A DNA stretch of 64,000 bases from positions 744,001-808,000 of the forward strand of contig NZ_CYUO01000005.1 of the NCBI RefSeq assembly GCF_001407835.1, written 5' to 3'. Positions 1 through 64,000 of this stretch are shown here, in pieces. Numbering within the stretch: position 1 is the first letter of the stretch; the number at the start of each line of letters is the position of its first letter. The position numbers were made by a program, and so were the translations under genes. The notes under the pieces were generated by a model that was given only the letters and a program-made list of their open reading frames with translations, was not told where the DNA came from and searched no databases. Source of the DNA: Lagierella massiliensis (lineage in GTDB: Bacteria; Bacillota; Clostridia; Tissierellales; Peptoniphilaceae).

Positions 1-221
1 ATGAAGAACATAATGTAAAAGTTTTAGATATGGATTACGTTCTTGGAGAAGTTAAACATGAACCTGGTTTTGTTGAACAAGTTGGTCCTGAAATTATTAA
101 AATCACAGCAAAGGATGGATATATTTTATTAAAAGAAATTCAATTTCCAAATAAAAAGAGAATGAAAGTTTCTGATTTTCTAAAGGGAAATGAATTCAAA
201 AAAAATATCTATTTAAAATAG
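1..221 (+). CDS. fmt: Methionyl-tRNA formyltransferase, C-terminal part (cut by window start)
   Basis: Only the last 72 or so codons are present; the frame is open from base 3 and the start lies outside the window. The protein formylates initiator Met-tRNA using 10-formyl-tetrahydrofolate. The visible part is the C-terminal tRNA-binding beta-barrel, with the family's closing motif (I-x-F-P-N-K-K-R-M-x-V-x-D-F-L-x-G-N) followed by a short lysine-rich end. It is the first gene of the conserved Firmicutes block fmt, zinc protease, rsmB, rlmN, stp, prkC, rsgA, rpe. The gene 12 bases downstream has its own GGAGG site. The assignment rests on a short tail plus context, so it is good but not absolute. 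Confidence 0.85.
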   Translation, partial: EEHNVKVLDMDYVLGEVKHEPGFVEQVGPEIIKITAKDGYILLKEIQFPNKKRMKVSDFLKGNEFKKNIYLK

Positions 222-233
222 GAGGTTATAATT

Positions 234-926
234 ATGTTTGGAATGATGCCTTACTATAATAGTAATGGTTTTTGGATGATTGCTTTACTTGTAGCAATGT
301 TATTTGGAATTATAGCACAAATGAAAATAAAGAGTACCTATGCAAAATATGTCAAAGTACCTAATCAAAAAAACATAACTGGAATGCAAGCGGCAAGAGA
401 GATCCTTGACAGAAATGGACTTAGTGATGTTAAGATAGTTCCAATTAGAGGAGAACTTACAGACCATTACGATCCGAGCGAGAACATAATAAGACTGTCA
501 GAACATGTTTATAGTGATTCAAGTATTGCTTCAGTAAGTATTGCAGCTCACGAAGTAGGTCATGCTATTCAACATAATAGAGGATATGCATTTCTAAACT
601 TTAGGAACAGTCTTGTACCTGTAGTAAACTTTGCTTCAAGGTCAATCTATCCGCTATTTTTGATAGGACTATTTATTGCTCCATTTCTTATAAATGTTGC
701 AATAGCAGTTTTTGCTATAACTGTATTATTTCAAATAGTTACACTTCCAGTTGAAATTAATGCGAGTTCAAGGGCATTGGAAAATCTTGATGGAACAATA
801 CTAAAAAGAGATGAGGTATCGGAAGGGAAAAAAGTACTTTCTGCAGCGGCAATGACATATGTGGCAGCGGCACTATTCTCGTTAGTGCAACTATTAAGAT
901 TAATGAACAGTAGAAGAGATGATTAA
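234..926 (+). CDS. Membrane zinc metallopeptidase (YugP/Zn_peptidase_2 family)
   Basis: A 230-residue membrane protein with the zinc-metalloprotease motif HEVGHAIQH at about residues 105-113, in which the two His and the Glu are the expected zinc ligands and catalytic acid. There is one membrane segment near residues 12-28, a long hydrophobic hairpin at about 135-175, and a last one near 205-222. Length and layout fit the YugP family of Firmicutes, whose substrate is unknown. It sits between fmt and rsmB, its usual place. A GGAGG lies about 9 bases before the ATG, and the stop overlaps the rsmB start (TAATG), so the two are probably translationally coupled. Confidence 0.85.
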   Translation: MFGMMPYYNSNGFWMIALLVAMLFGIIAQMKIKSTYAKYVKVPNQKNITGMQAAREILDRNGLSDVKIVPIRGELTDHYDPSENIIRLSEHVYSDSSIASVSIAAHEVGHAIQHNRGYAFLNFRNSLVPVVNFASRSIYPLFLIGLFIAPFLINVAIAVFAITVLFQIVTLPVEINASSRALENLDGTILKRDEVSEGKKVLSAAAMTYVAAALFSLVQLLRLMNSRRDD

Positions 927-2224
927 TGAATGAAAGAAATTTTGCTATTAAAGCTTTAGTAGACGTTGAACAAGGAGGATATTCTTCCGAACTTTTGTCA
1001 AATATACCAAAAAGCTTAAATAGTCAATTGGTTAGACAAATTGTTTTGGGAGTTATAGAAAATGATATATTTTTAAAAATGGCTATAAAGGAAGAGTTGG
1101 ATAGACCAGAAAAAAATCTTCCTTTGAAAGTTTCAACTATTTTAAAAGTTGGAGTATATCAAAAGTTTTTTATGGACTCTATTCCAGATTATGCTATCGT
1201 AAGTGAAAGTTTAAAATCTTGTGAATACTTTAAGGTAGAAGATTATAAGGGTTTGGTTAATTCAATTTTAAGGAATATCAAAAGATTTAAAATAGAAGAT
1301 AAAATATCTAAGATGCCTTCAGTAAATGATAGACTCAAGATGGATTATTCTGTTGGGGATGATTTTTACGATTTTTTAATTAAAAATTATAAAGTGAAAA
1401 CCATTCGTAAAATTTTAAAATCCTATAAGGAAATTCCTGAATTTGTAATAAGGATTAATAAACTAAAGACTAATAAAAAAGAAGTAGAATCAAGTATGAA
1501 AGGTCTTGGTATAGAATTTGAAGATCATCCATTTTTAGAAAATGCTTTAATTATAAATAACCCAAGTGGATTATTCGAAACAGATATATTCAAAAATGGT
1601 TACTTTACCGTTCAAGGAGGAGCTTCAATTCTTGCAAGCATGGTATTAAATCCTGTAAAAAATTCTAAAATTTTAGACATATGTGCAGCTCCAGGGGGAA
1701 AGACCTGTCACTTAGCTGAAATAGTTTCAAATACAGGAGAAATTTTAGCAAATGACTTGCATAATCATAAGATAGAAAAGATAAAAGAAAATTCAAGAAG
1801 GCTTGGATGCAAAAATATAAAGTACAGTAACTTTGATGGGACTTTATTTAAAGAAGAGTTAGTTGAATCCTTTGATTATATTTTATTAGATGCTCCTTGT
1901 TCAGGTTCTGGCATAGTAAGTAGAAATCCTGAGATAAAACTTAGAAGAACAAAAAGTGAGATTGAAAATCTGGTATATACTCAGAGAAAGATAATGGACA
2001 ATTGTTTAAAATATTTAAAGAATGGAGGATACTTGGTTTATAGTACCTGCAGTATTTTTAAACAGGAAAATGAAATGCAAAGAAAATATTTTTTAGACAG
2101 ATATGAAGAACTTAAACCTATAAATTTCAAATATAGGGCCAATGAAATTTCATACCTTTCATTAATGCCTTACGAAAGAGGAACAGATGGTTTTTTCATA
2201 GCAAAGTTTCAAAAAAATATATAG
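926..2224 (+). CDS. rsmB: 16S rRNA (cytosine-967-C5)-methyltransferase RsmB
   Basis: A 432-residue SAM-dependent rRNA methyltransferase that modifies C967 of 16S rRNA. The first 130 or so residues form a NusB-like RNA-binding domain. The catalytic domain shows the SAM-binding motif DICAAPGGKT, the DAPCSGSG motif with one conserved Cys, and YSTCS with the second Cys; these two Cys are the pair used in the RNA m5C methyltransferase mechanism. Length matches the family. The start ATG overlaps the stop of the upstream protease gene. The product acts in the cytoplasm on assembling 30S subunits. Confidence 0.93.
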   Translation: MNERNFAIKALVDVEQGGYSSELLSNIPKSLNSQLVRQIVLGVIENDIFLKMAIKEELDRPEKNLPLKVSTILKVGVYQKFFMDSIPDYAIVSESLKSCEYFKVEDYKGLVNSILRNIKRFKIEDKISKMPSVNDRLKMDYSVGDDFYDFLIKNYKVKTIRKILKSYKEIPEFVIRINKLKTNKKEVESSMKGLGIEFEDHPFLENALIINNPSGLFETDIFKNGYFTVQGGASILASMVLNPVKNSKILDICAAPGGKTCHLAEIVSNTGEILANDLHNHKIEKIKENSRRLGCKNIKYSNFDGTLFKEELVESFDYILLDAPCSGSGIVSRNPEIKLRRTKSEIENLVYTQRKIMDNCLKYLKNGGYLVYSTCSIFKQENEMQRKYFLDRYEELKPINFKYRANEISYLSLMPYERGTDGFFIAKFQKNI

Positions 2225-2252
2225 ATAGTATGTTATAATGGTGTAAGATTAA

Positions 2253-3296
2253 ATGAGAAAAATTATATACAATAATTTAGAATTTAATGAACTAAATTCT
2301 TCTTTACAAGATTTAAAGGTTGAGAAATTTAGAACAAATCAAATTTTTGAAGGAATTCATCATTTATTTTATAATAATTTTGAGAGCTTTACTAATATTT
2401 CTAAAAAAATGAAAAGAATGTTAGAAGAAGAAGGAAAATTTATAAAGATAGAACTGATTAAAAAGTTTGAATCAAAAGTTGATAAAACTACTAAGTACTT
2501 ATTTAAACTCGAAGATGGTGCACTGATTGAAACTGTTTTAATGAGATATAAAGATAGAAATACAATATGTATATCTTCCCAGGTTGGATGTAAAATGGGA
2601 TGTAAATTTTGTGCATCTACCAAGGCAGGATATGAACGAAATCTACAAGTTTCAGAACTTTTAGAACAGGTTTATTACATTTCAAGATTAGAAAACATTA
2701 GAATAAACAACATTGTTCTTATGGGAATAGGAGAGCCTTTAGATAATTATGACAATGTAATAAAGTTCATAAAGATTATTACTGATGAGAGAGGCTATAA
2801 TATTTCCATAAGAAATATAACTCTTTCTACCTGTGGACTTACAAAGAAAATTGACAAACTATCCCAAGAGGATTTACCAATTAACTTAACTATATCGCTT
2901 CACAATCCTTTTGATTCTGAAAGAAGTGCCATCATGCCTATAAATAATAAATATAAAATAGGTGAAATTTTTAAAAGTGCGAAAAAATATTACGAATCAA
3001 CAGGAAGAAGAGTTAGTTTTGAATATACTTTGATAAAAGATGTAAATGATTCTGATAGACATATTGATGAAATTGTTAGGTTGTTTAATCATGAAAATTT
3101 TCATCTTAACTTGATTCCATTAAATGCAATAGATGAGTTTGGAAAACCAAATACAAATTTAAAAGATTTAGAAGATTTCAAAGAGAAACTTGTAAGTAGA
3201 GGGATCAACACAACAATAAGGAAGAGTATGGGCATAGATATTGAGGGGGCCTGTGGTCAATTGAGGTCCAGCCATAAAAATGAATTGAGGAAGTGA
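2253..3296 (+). CDS. rlmN: 23S rRNA/tRNA adenine-C2-methyltransferase RlmN (radical SAM)
   Basis: A 347-residue radical SAM enzyme methylating C2 of A2503 in 23S rRNA and A37 of some tRNAs. The 4Fe-4S ligand motif CKMGCKFC covers residues 113-120, followed by the GIGEPLDN segment. The conserved C-terminal Cys used in the ping-pong methyl transfer is in GACGQL near the end. Normal length for the family. The ATG has no strong Shine-Dalgarno. A TGT-TATAAT extended -10 element lies at 2231-2239 just before the gene, so a local weak promoter is possible. The stop is 4 bases before stp. Confidence 0.95.
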   Translation: MRKIIYNNLEFNELNSSLQDLKVEKFRTNQIFEGIHHLFYNNFESFTNISKKMKRMLEEEGKFIKIELIKKFESKVDKTTKYLFKLEDGALIETVLMRYKDRNTICISSQVGCKMGCKFCASTKAGYERNLQVSELLEQVYYISRLENIRINNIVLMGIGEPLDNYDNVIKFIKIITDERGYNISIRNITLSTCGLTKKIDKLSQEDLPINLTISLHNPFDSERSAIMPINNKYKIGEIFKSAKKYYESTGRRVSFEYTLIKDVNDSDRHIDEIVRLFNHENFHLNLIPLNAIDEFGKPNTNLKDLEDFKEKLVSRGINTTIRKSMGIDIEGACGQLRSSHKNELRK

Positions 3297-3300
3297 TAGA

Positions 3301-4038
3301 TTGAATTATTTTTCAGCCACTGATATTGGGCTACAGAGAAAATTAAATGAAGATTATTATGATAATTATGTAGATGGCAATACAACATTAATGGTTGTTG
3401 CTGATGGTATGGGAGGTCACAATGCAGGCGAAATTGCTTCCGAATTAGCTGTAAAATCTTTTATTTATTATTTTAGAGAGCATAATCAAGAGGCAAAGGA
3501 TCTAACTAATTTTTTATGTCAATGCGTTAACTATTCTAATGGTATTATATATGAAGAATCCCATAATGATGATGAATTATCTAATATGGGAACTACTATT
3601 GTAGCAGCTCTTATACATGAAAATTACTTATATATTTTAAATGTTGGAGACAGTAGGGCATATTTTAAAAATAAATTTGGATTTAAACAAGTTTCAAGAG
3701 ATCACTCCTTGGTAAATGACCTATTAATTTCTGGGACTATAACAGAAGAAGAAGCAAAAAATTATGGAAGAAAAAATGTTATTACTAAGAGTTTGGGCTC
3801 GGAAACAACTGTTGAGCCAGATATAACATCTTTAGAAATAAATGAAGGAGATATTGTTTTACTATGCTCTGATGGACTAAACTCTTTGGTTTCTGATAGT
3901 GAAATAGATCAAATTATTTCTAATAAAGATGAGAGTGAAGAGGAAAGGATATTTAAGCTGATAGATCTAAGTCTAAGCAGAGGGGGATACGATAATATTA
4001 CAATTTCATTATACACACATAAGGAGGAAGACAGATGA
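3301..4038 (+). CDS. stp: PP2C-type Ser/Thr protein phosphatase
   Basis: A 245-residue PPM/PP2C phosphatase, the partner that reverses phosphorylation by the adjacent PASTA kinase. Visible motifs are TDIG with RKLNEDYY, ADGMGGHNAGE, GTT, VGDSRAYF, RDHSLV, CSDGL and GGYDNITI; the Asp residues in them bind the two to three Mn ions. It starts with TTG after GAGGAAGTGATAG. The end overlaps the prkC start by 4 bases, which fits a co-translated antagonistic pair. The protein is soluble and cytoplasmic. Confidence 0.94.
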   Translation: MNYFSATDIGLQRKLNEDYYDNYVDGNTTLMVVADGMGGHNAGEIASELAVKSFIYYFREHNQEAKDLTNFLCQCVNYSNGIIYEESHNDDELSNMGTTIVAALIHENYLYILNVGDSRAYFKNKFGFKQVSRDHSLVNDLLISGTITEEEAKNYGRKNVITKSLGSETTVEPDITSLEINEGDIVLLCSDGLNSLVSDSEIDQIISNKDESEEERIFKLIDLSLSRGGYDNITISLYTHKEEDR

Positions 4039-5987
4039 TAGGTCAAACTCTTGGAAATAGATATTTAATTGAAGAAAACATCGGCGTTGGTGGAATGGCT
4101 GTTGTATATAAAGCAAAGGACAAACTTTTAAATAGATATGTTGCAATTAAAGTTTTAAAAGACGAATTTATGGATGATGAAGAATTTCTTAAGAAATTTG
4201 CCATGGAAGCACAATCTGCTGCATCTTTATCTCACCACAACATAGTTTCTGTTTATGACGTTGGTAATGCGGTTGTGAACGACCAAAGATATAATTATAT
4301 CGTCATGGAATATATAGATGGACGAACTTTAAAAGACATAATTAATAAAGATGCTCCCCTTGGATCTGAATTCATTGCAAATGTTGGATTTCAAATAGCA
4401 TCGGCTTTGGAAGCTGCACATAAAAAGGGTGTAGTCCATCGAGATATAAAACCACATAATATTTTATTGGATAAAGATAATGTTGCTAAGGTTACTGATT
4501 TCGGAATTGCAAGAATTTCTTCATCAGCAACTATAACATATACATCTACAGTGCTTGGAACTGTACATTATATTTCACCTGAACAAGCAAAGGGAAAATT
4601 TATAGACAAAAAATCTGATATTTACTCTCTTGGAGTTGTGCTATATGAGATGGCTACAGGTAGAGTTCCTTTTGATGCAGAGAATGCAGTGGGCATAGCA
4701 CTTAAACATATTCAAGATAAGTTAGTAGAACCAAAAAGCATTAATCCTAATATTCCACAAGGTCTTAATGACATTATTTTAAAGGCTATGGACAAGGATC
4801 CAAATAACAGATTTAGTTCTGCAACTGAGATGAAAATGGCTTTATTAAACTTTCGTAATTTCAAATTTGATAATGATGAAAATTTTGATAAAACTGAAAG
4901 AATTGGTGTTATTAAAGATGAAGATATAGTACCTAAAACTGAAGAAAAGGCAGTATATAATATGAAAAAAGAAGAAGAAATAGAAGAAGAAGAGAAAAAA
5001 GGTGGCTTTTTCAAGACGTATATACTTCCTATTTTACTGGCGCTTATAGTGGTAGCTGCTTCTGTAGTTGCTGTAAAATTTTATAAAGGTAAGTTTTTAA
5101 AACCAGATGTTGTAAAAGCTCCTCCTCTAATTGGAATTGATGTAGAATCAGCTCAAGAACAACTTGATGAATTAGAATTTGATTTAAAAGTTAAAGTAAT
5201 GGGAACAGTTGAATCAGATCAAAAAGAGGGACTTATTGTAGAACAAGATCCTGAAAGCGGAACGGAATTAAAAAAGGGTTCAACTATAGAAGTATATGTC
5301 AGTGGTGGAGAAGAAGATATTGTTTTAAAAAATTATACTAATTGGAAGAAAAATGACGCAATTTCATCACTTGAAAGTTTGGGTTTACAAGTTGAAATCA
5401 AAGATTCCTTTAGCGATAATTTTGACGAAGGATATATTATAAGCCAAAAACCTGGAACAGGAGAATCTGTTAAGAAAAACTCAACTGTAGAACTTGTAGT
5501 CTCAAAAGGAAAAGAAGACGATACTGTTCCAATGATTAATGTAGCAGGTATGAATGTTAGAAAAGCAACAGAAAAGCTTGCTGATATAGGACTCAAATAT
5601 AATATTGAAGAAACTCCTTCAAGTACAATTGAAAAAGGTGTAGTTATAAGTCAAAGTGTAGATAATGGAGTAATGGTAAAGAAGGGTTCAGTTGTAAGTC
5701 TTCAAGTAAGTACAGGACCAAAAGAGGATCCTACAGAAGAACCTTCAGAGTCAAAAACTAATAAAAAGACAACATCATATACTTTTAGAGTAAGGGTGGC
5801 AGATATAGCTCCAGGATCTTATAACGTTAGAATTGAAAGAATTGAAGATGATAGAGAAGTGAATGTTTATAATCGTCAGCTTGATACAGCAAGAGGCGAT
5901 GCAAATATAACTCTTAATGTTCGACGAGGAGAAAGTTACAATGTCTATGTTAACGATGAGTTATATAGCGGAGAAACAATAGAATAA
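4035..5987 (+). CDS. prkC: PASTA-domain Ser/Thr protein kinase (PrkC/StkP type)
   Basis: A 650-residue membrane kinase that senses muropeptides or lipid II. The N-terminal kinase domain (about 1-265) has the glycine loop GVGGMAVVYKA, the catalytic loop HRDIKPHN and DFG. An acidic linker is followed by one transmembrane helix at about 327-347 and three extracellular PASTA repeats (about 357-425, 428-495 and 497-565). The C-terminal region of about 75 residues after a Thr/Ser/Lys-rich linker is not PASTA and looks like a separate small beta domain. Three PASTA repeats is within the family range. It overlaps stp upstream and abuts rsgA downstream. Confidence 0.95.
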   Translation: MIGQTLGNRYLIEENIGVGGMAVVYKAKDKLLNRYVAIKVLKDEFMDDEEFLKKFAMEAQSAASLSHHNIVSVYDVGNAVVNDQRYNYIVMEYIDGRTLKDIINKDAPLGSEFIANVGFQIASALEAAHKKGVVHRDIKPHNILLDKDNVAKVTDFGIARISSSATITYTSTVLGTVHYISPEQAKGKFIDKKSDIYSLGVVLYEMATGRVPFDAENAVGIALKHIQDKLVEPKSINPNIPQGLNDIILKAMDKDPNNRFSSATEMKMALLNFRNFKFDNDENFDKTERIGVIKDEDIVPKTEEKAVYNMKKEEEIEEEEKKGGFFKTYILPILLALIVVAASVVAVKFYKGKFLKPDVVKAPPLIGIDVESAQEQLDELEFDLKVKVMGTVESDQKEGLIVEQDPESGTELKKGSTIEVYVSGGEEDIVLKNYTNWKKNDAISSLESLGLQVEIKDSFSDNFDEGYIISQKPGTGESVKKNSTVELVVSKGKEDDTVPMINVAGMNVRKATEKLADIGLKYNIEETPSSTIEKGVVISQSVDNGVMVKKGSVVSLQVSTGPKEDPTEEPSESKTNKKTTSYTFRVRVADIAPGSYNVRIERIEDDREVNVYNRQLDTARGDANITLNVRRGESYNVYVNDELYSGETIE

Positions 5988-6853
5988 TGTCTAAAATTGT
6001 TAAGTCTCATAGAGGTATATATTATGTAGAAAAAGAAGGACAAGTTTATCTATGCAAGGCAAGGGGACTTTTTAGAAATAAAAAAGTTAAACCTGTAGTA
6101 GGTGATGAAGTTGATATATCAATTAATAATGATGGAACAGCCTATATTAAAGAAATATATGAAAGAAGAAATCAGCTTCTGAGACCACCTATTTCAAATG
6201 TGGATCAGGTTATAGTTATAATGAGTCTTTCTTCTCCTGACATAAACTTATACACCTTGGATAAATATCTTTTAATGTTAGAATTATCACATATTGAGAC
6301 TAAAATCATCTTTAACAAAACGGATTTAGTTGATAAAGAATACAGTGATAAGATTTCAAAAATATATAATAATATCGGTTATGATATTTATTTAAATAGC
6401 AATCAAGAAAATAACGGAAAAGAACTTTTAAATCTATTTAAAAATAGGAGTACAGTTGTTACAGGACCTTCAGGAGTTGGAAAGTCAACGACACTAAATA
6501 ATGTATTTTCTCATTTTGATTTTGAGACAGGTTCCATAAGTGAAAAATCACTTAGGGGCAAGCATACTACAAGGCATATAGAAATATCAAAGATTGATGA
6601 GAGGAGTTATGTTATAGATACTCCTGGTTTTTCTGCTCTTTCACTTGATTTTATTAATGATATCAATGATATAGGTGAGGGTTTTATAGAGTTTTCCAAA
6701 CTAAAAAATGAATGTAAGTTTAATAATTGCATTCATGAAAACGAACCTAAATGTGCAGTCAAAAATGCTGTTCAAAATAAAAAAATATCTGAAAGTAGAT
6801 ATAAAAATTATTTATTGTTATTAGAAGAATTTAGAAATTTAAGGGGGTATTAA
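5987..6853 (+). CDS. rsgA: Ribosome small-subunit GTPase RsgA (YjeQ/YloQ)
   Basis: A 288-residue circularly permuted GTPase acting in late 30S maturation. An OB-fold covers about residues 1-65; then the G domain has NKTD (G4) before GPSGVGKST (G1) and DTPGF (G3), the permuted order typical of this family. The C-terminal zinc knuckle has the ligands C, C, H, C in the segment CKFNNCIHENEPKCAV. The start overlaps the prkC stop (TAATG), the usual order prkC-rsgA-rpe. Confidence 0.95.
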   Translation: MSKIVKSHRGIYYVEKEGQVYLCKARGLFRNKKVKPVVGDEVDISINNDGTAYIKEIYERRNQLLRPPISNVDQVIVIMSLSSPDINLYTLDKYLLMLELSHIETKIIFNKTDLVDKEYSDKISKIYNNIGYDIYLNSNQENNGKELLNLFKNRSTVVTGPSGVGKSTTLNNVFSHFDFETGSISEKSLRGKHTTRHIEISKIDERSYVIDTPGFSALSLDFINDINDIGEGFIEFSKLKNECKFNNCIHENEPKCAVKNAVQNKKISESRYKNYLLLLEEFRNLRGY

Positions 6854-7518
6854 TGAGTTTTCTTTCGCCATCACTATTGTCGGCAAATTTCTATAACCTT
6901 TCAGAACAATTAGATATACTTGTTGAAAATGATGTCAAGTATTTACATCTGGATGTTATGGATGGTAATTTTGTTCCAAACATATCTTTTGGACCAGGAA
7001 TAATAAAATCTTTAAGAAAAAAATATGATTTTATTTTCGATACTCATTTAATGATTGTAAATCCAGAAAATTATATTGAAAATTTCAAAGATGCTGGATG
7101 TGATATAGTAACAATTCACTATGAAGCAACAAAACATCCCCTAAGGGTTTTACAACAGATTAGACAGATGGGTATGAAAGCTGGAATATCTTTAAACCCA
7201 GGGACTCCTGTAGAGGTTTTAGATTATTTATGGGATGAACTTGATCTAATACTTATTATGACGGTCAATCCAGGATTTGGAGGACAGAGCTTTATCGAGT
7301 CACAACTAAAAAAGATAAAAAGGATAAGAGAACTCATAAATAAAAACAATCCTGAAATTCTTTTAGAAATTGATGGTGGTGTAAAGACTACAAATATCGA
7401 AAGTTTATTAGATTTAGATATTGATTTATTCGTTTCTGGTTCTGATGTATTTAACGAAGATATATATCTTATGCAAGCTAAGCTTGATAAATATAAAGAA
7501 ATTTTAAGGAGGATATAG
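6853..7518 (+). CDS. rpe: Ribulose-phosphate 3-epimerase
   Basis: A 221-residue TIM-barrel enzyme converting ribulose-5-phosphate to xylulose-5-phosphate in the pentose phosphate pathway. Motifs are HLDVMDGNFVPN (metal ligand and catalytic Asp), DTHLM (second His ligand), VNPGFGGQ (phosphate loop) and EIDGG. Full length. The start overlaps the rsgA stop by one base. The downstream thiT begins 1 base after the stop. Confidence 0.96.
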   Translation: MSFLSPSLLSANFYNLSEQLDILVENDVKYLHLDVMDGNFVPNISFGPGIIKSLRKKYDFIFDTHLMIVNPENYIENFKDAGCDIVTIHYEATKHPLRVLQQIRQMGMKAGISLNPGTPVEVLDYLWDELDLILIMTVNPGFGGQSFIESQLKKIKRIRELINKNNPEILLEIDGGVKTTNIESLLDLDIDLFVSGSDVFNEDIYLMQAKLDKYKEILRRI

Positions 7519-7519
7519 T

Positions 7520-8065
7520 TTGGAAAGTAAAAAAAATAGCACAAGGTTTATTACAGAAGCAGGAATAATGTTGGCATTAACTTTTATCCTAAACTCTATT
7601 AAACTTTACAAGTTGCCACAAGGTGGTTCCATAACACCAGGAGGGTATGTTCCCCTTTTGATATTTGGTTTTAGATGGGGATGGAAGAAAGGACTTGTGC
7701 TTGGTGCACTATATGGCTTGTTAGACTATGCTATGGATCCATTTTTCCTAAATGTAGTTCAATTTTTATTAGATTATCCAGTTGCATATGCAATGCTCGG
7801 CTTAACAGGGCTATTTAGAAAAAATTTGATTGTCGATGGTAAGGTAAATAATGCAAATTTAATTGCTGGAACAATTGTTGCTACTGTTTTGCGAATGGTT
7901 GCAGCAGTTATTTCAGGAATAGCATTTTTTAAACAATATTTACCTCAAGATAAACCATTTTTATTAGGTTCAATTCTTTATAACGGATCTTATGCATTGC
8001 CAAATATGATTATTGCTATTGTATTGATTTTAATTATTTTCCCAAGAGTTAAGAAGGAAGCGTAA
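7520..8065 (+). CDS. thiT: ECF transporter S component for thiamine (ThiT)
   Basis: A 181-residue integral membrane protein with six predicted hydrophobic segments. It resembles the thiamine-binding S component: a short amphipathic N-terminus, then GSITPGGYVPLL, GWKKGLVLGALYGLLD and QFLLDYPVAYAMLGL. Energy-coupling EcfA/A'/T subunits are not in the window and would be shared. It starts with TTG; GGAGG is at 7508-7512. It is placed between rpe and thiN, where most Firmicutes have these two adjacent, so uptake of thiamine and its pyrophosphorylation would be made together. No TPP riboswitch was seen. A related S component specificity cannot be fully excluded. Confidence 0.82.
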   Translation: MESKKNSTRFITEAGIMLALTFILNSIKLYKLPQGGSITPGGYVPLLIFGFRWGWKKGLVLGALYGLLDYAMDPFFLNVVQFLLDYPVAYAMLGLTGLFRKNLIVDGKVNNANLIAGTIVATVLRMVAAVISGIAFFKQYLPQDKPFLLGSILYNGSYALPNMIIAIVLILIIFPRVKKEA

Positions 8066-8688
8066 TGATAATTACAATAGTTACAGGGGGAGGATGTGAT
8101 AATGCCTCCCTTTTATTTGACTATATTAAAATTTCAAATTTAGTGATAGGGGTAGACAAGGGTATTGAAGAGCTGTTGAAATTAAATTTTCCTATCGATA
8201 TGGCTATAGGAGATTTTGATTCTATAAAAAGTAAAGAATTATTAAATTCTAATCTAATTAAAGAAATAAGGACTTTAAATCCAGTTAAAGATATTTCAGA
8301 TACTCATGCAGCAGTGGAGTTTGCTATTTCAAAAAAGCCACAGAGAATATATATATTAAATGCTATTGGTACAAGAATGGATCATACATTATCTAATGTT
8401 TCATTGTTAAAACTCATTTCAGAACAAGGGATAGAAGCATATATTTTAAATAAACATAATAGAATTAGGTTTGGACTTAAAAAAAATATTATAAAGAAAG
8501 AGTATGATTACATTTCTGTAGTTCCTCTTGAAGAAAATATTACTGTAAGTAGCAATGGGTTTCTATACGAAGTAAAGGATTTGAAATTAGATTTTTCTCA
8601 AAGTAGATTTTTGAGTAATGAGCTTTTAAAAGATGAAGGAATAATTGAAATAGAAGGGAATGCTCTAATAATAGAGGCAATGGATTAA
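8065..8688 (+). CDS. thiN: Thiamine pyrophosphokinase (ThiN)
   Basis: A 207-residue enzyme transferring pyrophosphate from ATP to thiamine to make TPP. The N-terminal catalytic domain shows VTGGGCDN, GVDKGIE, GDFDSI and the KDISDTHAA metal/substrate segment followed by a GTRMDH motif. The C-terminal beta domain binds thiamine. The start overlaps the thiT stop (TAATG), supporting a thiT-thiN salvage pair. It ends just before a bidirectional terminator facing rpmB. Confidence 0.92.
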   Translation: MIITIVTGGGCDNASLLFDYIKISNLVIGVDKGIEELLKLNFPIDMAIGDFDSIKSKELLNSNLIKEIRTLNPVKDISDTHAAVEFAISKKPQRIYILNAIGTRMDHTLSNVSLLKLISEQGIEAYILNKHNRIRFGLKKNIIKKEYDYISVVPLEENITVSSNGFLYEVKDLKLDFSQSRFLSNELLKDEGIIEIEGNALIIEAMD

Positions 8689-8700
8689 AAAAGACAAAAA

Positions 8701-8722
8701 AAAATACCTTATAAGGTATTTT
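8701..8722. terminator. Bidirectional terminator between thiN and rpmB
   Basis: A perfect 22-base palindrome with arms AAAATACCTTA and TAAGGTATTTT. Read on the - strand it is followed by a long T tract (the A-rich bases 8690-8700), so it should end rpmB well. On the + strand the T tract is shorter but adequate for thiN. Confidence 0.75.
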
Positions 8723-8724
8723 CA

Positions 8725-8922
8725 TTAAAAATTTTGAGGTCTTTCTACTTTGCCAGACCTTAAACATCTTGTACAAACATTAATTCTCTTAGGTTTACCA
8801 TCAACAACTGCTTTAACTCTTCTAATATTTGGAGCCCAGCTTCTATTAATTTTTCTATGTGAGAAAGTTAGCTTGCTACCAAAAGATTTGCTCTTTCCAC
8901 AGATATCACATTTTTTTGCCAT
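8725..8922 (-). CDS. rpmB: 50S ribosomal protein L28
   Basis: A 65-residue L28 of the zinc-binding type, with CDIC near the N-terminus (residues 5-8) and CTRC near residue 51 giving four cysteine ligands. The start has GGAGG seven bases upstream on the - strand, and a good promoter precedes it. The gene is inverted relative to its neighbours, in its usual Firmicutes location between the thiN and asp23/fakA genes. It is monocistronic: own promoter, own terminator. Confidence 0.96.
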   Translation of the reverse strand: MAKKCDICGKSKSFGSKLTFSHRKINRSWAPNIRRVKAVVDGKPKRINVCTRCLRSGKVERPQNF

Positions 8923-8964
8923 TGTTACACCTCCAATCAGTGTTTATTGAATAATAACAATGGT

Positions 8965-8993
8965 ATTATAACAAAATTTTAATACCTTTGCAA
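8965..8993 (-). promoter_or_regulatory. Promoter of rpmB
   Basis: On the - strand: -35 TTGCAA at 8988-8993, a 17-base spacer, and a perfect -10 TATAAT at 8965-8970. It lies about 43 bases before the rpmB ATG. It is the best sigma-A-type promoter in the gap 8923-9125. On the + strand of the same gap I see only a TATAAT at 9049-9054 without a clear -35. Confidence 0.8.
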
Positions 8994-9125
8994 ACTTAAA
9001 TGAAAATAGTGTAGAATATAGGATAGGATTAAATACATGCCTATTGGGTATAATTTAATGAGTAACGATTTTAAAATAATTGAAAATGTAATACAATAGT
9101 ACTTGTTTATAAATAAGGAGGAAAT

Positions 9126-9512
9126 ATGTCAGCTTATATTGAAAATGAATTTGGTTTAATAAAAATAGATGACCAGGTTATAGCAACTATTGCCAGTGAC
9201 GCGGCTATGAAATGTTATGGAGTTGTAGGACTCGTTAATGCTTCTGCATCAGAAAGTATTATTAATTTATTGTCAAAAGAAAGCCTTTCTGAAGGAATAG
9301 TTTTAAAAATTGAAGATAATAGTTTGAATATAGATGTATCTGTAATTCTTGAATTTGGTGTTAAAATTGCGGTTGTGTGCCAAAATATTATAGAGACAAT
9401 TAAATTTCAAGTTGAACACGAAACAGGTATAAGAGTCAATGAAATAAATGTGATAGTTAGAGATATTAGACTCCAAGATCAGGAGGTTAAAAATGTCAAT
9501 AATAGATGGTAA
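9126..9512 (+). CDS. Asp23/Gls24 family envelope-stress protein (YloU-like)
   Basis: A 128-residue protein of the Asp23/Gls24 family, recognisable from the N-terminal SDAAMKCYGVVGL segment and the C-terminal region ending in INVIVRDIRL. Members are small soluble proteins, often tethered under the membrane and linked to cell-wall stress; their biochemical role is not settled. It is followed, with a 20-base overlap, by the fakA-like gene, the standard yloU-yloV pairing. A strong AAGGAGG precedes the ATG. Confidence 0.88.
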   Translation: MSAYIENEFGLIKIDDQVIATIASDAAMKCYGVVGLVNASASESIINLLSKESLSEGIVLKIEDNSLNIDVSVILEFGVKIAVVCQNIIETIKFQVEHETGIRVNEINVIVRDIRLQDQEVKNVNNRW

Positions 9513-11124
9513 AGGTTTAAGAAAGATTTTATCAGGGGTTTATTTTAATCTTGATAATCACAAACAAGAATTGAATAGTTTAAATGTGTTCCCTGTTCCC
9601 GATGGAGATACAGGAACAAATATGTCCTTAACTTTAAAATCAGCTTACAACAATTTAAAATCAATAGATTCAGATGATTTAGGAGAAATTATAAAAGCTT
9701 TTAGTAATGGCTCATTGATGGGTGCCAGAGGTAACTCAGGTGTAATAACTTCTCAAATATTAAGAGGAGTTTCTCAAGGTGTTGCAGATAATAAAAGTAT
9801 TGATGTTATAGTTCTAAAAGATATTATGGTAAGTGCATGTAAAGTTGCTTATAATGCAGTTATGCAACCAACTGAAGGTACAATTCTTACAGTTATTAGA
9901 GGCGCTGCAGAGTTTGCTGAAGAAAACTACCAAAACTATACTGATGTAAATGAGTTTTTTAAAGATATTACTGCAGAAGCTTCAAGGGTTTTAGATACGA
10001 CACCAGATCTTTTACCAGTTTTAAAACAAGCTGGTGTTGTGGATGCAGGTGGTAGAGGACTTGTTGTAATGATGGAAGGCGCTTTAAATTATAATAATCT
10101 TTCAAATTATGACGAAAAGGAAGAAGTTGTAGTAAAAGCTCCTGACCACAATCACCAAAGTGAAGTTTCTGGAGACATTAAATTTGGATATTGTACCGAA
10201 TTTTTAATTGAATCAAAAAATGGAGATTATTTACAATTTAGAAACACGATCTCAAGCCTTGGAGACTGTTTAATAGTAGTTGGTGGAGAGGGGCTAATAA
10301 AGACTCATATTCATACAAATAATCCGGGAAAAGTTTTAGAAGAAGCACTAAAGCTTGGTCAATTAAAAGATATTAAAATCGACAACATGAGAATCCAACA
10401 TAGTCATGTGGTTATGGGACACGAAGCGGATGTATATTTAGATCCTTATAACGATCCAGACGAGACAAAGAAGTATGGATTTGTTTCGATTTCAACTGGA
10501 GATGGATTTGAAAAAATATTTGAAGAGTTAGGAGTAGACCAAATTATATCAGGTGGTCAAACTATGAACCCTTCTACAGAAACTATATTGGATGCTGTAA
10601 AGAAGATTAATGCCACTGATATCTTTATTCTACCTAATAATGGAAATATTATTCTTGCGGCAGAGCAAGCTAAAGAGTTATCAGAAAAAAATCTTCATAT
10701 CTTAAAGACAAAAACTGTCCCTCAAGGTGTCGTTGCACTGTTATCTTTTGATGAAGATAACAGTGTTGAAGAAAACTTTGAAGATATGACAGAAGCTTTA
10801 GAGTCAGTTAAGACAGCTCAAGTTACATTTTCAGTTAGAGATACTGAAATGGATGGTTTAAAAATTAAGAAAAATGACTTCATAGGAATTGAAGGTGGAA
10901 AAATACTTTCAACTGGAAAGAAACTTAACAAAACTACTTTAGACTTACTTGACAAAGTTATTGATGAAGATGCAAGTCTTGTAACTGTTTATTACGGAAG
11001 CGATGTTGAAGATAAAATTATAAATGAACTTGAAAGAAAACTTCAAAGAATTTATAAAGATATTGATATTGAGTTTATCAGAGGAGGTCAACCTCTTTAT
11101 CACTATATAATATCTGTAGAATAA
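9493..11124 (+). CDS. fakA: DAK2/DegV-linked kinase protein (YloV, FakA-like)
   Basis: A 543-residue protein of the YloV/FakA family. The N-terminal DhaL-like ATP-binding domain (about 8-200) has PVPDGDTGTNMSLT, whose Asp residues bind Mg, and GARGNSGVI. The middle and C-terminal parts match the FakA domains that work with FakB fatty-acid-binding (DegV) proteins, including GYCTEF. In FakA proteins the activity is phosphorylation of FakB-bound fatty acid for use in phospholipid synthesis; no fakB is in the window. AGGAGG lies at 9481-9486 inside the end of asp23. The operon ends in a clear terminator. Confidence 0.85.
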   Translation: MSIIDGKGLRKILSGVYFNLDNHKQELNSLNVFPVPDGDTGTNMSLTLKSAYNNLKSIDSDDLGEIIKAFSNGSLMGARGNSGVITSQILRGVSQGVADNKSIDVIVLKDIMVSACKVAYNAVMQPTEGTILTVIRGAAEFAEENYQNYTDVNEFFKDITAEASRVLDTTPDLLPVLKQAGVVDAGGRGLVVMMEGALNYNNLSNYDEKEEVVVKAPDHNHQSEVSGDIKFGYCTEFLIESKNGDYLQFRNTISSLGDCLIVVGGEGLIKTHIHTNNPGKVLEEALKLGQLKDIKIDNMRIQHSHVVMGHEADVYLDPYNDPDETKKYGFVSISTGDGFEKIFEELGVDQIISGGQTMNPSTETILDAVKKINATDIFILPNNGNIILAAEQAKELSEKNLHILKTKTVPQGVVALLSFDEDNSVEENFEDMTEALESVKTAQVTFSVRDTEMDGLKIKKNDFIGIEGGKILSTGKKLNKTTLDLLDKVIDEDASLVTVYYGSDVEDKIINELERKLQRIYKDIDIEFIRGGQPLYHYIISVE

Positions 11125-11128
11125 GAAA

Positions 11129-11155
11129 GAGCCTTACTTCTGTAAGGCTTTTTAA
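11129..11155 (+). terminator. Intrinsic terminator after the fakA-like gene
   Basis: Stem AGCCTTAC / GTAAGGCT with a four-base TTCT loop followed by a run of T. It separates asp23-fakA from recG, which therefore probably has its own start of transcription. Confidence 0.9.
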
Positions 11156-11170
11156 AATAGAGTTGATTAT

Positions 11171-13195
11171 ATGAATTTACAAGAAATAAAAGGTCTTGGG
11201 CCAAAGAAAAGAGAATATTTAAATAATCTAAAAATTGAGAATGTTGATGATTTAATTTATCATTATCCATTTAGATATGAAGATCGTAGAGATGTTAAAA
11301 CAATAGAAGAAGCCTATGGGAAAGAAGACGCTCTATTACATTTGAGTTTGGTAAATAATCCGAGTACGAGATACTTGGGAAGGAATAAAAACATAACTAC
11401 TGTTAAAGCGACAGATGGGAAATACAAAATTGATTTGACTTGGTTTAATCAACCTTATATAGTAAATAGATTAAAAAGTGGAGAAAATTTTTATGTTTTT
11501 GGGAAAGTTGAAAGCTATAAGGGTCAACTAAAGATGACAAGTCCTATAATCAGCAAAACTTTGGGAAATGAACTTGGGAAAATCGTTCCAGTTTATAATT
11601 TAACTAAAGGTCTTACTCAAAATGATTTTAGAAATTTTATTAGCCAGGCATTAAAAAAACTAAAATTTGAGGAAAGCTTACCTAAAGATATATTAAATTC
11701 TAACAATTTGATGGATTATAGAGAGGCTATTATAAACATTCACTTTCCAAACTCAATGTCATTATTGCAAAAATCCATTGAGAGACTAAAATTTCAAGAG
11801 ATTTTTTTCTATCAATTATACTTAGATATAAATTTTTCTCAAATAAATAAAGAGGGAATTTCATTTAAAATCGCTCCAGAAGTGGATAATTTTATAAAAA
11901 AATTACCTTTTGAATTGACGAATGCACAAAAAAAAGTTGTTGGTGAAATTCTTGAGGATATGAAATCGCCTTTTATTATGAATAGACTATTGCAGGGAGA
12001 TGTAGGATCAGGAAAGACAATTGTAGCGGCAATAGCTATACTAAATGCATATTACAATGGATATCAATCTGTTTTGATGGCGCCTACAGAAATACTTGCT
12101 ACTCAGCATTATGATGATCTTAAGAATATGTTTTTAGGTTATGGAATTCGTGTAGGGATATTAAAAGGATCATTAACAAAAAAACGAAAAGAGGAAATGG
12201 TTGAAGATATAAAAAAGGGTTTTGTAGATGTTATTGTTTCAACCCACGCTGTACTTGAGGACAATGTAACATTTGAAAATATCGGACTTGTCATTACTGA
12301 TGAGCAACATAGATTTGGAGTAAAACAGAGAGCTATTTTAACTGGGAAAGGAAATGTAGATACTTTAGTCATGTCTGCTACTCCGATTCCAAGGACTCTT
12401 GCGTTGGCAAAATATGGTTCCCTGGACATTTCTATAATCGATGAGTTGCCTAAGGGTAGAAAAAATATTGAAACTTATGCTGTAGGAATGAATTACGAAA
12501 AGAGAATAATGAATTTTCTTCTAAAGCATGTAAGTGAAGGCCGCCAATGTTATATTGTATGTCCGTTGATTGAAGAGTCGGAAAATTTAAATTTAACTTC
12601 TGTTGAAGAGCTTTATGAAAGACTTAGTGAAACATATTTTAAGAATATAAAGACAGGTTTGATTCATGGTGCTCTAAATCCAAAGATAAAAGACGAAATA
12701 ATGGAAAGTTTTATTAATAATGAGACAAAGATACTTTTTTCGACAACGGTTATTGAAGTTGGAGTGAATGTTCCAAATGCAAATACAATGGTTATATATA
12801 ATGCTGACAGATTTGGTTTGTCTCAGCTTCATCAATTAAGGGGCAGAGTTGGGAGAGGAAAATTTCAATCTTATTGTATTTTACTTAATGATTCCAAAAG
12901 TCAAATTGCAAGACAGAGAATGAGAATAATGGAATCGACAAACGACGGATTTATTATTGCTAAAAAAGATTTAGAACTTAGAGGATCAGGAGATGTAATT
13001 GGATTTAGACAATCGGGAGAAGAACAGTTTAAATTAGTAAACCTATTTGAAGACATAGATATGTTAAAGAAAGTTCAAGATATAACAAGAGATATTTTAG
13101 ATAATAATAAACTTGAGTCTGTTGAATACAAAGTCTTAAAAGATGAACTTGATAAGTATTCTAAAGATATAGAAGAACAAATTATTTTTAATTGA
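11171..13195 (+). CDS. recG: ATP-dependent DNA helicase RecG
   Basis: A 674-residue branch-migration helicase that regresses stalled forks and processes Holliday junctions. An N-terminal wedge/OB domain (about 1-225) is followed by superfamily 2 helicase motifs: LQGDVGSGKT (Walker A), ITDEQHRFG (DExH as DEQH), VMSATPIPRT, and the C-terminal motifs STTVIEVGVNVPNA and QLRGRVGRG. Full length. The Shine-Dalgarno is weak (GAGTTGATT). The next gene, rsmD, starts 8 bases after the stop, so recG-rsmD-coaD is likely one unit. Confidence 0.96.
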   Translation: MNLQEIKGLGPKKREYLNNLKIENVDDLIYHYPFRYEDRRDVKTIEEAYGKEDALLHLSLVNNPSTRYLGRNKNITTVKATDGKYKIDLTWFNQPYIVNRLKSGENFYVFGKVESYKGQLKMTSPIISKTLGNELGKIVPVYNLTKGLTQNDFRNFISQALKKLKFEESLPKDILNSNNLMDYREAIINIHFPNSMSLLQKSIERLKFQEIFFYQLYLDINFSQINKEGISFKIAPEVDNFIKKLPFELTNAQKKVVGEILEDMKSPFIMNRLLQGDVGSGKTIVAAIAILNAYYNGYQSVLMAPTEILATQHYDDLKNMFLGYGIRVGILKGSLTKKRKEEMVEDIKKGFVDVIVSTHAVLEDNVTFENIGLVITDEQHRFGVKQRAILTGKGNVDTLVMSATPIPRTLALAKYGSLDISIIDELPKGRKNIETYAVGMNYEKRIMNFLLKHVSEGRQCYIVCPLIEESENLNLTSVEELYERLSETYFKNIKTGLIHGALNPKIKDEIMESFINNETKILFSTTVIEVGVNVPNANTMVIYNADRFGLSQLHQLRGRVGRGKFQSYCILLNDSKSQIARQRMRIMESTNDGFIIAKKDLELRGSGDVIGFRQSGEEQFKLVNLFEDIDMLKKVQDITRDILDNNKLESVEYKVLKDELDKYSKDIEEQIIFN

Positions 13196-13203
13196 GGTAA
13201 GTT

Positions 13204-13749
13204 ATGAGAGTTATTTCAGGAAAGAAAAAGGGCATGAAGTTACTTAGTACAAAAGATTCTTATACAAGACCTACAGAAGATAGGATAAAGGAATCAATTT
13301 TCAATTCCCTTTTTAGTATTGAAGAAGGTTCAAAAGCACTTGACCTATTTGCTGGCACAGGTGGTATTGGAATAGAATTTTTAAGTAGAGGATGTGACTT
13401 TGCTGTCTTTTGCGATAAGAGCAGAACAAACATAAACTGTATAAAAGAAAATTTAAAAAAGACAGACCTACTTAACAATGCAAAGATTTTTCATGGAGAT
13501 AATGAGAGAAATCTTTTTAATATTAAAGCTGAGAACATGAAATTCGATTATATATTTTTAGATCCGCCATATAATCAAATAAATTTATATTATGATAGCT
13601 TGGAGTTTATAAAAGAGAATAGTCTTTTAAATGAAGATGGAATTGTTATAGTTGAGAGTGAACAAGAACTTGAGATAGAATACTATGATATAATAAAAAT
13701 TAAAGAATATGGTAAAAAGATTATATATTTTTTAGGTTTAGGAGAATAA
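13204..13749 (+). CDS. rsmD: 16S rRNA (guanine-966-N2)-methyltransferase RsmD
   Basis: A 181-residue methyltransferase modifying G966 of 16S rRNA. Motifs are the N-terminal GKKKGMKL with RPTEDRIKESIFN, the SAM-binding LDLFAGTGGIGIE and the catalytic DPPY. Family length. It sits directly before coaD with 1 base between stop and start, as in many Firmicutes. Confidence 0.94.
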   Translation: MRVISGKKKGMKLLSTKDSYTRPTEDRIKESIFNSLFSIEEGSKALDLFAGTGGIGIEFLSRGCDFAVFCDKSRTNINCIKENLKKTDLLNNAKIFHGDNERNLFNIKAENMKFDYIFLDPPYNQINLYYDSLEFIKENSLLNEDGIVIVESEQELEIEYYDIIKIKEYGKKIIYFLGLGE

Positions 13750-13750
13750 A

Positions 13751-14221
13751 ATGAAGGTAATTTATCCAGGAAGTTTTGACCCGATAACTTTGGGACATTT
13801 GGATATTATAGCAAGGGCAGCAAAAAAATTTGACAAGGTATATGTGGCAATACTAAATAATATCAATAAGAATTATATTTTTGATGTGTATGACAGAAAA
13901 AAGATTATAGAAGATGCATGTAAGGAAATTCCAAATGTAGAGGTAGTTATTTTTGGAGGATTACTTATAGATCTATGTAGGAAGCTTGATATTTATAATA
14001 TCCTTAGAGGCTTACGAATGATTTCTGATTATGAGGCAGAAGTTCAAATGGCACTTACAAATAAGTCTATGAATGATAAAATTGAAACTTATTTTATGGT
14101 TTCAAGTCCTATGTATTCACATGTAAGTTCTTCTTTAGTAAAAGAAATATTTCATTATGACGGAGATTATAAAAAACTCGTACCAGATTTGGCATATGAA
14201 ATGTTAAAAAATCTTAAGTAA
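13751..14221 (+). CDS. coaD: Phosphopantetheine adenylyltransferase
   Basis: A 156-residue nucleotidyltransferase making dephospho-CoA from 4'-phosphopantetheine and ATP. It shows the TxGH-type motif GSFDPITLGHLD near the N-terminus, the RGLRMISDYEAE segment and the C-terminal SSSLVKEI motif that binds ATP. Family length, with GGAG six bases before the ATG. It is the last gene before a fresh promoter at 14245. Confidence 0.96.
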   Translation: MKVIYPGSFDPITLGHLDIIARAAKKFDKVYVAILNNINKNYIFDVYDRKKIIEDACKEIPNVEVVIFGGLLIDLCRKLDIYNILRGLRMISDYEAEVQMALTNKSMNDKIETYFMVSSPMYSHVSSSLVKEIFHYDGDYKKLVPDLAYEMLKNLK

Positions 14222-14244
14222 TGAATTTTTATATGTTTCAATTC

Positions 14245-14273
14245 TTGTATATGTCAAGGTTTTATTATATAAT
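14245..14273 (+). promoter_or_regulatory. Promoter upstream of the coiled-coil gene
   Basis: -35 TTGTAT (14245-14250), a 17-base spacer, and -10 TATAAT (14268-14273). It starts about 30 bases before the ATG at 14305 and may also supply the glyS T-box, since no strong terminator lies between. Confidence 0.65.
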
Positions 14274-14304
14274 TGGAACAGAATTATAAATTGGAGGTAT
14301 TTGT

Positions 14305-14781
14305 ATGGATGTAAATCAAATTATCGAAGAGATAGAAGATCTTTTAGATGACGCATCAACAGTTCCTTTTTCAAAGAAAGTTTTAGTAGATGCAGATGAT
14401 GTTCTTCATCTATTACAACAAATTAGACAAGGACTACCTGGAGAAATTAAACAAGCTCAATGGGTAAACGATGAAAAGGATAAAATTTTAGCAGAAGCTG
14501 AAAGAGATGCTGAAGAGATAAGAAATGATGCAGGAAGACAAGCTGATAAGATTATTAATGACGCAAAAGAAACATTTAATAATATGATTAGCGAACATGA
14601 AGTTACAAAGAGTGCTAACAGATATGCAGAGGACATTGTAACAAAAGCGGAAAAGAATGCTTTAATTTTAAAGAACGAATCAATGACTTATGTGGATGAG
14701 CTATTAGCTACAACACAAGAAAAGTTAAAAGATATTTTATCTGATTTAGACGAAGATAGAAAAGAATTAAAACAAGAATAA
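14305..14781 (+). CDS. Coiled-coil protein of unknown function (DivIVA/V-ATPase subunit E/H-like)
   Basis: A 158-residue soluble, charged protein. The N-terminus is compact (MDVNQIIEEIEDLLDDAS, then VDADDVLHLLQQIRQGLP). From about residue 55 to the end it is a long alpha-helical coiled coil rich in A, E, K and D. Such proteins are commonly annotated as ATPase or V-type subunit H-like by low-complexity similarity, and the N-terminal part recalls the DivIVA/GpsB arrangement. I cannot assign a function. It sits after coaD and is likely expressed from its own promoter. Confidence 0.7.
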   Translation: MDVNQIIEEIEDLLDDASTVPFSKKVLVDADDVLHLLQQIRQGLPGEIKQAQWVNDEKDKILAEAERDAEEIRNDAGRQADKIINDAKETFNNMISEHEVTKSANRYAEDIVTKAEKNALILKNESMTYVDELLATTQEKLKDILSDLDEDRKELKQE

Positions 14782-14829
14782 ATTTTTTGAGATTTACTCA
14801 TCAAATAATCCTTGATTTTAAAATTTAAT

Positions 14830-15012
14830 AGAGCGATGAAGAGAAAAAAGCATGTAAAGTTTTTACAGAGAGCTGATATTTGGTGGGAATCAGTAAGACT
14901 TAATTGTGGGGAATCTTGGAGCTTTTAACTTTAAGAGACGACTAAAGTCGTAATTAGGGTGGAACCGCGGATAACTTTCGTCCCTAGCTTATGCTAGTGT
15001 CGAAAGTTTTTT
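14830..15012 (+). promoter_or_regulatory. T-box riboswitch controlling glyS
   Basis: A tRNA-sensing leader. The canonical T-box AGGGTGGAACCGCG is at 14956-14969. Stem I starts near 14830 (GAGCGATGAAGAG) and closes with complementary AAAAGC and GCTTTT arms. The antiterminator pairs AGGG (14956-14959) with CCCT (14982-14985). The competing terminator has outer arms AACTTTCG (14973-14980) and CGAAAGTT (15001-15008), inner arms CTAGC/GCTAG and a T run. Glycine-compatible GGG/GGA triplets occur at 14908-14912 in the likely specifier region, fitting the downstream GlyRS; I could not fix the exact specifier triplet by eye. Uncharged tRNA-Gly would allow read-through. Confidence 0.95.
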
Positions 15013-15030
15013 TATTGAAAAGGAGGAGTT

Positions 15031-16425
15031 ATGGATAAAAATATTACCATGGAAGATATAGTATCACTTGCAAAGATGAGGGGATATGTTTTTCCAGGAT
15101 CAGAAATATATGGTGGATTATCAAATACATGGGATTATGGTCCACTTGGAGTTGAATTAAAAAATAATGTTAAAAAAGCTTGGTGGAAGAAGTTTGTACA
15201 AGAAAAAGAGTACAATGTTGGAATTGATGCAGCGATTCTTATGAATCCAGAAGTTTGGGTTGCTTCAGGTCACGTTGGTGGATTTTCAGATCCTCTTATA
15301 GATTGTAAAGCTTGTAAGTCAAGATTTAGAGTCGACAAGCTTATAGAAGATTTTTATATGAATGAAAAAGGAGAAGAATTAACAGGGCTTGATGGACTAT
15401 CAAATGAAGAACTTGTGGAAATTTTAAATAAAGAACAAATTCCATGTCCAAAGTGTGGAAAATTTGATTACACAGATGTTCGTAAATTCAATTTAATGTT
15501 TAAGACATTTCAAGGAGTTACAGAAGATACAACTTCTGAAATCTATTTGAGACCAGAAACTGCGCAAGGTATATTTGTTAATTTTAGGAATGTTCAAAGA
15601 ACTTCAAGAAAAAAAGTTCCTTTTGGAATTGCACAGATAGGAAAGTCATTTAGAAATGAAATCACTCCTGGAAATTTTGTTTTTAGGACAAGAGAATTTG
15701 AACAAATGGAATTGGAATTTTTCTGTAAACCAGGAGAAGATTTAGAGTGGTTTAATTATTGGAGAAAGTTCTGTTATGATTTTCTTGTGAACTTAGGAGT
15801 TAATGAAGAAAGACTTAGACTTAGAGATCACGATAAAGAAGAGTTATCATTCTATAGTGTTGCTACAACTGACATCGAATACAAATTCCCATTTGGATGG
15901 GGAGAACTTTGGGGAATAGCAGATAGAACTGACTACGATTTAAATCAACATATAAATTCAGTTAATGCAGATTTTGTTTATACTGATCCTATTACAAATG
16001 AAAAATATGTGCCTTATTGTGTAGAACCTTCAGTTGGTGTAGACAGAATGTTTTTAACTTTCCTATGCAACGCCTATGAAGTTGAAACTCTTGAAGATGG
16101 CTCAACAAGAAATGTATTAAAACTTCATCCCGCTTTGGCTCCTTATAAAGCAGCTGTACTTCCACTTACTAAAAAATTATCTGATAAGAGTGATGAAGTA
16201 TATCAAAAGCTATCAAAAGTATTCAATGTTGACACTGACGTATCAGGTTCAATAGGAAAGAGATATAGAAGACAGGATGAAGCTGGAACTCCTTTCTGTA
16301 TCACAGTTGATTTTGACACTTTAGAAGATGAAACTGTAACTATCAGACATAGAGATAGCATGGAGCAAGAGAGAGTTAAAATTGATGATTTAATTGAATT
16401 TATAGCAGAAAGGTTGGATTTTTAG
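15031..16425 (+). CDS. glyS: Glycyl-tRNA synthetase, alpha2 (single-subunit) type
   Basis: A 464-residue class II synthetase charging tRNA-Gly. It is the homodimeric type, not the alpha/beta bacterial type: N-terminal [12 protein letters not shown] and WDYGPLG, class II motif 2 [15 protein letters not shown], motif 3 [10 protein letters not shown], and a C-terminal anticodon-binding domain starting at [15 protein letters not shown] and CPKC pairs in the insertion (about residues 93-145) suggest a zinc site. It is controlled by the T-box. Its presence makes the GlyRS beta-like gene at 53100 functionally redundant or repurposed. Confidence 0.96.
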
Positions 16426-16700
16426 TGCAAATAGTAGTATATGGTGGTAGCGAATGTCCTATGTGTAAGCCTGCTTCAGAAAAGCTTAAGGAAAATGGAA
16501 TAAAACATAGTTACAGAGATATTATGAGATCTATTGTAAGATTGAAAGAATTTCTTGCCCTTAGAGATAGTAGGGAAGAGTTTGATAAAATAAAAGAACA
16601 AAAAATAGTAGGCATTCCATGCTTTCATCTAATAGATGAGGATAAGATTTCTTTTGATGTAGATGAAGTAATTGAATATGTAAAAGAAAGAGAAAAGTAA
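16425..16700 (+). CDS. Glutaredoxin-like thioredoxin-fold protein
   Basis: A 91-residue protein with a CPMC redox motif at residues 11-14 at the start of a thioredoxin fold (VVYGGSECPMC) and a cis-proline region VGIPCFHL with a further Cys. It begins with GTG that overlaps the glyS stop by one base, so it is co-transcribed and probably translationally coupled with glyS. The size and single fold point to a glutaredoxin-like or NrdH-like protein; the partner is unknown. The sequence after CPMC lacks the classical glutathione-binding TVP motif, so glutathione use is not implied. Confidence 0.75.
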   Translation: MQIVVYGGSECPMCKPASEKLKENGIKHSYRDIMRSIVRLKEFLALRDSREEFDKIKEQKIVGIPCFHLIDEDKISFDVDEVIEYVKEREK

Positions 16701-16710
16701 GAAGGTATTT

Positions 16711-17970
16711 ATGGAAAATTTGAATCCGATTGAAAACGCCAGGTTGCAATTAAAATCAGCTTGCGAACTTGGAGATATTGATAAAAAAGTATATGAAATT
16801 TTGAAAAATCCTCAAAGGGTTATAGAGATTTCAATTCCTGTAAAGATGGATGACGGAAGCATAAAAGTTTTTACAGGTTATAGATCTTGTCATAGTACGG
16901 CAATTGGTCCAAGCAAAGGTGGAGTAAGATTTCATCCTAATGTAACAATGGATGAAGTGAAGGCTCTGTCCATGTGGATGAGTTTCAAATGTGGTGTTAT
17001 GAATTTACCATATGGAGGAGGCAAAGGTGGAATAGAAGTAGATCCATCTGAACTTTCCGAAAGAGAGTTGGAAGAACTTTCCAGAGGTTATATAAGAGGA
17101 ATTTACAAATACCTTGGTGATGATATTGATATTCCTGCTCCTGATGTAAATACTAATGGAAAAGTAATGGGTTGGATGTTGGATGAATATATAAAATTAA
17201 CAGGACATCATAGACCTGGAGTATTTACAGGAAAACCAATATCCTTAGGAGGCTCAAAGGGACGAACAGAAGCTACTGGTCTTGGAGTTACGTATATAAC
17301 GAGAAATATCTGTCATAAAATAGGGTTGAAATTAAGTGAAACCTCTGTAATTTTGCAGGGTTTTGGAAATGTTGGTTCATATACATTCAAGTTTTTAGAG
17401 GATATGGGATTCAAAGTTATTGCACTTTTGGAGTGGGATAAAGAAATTGGAGAATATGCTCTTTATAATAAAAATGGAATTTCTTATGAAAAATTATCCA
17501 AATTCAAAGAACAAAATGATACTTTAATAGACTTTGAAGGTGCAAACAAAATTAACTCCGAAGAATTTTGGAGTTTGAAAGCCGATATTTTAATACCAGC
17601 AGCTTTAGAAAATTCAATAAATGAAGAGATTGCAGAGAAATTAGATGTAAAAGTTATTGTTGAAGGTGCTAACGGACCAGTTACATCAAGTGCAGATGAA
17701 ATACTAAATGACAGAGGAATAACTATAGTTCCTGATATTTTAGCAAACTCTGGTGGAGTTACAGTGTCATATTATGAATGGGTTCAAAATAAATATGGCT
17801 ATTACTGGAGTCAAGAAGAAGTTTTTAGTAGGCTTGAGCCTTCTATGAATGAAGCTTTTGAAAATATTTGGAAGATAAAAGAAGAAAAAAATCTAACATT
17901 TAGACAAGCGACATATGTGTACTCTTTAATTCGGATTAGTGAAGCTATGAAGTATAGAGGCTGGTTTTAA
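16711..17970 (+). CDS. gdhA: Glutamate dehydrogenase (Glu/Leu/Phe/Val family)
   Basis: A 419-residue hexameric-type dehydrogenase that interconverts glutamate and 2-oxoglutarate plus ammonia. The glutamate-binding motif LPYGGGKGGI contains the catalytic Lys, PAPDVNTNGKVMGW the conserved Asp, and GFGNVGSY the NAD(P) Rossmann loop. Length and motifs fit the 420-residue catabolic GDH group of anaerobic Firmicutes that ferment glutamate. It follows the glutaredoxin-like gene by 10 bases. Cofactor preference cannot be read safely from the sequence. Confidence 0.93.
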   Translation: MENLNPIENARLQLKSACELGDIDKKVYEILKNPQRVIEISIPVKMDDGSIKVFTGYRSCHSTAIGPSKGGVRFHPNVTMDEVKALSMWMSFKCGVMNLPYGGGKGGIEVDPSELSERELEELSRGYIRGIYKYLGDDIDIPAPDVNTNGKVMGWMLDEYIKLTGHHRPGVFTGKPISLGGSKGRTEATGLGVTYITRNICHKIGLKLSETSVILQGFGNVGSYTFKFLEDMGFKVIALLEWDKEIGEYALYNKNGISYEKLSKFKEQNDTLIDFEGANKINSEEFWSLKADILIPAALENSINEEIAEKLDVKVIVEGANGPVTSSADEILNDRGITIVPDILANSGGVTVSYYEWVQNKYGYYWSQEEVFSRLEPSMNEAFENIWKIKEEKNLTFRQATYVYSLIRISEAMKYRGWF

Positions 17971-17981
17971 TAGAAATAAAA

Positions 17982-18854
17982 ATGGATTATATAGCAAAAG
18001 ACAATAAAATAATATTTAGAAATCGATCCTTTAATCCAAAACATATTTTTGAATGTGGTCAGGCATTTCGCTGGGAAAAAAATGAAGATGGATCTTACAC
18101 AAATGTTGCATTTGGAAGAGTTATAAATGTATCCAAGAAAGATGACATTATAACTTTGGATAATGTTACTGAAGAAGATTTTAATAATATTTGGATTAAT
18201 TATTTTGATTTAAAAAGGGATTATGATGCTATCAAAGAAAAACTTTCTAATAACAAAACCATGAAAGAAGCAATGGACTTTGGTTATGGCATAAGAATTC
18301 TTAACCAGGATCATTTTGAAACCATTATTTCATTTATAATTTCTGCAAACAATCAGATACCGAGAATAAGAAAATCGATTGATATAATCAGTAGAGAATA
18401 TGGTAAAGAAATAGGAGAATATAATGGTAAAATTTATTATAGTTTTCCTGATTATGAAACATTATCACGAGTAAGAATTGAAGATATAAGAGAAATTTGT
18501 AGAGTTGGATTTAGAGATAAAAGAATTGTGGAAACTTCTCAAATGATTTATTCAGGAGAGTTTAACTTAGATGAGTCAAAAAGTTATGACTCTTCTAAAC
18601 TCTACGAAGAACTTATAAAATTTCCAGGTGTAGGGCCTAAAGTTGCATCATGTATAATGTTGTTTGCATATGGAAAAAGTGAAACTTTTCCAGTTGATGT
18701 TTGGATTAAGAGGGTTATGGAAAGTTTATATATTGGACATGAAACTTCTAAGAAGAACATTAGTATCTTAGCCAAAGATATATTTGGAGACTATGGTGGA
18801 TTTGCTCAACAGTATTTGTTTTACTATGGAAGAGAAAATAAAATTGGTAAGTAG
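17982..18854 (+). CDS. ogg: 8-oxoguanine DNA glycosylase/AP lyase (OGG1-like)
   Basis: A 290-residue HhH-GPD glycosylase of the OGG1-like clostridial type. The N-terminal OGG domain has FECGQAFRW, followed by FIISANNQIPRIRK, the helix-hairpin-helix FPGVGPKVASCIMLF, and PVDVWIKRVM with the catalytic Lys and the conserved Asp. It removes 8-oxoguanine and cleaves the strand. The Shine-Dalgarno is weak and it begins 11 bases after gdhA. It joins three further base-excision enzymes in the window (ung, nfo, nth). Confidence 0.9.
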   Translation: MDYIAKDNKIIFRNRSFNPKHIFECGQAFRWEKNEDGSYTNVAFGRVINVSKKDDIITLDNVTEEDFNNIWINYFDLKRDYDAIKEKLSNNKTMKEAMDFGYGIRILNQDHFETIISFIISANNQIPRIRKSIDIISREYGKEIGEYNGKIYYSFPDYETLSRVRIEDIREICRVGFRDKRIVETSQMIYSGEFNLDESKSYDSSKLYEELIKFPGVGPKVASCIMLFAYGKSETFPVDVWIKRVMESLYIGHETSKKNISILAKDIFGDYGGFAQQYLFYYGRENKIGK

Positions 18855-18880
18855 ATTTCTAAATTAAGACAGGAGATTTT

Positions 18881-19165
18881 ATGATAGATAAAAAAGAAGT
18901 AAAAAGAGTATATGAGATGGCTCATTTGAACATCAAAGATGAAGAGCTTGATAAAATGGAAGAAAAATTTAATACTGTTTTAGATTTTTCAAGGACTATT
19001 TTAGAAGTTGATACTAATGATGTTGATATGCTTGAAATTGTTGAAAATCATGAGAGTATTTTAAGAGAAGATAAAGTTTTTGAAAGCATTGACAGGGAAG
19101 AGGCTCTTAAGAATGCAAAAGATAGAGAATATGGATATTTTAGATTGAAAAAGGTAATTGAATAA
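18881..19165 (+). CDS. gatC: Asp-tRNA(Asn)/Glu-tRNA(Gln) amidotransferase subunit C
   Basis: A 94-residue GatC, the small subunit that stabilises GatA on GatB. The N-terminal pattern V-x-x-A-H-L-x-I-x-D-x-E-L and the C-terminal REDKV with an RLKKVIE end are family features. AGGAG precedes the ATG. The stop overlaps the gatA start by one base, giving a coupled gatCAB operon. Confidence 0.93.
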   Translation: MIDKKEVKRVYEMAHLNIKDEELDKMEEKFNTVLDFSRTILEVDTNDVDMLEIVENHESILREDKVFESIDREEALKNAKDREYGYFRLKKVIE

Positions 19166-20568
19166 TGAATATAAGAGAATTAAGAGAAAAATTTGCAAGT
19201 AATGAATTGAGCTTGAAGGCTTATTATGAAGATTTATTTAAAAAGATTGAAGATACAAAAGATTTAAACATATTCATTACTTTTGATAAAGAAGATGTTA
19301 TTAATCAAATTGAAAAGTTGGAACAAAAACAAGATAAGGGCAAACTTTATGGTGTACCTATAACTTTAAAAGACAATGTTTCATATAAGGGACTTAGAAT
19401 GACTTGTGGATCTAAATTCTTAGAAAATTTCACGCCTATATTTGATGCAACTTTGGTGAAAAAACTTTTAGAAGAAGATGCAGTTATTTTGGGAAAAGTT
19501 AACATGGATGAATTTGCTATGGGTAGTTCTTCAGAAACTTCATTTTTTGGACCTACAAAAAACCCTGTTGATCCAACACTTGTACCAGGAGGGTCTTCAT
19601 CAGGTTCAGCAGCATCAGTTGCAGCTGATTTAGTTAATGTTTCCATAGGATCTGATACAGGCGGATCTTCGAGACAACCTGCCCAATATTGTAATGTAAT
19701 TGGATACATGCCAAGCTATGGAACAATATCAAGATCTGGAGTTGTATCTATGGCAAATACATTAGATCAAGTTGGAATACTTGGTAAGAATGTAAGTGAT
19801 ATTGTAGATATAGTAAATGTCATTGGAGGAAATGACAAGATGGATATGACATCTACATTGAAGGAAAAAATAGAGTTTCAATTAGATGAAAATTTTGATT
19901 TAAAGGGTAAAAAAATCGGGATTATAGATCTATCACCTTTTGAAATTGATCCAGTTGTAGAAGAGGATTATAAAAGAGGGCTTGAAATTTTAGAAAAAAT
20001 GGGTGCTGAACTTATAACTTTGAATTTTAAATATCTTAAATATTCAACTTCCATTTACTCTGTTATAACAGCCAGTGAAGTTAGTAGTAACATGTCAAGA
20101 TTTGATGGAATTAGATATGGATATTTAACTGATAACTATGATAATACAAGAGAGCTTTATACTAATACAAGATCTGAAGCTCTTGGTGAAGAAGTTCAAA
20201 GAAGAATTGCCCTTGGAACTATGTTTTTAGCTTCAGATTCAAATCAAGAAGTGTATATTCAAGCTGAAAAGGTTAGAAAATTAATGGCAGAAGAGTTTGA
20301 AAGTAAGTTTGAAGAAGTAGACTTCATAATAACTCCTACCGCTACAAATCTACCATGGAAACTTGGAGAAAGAGCGGACGATCCACTTTCTATGTATGAC
20401 AGTGGAACTTTTAATGTTCCTGTGAACCTATGTGGATTATGTAGTATATCTATTCCTATTAGAAAAGGAATATCTGGTTCCTTACAATTTATAGGAAAAA
20501 GATATGATGATGAAAAAATGCTTAACAGTGCATATTCATTAGAGAGGAGTATTAAGAATGAACTATAA
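19165..20568 (+). CDS. gatA: Asp-tRNA(Asn)/Glu-tRNA(Gln) amidotransferase subunit A
   Basis: A 467-residue amidase-signature glutaminase that supplies ammonia to GatB. The Ser-cisSer-Lys triad is visible: Lys in GVPITLKDN, the Ser residues in PGGSSSGSAASVA and in GSDTGGSSRQPA. The QP after the last Ser stretch and the DLSP segment are normal. Slightly shorter than the usual 480-490 residues, without a visible gap in the core. It overlaps gatB by 11 bases. Confidence 0.95.
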   Translation: MNIRELREKFASNELSLKAYYEDLFKKIEDTKDLNIFITFDKEDVINQIEKLEQKQDKGKLYGVPITLKDNVSYKGLRMTCGSKFLENFTPIFDATLVKKLLEEDAVILGKVNMDEFAMGSSSETSFFGPTKNPVDPTLVPGGSSSGSAASVAADLVNVSIGSDTGGSSRQPAQYCNVIGYMPSYGTISRSGVVSMANTLDQVGILGKNVSDIVDIVNVIGGNDKMDMTSTLKEKIEFQLDENFDLKGKKIGIIDLSPFEIDPVVEEDYKRGLEILEKMGAELITLNFKYLKYSTSIYSVITASEVSSNMSRFDGIRYGYLTDNYDNTRELYTNTRSEALGEEVQRRIALGTMFLASDSNQEVYIQAEKVRKLMAEEFESKFEEVDFIITPTATNLPWKLGERADDPLSMYDSGTFNVPVNLCGLCSISIPIRKGISGSLQFIGKRYDDEKMLNSAYSLERSIKNEL

Positions 20569-21979
20569 AACTCTTATTGGACTTGAAATACATGTTGAAC
20601 TAAGTACAGATACAAAAATGTTCTGTAGTTGTAAAAATGAATTTGGACTTGCTCCAAACACCGTGGTTTGCCCAATATGTTTAGGACATCCAGGAGCTTT
20701 GCCTGTTATGAATAAAAAGGCAGTAGAATATGCCACAATGGCAGGACTTGCTTTTAATTGTGATATTCATCAAAGTTTTAAAATGGATAGAAAAAAATAT
20801 TTTTATCCAGACTTGACTAAAGGATATCAAATAACACAACAAGACGAACCACTTTGCACAGGTGGATATATTGAAATAAAAGATGGTGAAGAGACTAAAA
20901 AAATTAGACTTGAAAGAATTCATATAGAAGAAGACACTGGTAAGTCTATTCACAATGAAGAGGGAAGCACTTTAATGGACTACAATAGAGCGGGAGTTCC
21001 TCTAATAGAAATTGTGTCAAAGCCAGATATGAGTTCTGGAGAACAAGCCAGACAATTTTTGACTAATCTAAAAGAGACCTTAAGATTTTTAAATATTTCA
21101 GATGTTAAGATGGAACAAGGCTCTTTAAGATGTGATGTAAATATAAATATTTTTTCAGAAGATGGAAGTTTTAAGACTGCAATTTCTGAAATAAAGAACC
21201 TAAACTCCTTTAAAGCGGTAGAGAAGGCTATTGAATATGAAGAAAAAAGACATAGAGAAATGGCTAATAAAGGAGAAACTGGATATAAAGAAACAAGAAG
21301 ATGGGACGATAGCACTTCCTCAACTATTCCTATGCGTAAAAAAGAATCGGGTAATGATTATAGATTTTCAGTTGAGGGAGATATACCAAGAACTGTTTTA
21401 AAAGATGATTTTATAGAACAAGTTAAAAATAAACTTCCAGAACTTCCTCAAGAAAAGATGAAGAGATTTTTGAAAGAATATAATTTACCAGAGTATGATT
21501 CCGATATTCTTTCAAGAAGTATTGCTCTTTCAAATTATTTTGAAAAATCAGCTAAATTAACAAAGGACCCAGTACTAACAAGCAATTGGTTACTATCAGA
21601 CGTACTAAGAAGGGTTAATGAAGCTGAAATTGAATTTGAAGACGTTAATATGTCCAGCGAAAACTTTTCAAAACTTTTGATTTTAGTAAAAGAAAAGAAA
21701 ATTAATAATAATACTGGAAAGAAAGTGTTAAGGAAACTATTTGAAGAGAACTTTGATCCTGAAGAATATGTTAAAGAAAATGGACTTATTCAATTAAGTG
21801 ATGATGGTTTACTTGAAGAAATAGTCGACAAAGTTCTTTCGGAAAACCCTCAATCAATTGAAGATATTAAAAATGGTAAAGACAGAGCTTTTGGATTCTT
21901 GGTTGGGCAATGTATGAAGGCATCTAAAGGCAAGGGAAATCCTCAAAGATTTAATGAACTTATTAGAGAGAAGATTTAA
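20558..21979 (+). CDS. gatB: Asp-tRNA(Asn)/Glu-tRNA(Gln) amidotransferase subunit B
   Basis: A 473-residue kinase/transamidase subunit that activates mischarged Glu-tRNA-Gln or Asp-tRNA-Asn and binds the tRNA. The N-terminal GLEIHVELST, CPICLGHPGALPVMN (with the CxC/CxxC zinc cysteines), YPDLTKGYQITQ and DYNRAGVPLIEIV are all intact. The C-terminal helical and YqeY-like tail domain is present. The organism is therefore expected to make at least Gln-tRNA by the indirect route. Confidence 0.96.
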   Translation: MNYKTLIGLEIHVELSTDTKMFCSCKNEFGLAPNTVVCPICLGHPGALPVMNKKAVEYATMAGLAFNCDIHQSFKMDRKKYFYPDLTKGYQITQQDEPLCTGGYIEIKDGEETKKIRLERIHIEEDTGKSIHNEEGSTLMDYNRAGVPLIEIVSKPDMSSGEQARQFLTNLKETLRFLNISDVKMEQGSLRCDVNINIFSEDGSFKTAISEIKNLNSFKAVEKAIEYEEKRHREMANKGETGYKETRRWDDSTSSTIPMRKKESGNDYRFSVEGDIPRTVLKDDFIEQVKNKLPELPQEKMKRFLKEYNLPEYDSDILSRSIALSNYFEKSAKLTKDPVLTSNWLLSDVLRRVNEAEIEFEDVNMSSENFSKLLILVKEKKINNNTGKKVLRKLFEENFDPEEYVKENGLIQLSDDGLLEEIVDKVLSENPQSIEDIKNGKDRAFGFLVGQCMKASKGKGNPQRFNELIREKI

Positions 21980-22587
21980 TGAAAGATTTAATAGTTGCAT
22001 CTCATAATAAAGGTAAAATTGAAGAAATAGGTGAAATGTTACAGCACTTGGGTATAAAAGTCATTGGTGTAAATGATTATATTTCCATGGATGAAGTGGA
22101 AGAAAATGCTTTAACACTTGAAGGCAATGCAAAGATTAAAGCAGAGTTTATTTTTGACAAAGTAAAAAAAGCAACCCTTGCCGATGATACAGGACTTTTT
22201 GTTAGAGCATTAAACAACGAACCAGGAGTTAGAACTGCAAGATATGCTGGAGAAAATCCGACAGAAAAAGATAATAGAGTTAAGTTATTAAAGGAACTTG
22301 AAGGCAAAGATGATAGATCAGCTTTTTTTGAAACCGTACTCTATCTTATAGATGACAACGGGAAAGAATATTCTGTAAGTGGAATTTGTGAAGGGAATAT
22401 TTCTACACAAGAAATAGGAACAAAAGGATTTGGATACGACAGTATATTTATACCAAAAGGGGAAAAAAGAACTTTCGGTGAGTTGTCAATGGAAGAAAAG
22501 AATAAATATAGCCACAGAGCTAAGGCCTTAAATAAACTAAATGAATTATTAGTGAGGATATTAGATGAAGATAGGAATAGTAAGTGA
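21979..22587 (+). CDS. rdgB: dITP/XTP pyrophosphatase (RdgB/HAM1 family)
   Basis: A 202-residue nucleotide house-cleaning enzyme that hydrolyses dITP, ITP and XTP to monophosphates. Motifs are the N-terminal ASHNKGKIEE, ADDTGLFV, PGVRTARYAGE, GFGYDSIFIP and SHRAKAL. Family length. The start overlaps the gatB stop; the end overlaps the next gene by 23 bases. Confidence 0.95.
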   Translation: MKDLIVASHNKGKIEEIGEMLQHLGIKVIGVNDYISMDEVEENALTLEGNAKIKAEFIFDKVKKATLADDTGLFVRALNNEPGVRTARYAGENPTEKDNRVKLLKELEGKDDRSAFFETVLYLIDDNGKEYSVSGICEGNISTQEIGTKGFGYDSIFIPKGEKRTFGELSMEEKNKYSHRAKALNKLNELLVRILDEDRNSK

Positions 22588-23041
22588 TACCCATGGCAGT
22601 TATAAAGAAGTTGCTAATAGTTTAATAGAAAATAATGTAGATGTTATAATACATCTGGGTGACTTTTCTGATGATGGTAGAGATATAGGAAATTTAACGA
22701 ATAAACCCATATACTTTGTTAGAGGAAATAACGACTATGTAGCTACAGATGAACCGTCTGAACTTCTTATAAACATTGGAGGCATAGATTTTTTTATAAC
22801 TCATGGGCATAAGTATAATGTTTATTCTGGGTTGACAAATCTAAAATTTAGAGCTAAGGCCTCAGGTGCGCAAGTAGTTTTGTTCGGACATACACATGTT
22901 TATTCAAAAGAGATTTCAGATAATATACTATTTTTAAACCCTGGTAGTCCAAGCTATCCGAGATTTAATGATAAAAAAGGGTATGTAATATTTGATACTG
23001 AAAAACTTAAAACAAATAGAATTTATATGGAGGAGAGATAA
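22565..23041 (+). CDS. YfcE/MJ0936-type metallophosphoesterase
   Basis: A 158-residue calcineurin-like phosphodiesterase. All five metal-binding blocks are seen: SDTHG, HLGD, RGNND, THGH and GHTH, followed by LNPGSPS. Members hydrolyse phosphodiesters in vitro; the natural substrate is uncertain. In Firmicutes it commonly follows rdgB, as here, with an overlapping start. GGAGGAGAG at its end serves folD. Confidence 0.9.
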   Translation: MKIGIVSDTHGSYKEVANSLIENNVDVIIHLGDFSDDGRDIGNLTNKPIYFVRGNNDYVATDEPSELLINIGGIDFFITHGHKYNVYSGLTNLKFRAKASGAQVVLFGHTHVYSKEISDNILFLNPGSPSYPRFNDKKGYVIFDTEKLKTNRIYMEER

Positions 23042-23892
23042 TGGATAGAATTTTAACATCAAATGATTTAGCGGTAAAATTAGAAGAAGATATTATTTCA
23101 AGAGTTGATAAGTTAAGAGAAAAAAACGAAGTTCCAAAGCTTGCAATTGTAAGAGTTGGTGAAAATCCTAATGATATTTCTTATGAAAAGAGTTTAATCA
23201 AAAAAGGTGAAAAATATAAGATTGATATAAAACAAGTTCTTTTAGACGAATCTATAACTACAGAAGAATTAAAAAGTGAAATAGAAAAACTTAACGATGA
23301 CGACTCTGTAACAGGTATGATTATCTTTAGACCACTACCTAAACATATTGATGATGAAGTCATTCAACAAACAGTTTGCTGGAAGAAAGATGTAGATTGC
23401 ATGACACCGACAAATCTTGCGAAGATTTTTCAAGGAGATTTCTCTTCATTCCAACCTGCAACACCATATGCTTCAATGAAAATCTTAGAATATTATGGTA
23501 TTGACCTCGAAGGTAAGAGCGTTGCGATAGTTAACAGATCAATGGTTCTTGGTAAGCCAATGGCGATGATGGTTTTAGGAAAAAATGGAACACCTACTAT
23601 TTGTCATTCAAGAACAAAAGATTTAAAGAAGGTTCTTAAAGAAGCCGATGTTGTAGTTACTGCAACAGGAAGAGCAAAGAGTTTAACAAGAGAATTCTTA
23701 ACAGAGGATTCAATTGTAATTGACGTTGGAGTTTCCATGGGAGAAGATGGAAAACTTTCCGGGGATGCTGACTTTGAAGATCTAAAGGACTATGTAAAAG
23801 GCATTACTCCAAGACTTGGAGGAGTTGGAAAGATTACTTCAACATTGTTAATGGATCAAATCGTTCAAGCAAAAGAAAAAAGTTTAAAATAG
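23041..23892 (+). CDS. folD: Bifunctional methylene-THF dehydrogenase/cyclohydrolase
   Basis: A 283-residue FolD interconverting 5,10-methylene-THF and 10-formyl-THF, which supplies the formyl donor for Fmt. It shows the substrate Lys region SYEKSLIKKGE, the DVDCMTPTNL loop, the Rossmann segment VAIVNRSMVLGKPMA and the C-terminal TPRLGGVGKIT (usual PGGVGPMT). Slightly divergent in these two loops, where the common P-x-x-P-x-G is replaced, but of normal length. It ends the gatCAB-rdgB-yfcE-folD run. Confidence 0.92.
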   Translation: MDRILTSNDLAVKLEEDIISRVDKLREKNEVPKLAIVRVGENPNDISYEKSLIKKGEKYKIDIKQVLLDESITTEELKSEIEKLNDDDSVTGMIIFRPLPKHIDDEVIQQTVCWKKDVDCMTPTNLAKIFQGDFSSFQPATPYASMKILEYYGIDLEGKSVAIVNRSMVLGKPMAMMVLGKNGTPTICHSRTKDLKKVLKEADVVVTATGRAKSLTREFLTEDSIVIDVGVSMGEDGKLSGDADFEDLKDYVKGITPRLGGVGKITSTLLMDQIVQAKEKSLK

Positions 23893-23912
23893 GATTCAAA
23901 TTTCCAAAATAA

Positions 23913-23946
23913 AAGGAGATGTTGTTAAAAAGCAATATCTCCTAAT
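23913..23946. terminator. Bidirectional terminator between folD and the M18 peptidase
   Basis: Stem AGGAGAT (23914-23920) / ATCTCCT (23937-23943) with a 16-base loop that can partly pair (GTTG/CAAT). T-rich sequence follows on the + strand, and A-rich sequence (T on the - strand) precedes it, so it can serve both convergent genes. Confidence 0.75.
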
Positions 23947-23952
23947 TTTTGT

Positions 23953-25245
23953 TTATAGTGCAATGTCTTCAAAGAATTTTTCAAATAACAAATGAATATA
24001 TTCTTGGTCTTTAGAACCTCCCAGCTCTCTCACAGAATGCATTCCAAGAATTGGACATCCCATATCAACAGATTTTATATTTAAATGTGAACTGTTAATT
24101 GGTCCAATTGTTGAACCTCCTGGCATATCTGAACGATTTACAAAGTATTGTACAGGAACATCTATGTCTTTAGATAACTTATTTATAAATGAAGCTGACA
24201 CGCTGTCTGAAGTGTAGCTCATTCTAGCAGCCATTTTTATACATGGTCCTTCGTTTATGATTGGAAAATTAGTTGGGTCGTTCTTCTCAACGTAATTTGG
24301 ATGAAGGGCATGTGCTTGGTCAGCAGAAATCATAAATGAATTGTCGATTGCTATATCAAAATCTTCAAAGTTTCCACCAGTAGAGTAAACAATTCTTTGG
24401 AGAACATCTCTTAAGAAAGGAGAGTCGGCACCTTCTTTTGTCATTGACCCAATCTCTTCGTGATTTGAAATTAATACAACATTTATTCCGCTTTTTGATT
24501 TGGAAGTGGTTAAAGCTTCAATAGATGAATATGCCATGCCTAAGTTATCTATTCTACCTATGCTATAGAATTCCTCATTTAATCCTATATATTTTCCTTT
24601 TTCTGTATCGTATAAGAATAGGTCAAAGTCTAAAATATTTTCTTTATTAACATTTAATTTTTCTGAAATCAAAGAGATTAACAAGTCATCTTTTTCTAAA
24701 TCTGAAGCCAACATTCCAAGAATTGGAAGAGTATCCTTTTGAGGATTGTAAGTATATCCTTTATTTATTTCTCTATTCATGTGAATTGCCAAGTTCGGAA
24801 TTGTAGTAACTGGTTTTTCAAAATCTATTAGCTTGGAAATAATTTTTTTGTTTTCAACAACCGAAACTCTCCCAGCAATTGAAAGGTTTCTATCAAACCA
24901 TGTACTTAAGATAGGTCCACCATAAACTTCAGTATTTAGTTTTATATACTTATCCTTCTCAATCATAATTGGATTTGGCTTTATTCTAAAAGTAGGTGAG
25001 TCGCTATGTGAACCGACAATGTTAAAGTGTGTAAATTTTTTAATATCATTAACAGTAAATGCAATAATTGCAGAATCACCATTGCTTATAAAATACTTTC
25101 CATTATTTTTTAATTTCCATTTCTCAGATCTTAAAAGTTCTGTAAAACCATTTTCTTCAAGTCTTTTTCTAATATTTTTATTAACATGATAAACGGATGG
25201 GCTGTTATCTATAAAGTCCATAAGTCCATTTACGTATTTGTTCAT
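23953..25245 (-). CDS. apeB: M18 family aminopeptidase
   Basis: A 430-residue cytoplasmic metalloaminopeptidase of the M18 (aspartyl aminopeptidase-like) family. Metal and catalytic residues are in GSHSDSPTFRIKP, SNHEEIGS and the C-terminal GCPILGMHSVRE; a Leu-rich dimer region lies between. It removes N-terminal residues, usually acidic ones in the family, from peptides. GAGGTGATT precedes the - strand ATG. It is one of three - strand genes and diverges from ribU across a 245-base region holding the FMN riboswitch. Exact specificity is not known. Confidence 0.9.
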   Translation of the reverse strand: MNKYVNGLMDFIDNSPSVYHVNKNIRKRLEENGFTELLRSEKWKLKNNGKYFISNGDSAIIAFTVNDIKKFTHFNIVGSHSDSPTFRIKPNPIMIEKDKYIKLNTEVYGGPILSTWFDRNLSIAGRVSVVENKKIISKLIDFEKPVTTIPNLAIHMNREINKGYTYNPQKDTLPILGMLASDLEKDDLLISLISEKLNVNKENILDFDLFLYDTEKGKYIGLNEEFYSIGRIDNLGMAYSSIEALTTSKSKSGINVVLISNHEEIGSMTKEGADSPFLRDVLQRIVYSTGGNFEDFDIAIDNSFMISADQAHALHPNYVEKNDPTNFPIINEGPCIKMAARMSYTSDSVSASFINKLSKDIDVPVQYFVNRSDMPGGSTIGPINSSHLNIKSVDMGCPILGMHSVRELGGSKDQEYIHLLFEKFFEDIAL

Positions 25246-25282
25246 ATAATCACCTCATTTATATTGTACCATTAATTTCAAT

Positions 25283-25310
25283 TTGATTTTACATAGTATT
25301 ATGGTATAAT
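25283..25310 (+). promoter_or_regulatory. Promoter of the FMN riboswitch-ribU unit
   Basis: -35 TTGATT (25283-25288), a 16-base spacer, and -10 TATAAT (25305-25310) with a TGG directly before the -10, giving an extended -10. Transcription would begin near 25317, at the edge of the riboswitch. Confidence 0.7.
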
Positions 25311-25318
25311 AAAAATGT

Positions 25319-25428
25319 CTTCAGGGCGAGGTGTGATTCCTCACCGGCGGTTATAGTCCGCGAGCCTATCAGGTTGATTTGGTGAAATTCCAAAACCGAC
25401 AGTAAAGTCTGGATGAAAGAAGAATTGT
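25319..25428 (+). promoter_or_regulatory. FMN riboswitch (RFN element)
   Basis: Clear RFN consensus blocks in order: CTTCAGGGCGAGGTG, the ATTCCTCACCGGCGGT segment, AGTCCGCGAGC, the variable arm, AAATTCC, CCGACAGTAAAGTC, and TGGATGAAAGAAG closing the multi-branch junction. FMN binding should favour the terminator at 25439 and stop ribU expression. Confidence 0.97.
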
Positions 25429-25438
25429 AGCTATTATA

Positions 25439-25466
25439 GCCCCGAAGTAATACGGGGTTTTTTTTA
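25439..25466 (+). terminator. Riboswitch-controlled terminator before ribU
   Basis: Stem CCCCG (25440-25444) / CGGGG (25453-25457), followed by eight T. It lies about 10 bases after the FMN aptamer and 25 bases before the ribU start, as expected for transcriptional control by the RFN element. Confidence 0.88.
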
Positions 25467-25490
25467 TGCCCCTAATTGTAGGAGGACAAT

Positions 25491-26066
25491 ATGAATATTA
25501 AAAAGTTGGTAAGAATAGCACTACTTGGTGCTATATCAGGGATTTTGATGATTGCGCTGCACTTTCCACTACCTATGTTTCCACCATTTATGGACATAGA
25601 CTTTGGAGAAGTGCCAGCACTTATAGCTGGATTTACTATGGGACCATTAGCGGGATTTTATGTTATAATAATTAAGTTGATAGTAAAAATAATTGTACAG
25701 TCAACAAGTACGGGATTCATTGGAGAACTATCTAATTTAATTGTATCAAGCGCACTTGTATGTATTTCATCATATCTTTATAGTAAGAAAAAAACAGTTA
25801 AGAATTCGATAATTTCTTTAGCTATAGGGGTATTAGCTATGGCAATAATTGCAACTATAAGTAATTATTTCTTTATATTCCCACTATATGGAATGGACAT
25901 ACCTAAATACGCAAAATCATTTAGTAAGATTAATCCGCTTGTAAAGAATTCAGCAACGTTCTTATTTATTGTAATAATCCCGTTTAATATAATAAAGGGA
26001 TTTCTCAATTCAATCGTAGCAATAGCACTTTTAAAACCGATTGAAAAATATATGAATAGAGCATAA
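25491..26066 (+). CDS. ribU: Riboflavin ECF transporter S component RibU
   Basis: A 191-residue membrane protein with six hydrophobic helices, the S component that binds riboflavin and works with a shared ECF module (not in the window). The N-terminal region has the family's DFGEVPALIAGFTMGPLAGF motif. It is directly behind an FMN riboswitch, which fixes the substrate well. AGGAGG precedes the ATG. The gene is alone in its unit, so the organism may depend on vitamin uptake; no rib biosynthesis genes are seen here. Confidence 0.94.
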   Translation: MNIKKLVRIALLGAISGILMIALHFPLPMFPPFMDIDFGEVPALIAGFTMGPLAGFYVIIIKLIVKIIVQSTSTGFIGELSNLIVSSALVCISSYLYSKKKTVKNSIISLAIGVLAMAIIATISNYFFIFPLYGMDIPKYAKSFSKINPLVKNSATFLFIVIIPFNIIKGFLNSIVAIALLKPIEKYMNRA

Positions 26067-26094
26067 AGAGGAATCGCATGTCGATTCCTTTCTT
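26065..26094 (+). terminator. Hairpin between ribU and tsaE
   Basis: Stem GGAATCG / CGATTCC (26070-26088) with a loop of five bases and a short, impure T run (TTTCTT). Probably a weak terminator or read-through point, since tsaE starts just 13 bases later. Confidence 0.6.
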
Positions 26095-26106
26095 AATTGG
26101 AGAGAT

Positions 26107-26559
26107 ATGTATAAATTTAATTCGAATAACTTAGAAGATACAAATGAATTTGCAAAAATCCTATCTAAAGCTTTGACTAAAGGTTCGGTCATATCATTAG
26201 TTGGAGATATGGGTGCTGGTAAGACAACTTTTACACAATATCTATTAAAACATTTAGGTGTTTTGGATTATGTTACAAGCCCTACTTTTTCATTGGTTAA
26301 TACCTACCATGGTAATTTTGAAATAAATCATTTGGATCTGTATAGAATGGAAAATGAAGTTGAAATGGAAACATTGGATATTGATTTATTATTTTATCCT
26401 GATGGATTGACTATAATTGAATGGGCTGAAAGAGCAAAGAGCTATCTGCCAAGAAATCTTATAGAAATTCACATTGAGAAGATTACTGATACTGGTAGAG
26501 AGTTTACTATTTTAGGAAATAACAGAGAAGAAAAGAGATTGATAGAGAGATTACAATGA
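26107..26559 (+). CDS. tsaE: tRNA threonylcarbamoyladenosine biosynthesis ATPase TsaE
   Basis: A 150-residue P-loop ATPase that works with TsaB-TsaD in making t6A37 in ANN-decoding tRNAs. Walker A GDMGAGKTT, then SPTFSLVN, LDLYR and IIEWAER are family marks. It begins with ATG after GGAGAG and overlaps tsaB by 4 bases. The order tsaE-tsaB-rimI-tsaD is the standard Firmicutes cluster. Confidence 0.95.
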   Translation: MYKFNSNNLEDTNEFAKILSKALTKGSVISLVGDMGAGKTTFTQYLLKHLGVLDYVTSPTFSLVNTYHGNFEINHLDLYRMENEVEMETLDIDLLFYPDGLTIIEWAERAKSYLPRNLIEIHIEKITDTGREFTILGNNREEKRLIERLQ

Positions 26560-27236
26560 AAATTTTAAGTATTGATACATCTGGAATGATATCTTCTTGT
26601 AGTGTTATGGAAGACGGGAAGATAATTGGAGAATTTAATATAAATCAAAAAAGAACCCATAGTGAAACTTTGGTTCCAATGATTGAAGAGCTTTTAGAAA
26701 AACTTGGCTTAGAGACAAAAGACATTGACCTTTACGCAGTTGGAAAGGGTCCAGGATCTTTTACAGGACTTCGTATAGGAATGACTGTTGCAAAAACATT
26801 GGCGATGGTATTTGATAAAGATATAATTGGAGTTTCAACTTTGAAAGCCATTGCAAGAGGAGTTTATTCTCCTGAAAAAATAGTTTCTATTATAGATGCA
26901 AGAGGTGGAAGGGTTTATTATGGGATATACCAGTGGAAAGATAAAAAATTGGAGGAAGTTGAAAAAGAAGATTTAATCTATTTTGAAGATTTGGTTGAAA
27001 ATTTAATAAAATCAAATGAAAAATATCTTTTTGTTGGGGATGTAGATGACTTCATTCATGATATTTCTGAATTAGGATATGAATATATTGAAAACTTAAA
27101 CACCAATATATCAACTAATATATCCAAAATAGCTTATGAAAAAAAAGATGAGGCTAAAAAGGATTATTTAGATTTAAAACCTGAATACATTAGAAAATCA
27201 CAGGCCCAAAGGGATCTTGAAAATAAAAATGTTTAG
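26556..27236 (+). CDS. tsaB: tRNA threonylcarbamoyladenosine biosynthesis protein TsaB
   Basis: A 226-residue ASKHA-fold scaffold that pairs with TsaD. Motifs are the N-terminal ILSIDTSG, KRTHSETLVPMIEELL, VGKGPGSFTGLRIG and a DARGGRVYYG segment. It lacks the metal ligands of TsaD, as expected for the inactive partner. Overlaps the preceding and following genes. Confidence 0.93.
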   Translation: MKILSIDTSGMISSCSVMEDGKIIGEFNINQKRTHSETLVPMIEELLEKLGLETKDIDLYAVGKGPGSFTGLRIGMTVAKTLAMVFDKDIIGVSTLKAIARGVYSPEKIVSIIDARGGRVYYGIYQWKDKKLEEVEKEDLIYFEDLVENLIKSNEKYLFVGDVDDFIHDISELGYEYIENLNTNISTNISKIAYEKKDEAKKDYLDLKPEYIRKSQAQRDLENKNV

Positions 27237-27711
27237 AGTAGAAAAAGTAACTCAAAAAGACGTTAGAATCGTATCTGAAATGGAAAATGAAATTTTCAGT
27301 TTTCCATGGGCATACGAATCCTTTGAAACTCTAATCAATAATCCCTGTAATCATTTTTACATTGTATTTGATGACGATGTTCCAGTTGCATATTTTGGAA
27401 TTATGATTATCATGAACGAGTGTGATATTTATAATATTGCCGTAAGACCAAATTACCAGGGAAGGGGAATAGGAAGCTTTATAATGCAAGAGATAATTAA
27501 AATCTGCAGAAAAAACGAAGTGGATACAATTACATTAGAGGTTCGTGAGTTCAATTATAAAGCGATAGGTCTTTATGAAAAATATGGATTTAAACTTATT
27601 TCCAGAATAAAAGGGTATTATTCAAAACCATCAGAAGATGGATTATTAATGAGGTTGATTATAGATGAAGAAAAACTTAAAAATTTTAGCGATAGAAACT
27701 TCATGCGATGA
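27229..27711 (+). CDS. rimI: Ribosomal protein alanine N-acetyltransferase RimI-like
   Basis: A 160-residue GNAT acetyltransferase. It shows SFPWAYESF near the N-terminus, the acetyl-CoA loop VRPNYQGRGIGSFIM, and EVREFNYKAIGLYEKYGF at the end, which fit RimI. I prefer the ATG at 27229, overlapping tsaB by 8 bases; a TTG at 27217 would add four residues but sits only 3 bases from the GGG of the possible ribosome site. The gene is in its usual tsaB-rimI-tsaD place; in many bacteria the target is ribosomal S18 but it could differ. Confidence 0.85.
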   Translation: MFRVEKVTQKDVRIVSEMENEIFSFPWAYESFETLINNPCNHFYIVFDDDVPVAYFGIMIIMNECDIYNIAVRPNYQGRGIGSFIMQEIIKICRKNEVDTITLEVREFNYKAIGLYEKYGFKLISRIKGYYSKPSEDGLLMRLIIDEEKLKNFSDRNFMR

Positions 27712-28684
27712 AACTTCTGTTGCAGTGATAGAAGATGGAAGAAATGTACTTTCAAATGTGATATCTTCTCAAATTTCTACTCATAGAGTTTTTGGTGGAG
27801 TTGTACCAGAAATTGCCAGTAGAATGCATCTTGAAAGTATAAATCACATTATAAAAGCATCCCTTGAAGATGCTGGATTAAATTTTTCCGACATTGATGT
27901 TGTTGCATGTACAAAGGGTCCAGGATTAATTGGAGCGCTACTTGTAGGAATATCTTCTGCAAAGGCACTTTCATTAGCTCTTGATATACCACTTGTTGGA
28001 GTTAATCACATGGAAGGCCATATATGTGCCAACTACTTGGTTCACAAAGACTTAGAACCTCCTTTTGGAGGACTTGTGGTATCAGGTGGTCATACTTATT
28101 TGGTAAATGTTAAGGATTATAATGATATAGAAATTATTGGAAGAACAAAAGATGATGCGGCAGGAGAGTGCTTTGACAAGATTGCAAGAGCCCTTGGACT
28201 TCCATATCCTGGAGGACCAGAAATTGATAAGAGAGCAAAACTTGGGAATAAGAACGCAATTGATTTTCCAAGACCTCTTATAGACGATAACTCATATGAC
28301 TTTAGTTATAGTGGGCTTAAGACTGCTGTCCTTAACTATTTAAATCAAAAAAATCAAAAAAATAAAGAGATTGATATAAATGATGTTGCTGCAAGTTTTC
28401 AAGAAGCAGTGCTTGATGTGCTTGTTATAAAATCTATTCGAATGATTAAAGAATATAATATGAAAAAATTTATTATTTCTGGAGGAGTTGCAGCAAACAC
28501 TTCACTTAAAGAAAAACTTCAAAAAGAATGTGATAAGCTTGGAATAGAGCTTTTTTATCCAACCAATATATTTTGTACAGATAACGCTGCAATGATTGGT
28601 TCTGCAGCTTATTATAATTATATTAATGGCAAAGTTTCAGAACTTGATTTAAAAGTTTATCCTAACTTGGAGCTTAATGAATAA
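27665..28684 (+). CDS. tsaD: tRNA N6-adenosine threonylcarbamoyltransferase TsaD
   Basis: A 339-residue catalytic subunit of t6A synthesis. It has the N-terminal IETSCDET, FGGVVPEIASR, NHMEGH (iron/zinc ligand His pair), SGGHT, DDAAGECFDK and the C-terminal SGGVAAN and TDNAAM motifs. The start at 27665 lies 47 bases inside rimI; the N-terminus aligns well with the family (ETSCDET starting at residue 10), and ATGAGG with nine bases spacing supports it. The gene ends the tsaE-tsaB-rimI-tsaD run and is followed by a terminator. Confidence 0.95.
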   Translation: MKKNLKILAIETSCDETSVAVIEDGRNVLSNVISSQISTHRVFGGVVPEIASRMHLESINHIIKASLEDAGLNFSDIDVVACTKGPGLIGALLVGISSAKALSLALDIPLVGVNHMEGHICANYLVHKDLEPPFGGLVVSGGHTYLVNVKDYNDIEIIGRTKDDAAGECFDKIARALGLPYPGGPEIDKRAKLGNKNAIDFPRPLIDDNSYDFSYSGLKTAVLNYLNQKNQKNKEIDINDVAASFQEAVLDVLVIKSIRMIKEYNMKKFIISGGVAANTSLKEKLQKECDKLGIELFYPTNIFCTDNAAMIGSAAYYNYINGKVSELDLKVYPNLELNE

Positions 28685-28701
28685 AAATTTAAAGTAAAAA
28701 C

Positions 28702-28747
28702 AAAAGTAGAGATAAAGATTTGCCCTATGTCTCTACTTTTACTTTTC
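28702..28747 (+). terminator. Intrinsic terminator after tsaD
   Basis: An 11-base perfect stem, AAAAGTAGAGA (28702-28712) / TCTCTACTTTT (28730-28740), with a 17-base loop and T-rich 3' arm. It separates the tsa cluster from trpS. Confidence 0.85.
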
Positions 28748-28792
28748 AAGGATATATTATACAATGTAAGTAATTAATGTTTTGGAGGAATT

Positions 28793-29785
28793 ATGAATAA
28801 AAAAGTAGTTTTAAGCGGAGTTCAACCCTCCGGTAGTTTAACAATAGGTAATTATTTAGGAGCAATACAAAATTTTTCTAAGCTTCAAGAAGATTATGAA
28901 TGTATATATGCCATAGCGGACTTACACTCAATTACAGTTCCACAAGTTGCAAAGGATTTAAGAAGAAGGACATATGAAGTCCTTGCACTATACATGGCTT
29001 GTAATGTTGACCCTGAAAAGTCAACAATATTTGTGCAATCACATGTGCCTGAGCATCTTGAGCTAAGCTGGGTACTTAGCTCCATTTCATATATGGGTCA
29101 ACTTAGCAGAATGACACAGTTCAAAGACAAGGCAAAAAAATCTGAAGAAAATTTAAATGCGGCACTTTTTACTTATCCTGTGCTTATGGCGGCGGATATT
29201 TTGCTCTATCAAACTGATTTTGTTCCTGTTGGGGAAGATCAAAGACAACATTTGGAACTTGCAAGAGACCTTGCCATAAGATTTAACAGCAAGTACTCTG
29301 AAACTTTTAAAGTTCCAGATAACTTAATCAGAAAAGAAACAGGGAAAATTTATAGTCTAAAAGATCCAAGTGTTAAGATGTCTAAGTCAAGTGAAGATGA
29401 AAATAGTTATATCTTAATGTTGGATGATCCAAAGACAATTGAAAGGAAAATTAAGAGAGCTGTTACTGACTCAGATGCACATTTTTGTTATAGCGATGAT
29501 CAACCAGGTTTAAAAAATCTTATTAATATTTACCAAGCTTTTTCAAACGAATCCGTTGAAGATATTGTAAAACAGTATGAAGGTGAAAGCTATGGACCAT
29601 TTAAGAAAGATTTGGCAGAAATTATAATTGAAAGTTTAAAACCAATTCAAGATGAGTACAGTAGACTTATTAATGATAAAGCATTTTTAGAGGAAGTAAT
29701 GGCAAAGGGAGCTTCAAAAGCAAGTTACTTAGCTAATAAAACTATAAGAAAAGTTTACAGAAAAGTTGGATTCGTACAAATATAA
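28793..29785 (+). CDS. trpS: Tryptophanyl-tRNA synthetase
   Basis: A 330-residue class I synthetase. The HIGH-equivalent is in PSGSLTIGNYLG and the KMSKS motif is in SVKMSKSSED; VPVGEDQRQHLELARD and the EGESYGPFKKDL segment are also normal. Family length. GGAGG precedes the ATG. I looked for a T-box in the 108-base gap upstream and saw none. It appears to be transcribed on its own, after the terminator behind tsaD. Confidence 0.96.
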   Translation: MNKKVVLSGVQPSGSLTIGNYLGAIQNFSKLQEDYECIYAIADLHSITVPQVAKDLRRRTYEVLALYMACNVDPEKSTIFVQSHVPEHLELSWVLSSISYMGQLSRMTQFKDKAKKSEENLNAALFTYPVLMAADILLYQTDFVPVGEDQRQHLELARDLAIRFNSKYSETFKVPDNLIRKETGKIYSLKDPSVKMSKSSEDENSYILMLDDPKTIERKIKRAVTDSDAHFCYSDDQPGLKNLINIYQAFSNESVEDIVKQYEGESYGPFKKDLAEIIIESLKPIQDEYSRLINDKAFLEEVMAKGASKASYLANKTIRKVYRKVGFVQI

Positions 29786-29806
29786 ATTGGAAGTTTTTCG
29801 TTTTTT

Positions 29807-29827
29807 CGCTCTTAATTTTGATATAAT
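29807..29827 (+). promoter_or_regulatory. Probable extended -10 promoter before the HlyD-like gene
   Basis: TATAAT at 29822-29827 immediately preceded by TGA (extended -10), about 30 bases before the ATG. No good -35 is seen at the normal distance. Confidence 0.5.
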
Positions 29828-29857
29828 AGACAGTAACATAAAACACAAGAGGGTATT

Positions 29858-31075
29858 ATGAGAAGAAAAAGAAAAAAGAAAAAATTTAAGATTACCCCAC
29901 AGATTCTAATTTTATTTTTATTAGTTTTGGTAGTTTCAAGAAATCTTTATTCAAAACAATTAAAGTCCAAGACTATTGAGCTTAGTGATATAGAAAATTA
30001 TGAAAACACTTTGTCTCTTACAGGAACTGTTATTAGAGAAGAATATCTAATATCATATGGAGAGATGATAAATACAGATAAAGAAGTTTTAGATAAGATT
30101 TCTGCACTGTCTAATATAGGTTCTATTAATGGATTTAAAAACAATTTAGATCTAAATTTAGAAACTTCTAAAGAAAAAGCTGACAATCTTTATAAAATGG
30201 AAAATATCTATTACAAAAAGAGTCAAAAAACTAAAGAAGAAAAACTTCAAGATGACACAGAAACAAAGTCTCCAATGGACGCTGAGTATATATATACGAA
30301 GGTTAAAGATGGTGAACATAAGAGTTTAAAGAATTTAAACGAATTTGATTATGACTATTTGAAAAAAAATAGAGAAGAACTCAATTATTTAAAAAACAAT
30401 TACAGTGTAATATCTGAAGTCTTAAGCAAAAATGGTGAAAATTTAAAAGTTCCAGTTTCTGGTGTTCTTTTAAATAAAATTGATGGTTATGAAGATATTT
30501 TAAATCCATATGATATAGATTTAGAGAACTTTGAATTTAAGATACCTGATGATGTAAAAGAAGATATGACTATAGACGGATCAAAGATTGTAAATAATAA
30601 CTTTTTTTATCTGTATTTCAAAACTTTAACCTCAAATTTAAGTAAAGGGTTAGAAGCTGGAGATACAATTAAAATAAAAATTGGAAAAGACTATCTAAAT
30701 GGAAGAATAGAACAGATATTAGACATAGATAAGGAAACTAAGTTTTTAATTAAGTTTGATGAAGGTTTTAAAATTGTAGAAAATAAAAGATTTTTAAACT
30801 TCAAATTGATTAAAGACGAAGAAAAAACTTTTTTAGTTCCAACATCCAGTATTATAGAAAAAGATGGAATTTGGGGAGTTTATGTAAAAAATCCATCAGG
30901 AATAGTTAAATTCGTAGCTGTTAAAATCGTTGGTGAAAAAGAAAAGAGCACCTTTGTTTCTGCTGGAAAAGATGGTATGATTACTTTTGGTGGAAAAAAT
31001 TATGAAACATTAACCTTATATGATGAAGTATTAATTCATCCTAACCTGGTTAAAGATAAAGAATTATTGGAATAG
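29858..31075 (+). CDS. Membrane-anchored HlyD/biotin-lipoyl-like extracytoplasmic protein
   Basis: A 405-residue protein with a very basic N-terminus (about 10 K/R in the first 12 residues), one transmembrane helix at about 13-30, and a large extracytoplasmic part. The segment VPVSGVLLNKIDGYEDIL (near residue 200) resembles the barrel-sandwich half-motif of HlyD-type adaptors, and a helical region precedes it; the C-terminal part is beta-rich. Proteins like this often precede ylmE-sepF in clostridial relatives and are then labelled HlyD-family adaptors, but no ABC partner is next to it. A role in the division cluster is inference from position only. Confidence 0.6.
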   Translation: MRRKRKKKKFKITPQILILFLLVLVVSRNLYSKQLKSKTIELSDIENYENTLSLTGTVIREEYLISYGEMINTDKEVLDKISALSNIGSINGFKNNLDLNLETSKEKADNLYKMENIYYKKSQKTKEEKLQDDTETKSPMDAEYIYTKVKDGEHKSLKNLNEFDYDYLKKNREELNYLKNNYSVISEVLSKNGENLKVPVSGVLLNKIDGYEDILNPYDIDLENFEFKIPDDVKEDMTIDGSKIVNNNFFYLYFKTLTSNLSKGLEAGDTIKIKIGKDYLNGRIEQILDIDKETKFLIKFDEGFKIVENKRFLNFKLIKDEEKTFLVPTSSIIEKDGIWGVYVKNPSGIVKFVAVKIVGEKEKSTFVSAGKDGMITFGGKNYETLTLYDEVLIHPNLVKDKELLE

Positions 31076-31083
31076 GTGATTTT

Positions 31084-31779
31084 TTGAGTATTGGTGAAAA
31101 CATAGACAAAATTAAATCCAATATTGATTTAATAAAAAAAGAGAAGGGACTGGACTATCCTATTACATTAATAGCGGTTTCTAAAACTGTTGATGAAGAA
31201 AAGGTTATGGAAGCTTATGAGCATGGGCAACGTGACTTTGGAGAAAATAAGGTTCAGGAACTTACAAAAAAAGAAAGTTCATTAAATAATTTAGAAGATA
31301 TTAATTTTCATATGATTGGGTATCTACAAAGTAATAAGGTGAAATATTTAGTTAACACCGCAAAACTTATTCATTCACTTGATAGAAAGTCTTTAATTAA
31401 AGAAATGGAAAAAAGAGGAAGAAATGAAGACTTTATATTTAACTGTTTAATTCAAGTGAATTTAGCTAAAGAAAAATCTAAGTCTGGAATTTATATAGAA
31501 GACTTAGAAGAGTTACTTATTTTAATTGAAAACTCAAACTATGTAAAAGTTAAAGGGTTAATGATGATTGCACCTTTTTATGAAGATGTTGAAAAGGTAC
31601 GACCTTTATTTAGAGATATGAAAAAAATTTATGATGAACTTAGAACACGAGAATTTAAGAATATAGAAATGAAATACCTTTCCATGGGAATGAGTCATGA
31701 TTATAAAGTTGCAGTGGAAGAAGGCTCAAACATGGTTCGGATAGGAACTGATATATTTGGTAAAAGAGTATATGTTTAG
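31084..31779 (+). CDS. ylmE: PLP homeostasis protein (YggS/YlmE)
   Basis: A 231-residue single-domain fold III PLP-binding protein. Motifs are AVSKTVDEEKV (PLP Lys), DFGENKVQE, IGYLQSNKVKYL, SLDR and the C-terminal SMGMSHDYKVAVEEGSN and VRIGTDIFG. It has no known catalytic activity and balances PLP/amino acid pools. It starts with TTG after AGGTGATTT. It lies before sepF, as ylmE in the Gram-positive ylm division cluster. Confidence 0.93.
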   Translation: MSIGENIDKIKSNIDLIKKEKGLDYPITLIAVSKTVDEEKVMEAYEHGQRDFGENKVQELTKKESSLNNLEDINFHMIGYLQSNKVKYLVNTAKLIHSLDRKSLIKEMEKRGRNEDFIFNCLIQVNLAKEKSKSGIYIEDLEELLILIENSNYVKVKGLMMIAPFYEDVEKVRPLFRDMKKIYDELRTREFKNIEMKYLSMGMSHDYKVAVEEGSNMVRIGTDIFGKRVYV

Positions 31780-31787
31780 GAGGAGCT

Positions 31788-32282
31788 ATGGGCAAGTTTG
31801 ATAAATTTAAAAGTCTTTTAGGTTTAGAAGATGAATATGATGATGATTATTATGAAGAAGATTATTTAGATGATGATTACTATGACAATTCACAAGATTT
31901 TAAAGAACCAGATTTTAAAGATGAGTATGATGAACCGAGTGTATCTACTCAAAACAGATTTAAGAAAAATAATGTGGTTCCATTTAATGACAATTACTCA
32001 TCTGACAGAGTGAAAATTTTAATACATGAACCTATATCATATGAAGATGCGCCACCAGTTTTAGATGATATATTATCTAAAAATGTTGTAGTGCTTAATT
32101 TAGAAATGTTGGATATAGACCTTAAGAGAAAGGCATTTGACTTTGTTAGCGGAGGCATCTACGCACTTGATGGCAAGATACAAAAAGTTAGTAAAGACAT
32201 ATTTGTAATAGCTCCAAAGGAACTTGAAATAGATGGGAAATTAAAAGATCAAATTGCAAGTAAAGGATTTTATCAACTATAA
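31788..32282 (+). CDS. sepF: Cell division protein SepF
   Basis: A 164-residue FtsZ-binding division protein. The N-terminal amphipathic membrane-targeting helix (MGKFDKFKSLLGL) is followed by an acidic, Tyr/Asp-rich linker to about residue 70, then the SepF globular domain with VVLNLEMLD, KRKAFDFVSGG and YALDGKIQKVSKDIFVIAP. AGGAG precedes the ATG. The neighbour ylmG and a divIVA gene found in other Firmicutes are absent from this cluster. Confidence 0.95.
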   Translation: MGKFDKFKSLLGLEDEYDDDYYEEDYLDDDYYDNSQDFKEPDFKDEYDEPSVSTQNRFKKNNVVPFNDNYSSDRVKILIHEPISYEDAPPVLDDILSKNVVVLNLEMLDIDLKRKAFDFVSGGIYALDGKIQKVSKDIFVIAPKELEIDGKLKDQIASKGFYQL

Positions 32283-33064
32283 TGTCTAATGAATTAGATA
32301 AAATATTAGGTCATATTAAAGATCTTGACACAAAACAGACTATCAAAAGCTTTTATGATAGTCTATTTGTTGTTATGGAAAAAAATATTCCTTATTGTAC
32401 AGATTTTATGTCTCCAATTGAAATAAAATATGCAATTTCACTTATGAATACATTTGGATTTGACCGTTATTTAGTGTATCCAAGTTTAAAGGAATGCGAA
32501 CGAAATGTACTACTAATATTTGGGGAATATTATGAACCAAATCCTGAAGAATATATAAAAACTTTGTCCTTTGTAATTCCAGATAAGGATATAGTTCATA
32601 GAGATGTCTTGGGATCTCTTCTATCTTTAGGTATAAGTAGGAGTAAGGTTGGAGATATACTTTTTACAAAGACCAATGTAGTGTTATTCATTAGAAATAC
32701 CATTGAAAATTATATACTGAATAATTTCTTTAAGGTTCGTAATCAAAATATATCAATAGAAGAAATATCAGATTTTGATTTTGAATATGTGGAAAAGAAC
32801 TATGTGAAAGAGACCATGATTGTGTCTTCCCTTAGACTTGATACAATTTGTTCTGGGTTAATGAAATCTTCAAGGAAAAAAGCCAGTGATAAAATCAATA
32901 GGGGAGAAGTTAAACTTAATTATACTGAAGAAAAATCAACCCATCAATTAGTAGAAGATTTTTCTGTGATTTCTATTAGAGGTTATGGAAGATATAGGTT
33001 TTTGGAACCTATATCAAGAACCAAAAAAGATAATTATGTAGTAGAATTTTTGAAATACATTTAG
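32282..33064 (+). CDS. ylmH: S4-domain RNA-binding protein YlmH
   Basis: A 260-residue YlmH protein. The N-terminal two thirds form the YlmH-specific RRM-like region, and the C-terminal S4 RNA-binding domain is at about 185-250 (SLRLDTICSGLMKSSRKK then GEVKLNY). In B. subtilis it binds RNA and stalled-ribosome products; here only the family name is certain. Start overlaps the sepF stop by one base. It is followed by lspA after 9 bases. Confidence 0.88.
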   Translation: MSNELDKILGHIKDLDTKQTIKSFYDSLFVVMEKNIPYCTDFMSPIEIKYAISLMNTFGFDRYLVYPSLKECERNVLLIFGEYYEPNPEEYIKTLSFVIPDKDIVHRDVLGSLLSLGISRSKVGDILFTKTNVVLFIRNTIENYILNNFFKVRNQNISIEEISDFDFEYVEKNYVKETMIVSSLRLDTICSGLMKSSRKKASDKINRGEVKLNYTEEKSTHQLVEDFSVISIRGYGRYRFLEPISRTKKDNYVVEFLKYI

Positions 33065-33073
33065 GAGAAGACT

Positions 33074-33532
33074 GTGATATTAGCAATTATTTTTTTTGTC
33101 ATTATTTTGGACCAGATTACAAAGTACTTAGCAATAGGACTAAAAAATGGTTCTATCAAGTTAGTAGAAAATTTTATGGAATTAGTTTATGTGGAAAATA
33201 GAGGAGCTGCTTTTGGGATTCTTCAAGGTAAAAAGATCATACTTGTTTTTTTTACGTTTTTTATAATTGCTGCATTGTGTTATTTTCTTTATAAAAGTCG
33301 AAATAGACTTTCGACAATATCTAAAGTATCCATCTCATTAATAATAGGTGGTGCAATAGGTAATTTAATTGATAGAGTTTTTAGACATTTCGTAATAGAT
33401 TTTATATCGGTTACATTTCCAAACGGATATGAATTTCCTGTATTTAATGTAGCAGATATTGCTGTTGTATGTGGAACTTTTCTACTTATAATCGCATTTG
33501 TTAAAACTGATGACTTTGAGGAGATACAATGA
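33074..33532 (+). CDS. lspA: Lipoprotein signal peptidase (signal peptidase II)
   Basis: A 152-residue membrane aspartyl protease with four helices that removes signal peptides of prolipoproteins. The two catalytic Asp are in GNLIDRVF and FNVADIAV; NRGAAFGI is the other block. It starts with GTG; AGGAG precedes it. It follows ylmH directly; in other Firmicutes ileS often stands between, here it is absent. Overlaps ung by 4 bases. Confidence 0.95.
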   Translation: MILAIIFFVIILDQITKYLAIGLKNGSIKLVENFMELVYVENRGAAFGILQGKKIILVFFTFFIIAALCYFLYKSRNRLSTISKVSISLIIGGAIGNLIDRVFRHFVIDFISVTFPNGYEFPVFNVADIAVVCGTFLLIIAFVKTDDFEEIQ

Positions 33533-34203
33533 TAAAGTTTAATAATAGCTGGGATGAGCTCTTGAAGGACGAATTTCAAAAAGATTATTATCAAAAACTC
33601 AGAAAGATTTTGATAAATGAATATAAAAATTATGATATATTTCCAGACATGTACCTTATATTTGATGCGTTAAAAAAAGTTAGTTATGAAGACGTTAAGA
33701 TTGTGATTATTGGACAAGATCCATATCATGGAGTTGGTCAAGCCCATGGACATAGTTTTTCTGTATTACCAGGAGTTACTATACCGCCATCACTTAATAA
33801 TATATATAAGGAGATGGTAGATGATGTTGGTGGATATATTCCAAATAATGGATATTTAATGAAGTGGGTTAACCAAGGAGTAATGCTTCTTAACACTACA
33901 CTTACAGTTAGAAGGGGAATGGCAAACTCTCACAAAGATATCGGATGGCAAATTTTAACAGATAGAGTTATAGAGATACTTGGTGATAGGAAAGAGCCAA
34001 TAGTATTTATACTTTGGGGAAGTCATGCTATTTCAAAAAAGAAATTCATTAATCAAAAAATTCACTATGTGATACAATCACCACATCCTTCACCCCTTTC
34101 AGCATATAGAGGTTTCTTTGGAAGTAGACCTTTTTCAAAGACCAATAACTTTTTGATTTCTCAAAACTTAAAACCAATAGATTGGCAGATTGAAAATATA
34201 TGA
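33529..34203 (+). CDS. ung: Uracil-DNA glycosylase, family 1
   Basis: A 224-residue family 1 UDG that excises uracil from DNA. The water-activating motif GQDPYHG is near residue 64, followed by the uracil-binding VLLLNTTLT-type segment (GVMLLNTTLTV) and the HPSPLSAYRG loop (SPHPSPLSAYRGFFGS). Family length. It is placed between lspA and rluD with 4-base overlaps on both sides, so it is coupled to them. Confidence 0.96.
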   Translation: MIKFNNSWDELLKDEFQKDYYQKLRKILINEYKNYDIFPDMYLIFDALKKVSYEDVKIVIIGQDPYHGVGQAHGHSFSVLPGVTIPPSLNNIYKEMVDDVGGYIPNNGYLMKWVNQGVMLLNTTLTVRRGMANSHKDIGWQILTDRVIEILGDRKEPIVFILWGSHAISKKKFINQKIHYVIQSPHPSPLSAYRGFFGSRPFSKTNNFLISQNLKPIDWQIENI

Positions 34204-35141
34204 AAGAAATAGAAATAATTGTAAAAGAAGACGGAATAAGAATTGACAAATACATTACAGACTACTTAGAAGACTATACCAGAAATTTTATAAAAAAACT
34301 TATATCTTCAAAAGAGGTACTTGTAAATGGAATAGCTATAAAGCCATCATATAATGTAAAATCGGGAGATACAATAAATATTTTACTTCCTACAGATGAA
34401 GTGGGAAAAATTTTAGCTGAGGATAAAGAACTTGAAATTATTTACGAAGATGATTATATAGCAGTTTTGAATAAACCTTCAAATCTCATAGTACATCCTA
34501 CTGAGACTATAAGAGAAGGTACTCTTGTTAATAGATTGCTTTTTAGATTTAAGAATCTTTCGGATTTATATCAACCCTTTAGACCTGGAATAGTACACAG
34601 ACTTGACAAAGATACCTCAGGGCTTATTATAATTGCAAAGAATAACGATACCCATGGAAAACTAAAGAGTATGTTTCAAAATAGAGAAATTGAAAAACAT
34701 TATGTAGCTATTGTACATGGGAAAGTAGATGAAGAAGTCGTAATTGAAAAGCCAATTGGAAGAGATATTTACAACAGGACTAAAATGGCTGTAGTAGAAG
34801 ATGGAAAGTATGCAAAGTCAATTCTTAGACCAATTTGTTATAATGATGAGTATTCTTTAGTAGAAGTTTTAATATCAACTGGAAGAACTCACCAAATAAG
34901 AGTTCATTTGTCATCTCTACATCATCCAGTTTTGGGAGACAAAACCTATGGTATAAAAAAAGAAAAGATAAATACAAATAGACAGATGTTACATGCCTTT
35001 TATCTAAAGTTTAATCATCCGATATTAGATAAGAGGATTGAGTTAATAGCACCATTACATGAAGACTATATAGAGACTATAAAAAAATGCAACTTAGACT
35101 ATGAATGTTATAAAGAGTTGGTTTTAAATTTGGAGGATTAA
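34200..35141 (+). CDS. rluD: Pseudouridine synthase, RluD/RluA family
   Basis: A 313-residue RluA-family enzyme. An N-terminal S4 domain (about 10-75) is followed by the catalytic domain with HRLDKDTSGL, which carries the catalytic Asp, and the C-terminal RTHQIRVHLSSLHHPVLGD. It is the large-subunit rRNA pseudouridine synthase type that usually follows lspA. The precise target (U1911/1915/1917 of 23S) is by family resemblance only. Confidence 0.92.
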   Translation: MKEIEIIVKEDGIRIDKYITDYLEDYTRNFIKKLISSKEVLVNGIAIKPSYNVKSGDTINILLPTDEVGKILAEDKELEIIYEDDYIAVLNKPSNLIVHPTETIREGTLVNRLLFRFKNLSDLYQPFRPGIVHRLDKDTSGLIIIAKNNDTHGKLKSMFQNREIEKHYVAIVHGKVDEEVVIEKPIGRDIYNRTKMAVVEDGKYAKSILRPICYNDEYSLVEVLISTGRTHQIRVHLSSLHHPVLGDKTYGIKKEKINTNRQMLHAFYLKFNHPILDKRIELIAPLHEDYIETIKKCNLDYECYKELVLNLED

Positions 35142-35142
35142 A

Positions 35143-36222
35143 TTGGATAAAAAACTAATATTGTTTTGTAATGCTCTATCAATTTCAAATAAGGCTGCCA
35201 TAAATATTATAGAATATTTTTCTAATTACAAAGATTTTATCAACAATATAGATCAAGTCAAAGAAATAAAAGGTTTAGATAAAAGAATTTGTGAAAGGAT
35301 TTTGAAGAATAAAGCTTTTGATTTAAAAGATTATTTAGAAAAAGTTAAGTCTATGGGGATAAAAATGACTTTTATAGATGAAGAAGATTACCCCATAAAC
35401 TTAAATTACATAGAAGATCCACCACTTATGTTATATTATTTAGGTACTTTACAAAAAGATGATATGTATGGAATTTCTATGGTCGGATCACGAAAATGTA
35501 CTTCATATGGGGCGTGGGCATGTAAAGAGATAGCAAGGGACCTTTCAAGAAATGGAATTCCAATAATATCTGGACTTGCCTATGGCATAGATAAGATTGC
35601 TCATGAAACAAGTCTCCAAAATAATAACAGAACAATTGGTGTTATAGGAAATGGAATTGATGTTATTTATCCTAAGACACACAAAGAACTATATAAAAGA
35701 GTATCAAGAAATGGGGCTGTAGTTTCTGAATATCCTTTAGGAACAACTCCAAAAAATTATAACTTCCCATACCGCAATAGAATAATTTCAGGTATTGGGC
35801 AAGGAGTTGTTGTCGTTGAGGCAATGAGAAAATCAGGTACATTAATTACGGCAAATTATGGTCTTGATCAAGGCAAGGATGTTTTTGCAATACCTGGGAA
35901 CATTAATAGCTTCTATAGCCTTGGAACTAATGCTCTAATTAGAGAAGGGGCAAAGATAGTGACTGAAGTAGATGATATTTTAGAAGATATACACTGCCCT
36001 AATGAAATAGAAAATAAAGAGATTCTAATACAATTAGAAGATCCTACTGAAAATGATATTATAAATATTTTATTAAAAAATCCATGCACAAGTGATATAA
36101 TATCTGATCAGTTGGGAATTGCAGTAGAAGATATAAATGCAACATTAACAAAGCTTGAAATGAAAGGATACGTATCAGAAGAAATGGGTGGAATATTTTA
36201 CCCAATAGTTAGAAAGGAATGA
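35143..36222 (+). CDS. dprA: DNA processing protein DprA (Smf)
   Basis: A 359-residue DprA that loads RecA on single-stranded DNA in transformation. The Rossmann domain shows GSRKCTSYG, SGLAYGIDKIAHE, GNGIDVIYP and YRNRIISGI, with VVVEAMRKSGTLITA. The C-terminal winged-helix domain is present. It starts with TTG and GGAGG lies 7 bases before. It precedes topA, as in many Firmicutes. Along with comEA at 58612 it hints at competence genes in the genome, although the window has no com pilus genes. Confidence 0.93.
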   Translation: MDKKLILFCNALSISNKAAINIIEYFSNYKDFINNIDQVKEIKGLDKRICERILKNKAFDLKDYLEKVKSMGIKMTFIDEEDYPINLNYIEDPPLMLYYLGTLQKDDMYGISMVGSRKCTSYGAWACKEIARDLSRNGIPIISGLAYGIDKIAHETSLQNNNRTIGVIGNGIDVIYPKTHKELYKRVSRNGAVVSEYPLGTTPKNYNFPYRNRIISGIGQGVVVVEAMRKSGTLITANYGLDQGKDVFAIPGNINSFYSLGTNALIREGAKIVTEVDDILEDIHCPNEIENKEILIQLEDPTENDIINILLKNPCTSDIISDQLGIAVEDINATLTKLEMKGYVSEEMGGIFYPIVRKE

Positions 36223-36226
36223 TAGA

Positions 36227-38290
36227 GTGGCTAAAAAATTAGTTATTGTCGAGTCTCCTACAAAAGCGAAAACCATTGGTAAAATATTGGGCAGTAATTA
36301 TAAGGTTATAGCTTCGGTAGGACATTTGAGAGATTTACCTAAGAGCAAGATGGGAATTGATATAGAAAATAACTTTGAACCTGAATATATAAGTGTTAGG
36401 GGTAAGGGGGATATAATAAAACAAATTAAAAAGGAAGCTAAGGCATCAGATAAAGTGCTATTGGCAACCGACCCTGACAGAGAAGGAGAAGCTATTTCCT
36501 GGCATATTTCAAATTTATTAAAATTAAATCCTACAGATGAAAATAGAATTGAATTCCATGAAATAACAAAAGAAACTGTTAAGAATTCAATCAATAAACC
36601 AAGAGCAATAGATATGCGTCTTGTAGACGCCCAACAGGCTCGTAGAGTGCTTGATAGACTTGTGGGGTATGAGATATCACCTATTCTTTGGAAGAAGGTT
36701 AAAAGCGGTCTTAGTGCTGGTAGAGTACAATCAGTTGCTCTTAGGCTTCTGTGTGAAAGAGAAAAAGAAATAAGGGAATTTAAACCTCAAGAGTATTGGA
36801 CTTTGAGTGCAAATCACAAAAAAGACAAGATGGAATTTGAATCAAATTTTTATGGTTTTTATAAAGATGGCAAAGAACAAAAACTTGATATAAAAACTGA
36901 AAAGGGTGCTAATGAAATCCTTAAAAAGCTTGATAAGGATAATTTCGAAGTGGTAGATGTAAAGGTGGGAACAAAAAATAAACAACCATATCCTCCATAT
37001 ACAACAAGTACACTTCAACAAGATGCAAATAGAAGACTTAACTTTTCAGCATCTAAGACAATGACAATTGCACAACAGCTCTATGAAGGAATTAGACTTG
37101 GAAGAGAAGGAAGTGTAGGATTAATATCTTACATGAGAACTGACTCAACAAGAATTTCATCAGGTACAGTTCAAGATAGTTTAGATTATATCATTAAAAA
37201 TTTTGGAAAAGAGTTTGCCACTAAGGGAAATCCTTACGGAAAGAACAAGAAAAACTCACAAGATGCACATGAGGCAATTAGACCAAGTTCAGTATTGAGA
37301 ACTCCTAACTCTATAGAAGGTTATTTAAGCAAAGATCAATATAAACTATATGAATTAATTTGGACAAGGACAGTTGCAAGTCAAATGTCTCAAGCAAAGT
37401 ATAAGACAACATCAATTACAATTAATAATAACAATTTTATTTTTAAGATAAATGGAAATGTAGAGTCTTTTAAAGGATTTACAAAACTTTATAAAATAAA
37501 TGATACAGATGTTATACTTCCAGAAATAAAAAAGAATGAAATTTTAAAAGCAGAGAGCATAGATAAAAAACAACATTTTACAAAACCTAAATCAAGATTT
37601 ACAGAGGCCAGTCTTGTAAAGACATTGGAAGAAGATGGCATTGGAAGGCCAAGTACCTATGCATCTATAATAAGCTCATTGACAAAGAGAAATTATGTAG
37701 AATTGAAACAAAAAAAATTTTTCACTACAGAGCTTGGAGAAAAAGTAAATTCCTTCCTAATCAAGTACTTTGATGAGATAATAAATGAAGAATTCACTGC
37801 CGAAATGGAAGCAGAGCTTGATAAGATTGCAGACGATGGACTTGATTGGAAAAATCTTGTATCTGATTTTTATGATAATTTTGAAAAGAAATTACTAAAT
37901 GCAAAAGAAGATGATGATAATTTCAAAGTTATTCCTAAAAAAACAGGAGAAAAATGCCCTGAATGTGGACATGACTTAGTTGTCAAACACGGAAGAAATG
38001 GCAAATTTATTGGTTGTAGTAACTTCCCAGACTGTACTTACACAAAAGTACTTGTTAAAAAGATAGGAATTAATTGCCCAGACTGTAAAGATGGAGATAT
38101 TATAGAAAAAGTCTCAAAAAGGGGAAAAATATTTTATGGATGCTCAAATTATCCTGATTGCGATTTTGCTGTTTGGGACAAACCGATAAATGAAAAATGT
38201 CCAAAATGTGGACATATTTTAGTTCATAAGAAAAATAGAAAAGTTGATGAAATAAAATGCTCAAACACTGAATGTGATTATGTTAAATAA
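36227..38290 (+). CDS. topA: DNA topoisomerase I
   Basis: A 687-residue type IA topoisomerase that relaxes negative supercoils. The Toprim domain has LVIVESPTKAKTI and ATDPDREGEAISWH; the active site Tyr is in ISYMRTDSTR. Three C-terminal zinc ribbons of the topoisomerase type (starting at about residues 580, 628 and 669) show CPECG..GCSNFPDC, CPDC..GCSNYPDC and CPKCG..CSNTEC. GTG start. It is followed by the rpsB promoter; the trmFO, xerC, hslUV and codY genes seen next to topA in Bacillus are absent here. Confidence 0.96.
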   Translation: MAKKLVIVESPTKAKTIGKILGSNYKVIASVGHLRDLPKSKMGIDIENNFEPEYISVRGKGDIIKQIKKEAKASDKVLLATDPDREGEAISWHISNLLKLNPTDENRIEFHEITKETVKNSINKPRAIDMRLVDAQQARRVLDRLVGYEISPILWKKVKSGLSAGRVQSVALRLLCEREKEIREFKPQEYWTLSANHKKDKMEFESNFYGFYKDGKEQKLDIKTEKGANEILKKLDKDNFEVVDVKVGTKNKQPYPPYTTSTLQQDANRRLNFSASKTMTIAQQLYEGIRLGREGSVGLISYMRTDSTRISSGTVQDSLDYIIKNFGKEFATKGNPYGKNKKNSQDAHEAIRPSSVLRTPNSIEGYLSKDQYKLYELIWTRTVASQMSQAKYKTTSITINNNNFIFKINGNVESFKGFTKLYKINDTDVILPEIKKNEILKAESIDKKQHFTKPKSRFTEASLVKTLEEDGIGRPSTYASIISSLTKRNYVELKQKKFFTTELGEKVNSFLIKYFDEIINEEFTAEMEAELDKIADDGLDWKNLVSDFYDNFEKKLLNAKEDDDNFKVIPKKTGEKCPECGHDLVVKHGRNGKFIGCSNFPDCTYTKVLVKKIGINCPDCKDGDIIEKVSKRGKIFYGCSNYPDCDFAVWDKPINEKCPKCGHILVHKKNRKVDEIKCSNTECDYVK

Positions 38291-38294
38291 TTAT

Positions 38295-38323
38295 TTGCAT
38301 AATATTTAAAGATGTGTTATTAT
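38295..38323 (+). promoter_or_regulatory. Promoter of rpsB-tsf
   Basis: -35 TTGCAT (38295-38300), a 17-base spacer, and -10 TATTAT (38318-38323). Transcription would start near 38330, leaving a leader of about 90 bases before rpsB. The longest open frame upstream of the rpsB ATG begins inside this promoter, so it is not the translated start. Confidence 0.72.
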
Positions 38324-38351
38324 ACACAAGTAAAACACACATTTGAGGATT

Positions 38352-38380
38352 GTAAAAGAGTTGCTTTTAAGTCCTTTTAC
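38352..38380 (+). promoter_or_regulatory. Leader hairpin upstream of rpsB
   Basis: Arms GTAAAAG (38352-38358) and CTTTTAC (38374-38380) form a 7-base perfect stem; a nested alternative pairs AAAAG with CTTTT at 38364-38368. It lies in the leader between promoter and ribosome site. It might be an S2 autoregulatory leader, but the sequence alone does not prove this. Confidence 0.4.
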
Positions 38381-38419
38381 AAGTCGAGTCAAATGGAGGT
38401 AAAAACAAGGAGGAAAAAT

Positions 38420-39262
38420 ATGTCAGTAGTATCAATGAAAAGCCTGTTAGAAGCAGGTGTACACTTTGGACATCAAACAAGAAGATGGAATCCAAAGATG
38501 AAAAAATTTATCTTTACAGAAAGAAATGGAATCTACATCATAGATTTACAAAAAACTGTAAAGCAAATTGAAGAAGCTTACAATTACGTAAGAGATTTAG
38601 TTGCAGATGGTGGAACTGTTATGTTTGTTGGAACTAAGAAACAAGCTCAAGAAGCAATTGAAACAGAAGCAAAAAGAGCAGGCCAACCATATGTTAGCCA
38701 AAGATGGTTAGGAGGTATGTTAACAAACTACAAGACAATTAAAAGTAGAATTAACAGACTTCACGAATTAAAAGAATTAGAAGAAAATAATACTTTTGAT
38801 CTTCTTCCAAAGAAAGAAGTAATACAATTACGTCATGAAATGGAAAGACTTGAAAAATATCTTGGAGGAATAAAGGATATGAAAGGTCTTCCAGATTGCT
38901 TATTTATTATTGACCCTAAAAATGAAAGTATTGCAGTTAATGAAGCAAGAATATTAGGTATTCCTGTTGTTGCTGTAGTAGATACAAATACAGATCCAGA
39001 TGAAGTAGACATTCCTATTCCAGGAAATGATGATGCTATAAGAGCGGTAAAACTTCTTACAAGTGTAATAGCTGATGCTGTTGTTGAAGCTAATCAAGGT
39101 GCACAACATGATGAAGTAGATTCTGAAGATTCAGAAAATGAAGAAGTTCAAGAAGACTTTGAAGACGAAGAATCAGAAGAAGTTGAAGACGAAGAAGAAA
39201 CTGAAGATGAAGAAGAAACTGAATATGAAAAATCAGAAGAAAATCAAGAGGATGTTGAATAA
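38420..39262 (+). CDS. rpsB: 30S ribosomal protein S2 with long acidic C-terminal tail
   Basis: A 280-residue S2. The core is standard: [46 protein letters not shown] and [17 protein letters not shown]. The start at 38420 has AAGGAGG 7 bases upstream and gives the typical [14 protein letters not shown]-terminus; the longer upstream frame is rejected. The last 51 residues (from about 230) are extra: 33 of them are Asp or Glu. Such tails occur in some relatives, but this is long compared with the 230-250 residues common for S2. It is followed by a terminator-like hairpin and tsf. Confidence 0.95.
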
Positions 39263-39287
39263 TCTTTAATATAAACTTTAATATTCT

Positions 39288-39315
39288 AAGGTAAGAGCTA
39301 AACTCTTACCTTTAT
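39288..39315 (+). terminator. Hairpin between rpsB and tsf (attenuator or processing site)
   Basis: A 10-base perfect stem, AAGGTAAGAG / CTCTTACCTT, with a five-base loop and a short T run. tsf starts only 25 bases later, so it probably lowers or separates tsf expression and is not a full stop. Confidence 0.65.
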
Positions 39316-39339
39316 CTAAAACACAAAGGAGGAATACCA

Positions 39340-40011
39340 ATGGCTATAAAAGCATCAATGGTTAAAGAATTAAGAGATAAAACTGGTGCTGGTATGATGG
39401 ACGCAAAGAAGGCATTAGAAGAAAGTAATGGAGATATGGAAAAAGCTCAAGAACTTTTAAGAGAAAAAGGACTTGCTGCTTCTGCTAAAAAAGCTGGAAG
39501 AATTGCAGCTGAAGGTTTAGTAGATGCTTATATCCATGGTGGAAGAATTGCTACAATAGTTGAAGTTAATACTGAAACAGACTTCGTAGCTAAAAACGAA
39601 GAATTTATTCAATTTGTTAGAGATATTGCTATGCAAGTAGCTGCAAGCTCACCAAAATACGTTACAAGAGAAGAAGTTCCTGAAGAAGAAGTTGAAAAAG
39701 AAAGAGAAATTCTTATTCATCAAGCAATGAACGAAAACGCTGAAAAGGGAATGGATCCTGAACGTTCAAAGGAAATTGCACATAAAAAAGTTGAAGGTAG
39801 ATTAAATAAATTTTATCAAGAAATATGCCTATTGGATCAACCTTTTATAAAAGATCCATCTATCAACGTTCAAACTCTTCTAACTAACTTAATAGCAAAA
39901 ATTGGAGAAAATATTAAAATTAGAAGATTTGAAAGATTTGAAGTAGGGGAAGGATTAGAAAAAAGAGAAGAAGACTTCGCAGAAGAAGTTTCAAAACAAA
40001 TCAATCAATAG
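39340..40011 (+). CDS. tsf: Elongation factor Ts
   Basis: A 223-residue nucleotide exchange factor for EF-Tu. The N-terminal UBA-like domain shows [20 protein letters not shown], and the core TDFVAKN motif binds EF-Tu. At 223 residues it is shorter than the 280-295 residue form of Bacillus and E. coli and resembles the compact EF-Ts types, with a single main core domain. AAGGAGG precedes the ATG. Confidence 0.95.
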
Positions 40012-40016
40012 ATTTT

Positions 40017-40042
40017 AAAGCGAGCACATGCTCGCTTTTTTT
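40017..40042 (+). terminator. Intrinsic terminator after tsf
   Basis: AAAGCGAGC / GCTCGCTTT stem (9 bases) with an ACAT loop and seven T. A strong terminator between tsf and pyrH. Confidence 0.93.
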
Positions 40043-40100
40043 GTAAGTTTTTTGTAAGTATAATTAAAGGTTTTATTGGTACTATAGCTGTAATAGAACT

Positions 40101-40129
40101 TTGTTTAGTTGAATTAAGATTATGATAAT
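40101..40129 (+). promoter_or_regulatory. Candidate promoter of the pyrH-frr-uppS-cdsA unit
   Basis: -35 TTGTTT (40101-40106), a 17-base spacer, and GATAAT (40124-40129). It lies about 40 bases before the TTG start. A second candidate -10, TATAAT at 40059-40064, follows two TGTAAG copies. Confidence 0.45.
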
Positions 40130-40169
40130 GGTAAAATTTAATAGAATATAAAGTTTTGGAGGTTTGATT

Positions 40170-40883
40170 TTGGGACTTGCTTTTAAAAGAGTAATAATAA
40201 AACTTAGTGGAGAAGCTTTATCAGGAGGCAAAGGTCATGGTCTTGATGATAAAGTAATAGAAAATATTTGTAATGCTATTAAAGAAGTTCATGAGATAGG
40301 AATGGAAATAGCTATTGTAGTTGGAGGAGGAAATTTCTGGAGAGGTAGATCTTCAGAAAATATTGACAGACCTACTTCAGATAACATGGGAATGTTAGGA
40401 ACAGTTATAAATGCTCTTAGACTACAAGCAAGTTTAGAAAACTTAGGAATCGAAACAAGAGTTCAAACTGCTATAGCTATGCAAGAAGTAGCTGAACCAT
40501 ATATTAGAAGAAAGGCTATGAGACATATTGAGAAAGGTAGAATAGTAATCTTCGGTGGTGGCTCAGGTCTTCCATTTTTCTCAACTGACACAACATCTGC
40601 TTTAAGGGCTGCTGAAATAAAAGCTGATGCAATCTTATTGGGAAAGACAGGTACAGATGGTATTTATAATAAAGATCCTAACAAGTTTGATGATGCGGTT
40701 AAGTACGACAAACTTAACTATATAGAAATTATAAATCAAGGCTTAGGTATAATGGACTCTACAGCAACTTCACTTTGCATGGACAACGATATACCTGTAG
40801 TTGTATTCGGTATTGATGAACCAGAAAATCTTGTTAAAGTTGCTAAAGGCGAAAATATTGGAACAATTGTAAAAGGAGAATAG
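40170..40883 (+). CDS. pyrH: UMP kinase
   Basis: A 237-residue amino acid kinase-fold enzyme that makes UDP from UMP. Motifs: [12 protein letters not shown] at the N-terminus, [33 protein letters not shown] and [10 protein letters not shown] place the start at TTG 40170 because GGAGG at 40158-40162 is then 7 bases away; the upstream TTG at 40164 would be only one base from it. It is the first gene after a terminator, in the order pyrH-frr-uppS-cdsA. Confidence 0.94.
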
Positions 40884-40884
40884 T

Positions 40885-41442
40885 ATGTATACAGATGTAA
40901 TTAAAGAATTAGAAAAGGATATGAAAAAAAGCATAGTATCTTATCAAGAAGAATTGAAGAATATTAGAGCAGGAAGAGCTAATCCTTCATTGCTTGATAA
41001 TATTTCAGTTGAGTATTATGGAACAATGACTCCAATTAATCAAGTAGCGACAATAAACGTTGCGGAAGCAAGATTACTTACAATTCAACCATGGGATAAC
41101 TCTGTACTTGGAGAAATTGAAAAAGCTATTTTAAAATCAAATTTAGGTATAACACCTTCAAATGATGGAAAGATTATTAGACTTCCATTCCCTGCTCTAA
41201 CAGAAGAGAGAAGAAAAGATTTGGCTAAGCTTGTTAAAGAATATGGTGAAAAGGCTAAGGTAGCTATAAGAAACCAAAGAAGAGATGCTATGGACAGGGT
41301 AAAGAAAATGGAAAAAAATTCTGAAATTTCAGAAGATGAATTAAGAAATGCTGAAGAAGACATTCAAAAGACAACAGATAAGTTTACTGAAGAAATTGAT
41401 AAGATAGCAAAGAATAAAGAAGCAGAATTGATGGAAATATAG
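40885..41442 (+). CDS. frr: Ribosome recycling factor
   Basis: A 185-residue RRF that splits post-termination ribosomes with EF-G. It has the family's LKNIRAGRANPSLLD, YYGTMTPINQVA and QPWD motifs and the C-terminal helix VRKMEKNSEISEDE type (RVKKMEKNSEISEDELRN). Standard length. The start is 1 base after the pyrH stop. Confidence 0.97.
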   Translation: MYTDVIKELEKDMKKSIVSYQEELKNIRAGRANPSLLDNISVEYYGTMTPINQVATINVAEARLLTIQPWDNSVLGEIEKAILKSNLGITPSNDGKIIRLPFPALTEERRKDLAKLVKEYGEKAKVAIRNQRRDAMDRVKKMEKNSEISEDELRNAEEDIQKTTDKFTEEIDKIAKNKEAELMEI

Positions 41443-41451
41443 GAGAAATTG

Positions 41452-42171
41452 ATGGCAACAAGTTTGCTTGATAAATTAGATTTAAATAGAATACCTGAAC
41501 ATGTTGGGATAATACTTGATGGAAATGGAAGATGGGCTAAGAAAAGATTTATGCCAAGGGTTGCAGGGCATAGAGAGGGTATGAAAAGGGTTGTTGATAT
41601 AGTAGAGTCTTCTTCTAACCTTGGAATAAAATATCTTTCTCTATATGCTTTTTCTACTGAGAACTGGAAAAGGCCTACAGAAGAAGTAAGTGCCCTAATG
41701 GATCTTTTGATAATTTATGTTGATTCGCAATTAAAGAGGCTTTCAGATAATAATGTTATTGTAAAGACCATAGGAGATATTTCTAAACTTCCAAACAAGT
41801 CAAGACAAGCTATTGAGAAAGCTTGCGAAACAACTAAAGAAAATACAGGTATGGTTCTAAATTTAGGTTTAAACTATGGAAGTAGAAGTGAAATAATAAG
41901 AGCTGTTGAAAATATTGTCAACAACTCCTATGATGTAAATGAACTTACTGAAGAAAGTTTTAAAGATTTTCTTTATACAAAATCCCAGCCGGATTTGGAT
42001 TTATTGATTCGTCCAGGAGGGGAAAAGAGGTTAAGTAATTTTATGTTATATCAAGTAGCATATGCTGAACTTTATTTTTGTGACACTTTGTGGCCTGATT
42101 TTCATGAAGAAGAATTATATAAAGCTATATATGATTTTCAAAGTAGAAATAGACGTTTTGGAGGAATATAA
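41452..42171 (+). CDS. uppS: Undecaprenyl diphosphate synthase
   Basis: A 239-residue cis-prenyltransferase making C55-PP, the carrier lipid for peptidoglycan. The catalytic Asp is in ILDGNGRWAKKR; AGHREGMKR, YAFSTENWKRP and the C-terminal DLLIRPGGEKRLSNF motif are present. Start at ATG 41452 with AGGAG 6 bases upstream; a TTG three bases before is a worse fit. It works with the Und kinase/phosphatase fusion at 50746. Confidence 0.96.
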   Translation: MATSLLDKLDLNRIPEHVGIILDGNGRWAKKRFMPRVAGHREGMKRVVDIVESSSNLGIKYLSLYAFSTENWKRPTEEVSALMDLLIIYVDSQLKRLSDNNVIVKTIGDISKLPNKSRQAIEKACETTKENTGMVLNLGLNYGSRSEIIRAVENIVNNSYDVNELTEESFKDFLYTKSQPDLDLLIRPGGEKRLSNFMLYQVAYAELYFCDTLWPDFHEEELYKAIYDFQSRNRRFGGI

Positions 42172-42947
42172 TGAATAATTTGGCTTTAAGAACCTTAACT
42201 GGTATATTTTTACTATTTGTTTTAATAGGTTCCACGATGCAAGGTGGAATTTTATTATTTTTATTTATATTATTCCTCTCCATAGTTGGTGTATATGAAT
42301 TTTATAATGCTATGGAAAAATTAAATTATAGGCCAAACCTATATTTGGGAATAATATTTGCAATTGTACTTATTACTATAAATTATTTAGGGTTTAATAA
42401 ACATGAAGGAAATATTATTATTTTATTTTCAGCAATACTGATGTTTATTTTAACATTTAAAGAAAAATTAGAAATAAATTCTTTATTTTTACAGGTGTTT
42501 ACAATGATATATATTCCACTTTCACTAAGTAGAATACTCTTGCTTGCAAAGAGTGACTTAGTGTGGTTAATATATATAAGTGCTTGGGGTACAGATACTT
42601 TTGCATATATAGCAGGAAATCTATTCGGTAAACATAAACTTGCTGAGAAGGTGAGTCCAAAGAAAACAATTGAAGGTTCAATAGGAGGAGTTGTTGGAAC
42701 CTTAATATTAACTTTTTTATATGCATATTTTATGAAATTAGACAATCACATCACTTTGTTATTAGCGGGATTTATAGGCTCGATAGTTGCACAACTTGGG
42801 GACCTATGTGCATCTAAGTTTAAAAGACTTTCAAATACAAAAGATTATGGATATGTATTTTTAGGGCATGGTGGTGTTCTTGATAGATTTGATTCCGTGC
42901 TTTTCACAGCACCATTTATTTATATGATATATCTAATGTTTTATTAG
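42171..42947 (+). CDS. cdsA: Phosphatidate cytidylyltransferase (CDP-diglyceride synthase)
   Basis: A 258-residue membrane enzyme making CDP-diacylglycerol from phosphatidate and CTP. Its C-terminal signature S-x-x-K-R-x-x-x-x-K-D-x-x-x-x-x-x-GHGGxxDRxD appears as SKFKRLSNTKDYGYVF then GHGGVLDRFDS. About seven to eight membrane segments. It overlaps uppS by one base and runs straight into rseP 10 bases later; the usual dxr is absent from this position. Confidence 0.94.
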   Translation: MNNLALRTLTGIFLLFVLIGSTMQGGILLFLFILFLSIVGVYEFYNAMEKLNYRPNLYLGIIFAIVLITINYLGFNKHEGNIIILFSAILMFILTFKEKLEINSLFLQVFTMIYIPLSLSRILLLAKSDLVWLIYISAWGTDTFAYIAGNLFGKHKLAEKVSPKKTIEGSIGGVVGTLILTFLYAYFMKLDNHITLLLAGFIGSIVAQLGDLCASKFKRLSNTKDYGYVFLGHGGVLDRFDSVLFTAPFIYMIYLMFY

Positions 42948-42957
42948 AGGAGGTAAC

Positions 42958-43962
42958 ATGGTAACAATTATTTCATCTTTGATAGTATTTCTCATTGTAA
43001 TATTTATACATGAGTTGGGACATTTTTATATGGCAGTTAAATCAGGAATTAGAGTAAATGAATTCTCTATAGGAATGGGTCCAAAAATACTTCAAAAGAA
43101 GAAAAATGATATAGATTACACTTTGAGAGCTATTCCATTTGGAGGGTATGTTTCAATTGAAGGAGAAGATGGGGAGTCAACTGACCCAAGAGCATTTGAC
43201 AATGCACCAGCGACAAAAAGATTTTTAGTAATAGTTGCAGGTGTAATAATGAACTTCATTCTTGGACTTTTAATTTTAATAGTTTTAAATACATTTTCTT
43301 CTTATAATATTGTTGATGTAGTAAAGGGAAGTCCTGCAGATATAGCAGGTTTAAAACCAAATGATAGAATAGTAAGTATACTGGATAAAAAAGTTGACAA
43401 CTCTCTTGAAATCACAGAAGCAATAGAAAATTCACAAGGGAAAGACATGAAAATAACTGTTGTTAGAGGAAAAGATAGAAAAGACTTTACAGTTGTTCCA
43501 GAAAAAGATTCTAAAGGTGCCTATAGAATTGGAATAACTCATGGAAAAGTTTATAATCTTTCCAATGCTTCAATTGTTCGGGGGATTGTAAATGGTTTTA
43601 AAGACTTTGCATTTTACTTTACAGCCATATTAAGAGGATTTGGGCAACTAATAACAGGAAAGCTATCTATGAAAGAAATAAGCGGTCCTGTTGGTGTTGT
43701 AAAAGCAATAGGAAGTTCATTTAAGTCTGGCTTTGTAACATTTTTATCTTTTATAGCATTATTGTCAATAAATTTAGGTGTATTTAATATAATGCCATTT
43801 CCTGCACTTGATGGAGGAAGAGCAGTTTTAATATTAATAGAGATGATTACAGGAAAAAAACTACCAGCAGATAAAGAAGGGATTCTTAATTTAGTAGGTT
43901 TTATAATACTTATAGGACTTATTATAATTGTAACTTTTAAAGATATAGTTGCACTTTTTTAA
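42958..43962 (+). CDS. rseP: Intramembrane site-2 protease RseP/RasP
   Basis: A 334-residue S2P metalloprotease. The zinc motif HELGH is at about residues 18-22, followed by a PDZ domain (about 110-195) and the C-terminal NIMPFPALDGGR motif that carries the third ligand Asp. It cleaves anti-sigma factors and remnant signal peptides in the membrane. GGAGG precedes the ATG. Normal length and order rseP-ispG-polC. Confidence 0.95.
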   Translation: MVTIISSLIVFLIVIFIHELGHFYMAVKSGIRVNEFSIGMGPKILQKKKNDIDYTLRAIPFGGYVSIEGEDGESTDPRAFDNAPATKRFLVIVAGVIMNFILGLLILIVLNTFSSYNIVDVVKGSPADIAGLKPNDRIVSILDKKVDNSLEITEAIENSQGKDMKITVVRGKDRKDFTVVPEKDSKGAYRIGITHGKVYNLSNASIVRGIVNGFKDFAFYFTAILRGFGQLITGKLSMKEISGPVGVVKAIGSSFKSGFVTFLSFIALLSINLGVFNIMPFPALDGGRAVLILIEMITGKKLPADKEGILNLVGFIILIGLIIIVTFKDIVALF

Positions 43963-43972
43963 GGAGAATTAA

Positions 43973-45019
43973 ATGAGAAAAAATACGAAACAAATTTATG
44001 TAGGTGATGTACCGGTAGGAGGAACATCACCTATTACTGTTCAATCGATGACTAACACCATAACGAGAGATATAGAAAGCACAGTTAATCAAATAATTTC
44101 TCTTGAAAGGTGTGGATGTGACATTATAAGGTCAGCCATTAATAATATTGATGACGCAAAGGCTATTCCTATAATAAAAAGACAAATTCATATCCCAATA
44201 ATTGGAGATATTCAATTTGATTATAGGCTGGCCATTGAAGCTGTCAAAAACGGAGTGGATTGTTTAAGAATTAATCCAGGAAATATTGGAAATAAAGAAA
44301 GAGTTAGAGAAGTTGTGAACTTTTGCAAAGAGTATAACGTTCCAATAAGAGTGGGAGTTAATTCTGGAAGTATTAGCCAAAAGTTTATAGATAAATATGG
44401 TGGAGTAAATTCAGATTCCCTTGTTTATAGCTGTCTTGAACAAGTGGAGTTTTTAGAATCCCTTGGATTTTATAACATGAAACTGGCTTTAAAATCAAGC
44501 GATGTTAATATGACAATAGAATCATATAAAAAGATTTCTGAACTAACAAACTATCCACTACATGTGGGAATAACGGAGGCAGGACCAAAGTCAACTGGAA
44601 TTATAAAATCAGCAGTTGGAATAGGTTCCCTTTTAAGTCAAGGTATTGGAGATACCATAAGAGTTTCACTAACAGCTCCTCCAGAGGAAGAAGTAATCGT
44701 TGGTAAAGAGATTTTAAAATCTTTGAAACTTAGGACAGAGGGAGTTAATATAGTTTCTTGTCCAACTTGCGCAAGAACAAATATCGACCTTATAAAGATT
44801 GTTGAAGAAGCGGAAGAAAGACTTAAAGCAGTTGATAAAAACATTACTGTAGCAATAATGGGATGTGTTGTTAATGGGCCAGGAGAGGCAAAAGAAGCAG
44901 ATATAGGAATAACTGGAGGAAATGGAGAGGGACTTATTTTCAAAAAGGGAAAGATAATAAAAAAAGTTTCTGAAGAATTCCTATTAGATGAACTTATGAA
45001 TGAAATTGAGAAGATGTAG
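43973..45019 (+). CDS. ispG: 4-hydroxy-3-methylbut-2-enyl diphosphate synthase (IspG)
   Basis: A 348-residue iron-sulfur enzyme of the MEP isoprenoid pathway. The TIM barrel starts with GGTSPITVQSMTNT and GCDIIRSA; the 4Fe-4S cysteines are in SCPTCART and CVVNGPGEA. It shows the organism uses the MEP pathway, whose IPP feeds UppS. The first committed genes (dxs, dxr) are not in the window, and dxr is missing from its usual place two genes upstream. Confidence 0.96.
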   Translation: MRKNTKQIYVGDVPVGGTSPITVQSMTNTITRDIESTVNQIISLERCGCDIIRSAINNIDDAKAIPIIKRQIHIPIIGDIQFDYRLAIEAVKNGVDCLRINPGNIGNKERVREVVNFCKEYNVPIRVGVNSGSISQKFIDKYGGVNSDSLVYSCLEQVEFLESLGFYNMKLALKSSDVNMTIESYKKISELTNYPLHVGITEAGPKSTGIIKSAVGIGSLLSQGIGDTIRVSLTAPPEEEVIVGKEILKSLKLRTEGVNIVSCPTCARTNIDLIKIVEEAEERLKAVDKNITVAIMGCVVNGPGEAKEADIGITGGNGEGLIFKKGKIIKKVSEEFLLDELMNEIEKM

Positions 45020-45021
45020 TT

Positions 45022-48000
45022 ATGAAATTTGTAGAACTTAGAGACCGATTCAAATATAATTTTTATGTTGAAGAGGATGTAACGATAGATTCAATAGAAT
45101 ATTCTAAAACTTTTGATAGAGTTTCAATTTCTATCAAAGGTTTAGTGGATGAAAGTTGTAAAGAGAATATTAGAGACTTTTTCAATGATATTTTAATCGG
45201 GATAGAAGATATAAATTTAAACTTCATAGATTCTATTGAAACAGAAATTGATACAGGAGATATCTGTAAAGAGTGTACTTCATTTTTAATTGACAAAGGT
45301 TTTAAAAAAGAGGAAATAAAAATATTTTGTATAAATGAGACATTAAATATAAGTTTAGAAAAATCAGATAAAGAATATATTATTGAAGAATTAAAAAATA
45401 AAACTTTTGAATTTTTAAATGATAAAAAATATTCTATAAAAAACTTGAGTATGTCTTATGAGTCTGACAGTATAAGTAAGGATGAATATATTGAAAAGTT
45501 AAAAAGCGAAGAAAAGAAAAAAGCTCAAGATGCTGTTGTTACTATAGACAAAGTTGAATCTAAGGAAAACGAAAATATACAGACCGACAAAAAGGAAAAA
45601 TTCGGTAGGAAAATAAAATCGGAAATAATAAAAATATCTGATTTAGGTGAAAATTGGGACTTTGTTTGCGTTGCTGGAGAAGTTCAATTATGCGACAAGA
45701 TTATAACAAAGAATGAGCAGTATATAATATTAACATATGATATATATGATGGGACATCTTCTGTTACTTGCAAAACTTTTTTTAAAAATGATAAATTTGA
45801 AGAGTACTCAGATTTGATTAAACCAGGTAAATGTGTAAAAGTTGAAGGAAAGTACACATACGATAATTTTTCACGTTGTAATATAATAAATGTTAACTCT
45901 ATAGAACCTCATACTGTAAATAAGAGAAAAGATAATGCAGTTGAAAAAAGAGTTGAACTTCATTTACTTAGTCAATTTTCGGCTATAGAAGGCTATATTA
46001 AAATTGATGAACTAATAACTGAACTTGACTCTTGGGGTTATAGCGCAGTAGGTATTACAGATAGAGGTGTTGCTCAAGGCTATCCTTCTTTTTATGAATG
46101 TACTAAAAATACTAATATTAAACCGCTATATGGAATAGAAGGTATTATATTAAAAGATAATTTGCGCATAATTACAGATTTTAATTCTAATTTTAATGAA
46201 AATTCATTTGTGGTTTTCGATATTGAAACCACAGGTTTTTCAAAAATAAATGACAAAATCATCGAAATTGGGGCAGTTAAAATAAAAAATGGAAAGATTG
46301 TAGAAAAATACAATGAATTTATCAATCCAAACCAGCAATTACCACAAAAGATAGTTGAACTAACAAATATTACAGATGATATGCTTATGGGACAAGCGAA
46401 GGTTGAAGAGGTTTTACCAGGATTTATGGAATTTGTTGGAGATTCAACTTTAGTTGCACATAATGCAGAGTTTGACATAGGTTTTATTCGTGAAAACTGT
46501 AGAAGGCTTAATATACCATTTAAAAATGCCTATTTAGATACATTAGCTCTATGTAGAGGTGTATACCCTGATTTAAAAAACCATAAACTTGATACAATTT
46601 CTAAGTTTTTAGGGGTATCTTTGGAAAGTCATCATAGAGCCTGTGATGATGCAATGGCAACTGCTGAAATATTTTTAAAAGCGTTGCAAGAAGATATAGT
46701 TAAAGATCTAAATTCAATAAAAGATTTAAATGAGATAAAAACAACATGGCCGAAATTTAAAAACGAAGAATACAATACAGTTATATATGCAAAGAATTTG
46801 ACTGGTCTTAAGAATCTATATAGATTGATTTCCATTTCTTCAATGGAATATTTTAATCGTGCTCCAGGGATTCCAGAGAGTTTACTTGAAAAATACAAAG
46901 AAGGACTAATTATTGGTTCTGGAAATTACCAAGGGGAACTTTTTCAAAGCATCATAAGTGGGTATCCAGATGAACATATCAATAATATAATAAAAAAATT
47001 CGATTTTATAGAAGTTCAACCTCCATTAAACTATAGACATTTAGTTGAAGATGGAAAAATAGAGTCAATGGAAGAAGTTATAAATATAATAAATAAAATA
47101 ATTTCAATGGCAAAATCAAATGGGAAAACTGTAGTAGCTACAAGTGCATGTCACTACTTTGAACCTAAAGACTATATTTTAAGAAGTATTGTTCAGATGT
47201 CTCAACCATTTTTTAAAAGAGGAAGAATAGAAAAATATCCTACACTCTATTTTAGAACTACAGAAGAGATGCTAAAAGAATTTAATTTCTTACCAGAAGC
47301 GTTAAAAAAAGAAATTGTAATAGAAAATACTTATAAAATTGCAGATCAAATCGAAGAGTTTAAACCTATACCAGATGGAACGTATCCACCTGTTATAGAA
47401 GGATCAGATGAGACTCTTAAGAATATGACTTATAGTAAAGCTAAGTCTATGTATGGAGACCCTCTTCCAGATTATGTTAAACAGAGACTTGATAGGGAAC
47501 TTGGTTCAATAATATCTAATGGGTATGCAGTATTATATATAATTGCTCAAAAACTTGTAAAAAAATCAAATGATGATGGATATTTAGTAGGTTCAAGAGG
47601 TTCTGTAGGTTCATCTTTTGCAGCTACAATGGCAGATATTACAGAAGTTAATCCACTTCTTCCACATTATAGATGTCCTGAATGTAAATACTCAAAGTTT
47701 ATTGATGACATAAATATAGGTTCAGGTCTTGATCTACCGCGAAAGAAATGTCCAGTGTGTGGAGAAGAGCTTGTAAGAGATGGACATAATATACCATTTG
47801 AAGTTTTTTTAGGTTTTGAAGGAGATAAAGAACCAGATATAGATTTAAACTTTGCTGGAGAATATCAACCAACTTGTCACAAATACACAGAAGAACTCTT
47901 TGGAGAAAAAAATGTATTTAGAGCTGGTACAATTGGAACGATTGCAGAAAATACAGCTTATGGATATATTAAAAAGTTTTTGGAAACAAAAGATATAGAT

Positions 48001-49257
48001 TTGCCAGAAGCTGAAATAAAAAGATTACAAAAGAAACTTGTTGGAATAAAAAGAACTTCTGGACAGCATCCTGGTGGGGTTATGATAGTTCCAAAAGATA
48101 AGGAAATTTATGATTTTTGTCCAATTCAACATCCTGCAGATGATATGGAAAGTGATATTATTACAACTCACTTTAACTATAAAGCCATATCTGGTAGGAT
48201 ATTAAAACTTGACTTACTTGGGCATGATGTCCCTTCAATAATAAGACATTTAGAGGATCTGACAGGGGTAGATCCATTAGAAGTTCCTTTTGATGACGAT
48301 GAAACTATGAGTATTTTTAATTCTACTGAAGCATTAAAAATGGTTAAACCCTATGAGACAACGGATATAGGAAGTATGGGTATACCTGAATTTGGTACGA
48401 ATTTTGTAAGGCAAATGCTCGTTGAGACAAAACCTACTACAATGACTGAACTATTTAGGATATCGGGACTTTCCCATGGCACAGATGTGTGGACAAACAA
48501 TGCACAGGACTTAGTAAGACAGGGAGTTACAACTCTTAAGAATGTAATTTCAACAAGAGATGATATTATGACATACCTCATTCAAATGGGACTTGAGAAA
48601 AAAAGAGCTTTTACAATTATGGAGATTGTCAGAAAAAATAAAATCCTTACTGATGAAACTTTAGATTATATGAGGTCCTTTAATGTACCTGAATGGTATA
48701 TTGACTCGTGTAAAAAGATTAAGTACCTGTTTCCAAAGGCTCATGCTGTGGCATATGTGCTAATGAGCTATAGAATTGCGTATTTTAAAGTTCACTATCC
48801 AGAAGCGTTTTATTGTACCTATTTCACAACGAAAATTGATTCCTTCCCTGGTCAGATAGTATATGGAGGACTTGAGTCGATTAGAGATGAGATGGAGAAT
48901 ATAAAACAAAAGGGATATTCCGCAACTGCAAAAGAAAAAAACATTTTGACAGTGCTTGAACTTGCCGAAGAGATGTATTGTAGAGGAATTGAAATGGAGC
49001 AAGTAGATTTTAAAAGTTCATCAGATCTTTCATTTAAATATAACAAAAAGGGTTCAATTATTCCTCCATTTAGAGCTTTAGAGGGTGTTTCTGATGCTCA
49101 TTCAATTTCAATTTACAATGAATTAAAAAATGGAGATTTTATTTCTATTCAAGATTTAATAAATAGAACTGGAATTAATAAAGTTGCGGTTCAAGCTCTT
49201 AAAGAACATGGAACCTTATCAGGTTTATCAGAATCAAATCAAATTAGTTTATTTTAG
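45022..49257 (+). CDS. polC: DNA polymerase III alpha subunit PolC (Gram-positive type)
   Basis: A 1411-residue replicase. In order: N-terminal domain, OB-fold (about 205-300), split PHP domain starting near 310, inserted 3'-5' proofreading exonuclease (DIE at residues 400-402, then DLKNHKLDTISK and HHRACDDA), the second part of the PHP, the zinc-binding CPEC..CPVCG segment, and the polymerase palm with EPDIDLNFAGEY. PHP motifs are altered: HLLS replaces HLHT at 314-317, TDR replaces TDH at 346-348, and SACHY replaces the usual D-x-H pattern near 708-712. Exonuclease and polymerase motifs look intact. It ends in a strong terminator. Confidence 0.96.
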   Translation: MKFVELRDRFKYNFYVEEDVTIDSIEYSKTFDRVSISIKGLVDESCKENIRDFFNDILIGIEDINLNFIDSIETEIDTGDICKECTSFLIDKGFKKEEIKIFCINETLNISLEKSDKEYIIEELKNKTFEFLNDKKYSIKNLSMSYESDSISKDEYIEKLKSEEKKKAQDAVVTIDKVESKENENIQTDKKEKFGRKIKSEIIKISDLGENWDFVCVAGEVQLCDKIITKNEQYIILTYDIYDGTSSVTCKTFFKNDKFEEYSDLIKPGKCVKVEGKYTYDNFSRCNIINVNSIEPHTVNKRKDNAVEKRVELHLLSQFSAIEGYIKIDELITELDSWGYSAVGITDRGVAQGYPSFYECTKNTNIKPLYGIEGIILKDNLRIITDFNSNFNENSFVVFDIETTGFSKINDKIIEIGAVKIKNGKIVEKYNEFINPNQQLPQKIVELTNITDDMLMGQAKVEEVLPGFMEFVGDSTLVAHNAEFDIGFIRENCRRLNIPFKNAYLDTLALCRGVYPDLKNHKLDTISKFLGVSLESHHRACDDAMATAEIFLKALQEDIVKDLNSIKDLNEIKTTWPKFKNEEYNTVIYAKNLTGLKNLYRLISISSMEYFNRAPGIPESLLEKYKEGLIIGSGNYQGELFQSIISGYPDEHINNIIKKFDFIEVQPPLNYRHLVEDGKIESMEEVINIINKIISMAKSNGKTVVATSACHYFEPKDYILRSIVQMSQPFFKRGRIEKYPTLYFRTTEEMLKEFNFLPEALKKEIVIENTYKIADQIEEFKPIPDGTYPPVIEGSDETLKNMTYSKAKSMYGDPLPDYVKQRLDRELGSIISNGYAVLYIIAQKLVKKSNDDGYLVGSRGSVGSSFAATMADITEVNPLLPHYRCPECKYSKFIDDINIGSGLDLPRKKCPVCGEELVRDGHNIPFEVFLGFEGDKEPDIDLNFAGEYQPTCHKYTEELFGEKNVFRAGTIGTIAENTAYGYIKKFLETKDIDLPEAEIKRLQKKLVGIKRTSGQHPGGVMIVPKDKEIYDFCPIQHPADDMESDIITTHFNYKAISGRILKLDLLGHDVPSIIRHLEDLTGVDPLEVPFDDDETMSIFNSTEALKMVKPYETTDIGSMGIPEFGTNFVRQMLVETKPTTMTELFRISGLSHGTDVWTNNAQDLVRQGVTTLKNVISTRDDIMTYLIQMGLEKKRAFTIMEIVRKNKILTDETLDYMRSFNVPEWYIDSCKKIKYLFPKAHAVAYVLMSYRIAYFKVHYPEAFYCTYFTTKIDSFPGQIVYGGLESIRDEMENIKQKGYSATAKEKNILTVLELAEEMYCRGIEMEQVDFKSSSDLSFKYNKKGSIIPPFRALEGVSDAHSISIYNELKNGDFISIQDLINRTGINKVAVQALKEHGTLSGLSESNQISLF

Positions 49258-49284
49258 GCATTATTAATTTAATGCCTTTTTTTC
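49256..49284 (+). terminator. Intrinsic terminator after polC
   Basis: AGGCATT (49256-49262) / AATGCCT (49271-49277) with an AT-rich loop and a run of seven T. Closes the pyrH to polC block. The promoter for phoH follows (TGT-TATAAT at 49299-49307, extended -10, no clear -35). Confidence 0.88.
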
Positions 49285-49324
49285 TTTCCTGATTAATATG
49301 TTATAATTTAGAAGATGATAGGGA

Positions 49325-50314
49325 GTGATTAACGTAGAATTTGTAGAAGATATTTTAACAGAAGATCAAGATTTTATTTCAGAACTTTTTGATAATTTTG
49401 AATATAATGCAAATATAATTCAAGATGAATTCAAAGTTATTGTAAGTCTTAATGAAAAAGGTTTGACTATAAAAGGCGAAAAAGATTATGTAATGGCAGC
49501 TACAGAACTTATAAAAAATCTTTATGAAGATTTTAATAGAAATAAAAAATTGACGGAACAACAGATTAGATATTCTATAAATAGAATTAAAAGTGGTAAA
49601 GCACCTGATATAAATGGTGTATTAGATAGTGTGATTATTCACAACTACAGAGGTAAGCCTATTAAACCAAAAACTCTCGGACAAAAGAGATATGTTGAAT
49701 TGATTGAGCACAATGATATAGTTTTTGGAGTAGGACCTGCAGGTACAGGTAAAACATATCTTGCAATGGCTATGGCAATTAAAGCTTTTAAAAATCAAGA
49801 AGTTGAAAGAATAATACTTACAAGACCTGCAGTTGAAGCAGGGGAGAGTTTAGGATTTTTGCCTGGAGATTTACAAGAGAAGATAGATCCATATCTAAGA
49901 CCAATATATGACTCTCTTTTTGATATTTTAGGATATGATCAATATAACAAGCTTGTTGAAAGAGGTCTTATAGAAGTTGCACCCTTGGCATATATGAGAG
50001 GTAGGACTTTAGATAATGCGTATATAGTGTTAGATGAAGCCCAAAATACTACCAATGAGCAGATGAAGATGTTCTTAACCAGGATTGGATATGGCTCAAA
50101 GGCAATTATAACTGGAGATATTACTCAAATAGATTTACCAAGAGGGAAATCATCAGGACTTAAAAATGCTTCTCAAATACTTAAAGGCATTAAAGGAATT
50201 GAATTTATGAAATTTGAAACTACAGATGTTGTAAGACATCCACTTGTTCAAAAAATTATAAATGCATATGAAAACAACAAGGCAGCGAAAAAAAATGACA
50301 ATTCTGATAGATAA
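49325..50314 (+). CDS. phoH: PhoH family P-loop protein (PhoH-like)
   Basis: A 329-residue PhoH-like ATPase. A KH-like N-terminal part (about 10-110) precedes the P-loop GPAGTGKT (residues 139-146), PAVEAGESLGFLPGD and the Walker B VLDEAQN followed by TGDITQIDLP. It is found in a conserved unit with ybeY and era and is linked to RNA metabolism and ribosome biogenesis. The GTG start overlaps its own GGGAG site, so the true start may be a few codons off; no in-frame ATG is near. Confidence 0.9.
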   Translation: MINVEFVEDILTEDQDFISELFDNFEYNANIIQDEFKVIVSLNEKGLTIKGEKDYVMAATELIKNLYEDFNRNKKLTEQQIRYSINRIKSGKAPDINGVLDSVIIHNYRGKPIKPKTLGQKRYVELIEHNDIVFGVGPAGTGKTYLAMAMAIKAFKNQEVERIILTRPAVEAGESLGFLPGDLQEKIDPYLRPIYDSLFDILGYDQYNKLVERGLIEVAPLAYMRGRTLDNAYIVLDEAQNTTNEQMKMFLTRIGYGSKAIITGDITQIDLPRGKSSGLKNASQILKGIKGIEFMKFETTDVVRHPLVQKIINAYENNKAAKKNDNSDR

Positions 50315-50756
50315 TAGAGACGTTGAGTTTGATATACCTAAATCGATATTCAAGGACTTTGAAGATGCTTCAAAAGTCATTTTGGAAATGGAAAATATAA
50401 ATGACGAAGTAGAAATTTCTGTTTCTTTTGTAAATGATGAGGAAATAAAACAACTAAATAGAGATTATAGAGATAAAGACAATGTTACAGATGTGTTATC
50501 ATTTCCTACAGAAATGAACTACCATATTGAAGGAATTCCAGTTATTTTAGGAGATGTTGTAATTTGTTTAAAAAGAGCAAAGGAACAGTCAGAAGAATTT
50601 GGACATTCTTTTGAGAGAGAACTGGTATATCTTTTTGTACATTCAATGTTTCATCTACTTGGTTATGATCATATAGATGAAGATGATAAAGTTTTAATGA
50701 GAAAAAAAGAAAAAGAAGCTTTAAAGAGAATAGGAATATTTCGAAATGAAGGATAG
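50295..50756 (+). CDS. ybeY: Endoribonuclease YbeY (rRNA maturation factor)
   Basis: A 153-residue zinc endoribonuclease acting in 16S 3' end processing and ribosome quality control. The metal motif HSMFHLLGYDH holds the three His at H-x3-H-x5-H. The start is ATG 50295, overlapping phoH by 20 bases; the longer frame from 50262 has no better ribosome site. NVTDVLSFP and the GDVVICLKRA segment are family features. Part of phoH-ybeY-dgkA-era-recO. Confidence 0.94.
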   Translation: MTILIDNRDVEFDIPKSIFKDFEDASKVILEMENINDEVEISVSFVNDEEIKQLNRDYRDKDNVTDVLSFPTEMNYHIEGIPVILGDVVICLKRAKEQSEEFGHSFERELVYLFVHSMFHLLGYDHIDEDDKVLMRKKEKEALKRIGIFRNEG

Positions 50757-51474
50757 GAATATTTTTAAAAACAAAGATTTGATAGAGAGTTTTAATCATG
50801 CAATAGATGGAATCATATATACATTTAAAAATGAAGGCAACTTTAAAAGACATATTTGGATGGCGATACTTGTTGCAATATTAAGTCTCTTTTTTGACTT
50901 GTCAAGAGTTGAGATGGCAATATTGTGTATAACTATAAGCTTTGTACTATTTGCTGAGATGATTAATACCACTATCGAAAATGTGGTGGACCTTCTCTAT
51001 GAATATTATGAACCAAGGGCGAAGATTGCAAAGGATGTAGGAGCGGGTGCCGTTTTGATATCTGCTTTGAATTCTGTTTTTGTGGGATATTTTATTTTTT
51101 ATGATAGGATAGTTCCATTTACAAATATTGCAATTTTTAAGATTCAGAACTCACCAATACATTTGACATTTATAGCACTTGTTATTGTAATATTGGCAAC
51201 ATTACTCTTCAAATCTTATTTTTATAAAGACAGAGGAACACATTTAAAAGGTGGAACAGTTAGCGGACATTCTGCAATTGCATTTTGCTTGGCAATGATT
51301 ATAATTTTTTTATCACAGAACTCATTAGTCACAGTACTTGCATTACTACTGGCTTTACTTGTTTCAGAGTCAAGAGTTGAAGCAAAGATTCATTATCTGT
51401 CAGATGTTATATTTGGAGCTATACTTGGAACTTTAATAGCAACATTACTTTTTAAAGTTATATTTATAATTTAA
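50746..51474 (+). CDS. dgkA: Fusion of undecaprenol kinase (DgkA) and PAP2 lipid phosphatase
   Basis: A 242-residue membrane protein with two domains. Residues 1-120 match prokaryotic DgkA: EMINTTIENVVDLL (Glu and Asn of the active site) and AKDVGAGAVLI. Residues about 125-242 match a PAP2 phosphatase: K-x6-R (KSYFYKDR), SGHSA, and SRVEAKIHYLSD (S-R-x5-H-x3-D). Thus a lipid kinase that in Gram-positives phosphorylates undecaprenol is joined to a phosphatase that could dephosphorylate Und-PP or Und-P. The usual K-x6-RP has Gly in place of Pro. It overlaps ybeY by 11 bases. Confidence 0.9.
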   Translation: MKDRNIFKNKDLIESFNHAIDGIIYTFKNEGNFKRHIWMAILVAILSLFFDLSRVEMAILCITISFVLFAEMINTTIENVVDLLYEYYEPRAKIAKDVGAGAVLISALNSVFVGYFIFYDRIVPFTNIAIFKIQNSPIHLTFIALVIVILATLLFKSYFYKDRGTHLKGGTVSGHSAIAFCLAMIIIFLSQNSLVTVLALLLALLVSESRVEAKIHYLSDVIFGAILGTLIATLLFKVIFII

Positions 51475-51484
51475 TGGAGGCAAA

Positions 51485-52369
51485 ATGTTTAAATCTGGAT
51501 TTGTTTCAATAATAGGTAGGTCTAATGTTGGTAAATCAACATTTTTAAATAGAATAATAGGGGAGAGAATTTCCATTGTCTCAAGTAGACCACAGACAAC
51601 AAGAAATAATATTAAATTCATATATACAGATGATAGAATGCAGTGCATATTTATAGATACTCCTGGCATACAAAAGCCTAAAAATAAGTTAGGGGAATTT
51701 ATGTTAGACTCAGCTACATCTGCATTTAAAGATGTGGATATAATAACATATATCGTAGATAATTCAGGCGTGATTGGAGAAAACGAAAAATTTATAATTT
51801 CGAAATTAAAGGAAGAGGAAAAACCGATTGTTCTTTTAATTAATAAAACAGATATAATATCTGAAGAAAGAACTCAAGAGATAATAAAAACTTTTGGTGA
51901 ATTTGGGATTTTTGATGTGATTTTACCAATTTCTGCACTTACTGGAAGAAATATTGAAGAATATTTTGAAAATATTTATAAAATGTTACCAGAAGGTCCT
52001 AAATATTACGATGAAGAAGAAATTACAGATCAGAGTGTAAGGTCAATATGTGCAGAAATAGTTAGAGAAAAATCATTATTGTTCTTACAAGAAGAAGTTC
52101 CTCATGGTATTAATGTGGAAATCAATAAGTTTAAGAAACGTGAAGATAGAGAACTCTATGATATAGAAGCCACTATTTTAGTTGAAAAAAAAAGCCATAA
52201 AGGCATAGTAATTGGAAAAGGTGGCGAAATGATAAAAAAAATAGGTATGACAGCAAGACAAGACATGGAAACTTTCTTAGAAGCACAAGTAAATCTAAGA
52301 TTGTGGGTTAAAATAGATCCTGATTGGAGAAATAATATAAACAGGTTACAAACTTTTGGATATATCTAA
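51485..52369 (+). CDS. era: GTPase Era
   Basis: A 294-residue ribosome-assembly GTPase. G1 GRSNVGKS, G3 DTPGIQKP, G4 NKTD and the C-terminal KH domain with GKGGEMIKKIG are all present. It binds the 3' end of 16S rRNA. GGAGG precedes the ATG. The cdd gene often seen between dgkA and era is absent. The recO start overlaps the stop by one base. Confidence 0.96.
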   Translation: MFKSGFVSIIGRSNVGKSTFLNRIIGERISIVSSRPQTTRNNIKFIYTDDRMQCIFIDTPGIQKPKNKLGEFMLDSATSAFKDVDIITYIVDNSGVIGENEKFIISKLKEEEKPIVLLINKTDIISEERTQEIIKTFGEFGIFDVILPISALTGRNIEEYFENIYKMLPEGPKYYDEEEITDQSVRSICAEIVREKSLLFLQEEVPHGINVEINKFKKREDRELYDIEATILVEKKSHKGIVIGKGGEMIKKIGMTARQDMETFLEAQVNLRLWVKIDPDWRNNINRLQTFGYI

Positions 52370-53097
52370 TGGAGATAAAAAAAACTAAAATAATAATATT
52401 AAATCATTTTAAAATAAGAGAAAATTCACAGATATTAAATTGCTTTAGTAGGGATTTTGGAAAGATTGACTTGAATATTAGTTCAAAGGGTATGAAATCA
52501 ACAGTTAATTTAATGGATATATTTTCAGAACATTATGTTAGTATTTATTTAAATCAAGAAATATCTTTCTTAAAAGAAAGTGATATAATATCTTCCAATT
52601 ATGGAATAATTAAAAACAAGAACAAAACTGTATTAGGAAATATTGTTTTAGAAGTGTTAAGTAAGATTTTTCCTAAACTTATACCAGATGAAAGGATTTA
52701 TGATTTAACTTCATCTTATTTAAGTTATTTATCTAAAAAAGGAAATGAAAATTTACTAACAATTGCTTATATGCTAAAATTATTAGCAATAACAGGATAT
52801 AGAACAACTTTTGATTTTTCAGAAGGAGAACTGGTTAAACAAAGAAATTATTATTATAATATAAATGAGGGAAGTATTTGTCTAAAACCAGTTTTAGATA
52901 TTCCTACAGTTGTTTTGGATTATAATCAATGTATTCTAATTAGGAACTTGCTTTTTGCAAAGTTTGATGAAATTCCTGATATTAAATTTGAAGATGGATA
53001 TTTTTTATTGAGAACGATATTAAAAACAGTTTTAAATATATTTGAAATATCAAAATTGAATTCTGTTTATTATTTAACTACAGAATTAGGAAGGTAA
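52369..53097 (+). CDS. recO: DNA repair protein RecO
   Basis: A 242-residue RecO, mediator for loading RecA on SSB-coated DNA. The N-terminal OB fold begins with KTKIIILNHFKIRENSQI and is followed by the helical C-terminal part. It has no zinc-type CxxC in the C-terminal half, unlike many RecO proteins, so it is of the zinc-free variant. Position between era and the GlyRS beta-like gene is conserved in Firmicutes. Confidence 0.88.
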   Translation: MEIKKTKIIILNHFKIRENSQILNCFSRDFGKIDLNISSKGMKSTVNLMDIFSEHYVSIYLNQEISFLKESDIISSNYGIIKNKNKTVLGNIVLEVLSKIFPKLIPDERIYDLTSSYLSYLSKKGNENLLTIAYMLKLLAITGYRTTFDFSEGELVKQRNYYYNINEGSICLKPVLDIPTVVLDYNQCILIRNLLFAKFDEIPDIKFEDGYFLLRTILKTVLNIFEISKLNSVYYLTTELGR

Positions 53098-53099
53098 TA

Positions 53100-54629
53100 A
53101 TGAGTAATGAATTATTAATAGAGATAGGAATAGATGGATTGTCATATAGTCTTTATGATATTGCTGTAAATTCAATTTACGAGTCAATTAGAAAGAGACT
53201 TAAAGATTCAAGTATATCCTACTCTAATCTTAATATTAACTATAGTAAAAATAGAATTTTAATTAATTTTAGATTTATAAACCAAGATTATGTAGAGGAA
53301 TCTTTGGTTAATTTTATTATTAAAACATTAAATAATATTTATATTCCTATCAAAGGTCTTAAATATTCAAATAATTTATGGGACTATATTATTTGGATTC
53401 AAGGAATAGTAGATGATAAGATTTTAAATTTTTCTGATTTAAATTTATGTAATAGTAATGACGAAGTAGAATTTTTTAAGATTAATAGTATTGAATCATA
53501 TAAGGATGAATTAGCAGAAAATAATATAATATTTGAAAGTGAAAAAAGAAAAGAATATTTTACACAAGCTGCTAATAAAATCGCAAAAGAACATGGAGGA
53601 CAGATTACAGAAATAGATTATCTTTTAGAAAAATTTATCGCTGAATATAATATGCCTCATCCAATAGTAGCATCCTTTGATCAGAAAATTTTAAAATACC
53701 CAAAGGAACTTATATGTTCTATATTAATGGATATTTGTAATGTTGTACCTATTTTTACTGATAGAGGTCAACTTATGCCATATTATATTTTATGTATTGA
53801 GAAAAATAGAAAAGATGATGAACATTTTATCAAGGACTTAATTAAGGAAATTGACGATGAAATAGAAATAGTTTTAAATAATTGGAATAAAGTTCTTGAA
53901 AAAGACTACTCATACTACTATAAAAATATGGAAGAGATGACATTAAAAGATAGAGTTGGTACTTTATTTGATAAGACAATTAGAATAAAAGATTTATCCG
54001 TAATAATAGGAGAATATTTATTAGTTGGAGATGAAACAGAAGAAAATTTAAATAAAGTTTCTGAAATTGCAAAATTTGATTTAACTACAGATATTGTAAA
54101 ATCATATCCACAATTAAAAGGAGTTATTGGATATTTATATTCTAAAGAGATAGGGAATAATGATATTATTTCTAATGCAGTTGTAGATCATTATAAACCA
54201 AGATTTTTCCATGACAATATACCAAAATCTACTACTGCAAAAGTTCTAAGTTTAGCAGATAAATTGGATGAAATAACAAATTACTTTATATTTTCTCGAA
54301 TAAACGATAATATTTCAGAGTATCAAACATCTGAAATAAGAAGATATGCTTCAGCAATCATAAAACTTATTCTACATGAAAAATGGAATTTGAACATATC
54401 CAGATTGATAGATGACTGCTTATATTTATATATTAAGAACGGTGATTTGGTTTTAGATACAGATGAATTGAAAAAAGATATTTATCAATTTATAATATTT
54501 AAATTTAGAGAAGATGTAATAAGAGATTACAAGGACTATTGCAGAATTGATAAACTAATTGAAGAGCATCCAAATAATTTGTTGGAAGCATATGAAAACT
54601 TATTAAAAGGTGATTCATATGACAAATAA
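53100..54629 (+). CDS. Orphan GlyRS beta-subunit homologue lacking the anticodon domain
   Basis: A 509-residue protein that follows the full-length beta subunit (about 690 residues) of alpha/beta GlyRS along its first three quarters: LLIEIGIDGLSYSLYD (beta N-terminus LLLEIGTEELP), WIQGIVDDKI, MPHPIVASFD, LKDRVGTLFDKTIRI, ADKLDEITNYF and EIRRYASAIIKL (usual RRxALG). It stops before the C-terminal DALR anticodon-binding domain. It sits where glyQ-glyS lies in other Firmicutes, between recO and ppsR, but no glyQ is present; the functional GlyRS is the T-box-controlled alpha2 enzyme at 15031. The frame is intact, so it is a maintained gene, not obvious debris. Function unknown; base use is AT-rich like its neighbours. 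Confidence 0.85.
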   Translation: MSNELLIEIGIDGLSYSLYDIAVNSIYESIRKRLKDSSISYSNLNINYSKNRILINFRFINQDYVEESLVNFIIKTLNNIYIPIKGLKYSNNLWDYIIWIQGIVDDKILNFSDLNLCNSNDEVEFFKINSIESYKDELAENNIIFESEKRKEYFTQAANKIAKEHGGQITEIDYLLEKFIAEYNMPHPIVASFDQKILKYPKELICSILMDICNVVPIFTDRGQLMPYYILCIEKNRKDDEHFIKDLIKEIDDEIEIVLNNWNKVLEKDYSYYYKNMEEMTLKDRVGTLFDKTIRIKDLSVIIGEYLLVGDETEENLNKVSEIAKFDLTTDIVKSYPQLKGVIGYLYSKEIGNNDIISNAVVDHYKPRFFHDNIPKSTTAKVLSLADKLDEITNYFIFSRINDNISEYQTSEIRRYASAIIKLILHEKWNLNISRLIDDCLYLYIKNGDLVLDTDELKKDIYQFIIFKFREDVIRDYKDYCRIDKLIEEHPNNLLEAYENLLKGDSYDK

Positions 54630-55440
54630 TAAAAATATAATAATTATTTCAGACTCTACAGGAGAGACTGCTTCAAGTGTTACAGACGCAATAAAAGTTC
54701 ATTTTGATATTGAAGATTTAAATGTCGTTAAATTTCATAATATACTATCTAAAGAAGAAATTGATAAGATATTTAAAGACTTAAAAGGTGATAATTTAAT
54801 ATACTCTACTATTGTTGATAGAGAATTATTAAAGTACCTGCAAAGTAAATGCAACGAAAATAATTTTTTATTCGTAGATTTATTTGAAGCTCCATTAACA
54901 GCTGCTGAAAAATTTTTTAATCAAGAAGCAAAAAGAAAAGTTGCTCTTTCCCATCAGATGGGGGAAGACTATTTCAATAAAATTAGTGCTGTAGAATTTG
55001 CCATGAAATATGACGATGGAAAGGATATTAGGGGAATAGAACTGTCAGATATAGTTTTAATTGGTATATCAAGAACATCAAAAACACCTTTATCGTTGAA
55101 TTTAGCTTTTAAAAATTATAAAGTTTGTAATATATCATTAGTTCCTGAAATAGAACCTCCAATGGAGTTATTTAAAGTGAACCCTAAAAAGATATTTGGT
55201 CTTATTATCGACAAAAAGAAATTAAATGAAATTAGACAGAAAAGGTTAGAATCACTTGGAATAAATTCTTTTGCAGAATATAGTTCTAATGATAGAATAG
55301 ATGAAGAGCTAAACTATGCATTTGAGCTATATAGAAAAATTGGATGCAAAGTAATAGATGTTACTAATAAGACGATTGAAGAGACTTCTGTTGAAATTGT
55401 CTCAAATTTTGAATCACTAAATACAGGAGAAATTAATTGA
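54619..55440 (+). CDS. ppsR: Pyruvate,phosphate dikinase regulatory protein (PpsR/DUF299)
   Basis: A 273-residue ADP-dependent kinase/Pi-dependent pyrophosphorylase that inactivates or reactivates PPDK or PEP synthase. The P-loop-like motif GISRTSKTPLS and the N-terminal ISDSTGETA are diagnostic. I start at ATG 54619: AAAGGTGA lies 6 bases upstream; a GTG at 54610 is a longer alternative. It overlaps the GlyRS beta-like gene by 11 bases. The target enzyme is not in this window. Confidence 0.93.
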   Translation: MTNNKNIIIISDSTGETASSVTDAIKVHFDIEDLNVVKFHNILSKEEIDKIFKDLKGDNLIYSTIVDRELLKYLQSKCNENNFLFVDLFEAPLTAAEKFFNQEAKRKVALSHQMGEDYFNKISAVEFAMKYDDGKDIRGIELSDIVLIGISRTSKTPLSLNLAFKNYKVCNISLVPEIEPPMELFKVNPKKIFGLIIDKKKLNEIRQKRLESLGINSFAEYSSNDRIDEELNYAFELYRKIGCKVIDVTNKTIEETSVEIVSNFESLNTGEIN

Positions 55441-56765
55441 AAAAACGAAAAACTATTTTAACGCTTGTTATTTTATTAACTTTTATTGCTATTTATTTTA
55501 GTGGAGTTTATATTTTTTCTAATTATACCTATCCAGGTACTGTAGTAAATGGAGAGGAAGTCCCTATTAAAAAAATCAATGAAGTGTTTGAAAACAGTAG
55601 ATTTCAAAATATAACAATAGAAGACAAAGATGGTAAAGGGTTTACTCTTAATCCAAAAAAACTTGGTTTCAAATCAGATTGGGAAAAAGAACTCGTAGTA
55701 GATCAAAGAGAATATCTATGGCCTATTCAAATATTTAAGACGCATGTATATAAAAACAAATTGATTAGAGAAATAAACACTGATAATTTACAAAAATGGC
55801 TAAATAATTCAAATTTAATAAAAAATCAAGTTGAGCCAGTAGATGCAAATATAATATTTGAAAATGGAAAATATGTTCTTAATAAAGAGATTGAAGGAAG
55901 TAAGCTTGATGTTGAGAAATTATTAAAAGGAATAGAAAACACGTTTTTAAGCTTTGAGGATGAGCTAAAACTTGATAAAGAATATTATATTATGCCAAAG
56001 GTATATGAAAAAGATTTAAAACCAAAGTATGAATCTTTAACCAAATTAGCAGATAAAAATATAGTATTAGTTTTGCAAGATGGAAAAGAAGAGCCTGTTA
56101 CTGACTATGAGAAGTTTGTTGATGAAAAAACTTATGAAGTATCAAAAGATAAAGTAAAAGATTTTGTAATGGAATTAAAATCTAAATATGATAATCTAAG
56201 GGCAGAAAGAGATTTTACAACATTTAGTGGAAATAAAATAAAAGTTTCTGGAGGAAACTTTGGTGTTCAAATCAATAGAGATAAAACTACAGATGCAATT
56301 TATAATGGTTTAACCACTGATGCAGATAACAAAATTCCTATAGTCTATTCCAGTGAGGCCATTAATAATGGAGAAATCGGGAACACCTATATTGAAATAT
56401 CTATTTCAGATCAAAGAATGGTCTATTACAAAAATGGAGAAGTAATTGCAGATACTCCTATTGTAACAGGACTACCTAATGGAAAATATAATACACCAAG
56501 AGGTGTTTGGAAGGTTTGGATTAAAAATAGGGATAGGTATCTAAGAGGAAAAAATGCTGATGGTACAGACTATGAAAGTTGGGTTAATTATTGGATGCAA
56601 GTAGATTATACTGGAGTCGGAATTCACGACGCTTATTGGCAAAGTTCATTTGGAGGAAGAAGATACCTTTGGGCAGGAAGCCATGGATGTATAAATACAC
56701 CTCTTAAATCAATGAGATTAATCTATGACAATACAGAGATGGGAACTCCTGTTATCATTTATTAA
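55437..56765 (+). CDS. L,D-transpeptidase (YkuD) with N-terminal anchor
   Basis: A 442-residue membrane-anchored cell wall enzyme. A short cytoplasmic basic head is followed by a transmembrane helix (about 7-25), a two-part PG_binding_4-like region (about 40-300, beginning GTVVNGEEV), and the YkuD domain with catalytic SHGCINTP, Cys 418. It forms 3-3 cross-links or attaches proteins to peptidoglycan. It begins with TTG overlapping the ppsR stop (AATTGA), GGAG nine bases before. The region between TM and YkuD is typical for Gram-positive Ldt enzymes. Confidence 0.88.
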   Translation: MKKRKTILTLVILLTFIAIYFSGVYIFSNYTYPGTVVNGEEVPIKKINEVFENSRFQNITIEDKDGKGFTLNPKKLGFKSDWEKELVVDQREYLWPIQIFKTHVYKNKLIREINTDNLQKWLNNSNLIKNQVEPVDANIIFENGKYVLNKEIEGSKLDVEKLLKGIENTFLSFEDELKLDKEYYIMPKVYEKDLKPKYESLTKLADKNIVLVLQDGKEEPVTDYEKFVDEKTYEVSKDKVKDFVMELKSKYDNLRAERDFTTFSGNKIKVSGGNFGVQINRDKTTDAIYNGLTTDADNKIPIVYSSEAINNGEIGNTYIEISISDQRMVYYKNGEVIADTPIVTGLPNGKYNTPRGVWKVWIKNRDRYLRGKNADGTDYESWVNYWMQVDYTGVGIHDAYWQSSFGGRRYLWAGSHGCINTPLKSMRLIYDNTEMGTPVIIY

Positions 56766-56789
56766 AGGCTACTTTTTAAAGTAGCTTTT
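56764..56789 (+). terminator. Intrinsic terminator after the L,D-transpeptidase
   Basis: GCTACTTT / AAAGTAGC stem with a two-base loop and a following T run. Confidence 0.8.
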
Positions 56790-56840
56790 AATATGCTATT
56801 TTGTAGAAATGCATTATAATCCTTAAATATTTTACTTTTT

Positions 56841-56879
56841 TGTAATAATTTTGTAAGATTTTTGTAACTATTCTGTAAC
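56841..56879 (+). promoter_or_regulatory. WalR-like box array (four TGTAA hexamers at 11-bp spacing)
   Basis: Hexamers TGTAAT (56841), TGTAAG (56852), TGTAAC (56863) and TGTAAC (56874), each exactly 11 bp after the last, so each pair has the form TGTAAN-N5-TGTAAN. This matches the WalR (YycF) consensus TGTWAH-N5-TGTWAH, with one G in place of H. The next 11-bp step lands on the -35 box of the NlpC/P60 gene. WalR controls peptidoglycan hydrolases in Firmicutes, so the fit with the downstream gene is good. Confidence 0.72.
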
Positions 56880-56884
56880 TTTTG

Positions 56885-56913
56885 TTGACATCTTTGAAAA
56901 GTTCATTTACTAT
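56885..56913 (+). promoter_or_regulatory. Promoter of the NlpC/P60 gene
   Basis: Perfect -35 TTGACA (56885-56890), a 17-base spacer, and -10 TACTAT (56908-56913). Start of transcription near 56920, giving a leader of about 28 bases to the ATG at 56948. Confidence 0.82.
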
Positions 56914-56947
56914 TATTGTAGTAGTTTTTTTGGGAGGAAAATATATT

Positions 56948-58417
56948 ATGAACAAAAAAAGACTTGGAGCTTTTAGTTTAGCTTCAGTAATTATACTTTC
57001 AGGAACAGTATATTCGAAAGAAACCATAAAAGGACTTATATCAGAAAAACCTGAAACATATGTTGAATCAATTTCAACAATTAGAAAAACTGTAAATTAT
57101 TCAAAAGATATTAATACGAATACAATTTCTGAAGATTCTAAAGATTTTGAAGATTCTGAAGAAAAGACAGAGTACATTGATAGTTTAGAAAATTCTAAAG
57201 TAGAAAAAAATACTGTTTCTGTAAATTATGTAAATAATAAAGAAGAAAATGAAAATAAAGTACAAGAAATCAAAGTACAAGCAAAAGAAGTTAAAGATGA
57301 TGTAGAGCTTAGTTCAGTATCTAAAGAAGAAGTTAAAACTGAAAATGTTGTTGAAGATTCTAAAAAGGTAGAAGAATCAAAACCTGAAGAAAAATTAGAA
57401 TCTGAAGTTCCAGTTGTTTCAGGAAACACTCTTTCAGATACTGATAAAGAAATAGTAGCTCCTACCATAGAAACAGATGAATCTAAAATAATAGAACTTC
57501 CTGTTAAAGGATATGTTACTAAAAATCTAAATGTTAGATCATCAGCTGTTATAGATAAAAATAATATAGTTGGAGTTTTATCTGTAGGCTCTGAAGTTTC
57601 AGGGACAGAATCAAATGGTTGGGTAAAGATAACTCATGAAGGTAAAACAGCTTACATTTCACATGACTATATATCAAATAAAAAAGTAAAAGTTGAAGAT
57701 AAACAAAATGAAATAAATGAAGAACCAAAAGTTGAAGAACCAAAGACTCAAAAACCAGAAGTTAAAGAGCCTATAAAAACAATAGAAGGATGGTTAACTT
57801 CAAATTTAAATCTTAGAGAAGGTCAAGGTACAGATACAAAAATACTTACTGTTATACCTAAGGGAACAAAAGTTTCAGGAACAGAGTCAAATGGTTGGGT
57901 TAAAGTTAATTACAATTCATTGACAGGATATGTAGCTAAATCTTACATATCAGATAAAGAAATCAAAGTAGAAGAAGTTAAGCCTGAAGAACCTAAGCAA
58001 GAAGAAAATACTAATAAAGATAATGTTAGCACAAATTCTTCAATTAATAGTATAGTTAATGATGCATATAAATTCTTAGGTTACAGATACGTATATGCTT
58101 CTGCAGATCCTTCAGTTGGTTTTGACTGCTCAGGACTTGTATATTATTTATATAGAACACATGCTGGAGTAACACTTAATAGAACTTCGAGAGATCAGGC
58201 TTCAAATGGTTACAATGTAAGCAGAGATAATTTAAAAGCAGGAGATTTATTGTTCTTCTCAACCTTTGGAGGAAATAGAATCACACACGTTGGATTATAT
58301 GTTGGAGATGGAAAAATGATTCACGCTTCAACACCTTCAGAAGGGGTTATAATAACGGATATAAATACTAATTATTATGTGAATAATTTTATAACAGCCA
58401 GAAGAATTTTAGATTAG
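56948..58417 (+). CDS. Secreted SH3b-SH3b-NlpC/P60 peptidoglycan hydrolase
   Basis: A 489-residue exported protein. A signal peptide (about 1-22, ending SGTVYS) is followed by a long Glu/Lys/Ser-rich low-complexity linker, two bacterial SH3 domains (about 180-240 and 278-340; both with the SGTESNGWVK motif) separated by a Pro/Glu/Lys spacer, and a C-terminal NlpC/P60 domain with catalytic Cys 394 in FDCSG, His in THVGLY and His in MIHAS. It should cut peptide stems in peptidoglycan outside the membrane. I use ATG 56948 because the upstream frame starts inside the promoter. Preceded by a WalR-like box array. Confidence 0.93.
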   Translation: MNKKRLGAFSLASVIILSGTVYSKETIKGLISEKPETYVESISTIRKTVNYSKDINTNTISEDSKDFEDSEEKTEYIDSLENSKVEKNTVSVNYVNNKEENENKVQEIKVQAKEVKDDVELSSVSKEEVKTENVVEDSKKVEESKPEEKLESEVPVVSGNTLSDTDKEIVAPTIETDESKIIELPVKGYVTKNLNVRSSAVIDKNNIVGVLSVGSEVSGTESNGWVKITHEGKTAYISHDYISNKKVKVEDKQNEINEEPKVEEPKTQKPEVKEPIKTIEGWLTSNLNLREGQGTDTKILTVIPKGTKVSGTESNGWVKVNYNSLTGYVAKSYISDKEIKVEEVKPEEPKQEENTNKDNVSTNSSINSIVNDAYKFLGYRYVYASADPSVGFDCSGLVYYLYRTHAGVTLNRTSRDQASNGYNVSRDNLKAGDLLFFSTFGGNRITHVGLYVGDGKMIHASTPSEGVIITDINTNYYVNNFITARRILD

Positions 58418-58422
58418 TACAC

Positions 58423-58449
58423 AGATGGGTTATTGCCCATCTTTTTTTA
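58423..58449 (+). terminator. Intrinsic terminator after the NlpC/P60 gene
   Basis: AGATGGG / CCCATCT stem with a six-base loop and seven T. The remaining 160 bases to comEA hold no gene and no clear promoter. Confidence 0.9.
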
Positions 58450-58611
58450 TTTCAAATTTTATCTTTATCATCCAATTATTTCTAATTCTTCAAAAAAAAC
58501 GATTACTAAGCTTTTAAATTAAAATATAGTAATATTTCTCGTATTTTTTTAAAACTTTGTAACTTTTGTAGATATTTTATGTTGTTAGTGTTACTATAAA
58601 GAGGGGTAAAT

Positions 58612-59196
58612 ATGTTAAAAGCAAATAAAGATAAATTAATTATAATCATTCTTATTATAGCTCTTACAGGTTTTGGGTTTTACAAATCAGATAGCTCAGA
58701 TCAAGAGATACAAGAGGATATGCTACATTTTGCAAATACTAATATGGAAGAAACTGATAATAAAACGCAAGATGTTTATGTCCATATAGATGGGGAAGTA
58801 GTAAATCCGGGTATATATAAACTTACTAACAATGATAGGATAAATGATGCACTTCAACTTGCAGGTGGTGCTACTGATAAAGCCTTTTTAAAAGATGTTA
58901 ATTTAGCGAAAAAACTTGAAGATGAAATGAAGATATATATTCCATCTAAAGAGGACAATTTATCAAATAACATTTCTAATGAATCTAAAATTTCAAACTC
59001 TACAGGGAAAATTAATATTAATACAGCAACTAAAGATGAATTAAAAACTCTTCCAGGAATTGGAGATGGCAAAGCTGATGAGATAATAAGATTCAGGGAG
59101 AGTAAAGGATTTTCTAAGATTGAAGATATAAAAAATATTTCTGGAATAGGTGATAAAACCTATGAAAAACTTAAAGACTTAATTTCTGTTTATTAG
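58612..59196 (+). CDS. comEA: ComEA-family helix-hairpin-helix DNA-binding protein
   Basis: A 194-residue membrane-anchored DNA receptor of the competence type. A transmembrane helix (about 9-24) is followed by an SLBB-like domain (VYVHIDGEVVNPGIYKL to about 110) and a C-terminal HhH pair in ININTATKDELKTLPGIGD and ISGIGDKTYEKLK. It is 13 bases before selD, so they may share a transcript. comEC/comEB are not seen here. Together with dprA it is consistent with, but does not prove, competence. Confidence 0.9.
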   Translation: MLKANKDKLIIIILIIALTGFGFYKSDSSDQEIQEDMLHFANTNMEETDNKTQDVYVHIDGEVVNPGIYKLTNNDRINDALQLAGGATDKAFLKDVNLAKKLEDEMKIYIPSKEDNLSNNISNESKISNSTGKININTATKDELKTLPGIGDGKADEIIRFRESKGFSKIEDIKNISGIGDKTYEKLKDLISVY

Positions 59197-59209
59197 ATTT
59201 GGAGGTATT

Positions 59210-60253
59210 ATGAGTAAAAATATAGATGTAAAACTAACACAATATGCAAAAACTTCAGGGTGAGCGGCAAAATTTGGACCAGATGTCTTGGCGCAAGTTT
59301 TGCGTAAACTACCTAAAGAAGATATAAGAGATGAAAATCTATTAGTAGGAATAGAAACTTCTGATGATGCTGCAGTTTATAAGATAAATGATGATGTGGC
59401 ACTTATCCAAACACTTGATTTTTTCACTCCTATAGTAGATGATCCATACAATTATGGACGTATTGCTGCTGCTAATAGTCTTTCAGATGTATATGCTATG
59501 GGAGGAGATCCTCTAATAGCACTAAATATTGTATGCTTTCCAGCTTGTTTAGATCCTTCAATACTATCAGAAGTTTTAAAAGGTGGAGCTGAAAAAGTTA
59601 GTGAAGCTAACTGTTTATTAGTAGGTGGTCATACAGTACAGGATGATGAACCGAAGTTTGGACTTTCAGTTACAGGAACTGTACATCCTGATAAGGTTTG
59701 GGCAAATTCCAACTGCAAAGAAAAAGATGTTTTAATTATTACAAAACCTATAGGAACAGGTATTTTAAATACTGCTTTTAAAGGCGGAATCATAGATGAT
59801 AATCTTGAAAAAAATATAATCAAATACATGTCCTTATTAAATAAATATGCTAAAGATATAGCGGTAAAATATCCTATTAATAGTTGTACAGATATTACAG
59901 GCTTTGGACTTGCAGGTCATCTTTTAGAAATGGCTGAAGGAAGTAATAAAACAATAAAACTTCATTTTGACGAAATTCCTATCATTGATGGAACTATTGA
60001 GATGTTTAATCTTGGTCTTATTCCTGAGGGAGCTTATCAAAATAAAAGTTTTATAGGTGATAAAATTAGAGTTTTAAATGATAATAAAAATGCAGATATT
60101 ATTTTTGACCCACAAACTTCAGGAGGACTTCTATTTAGTTTACCAGAGAATTTTGCCAACGAATTAGTCGTTGAGTTAAATAAAAATAATATTGAATCAG
60201 CTATTATTGGAGAAGTGGAGAAATTTAACGACAAGTCTTTGATTCTTGTCTAA
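59210..60253 (+). CDS. selD: Selenophosphate synthetase SelD, selenocysteine-containing (in-frame TGA)
   Basis: A 347-residue selenophosphate synthetase making selenophosphate from selenide and ATP. The start is ATG 59210 after GGAGG (59201-59205). Residue 18 is encoded by TGA (59261-59263) in [13 protein letters not shown], at the position of catalytic Cys17 in E. coli SelD. The rest shows [35 protein letters not shown] and [13 protein letters not shown] plain frame search starts at 59288 and loses 26 residues. A SECIS-like hairpin follows at once. selA, selB and selC are not in the window. Confidence 0.93.
59267..59303 (+). promoter_or_regulatory. SECIS-like hairpin for selenocysteine insertion in selD
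   Basis: Lower stem GCAAAA (59267-59272) pairs with TTTTGC (59298-59303). Above it TTTG (59273-59276) pairs with CAAG (59294-59297), one G bulges, and CCAG (59279-59282) pairs with TTGG (59288-59291). The apical loop ATGTC (59283-59287) contains GU about 20-24 bases after the TGA, inside the range expected for bacterial SECIS elements. Folded by eye. Confidence 0.72.
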
Positions 60254-60270
60254 GAAAAATGAGGTGTACA

Positions 60271-60978
60271 ATGGATATAAATATTTTGATTTCTTTTTCC
60301 GAATCAAGCTATAGAGAGAGTATTCTTTACAATTTTAAGGAAGATTCAAATTATCATATTACCTATGCTGACACTGTGCATGAAACTCTAAGGATATTTC
60401 AAAATAAGGATTTTGATATTGTGCTTCTTGATATGCATTATATGGATGGAAACGGATTAGAACTCAAAAAGAAAATGAACGATGTAAAAGATGTTCCAAC
60501 AATATTCGTTACAAGTATTAATGATGATATTCAAAAAGTTTTAGCTCTTGAATATGGAGCAGATGACTATGTAGTATATCCATTTAATGTTTTGGAGTTG
60601 AAAGCGAGAATAAGAGCAGTTCTAAGAAGAACTCATAAAGGGATTAATAAAAATAATGATGGTCTCGACAAAGATAATGTTATTACTTTTGCAAATTACG
60701 AGTTTAATATAGTTGGACGTAGAGTCAAAATAAATGGGGAAGATATAGATTTAACTGGTAAGGAATTCGATATATTTTTCATTCTGGTTTCAAATCCAGG
60801 AGTAGTTTATTCAAGAGTAACTATTGCAAAGGAAATTTGGGGAGATAACTATGAAGGTCATCTAAGAACTGTTGACGTTCATATCAAAAGACTTAGAGAA
60901 AAAATAGATGATATAGAAGGCCACGTAATTCGTACTAAATGGGGAAAGGGATACTTTTTTGGAAATCTTGAGGAGTAG
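60271..60978 (+). CDS. OmpR-family response regulator with atypical receiver
   Basis: A 235-residue protein: receiver (about 1-115) plus a winged-helix DNA-binding domain (about 130-232) ending in RTVDVHIKRLREK and GKGYFF. The phospho-acceptor Asp 54 (IVLLDMHYMDG) is kept, but the acidic pair near the N-terminus is replaced (NILISFSES) and the conserved Lys is Tyr 103 (VVYPF). No histidine kinase lies next to it. The start is ATG 60271 with GAGGTG upstream. It is co-transcribed with selD (17 bases) and the cyclophilin. Its target is unknown. Confidence 0.88.
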   Translation: MDINILISFSESSYRESILYNFKEDSNYHITYADTVHETLRIFQNKDFDIVLLDMHYMDGNGLELKKKMNDVKDVPTIFVTSINDDIQKVLALEYGADDYVVYPFNVLELKARIRAVLRRTHKGINKNNDGLDKDNVITFANYEFNIVGRRVKINGEDIDLTGKEFDIFFILVSNPGVVYSRVTIAKEIWGDNYEGHLRTVDVHIKRLREKIDDIEGHVIRTKWGKGYFFGNLEE

Positions 60979-60981
60979 ATT

Positions 60982-61575
60982 ATGTTTAGACAATTTGATA
61001 TAGAAAATGATAAAAATATTAATGCTGTTATAAAGACGAATAAGGGGGATATAAAAATTATTTTATTTCCAGATTTGGCACCTAAAACCTGCGAAAATTT
61101 TGTAGAACTTTCTAAAAAAGGTTACTATGATGGAGTAATTTTCCACAGGGTAATAGAAGATTTTATGATTCAAACAGGTGATCCTACAGGTACTGGAATG
61201 GGTGGAGAAAGTATTTGGGGAAGTGACTTTAACGATGAATTTTCAAATGATTTAAGAAACTTTAGAGGAGCTATTTCAATGGCCAACAAAGGTCCAAATA
61301 CAAACTCCAGTCAGTTTTTCATTGTAACTAAGAGAGAAGTTGAAAAAGATTATATTGATCAATTAAGAAGTAGCAACAGTAGTATGTATTCAAAAGAAGT
61401 CATTGATAGATATGAAAAAGATGGGGGAACTTTTTGGCTTGATTTTAAGCATACTGTATTCGGTCAAGTTATTGAAGGCATGGACGTAGTAGAGTCCATT
61501 GAACGTACAAAAACTGATAACATGGATAAACCATTAAATGATTGTATAATTGAAACAATCGAAATATTACAATAA
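60982..61575 (+). CDS. Peptidyl-prolyl cis-trans isomerase, cyclophilin type
   Basis: A 197-residue cytoplasmic cyclophilin. Motifs FHRVIEDFMIQTGDPTGTG and GAISMANKGPNTNSSQFFI carry the active-site Arg, Phe, Met and Gln. The N-terminal KTNKGDIKIILFPDLAPKTCENF is typical. An insertion of about 25 residues (VEKDYIDQLRSSNSSMYSKE) follows the FFIV strand. No signal peptide. GAGGAG lies 10 bases before the start. It ends before a bidirectional terminator. Confidence 0.94.
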   Translation: MFRQFDIENDKNINAVIKTNKGDIKIILFPDLAPKTCENFVELSKKGYYDGVIFHRVIEDFMIQTGDPTGTGMGGESIWGSDFNDEFSNDLRNFRGAISMANKGPNTNSSQFFIVTKREVEKDYIDQLRSSNSSMYSKEVIDRYEKDGGTFWLDFKHTVFGQVIEGMDVVESIERTKTDNMDKPLNDCIIETIEILQ

Positions 61576-61582
61576 AATTAAA

Positions 61583-61623
61583 AAAATACCCTATTTACCA
61601 AAAAATGGTGAAAGGGTATTTTT
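61583..61623. terminator. Bidirectional terminator between the cyclophilin and rodA
   Basis: AAAATACCC (61583-61591) / GGGTATTTT (61614-61622) with partly pairing inner bases (TTTACCA/TGGTGAAA). A-rich on one side and T-rich on the other, so it can stop both convergent genes. Confidence 0.85.
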
Positions 61624-61627
61624 AAAT

Positions 61628-62734
61628 TTACTCGAAAGAAAGTGCTTCTTTTTGAATTGAAACAGAAAAAACAATTCCAACTGCCATTAAATTGATTAAT
61701 TGATATGTTCCACCGTAGCTAAAAAATGGAAGTGGAATACCAGTTACAGGCATTACACCAAGTGTCATACCTATATTTTCAAATATATGGAATAGAAACA
61801 TTGCCGATAGACCCATAATAACAAGTTTGGAAAAGGAGTCTTTTCTATTTTCAGCAAGGATAACAAGTCTATAAAGTAATAGTAGATATAGTATTATTAC
61901 TGCGAAACCCCCTATAAAACCAAATTCTTCTACAAGTACAGGAAAAATATAATCTGTTTGTTTTTCAGGGATAAAATTAAATTGACTTTGAGTTCCTTTC
62001 ATATAACCTTTACCAAAAAACTTTCCTGATCCTATGGCAATTCTTCCTTGTAGTGCTTGATAACTTGAGTCGGAAATGTCGTGTTCAGGGTTTAAAAATG
62101 TTAATATTCTCTTCTTTTGAAATGGTTCAAGTCTGCTATAAAGTATCGGTGAACTTATAATTAACAACCCCAAAGCGCCTAAAAAATATTTTAAATCTAA
62201 ACCTGCTATAAATAACATAATTGCCATTATAAATATGAATACAAATGCAGTACCAGCATCTGGTTGCAAAAGTATTAAGAGTATAGGGAAACCCCCAAAA
62301 GCAATAACTTTTAAAAATGTTTTAGGTTTACTTAAATTTTTTTTGTTTATTTCCAGATACCTTGCAAAAGATAATATAAATCCGATTTTTACAAATTCTG
62401 CAGGTTGAAACCTAATGGAGCCTATAACTATCCAACTGTTTGAACCCCATTGTTCTTTACCTGTTCCAAAAATTAAAACCATAAATAAAAGAATATTACA
62501 AATTGCATAAATTGGTATATAAAATTTTTTTATAAAGTCGGTATCAATACAGACTACTAAAGCCATAAATAAAAAACCTATAACTGTAGCTATGACCTGG
62601 GACAGAATTGTTTTATTGTTAAGGGTTCTTGTTGCACTGAATAGAACAATTAAACCAAAAACAACAAGTGCAGATAATATTAAAAATAGCTTTAAATCAA
62701 GCTTACCAAAATTTTTTTTCCGTATATTGAACAT
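61628..62734 (-). CDS. rodA: RodA/FtsW-family SEDS peptidoglycan polymerase
   Basis: A 368-residue SEDS glycosyltransferase with about ten membrane segments. RodA-like motifs are QPAEFVKIGFILSFAR, QPDAGTAFVFI, the loop GTQSQFNFIPEKQTDYIF and the end PLPFFSYGGTYQL. It polymerises lipid II with a class B PBP, which is not in the window. It begins at ATG 62734 on the - strand, with an extended -10 (TGG-TATAAT, 62751-62759) that overlaps the region used by nfo on the + strand. It may serve as the elongation or the division polymerase; the RodA label is by similarity. Confidence 0.9.
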   Translation of the reverse strand: MFNIRKKNFGKLDLKLFLILSALVVFGLIVLFSATRTLNNKTILSQVIATVIGFLFMALVVCIDTDFIKKFYIPIYAICNILLFMVLIFGTGKEQWGSNSWIVIGSIRFQPAEFVKIGFILSFARYLEINKKNLSKPKTFLKVIAFGGFPILLILLQPDAGTAFVFIFIMAIMLFIAGLDLKYFLGALGLLIISSPILYSRLEPFQKKRILTFLNPEHDISDSSYQALQGRIAIGSGKFFGKGYMKGTQSQFNFIPEKQTDYIFPVLVEEFGFIGGFAVIILYLLLLYRLVILAENRKDSFSKLVIMGLSAMFLFHIFENIGMTLGVMPVTGIPLPFFSYGGTYQLINLMAVGIVFSVSIQKEALSFE

Positions 62735-62750
62735 AAAATCACCTATTGCA

Positions 62751-62790
62751 ATTATACCACAGAAATGTTAGTTCTTGTTTATGCTATAAT
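62751..62790. promoter_or_regulatory. Divergent promoter pair of rodA and nfo
   Basis: On the - strand TATAAT at 62751-62756 is preceded by TGG (extended -10) for rodA. On the + strand TATAAT at 62785-62790 is preceded by TGC for nfo. The two -10 boxes are about 28 bases apart, so the two units share one short promoter region. Neither has a strong -35. Confidence 0.6.
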
Positions 62791-62807
62791 AAAGTGTGAG
62801 GTGAATT

Positions 62808-63635
62808 ATGAAGTTAGGTTTTCACGTTTCAACAAGTAATGGTTATCCTAATGGAGTTAGGGAGGCATTAGCTCAGGGAGCAACTACCTTTCAGTTTTTT
62901 GCCAGTAATCCAAGAGGAAATAGTAGACGAGTTTTAAAGGATGATGAAATTAATAATTTCAAATATTTGAGAAGAACAAATAATTTAAATATTTTAGTTT
63001 GTCACGCACCATATATAATAAATCTTGCTTCAAAAAAACTAAATGTTATTGAAAATGGTAAGGATATAATTTTAAAAGACTTAAATAGATTAAAAGAGTT
63101 AGATGTAGATAGATATGTTCTGCATCCGGGAAATCATGTGGGACAAGGATCTAATACAGGAATGAATTTAATAATAAAATCTTTGAATGAGATATTAAGT
63201 GATGATTATAAAATTTATTTATGTCTTGAAACAATGTCTGGAATGGGAACGGAAATAGGGAGTAATTTTAAAGAACTCAATTATATGATTGAAAATATTA
63301 AATATAAAAATGTTGGGGTTTGTCTTGATACTTGTCATATATACTCAGCAGGATATGATATAAAAAATCACTATAAAGAAGTATTAGAGGAATTTGATAA
63401 TATTATAGGTATAGATAAACTAAAAGTAATTCATTTTAATGATACTTTAAAGGATTTAGGTTCAAAAAAGGATAGGCATGAAAAAATAGGTCAAGGGGTT
63501 TTAGGGATTGAGACTTTTAGAAAATTTGTTAATGATGAAAGGTTAAAGGATATTCCAGTTATCCTTGAAACACCAAATGACTTAGATGGATATAAGAAAG
63601 AGATAGAAATGATTAAGGAATTAAGAAATGAGTAA
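62808..63635 (+). CDS. nfo: Endonuclease IV (AP endonuclease)
   Basis: A 275-residue Nfo enzyme that cuts DNA 5' of abasic sites. Zinc ligand motifs include LHPGNHVG, CLETMSGMGTEIG, VCLDTCHIYSAGYD, FNDTLKDLGSKKDRHEKIGQG and ETPNDLDGY. Normal length. It overlaps nth by 8 bases, giving an nfo-nth base-excision pair. Confidence 0.96.
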   Translation: MKLGFHVSTSNGYPNGVREALAQGATTFQFFASNPRGNSRRVLKDDEINNFKYLRRTNNLNILVCHAPYIINLASKKLNVIENGKDIILKDLNRLKELDVDRYVLHPGNHVGQGSNTGMNLIIKSLNEILSDDYKIYLCLETMSGMGTEIGSNFKELNYMIENIKYKNVGVCLDTCHIYSAGYDIKNHYKEVLEEFDNIIGIDKLKVIHFNDTLKDLGSKKDRHEKIGQGVLGIETFRKFVNDERLKDIPVILETPNDLDGYKKEIEMIKELRNE

Positions 63636-64000
63636 ACATTTAACTATGGAAGTAATCAGTGATGTGTTAGATATATTAGAAAAGACATATCCAGATGCTA
63701 AGGCAGAATTAAATTATACAACTCCATATGAACTTTTAATTGCAACTATTTTATCTGCTCAATGTACAGATGTTAGAGTAAATAAGACGACTGAGGTGCT
63801 ATTTCAAAATTATAATACTCCAGAAAAGATGGTTACCCTTTCAATAGATGAACTTGGAGATATTATAAAGAGTTGTGGTTTTTACAATTCAAAAAGTAAA
63901 AATATACTTTCAACAAGTCAAATATTAATTAACCAGTACAATTCAGAAGTTCCTAAATCAATGTTGGAATTGACAAAACTTCCAGGAGTTGGAAGGAAGA
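63628..64000 (+). CDS. nth: Endonuclease III, N-terminal part (cut by window end)
   Basis: The frame opens at ATG 63628 and runs off the window without a stop, about 124 codons. It shows the Nth start (SDVLDILEKTYPDAKAEL), PYELLIATILSAQCTDVRVN and the HhH segment LTKLPGVGRK just at the edge. It is a DNA glycosylase/AP lyase for oxidised pyrimidines. The 4Fe-4S cluster and the catalytic Lys/Asp lie beyond the window. An ATG six codons later is an alternative start. Confidence 0.92.
   Translation, partial: MSKHLTMEVISDVLDILEKTYPDAKAELNYTTPYELLIATILSAQCTDVRVNKTTEVLFQNYNTPEKMVTLSIDELGDIIKSCGFYNSKSKNILSTSQILINQYNSEVPKSMLELTKLPGVGRK

Follow-up and report, generated by a model that had tools for sequence, protein, structure and literature searches.

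A glycyl-tRNA synthetase beta-subunit derivative kept in the glyQS slot of Lagierella massiliensis and its relatives after takeover by an alpha2 enzyme, with a retained pseudo-HD cavity as its putative working part

Introduction

The locus described here raises the question of why a cell should keep the beta subunit of an alpha/beta glycyl-tRNA synthetase (GlyRS) in its old operon after the catalytic partner has been replaced, and what such a subunit, here called beta', may do. The window analysed is a stretch of 64,000 nucleotides from Lagierella massiliensis (contig NZ_CYUO01000005.1, positions 744,001 to 808,000 of the forward strand), and all coordinates refer to it unless a locus is named. 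Synthetase-derived proteins with other roles are described in PMC9437257 as coming from duplicated genes and as mainly making use of the catalytic site; in the present case, the displaced enzyme has left behind a non-catalytic subunit at its original position. A full-text search of the open-licence literature returned, among the matches listed, no paper on a GlyRS beta subunit kept without alpha or repurposed, and the term "orphan GlyRS" in PMC9908026 has another meaning. The papers PMC9437257, PMC8464048 and PMC9908026 were available as excerpts, and all statements cited from them refer to these excerpts.

The beta' gene and its operon neighbours

The gene and its immediate surroundings comprise the following features:

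53100..54629, + strand: beta' gene, a GlyRS beta-subunit derivative of 509 aa with the domains B1-B3-HD (Pfam, NCBIfam, phmmer, alignment)
52369..53097, + strand: recO, the upstream operon neighbour, which anchors the slot (ORF, Pfam, NCBIfam)
54619..55440, + strand: ppsR (Kinase-PPPase), the downstream neighbour, whose start codon overlaps the end of beta' (ORF, Pfam)
53089..53094, + strand: GGAAGG, a ribosome-binding-like motif just 5' of the recO stop codon (read by eye)

The frame of beta' is intact, with an ATG start and 509 codons followed by TAA. Its start lies 2 bases behind the end of recO at 53097, and the ATG of ppsR at 54619 results in an 11-base overlap with the beta' stop. The product matched Pfam profile PF02092 with 202.7 bits (E 1.6e-59), exceeding the gathering score of 29.2 bits; the match spans residues 67-471, corresponding to positions 123-519 of the 536 in the profile, and is exactly the one PF02092 match in the genome. 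A phmmer search against the PDB found the GlyRS beta subunit 8ie2 (E 4.4e-31), and the score of 205.5 bits against TIGR00211 was under the equivalog cut-off of 300. A preliminary description of this DNA, made from the letters alone, had called the gene a shortened GlyRS beta-like gene with these spacings and without the C-terminal anticodon-binding DALR domain, and it was right on all these points: a Pfam search of the protein gave no DALR match, and Pfam found none in the two neighbours recO and ppsR either. The alignment added a second loss to that description, that of the internal B2 domain. In the vicinity of beta', a promoter and terminator scan revealed nothing convincing within the operon (the scan counted 64 promoter-like sites, vs. 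55.3 in shuffles). Elsewhere in the window, an FMN riboswitch was found at 25313-25428 (114 bits, gathering score 66.2).

Replacement of GlyQS by an alpha2 GlyRS

Two further features of the window concern the enzyme that charges tRNA with glycine:

15031..16425, + strand: gene for an alpha2-type GlyRS, which replaces GlyQS (PRK04173)
14827..14988, + strand: T-box leader preceding the gene for the alpha2 GlyRS (95.8 bits, gathering score 93)

The alpha2 GlyRS scored 687.3 bits against PRK04173 (cut-off 312). Together with the T-box search, this agrees with the earlier statement that glyQ is missing and that a T-box-controlled alpha2 GlyRS is present. A glyQ gene elsewhere in the genome, which had been named as the observation to look for against this idea, was searched for with PF02091, giving 0 matches in a genome of 99.75% completeness, and the same search was positive in 8/14 control genomes. 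Because its own genome is without any alpha match, beta' cannot, judging from the genome sequence, be a working GlyRS subunit in this organism. We also considered the T-box as a common mark of alpha2 genes and rejected it: only the window locus and one of 14 further alpha2 loci (L096) reached the gathering score. In one genome of genus g34 (G102, C1:385440-386791), the sole GlyRS found is of the alpha2 type, and its assembled frame is broken into two pieces by a stop, which is probably an indel error.

Distribution of beta' and ancestry of its slot

Among 130 genomes of the family, PF02092 matched in 120 and PF02091 in 108. A full-scoring glyQ and glyS pair was present in 105 of them and an alpha2 GlyRS over the cut-off in 22, with an overlap of 0 between the two groups. 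Fourteen of the 22 alpha2 genomes carry a beta' frame, scoring 173-243 bits, and they belong to the window genus g1 (2/3), g5 (6/6), g7 (2/2), g21 (1/1) and Miniphocaeibacter, g30 (3/3). The frame was seen whole in 13 of these 14 genomes, always between recO and ppsR (13/13). No beta' match was obtained in any of the six alpha2 genomes of g34, nor in the alpha2 genomes G083 and G076, which are 65% and 68% complete; G083 is also without ppsR and phoH matches, and G076 has no phoH match, and its ppsR lies close to the end of a contig, where the 1,058 bases preceding it contain no beta'. Three further genomes of 76-81% completeness (G064, G077 and G081) had neither a canonical pair nor an alpha2 GlyRS over the cut-off, and G077 (g25) contains a beta'-like piece at a contig edge. 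The assembled glyS is interrupted by stops in G038, G052 and G119, all among the 105 genomes with a canonical pair, and in the one-contig genome G085, likewise one of the 105 and with no alpha2 GlyRS over the cut-off, canonical glyS is split into ORFs of 528 and 154 aa (L115 7234-9310). These interruptions are either indel errors or something odd, because glyS should be essential there.

Outside the family, the order contained 48 genomes without a match to the beta' profile, a profile that does detect canonical GlyS. An alpha2 GlyRS was found in 46 of these 48 genomes without a glyS match, and in 28/28 of the good ones; displacement elsewhere in the order ended in the loss of glyS. A sample of the class gave PF02092 matches in 44/393 genomes, and the only divergent ones were five of the window family.

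At 19 loci of canonical relatives, the gene order is, with small variations, phoH-ybeY-(pap)-era-recO-glyQ-glyS-(orf)-ppsR. Because canonical relatives carry recO-glyQ-glyS-(orf)-ppsR, the comparison shows that the slot of beta' is the ancestral glyQS position. In g1, g7, g21 and g30, beta' lies directly 3' of recO. The six g5 genomes (L043-L048) carry an extra gene of 274-292 aa between recO and beta', here called alpha', which, judging from its position and, weakly, from its sequence, is derived from glyQ. Five alpha' products were tested (G047 left out): three matched PF02091 with 57, 37 and 20 bits, the fourth with 12.7 bits (E 0.07) and the fifth not at all, and the fifth matched the product of its sister genome with 151 bits. 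In these five sequences, 6/75 invariant cells of class II motif 2 and 13/55 of motif 3 are kept. In g34, ppsR is relocated in 6/6 genomes, and at the two loci compared (L131 and L133; Pfam on one), dnaG and rpoD come immediately after recO. So the glyQS-ppsR segment was excised in g34, and operon integrity is therefore no reason that would have forced the retention of beta' elsewhere.

Selection on beta'

Ratios of dN/dS were calculated according to Nei-Gojobori for three species pairs. Beta' yielded 0.090 in the g1 pair G000/G084 with a dS of 1.28, which is near saturation, 0.093 in the g7 pair G054/G055, the highest value of the six genes compared, and 0.029 in the g5 pair G046/G047; alpha' gave 0.032 (one g5 pair). 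The neighbour genes in the same pairs ranged from 0.010 to 0.137, one ratio being undefined with no differences. All 13 whole beta' frames are open across the five genera, and the identity to the window protein between genera is 19-45%. Beta' is a selected protein and not a decaying relic, and neutral decay is excluded.

The preliminary description had proposed that the subunit was kept in its old operon slot after its partner had been displaced, and that relatives should be searched for beta-like genes between recO and ppsR without glyQ. Such genes were indeed found, in the form of the 13 whole beta' frames, which in g5 are accompanied by the glyQ-derived alpha'. Distribution, locus and dN/dS values of 0.03-0.09 in three pairs support a retained subunit under purifying selection. 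Neutral decay in close relatives had been named as evidence to the contrary, and no stops or frameshifts were seen in these frames.

Loss of tRNA-reading parts and retention of the HD cavity

The E. coli beta subunit is divided into the domains B1 (1-65 and 125-215), B2 (66-124), B3 (216-340), HD (341-540) and ABD (541-end) (PMC8464048). By alignment, we located the corresponding parts of the window gene:

53256..53285, + strand: approximate junction of the missing B2, the tRNA-elbow domain (alignment with 30 canonical family GlyS)
53937..54518, + strand: HD domain, kept better than any other part, at residues about 280-473 with approximate boundaries (alignment)
53973..53984, + strand: cavity residues K292 and R295 (E. 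coli K364 and R367; alignment)
54072..54074, + strand: cavity residue K325 (E. coli K394; alignment)
54192..54194, + strand: cavity residue Y365 (E. coli Y434; alignment)
54258..54269, + strand: cavity residues D387, K388 and D390 (E. coli D456, K457 and D459; alignment)

The alignment was based on 30 canonical GlyS of the family, with domain boundaries set by motif and thus approximate. A column was counted as invariant if at least 17 of the 18 canonical GlyS agreed in it, and these columns were compared with 12 beta' sequences; the canonical set excludes G085 with its split glyS, and the beta' set excludes G047, which is near-identical to G046, and the contig-edge pieces of G077 and G089. 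The 12 beta' keep 134/432 of the invariant cells in B1, 0/84 in B2 (all gap), 140/468 in B3, 286/528 in HD and 13/84 in ABD. B2 is missing in 13/13 whole beta' of the family. In the window protein, where 0/54 B2 columns are filled, the junction, at residues about 51-62, follows an N-R-I motif, and 36/151 ABD columns are filled. In g1 and g30, the ABD consists of about the first 36 columns only; it is shortened or diverged in g7 and g5, and the g21 protein shows a faint DALR match of 14.6 bits, under the cut-off.

Within the HD domain, the seven cavity residues K/R/K/Y/D/K/D, taken as named in PMC8464048, are kept in 73/84 cells of the 12 beta' vs. 213/444 for the other HD invariants. This enrichment had a p value of 0.0028 in permutations within HD and of 5e-5 within B1+B3+HD, and of 0.0022 and 0.0037 when weighted by five genera or three lineages, respectively. 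The variants observed are I for Y434 in g7, E for D459 in g7 and H in G046, E for K364 in G088 and R for K457 in 5/12 beta'. The catalytic His-Asp doublet of HD enzymes is absent: the window protein has A-K at E. coli positions S393-K394, and the second position is K in 12/12 aligned beta'. An AlphaFold model based on four sequences (window, L056, L057 and L058) reached a pLDDT of 54.5, too poor for a fold search.

In E. coli, mutations of the cavity residues K364, R367, K394 and D459 lowered aminoacylation and left glycine activation unaffected, and the authors proposed the cavity as a possible allosteric site (PMC8464048, PMC9908026). The excerpted text of PMC8464048 reports no binding of four cyclic or alarmone nucleotides to the E. 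coli HD domain. The cavity adjoins U73 and C74 in the E. coli tRNA complex, and that of canonical GlyRS has been put forward as an antibiotic target (PMC9908026).

The tRNA contacts compared, at positions 406 and 409 and in the stretch 473-482 of the E. coli subunit, were likewise taken from PMC9908026. T406, which contacts C74, is kept in 0/12 beta'; a P at this position is not special, being present in the canonical beta subunit 8ie2, too. Q409, the other C74 contact, is replaced by K, R or H in 12/12 beta', and this basic residue may add positive charge near the cavity. In the acceptor-stem loop, G473, S474 (D in E. coli) and P477 are kept in 0/12 and D476 in 2/12 beta'; F478 is kept in 0/12, with Y in three of them, as in 3/18 canonical rows, and R481 and R482 are kept in 8/12 and 4/12. 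The window protein is changed at 473, 474, 476, 477 and 478 and retains R481 and R482.

Number of conversions in the family

Trees were built with FastTree and treekit. The operon tree is based on five neighbour genes and 33 taxa, after dropping 2/35 taxa (G003 and G094) with fewer than three genes each. On this tree, the alpha2 label needs three changes, forced by starred branches, and a single clade of alpha2 genomes is rejected (p 1.45e-66); g21 is the sister of canonical g29 (100/100) and g5 that of canonical g6 (100/98). Because a canonical GlyQS is not plausibly rebuilt from beta', these three changes would imply at least three conversions in the family.

In a possible alternative that we regard as rather unlikely, the family would have converted only once, and beta' (and alpha2) would then have spread horizontally within it; this concerns the history of beta' and not its function. 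The beta gene tree, which has long branches, unites the 12 family beta' at 76/94 (not starred), holding g5 and G051 together gave p 0.0305, the loss of B2 and the K/R/H at position 409 are common to beta', and the alpha2 tree joins g5 with g7, g24, g30 and g1 (0.950). This spread is difficult to reconcile with the verdict of the operon neighbours and with the native slot of all 13 whole beta'. The alpha2 genes lie elsewhere in the genomes, so that no linked package is seen, and the G073 beta' has its greatest similarity, at 290 bits, to the canonical GlyS of the sister genome G085, a clade of the two not being rejected on the beta tree (p 0.28). The best matches of the G050 beta' outside g5 are canonical as well, and in beta trees built without the other beta', each lineage took a different, weakly supported place. 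The beta and alpha2 trees do not resolve the number of origins; repeated conversion is likelier than the spread of one beta', though not proven. The beta' lineages may not be independent tests of cavity retention, because the beta tree unites them.

Possible functions of beta'

Beta' resembles canonical GlyRS beta (PF02092, TIGR00211) in the homology of B1, B3 and HD, in its operon slot and in the HD cavity residues, and differs from it by lacking a GlyQ partner, B2 and, in the window genus, nearly all of the ABD, by its altered tRNA-contact residues, by its score below the equivalog cut-off and by the presence of an alpha2 GlyRS. With HisZ, the HisRS-like regulatory subunit of HisG, it shares the origin from a synthetase; HisZ has no adenylation activity and regulates via protein contact and ligand response (PMC9437257). 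However, HisZ has a known partner and is paralogous to a catalytic synthetase, whereas beta' is an in-place derivative of a non-catalytic subunit after its displacement. From the retention of the cavity, we infer that beta' may work in a HisZ-like manner, by ligand binding and regulation of a partner. With the HD-superfamily hydrolases PgpH, HD-GYP, MESH1 and SpoT/RelA (look-alikes according to PMC8464048), it has an HD fold with a cavity in common; unlike these enzymes, it is without the catalytic H-D doublet, and therefore no hydrolase activity is expected.

Our favoured reading, which is unproven and put forward tentatively, is that beta' acts as a ligand-binding pseudo-HD module in a non-synthetase role. 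B2 is lost, the anticodon domain and the acceptor-stem-reading loop are lost or remodelled, and B1, B3 and above all HD are kept; the working part would be the pseudo-HD pocket with its K/R/K/Y/D/K/D cavity. The pocket would most likely bind a small anionic ligand, either a nucleotide-like metabolite or RNA 3'-terminal nucleotides, and its bound or unbound state would be relayed through the B1/B3 surface to a partner, at first to the dead alpha', which one genus has retained, and today to a different one. An effector-like role of the pocket would then predate the conversion and outlast aminoacylation. E. coli cavity mutants spare glycine activation and lower charging; the plainest reading would be a binding function of the cavity that outlived the synthetase. 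Points against the favoured reading are the four nucleotides reported not to bind the E. coli HD domain, the cavity variants in some beta', the poor AlphaFold model, the highest dN/dS of six genes for beta' in the g7 pair, and, in the four sequences outside the family, a cavity excess that was not significant, with Q409 kept in f192. Its retention could instead reflect a purely structural role or a residual RNA 3'-end contact, the latter being conceivable because the cavity faces U73/C74 in the tRNA complex (PMC9908026).

Alternatively, beta' may mainly be a protein-protein scaffold, in which the B1/B3 surface that once held alpha does the conserved work and the pocket provides fold stability. 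Such a lasting complex is suggested by g5, whose catalytically dead alpha' persists next to beta' under selection, with a dN/dS of 0.032 (one pair). We consider the scaffold unlikely on two counts, as B1 and B3 keep 31% and 30% of the canonical-invariant cells vs. 54% in HD, and the E. coli cavity mutants still activate glycine and so probably fold (PMC8464048).

Binding of RNA through the beta-subunit core had been given as an example of a new role in the preliminary description. The retained and selected subunit stands, and the RNA-binding part of that proposal is weakened by the loss or change of B2, T406, Q409, loop 473-478 and the ABD. In such a role, B1 and the HD pocket would accommodate the 3' end of an RNA or the acceptor of a tRNA, e.g., as a trans-factor of the alpha2 GlyRS. 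The contact of the HD cavity with U73/C74 in the E. coli complex (PMC9908026), its retention in beta' and the basic residue at 409 in 12/12 beta' are in line with this, but it appears improbable to us: B2 is lost in 12/12, the ABD is nearly gone in g1 and g30, the acceptor-stem loop is mostly changed, and the alpha2 GlyRS evidently works without beta' in 46/48 order genomes without a glyS match and also in g34. Given the loss or alteration of B2, of almost the entire ABD and of the greater part of the acceptor-stem loop, beta' is unlikely to read tRNA-Gly as in the E. coli complex.

Finally, slow decay of a relic still awaiting its loss has in its favour the outright loss in g34 (6/6 without match, recO followed by dnaG and rpoD in two loci) and the fast divergence of beta' from genus to genus, with 19-45% identity to the protein of the window, but it is highly improbable and already contradicted by dN/dS values of 0.03-0.09 in three pairs, by 13/13 open whole frames in five genera and by the outright loss of glyS from 48 genomes elsewhere in the order.

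The family genomes form a graded series from a dead alpha' with beta', through beta' with a remnant ABD and beta' with almost no ABD, to clean loss. The natural deletions spare the HD cavity, and a role of the pocket is directly testable in a protein freed from tRNA charging. A broader proposition, which we would call doubtful, is that effector sensing by the HD pocket is a function of bacterial GlyRS beta separable from aminoacylation, which was kept several times in Bacillota after an alpha2 takeover as the tRNA-reading parts were shed. If true, it would define a family of stand-alone pseudo-HD sensors and explain the conserved cavity of canonical GlyRS.

Similar remnants outside the family

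In a sample of the phylum, PF02092 matched in 292/398 genomes, and 11 others, whose matches were weaker than about E 1e-150, were rechecked. Three genomes of family f150 (L151-L153) carry an alpha-like gene of 255-265 aa, which scored 33-58 bits against PF02091 and in which neither motif 2 nor motif 3 of class II can be recognised. The adjoining beta gene codes for 662-687 aa, is fast-evolving and has both B2 and ABD. The two genes may be a dead GlyQS pair in a second family of Bacillota, and from the loss of the alpha' motifs, we infer that an alpha2 GlyRS should be present there. In the single genome of family f192 (L150 5971-7830), recO is followed by a gene for a 619 aa beta protein without B2 but with a DALR match, and no glyQ was found beside it at this locus; a cobalamin adenosyltransferase gene lies downstream. 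HD is the best-kept domain in these proteins, too (93/132 cells in f150, 24/44 in f192), and f192 keeps Q409. The comparison of the cavity with the rest of HD in these four sequences (23/28 vs. 94/148) was not significant (p 0.15).

Among the other rechecked genomes, G887 was set aside as ordinary, with a canonical GlyQ beside a full-length GlyS, and G973 of the same genus by analogy. The low-scoring PF02092 matches of G844, G735, G878, G879 and G996 correspond to a part-length piece or to two pieces. A match to beta' of 27% was also recorded in Wolbachia (L059).
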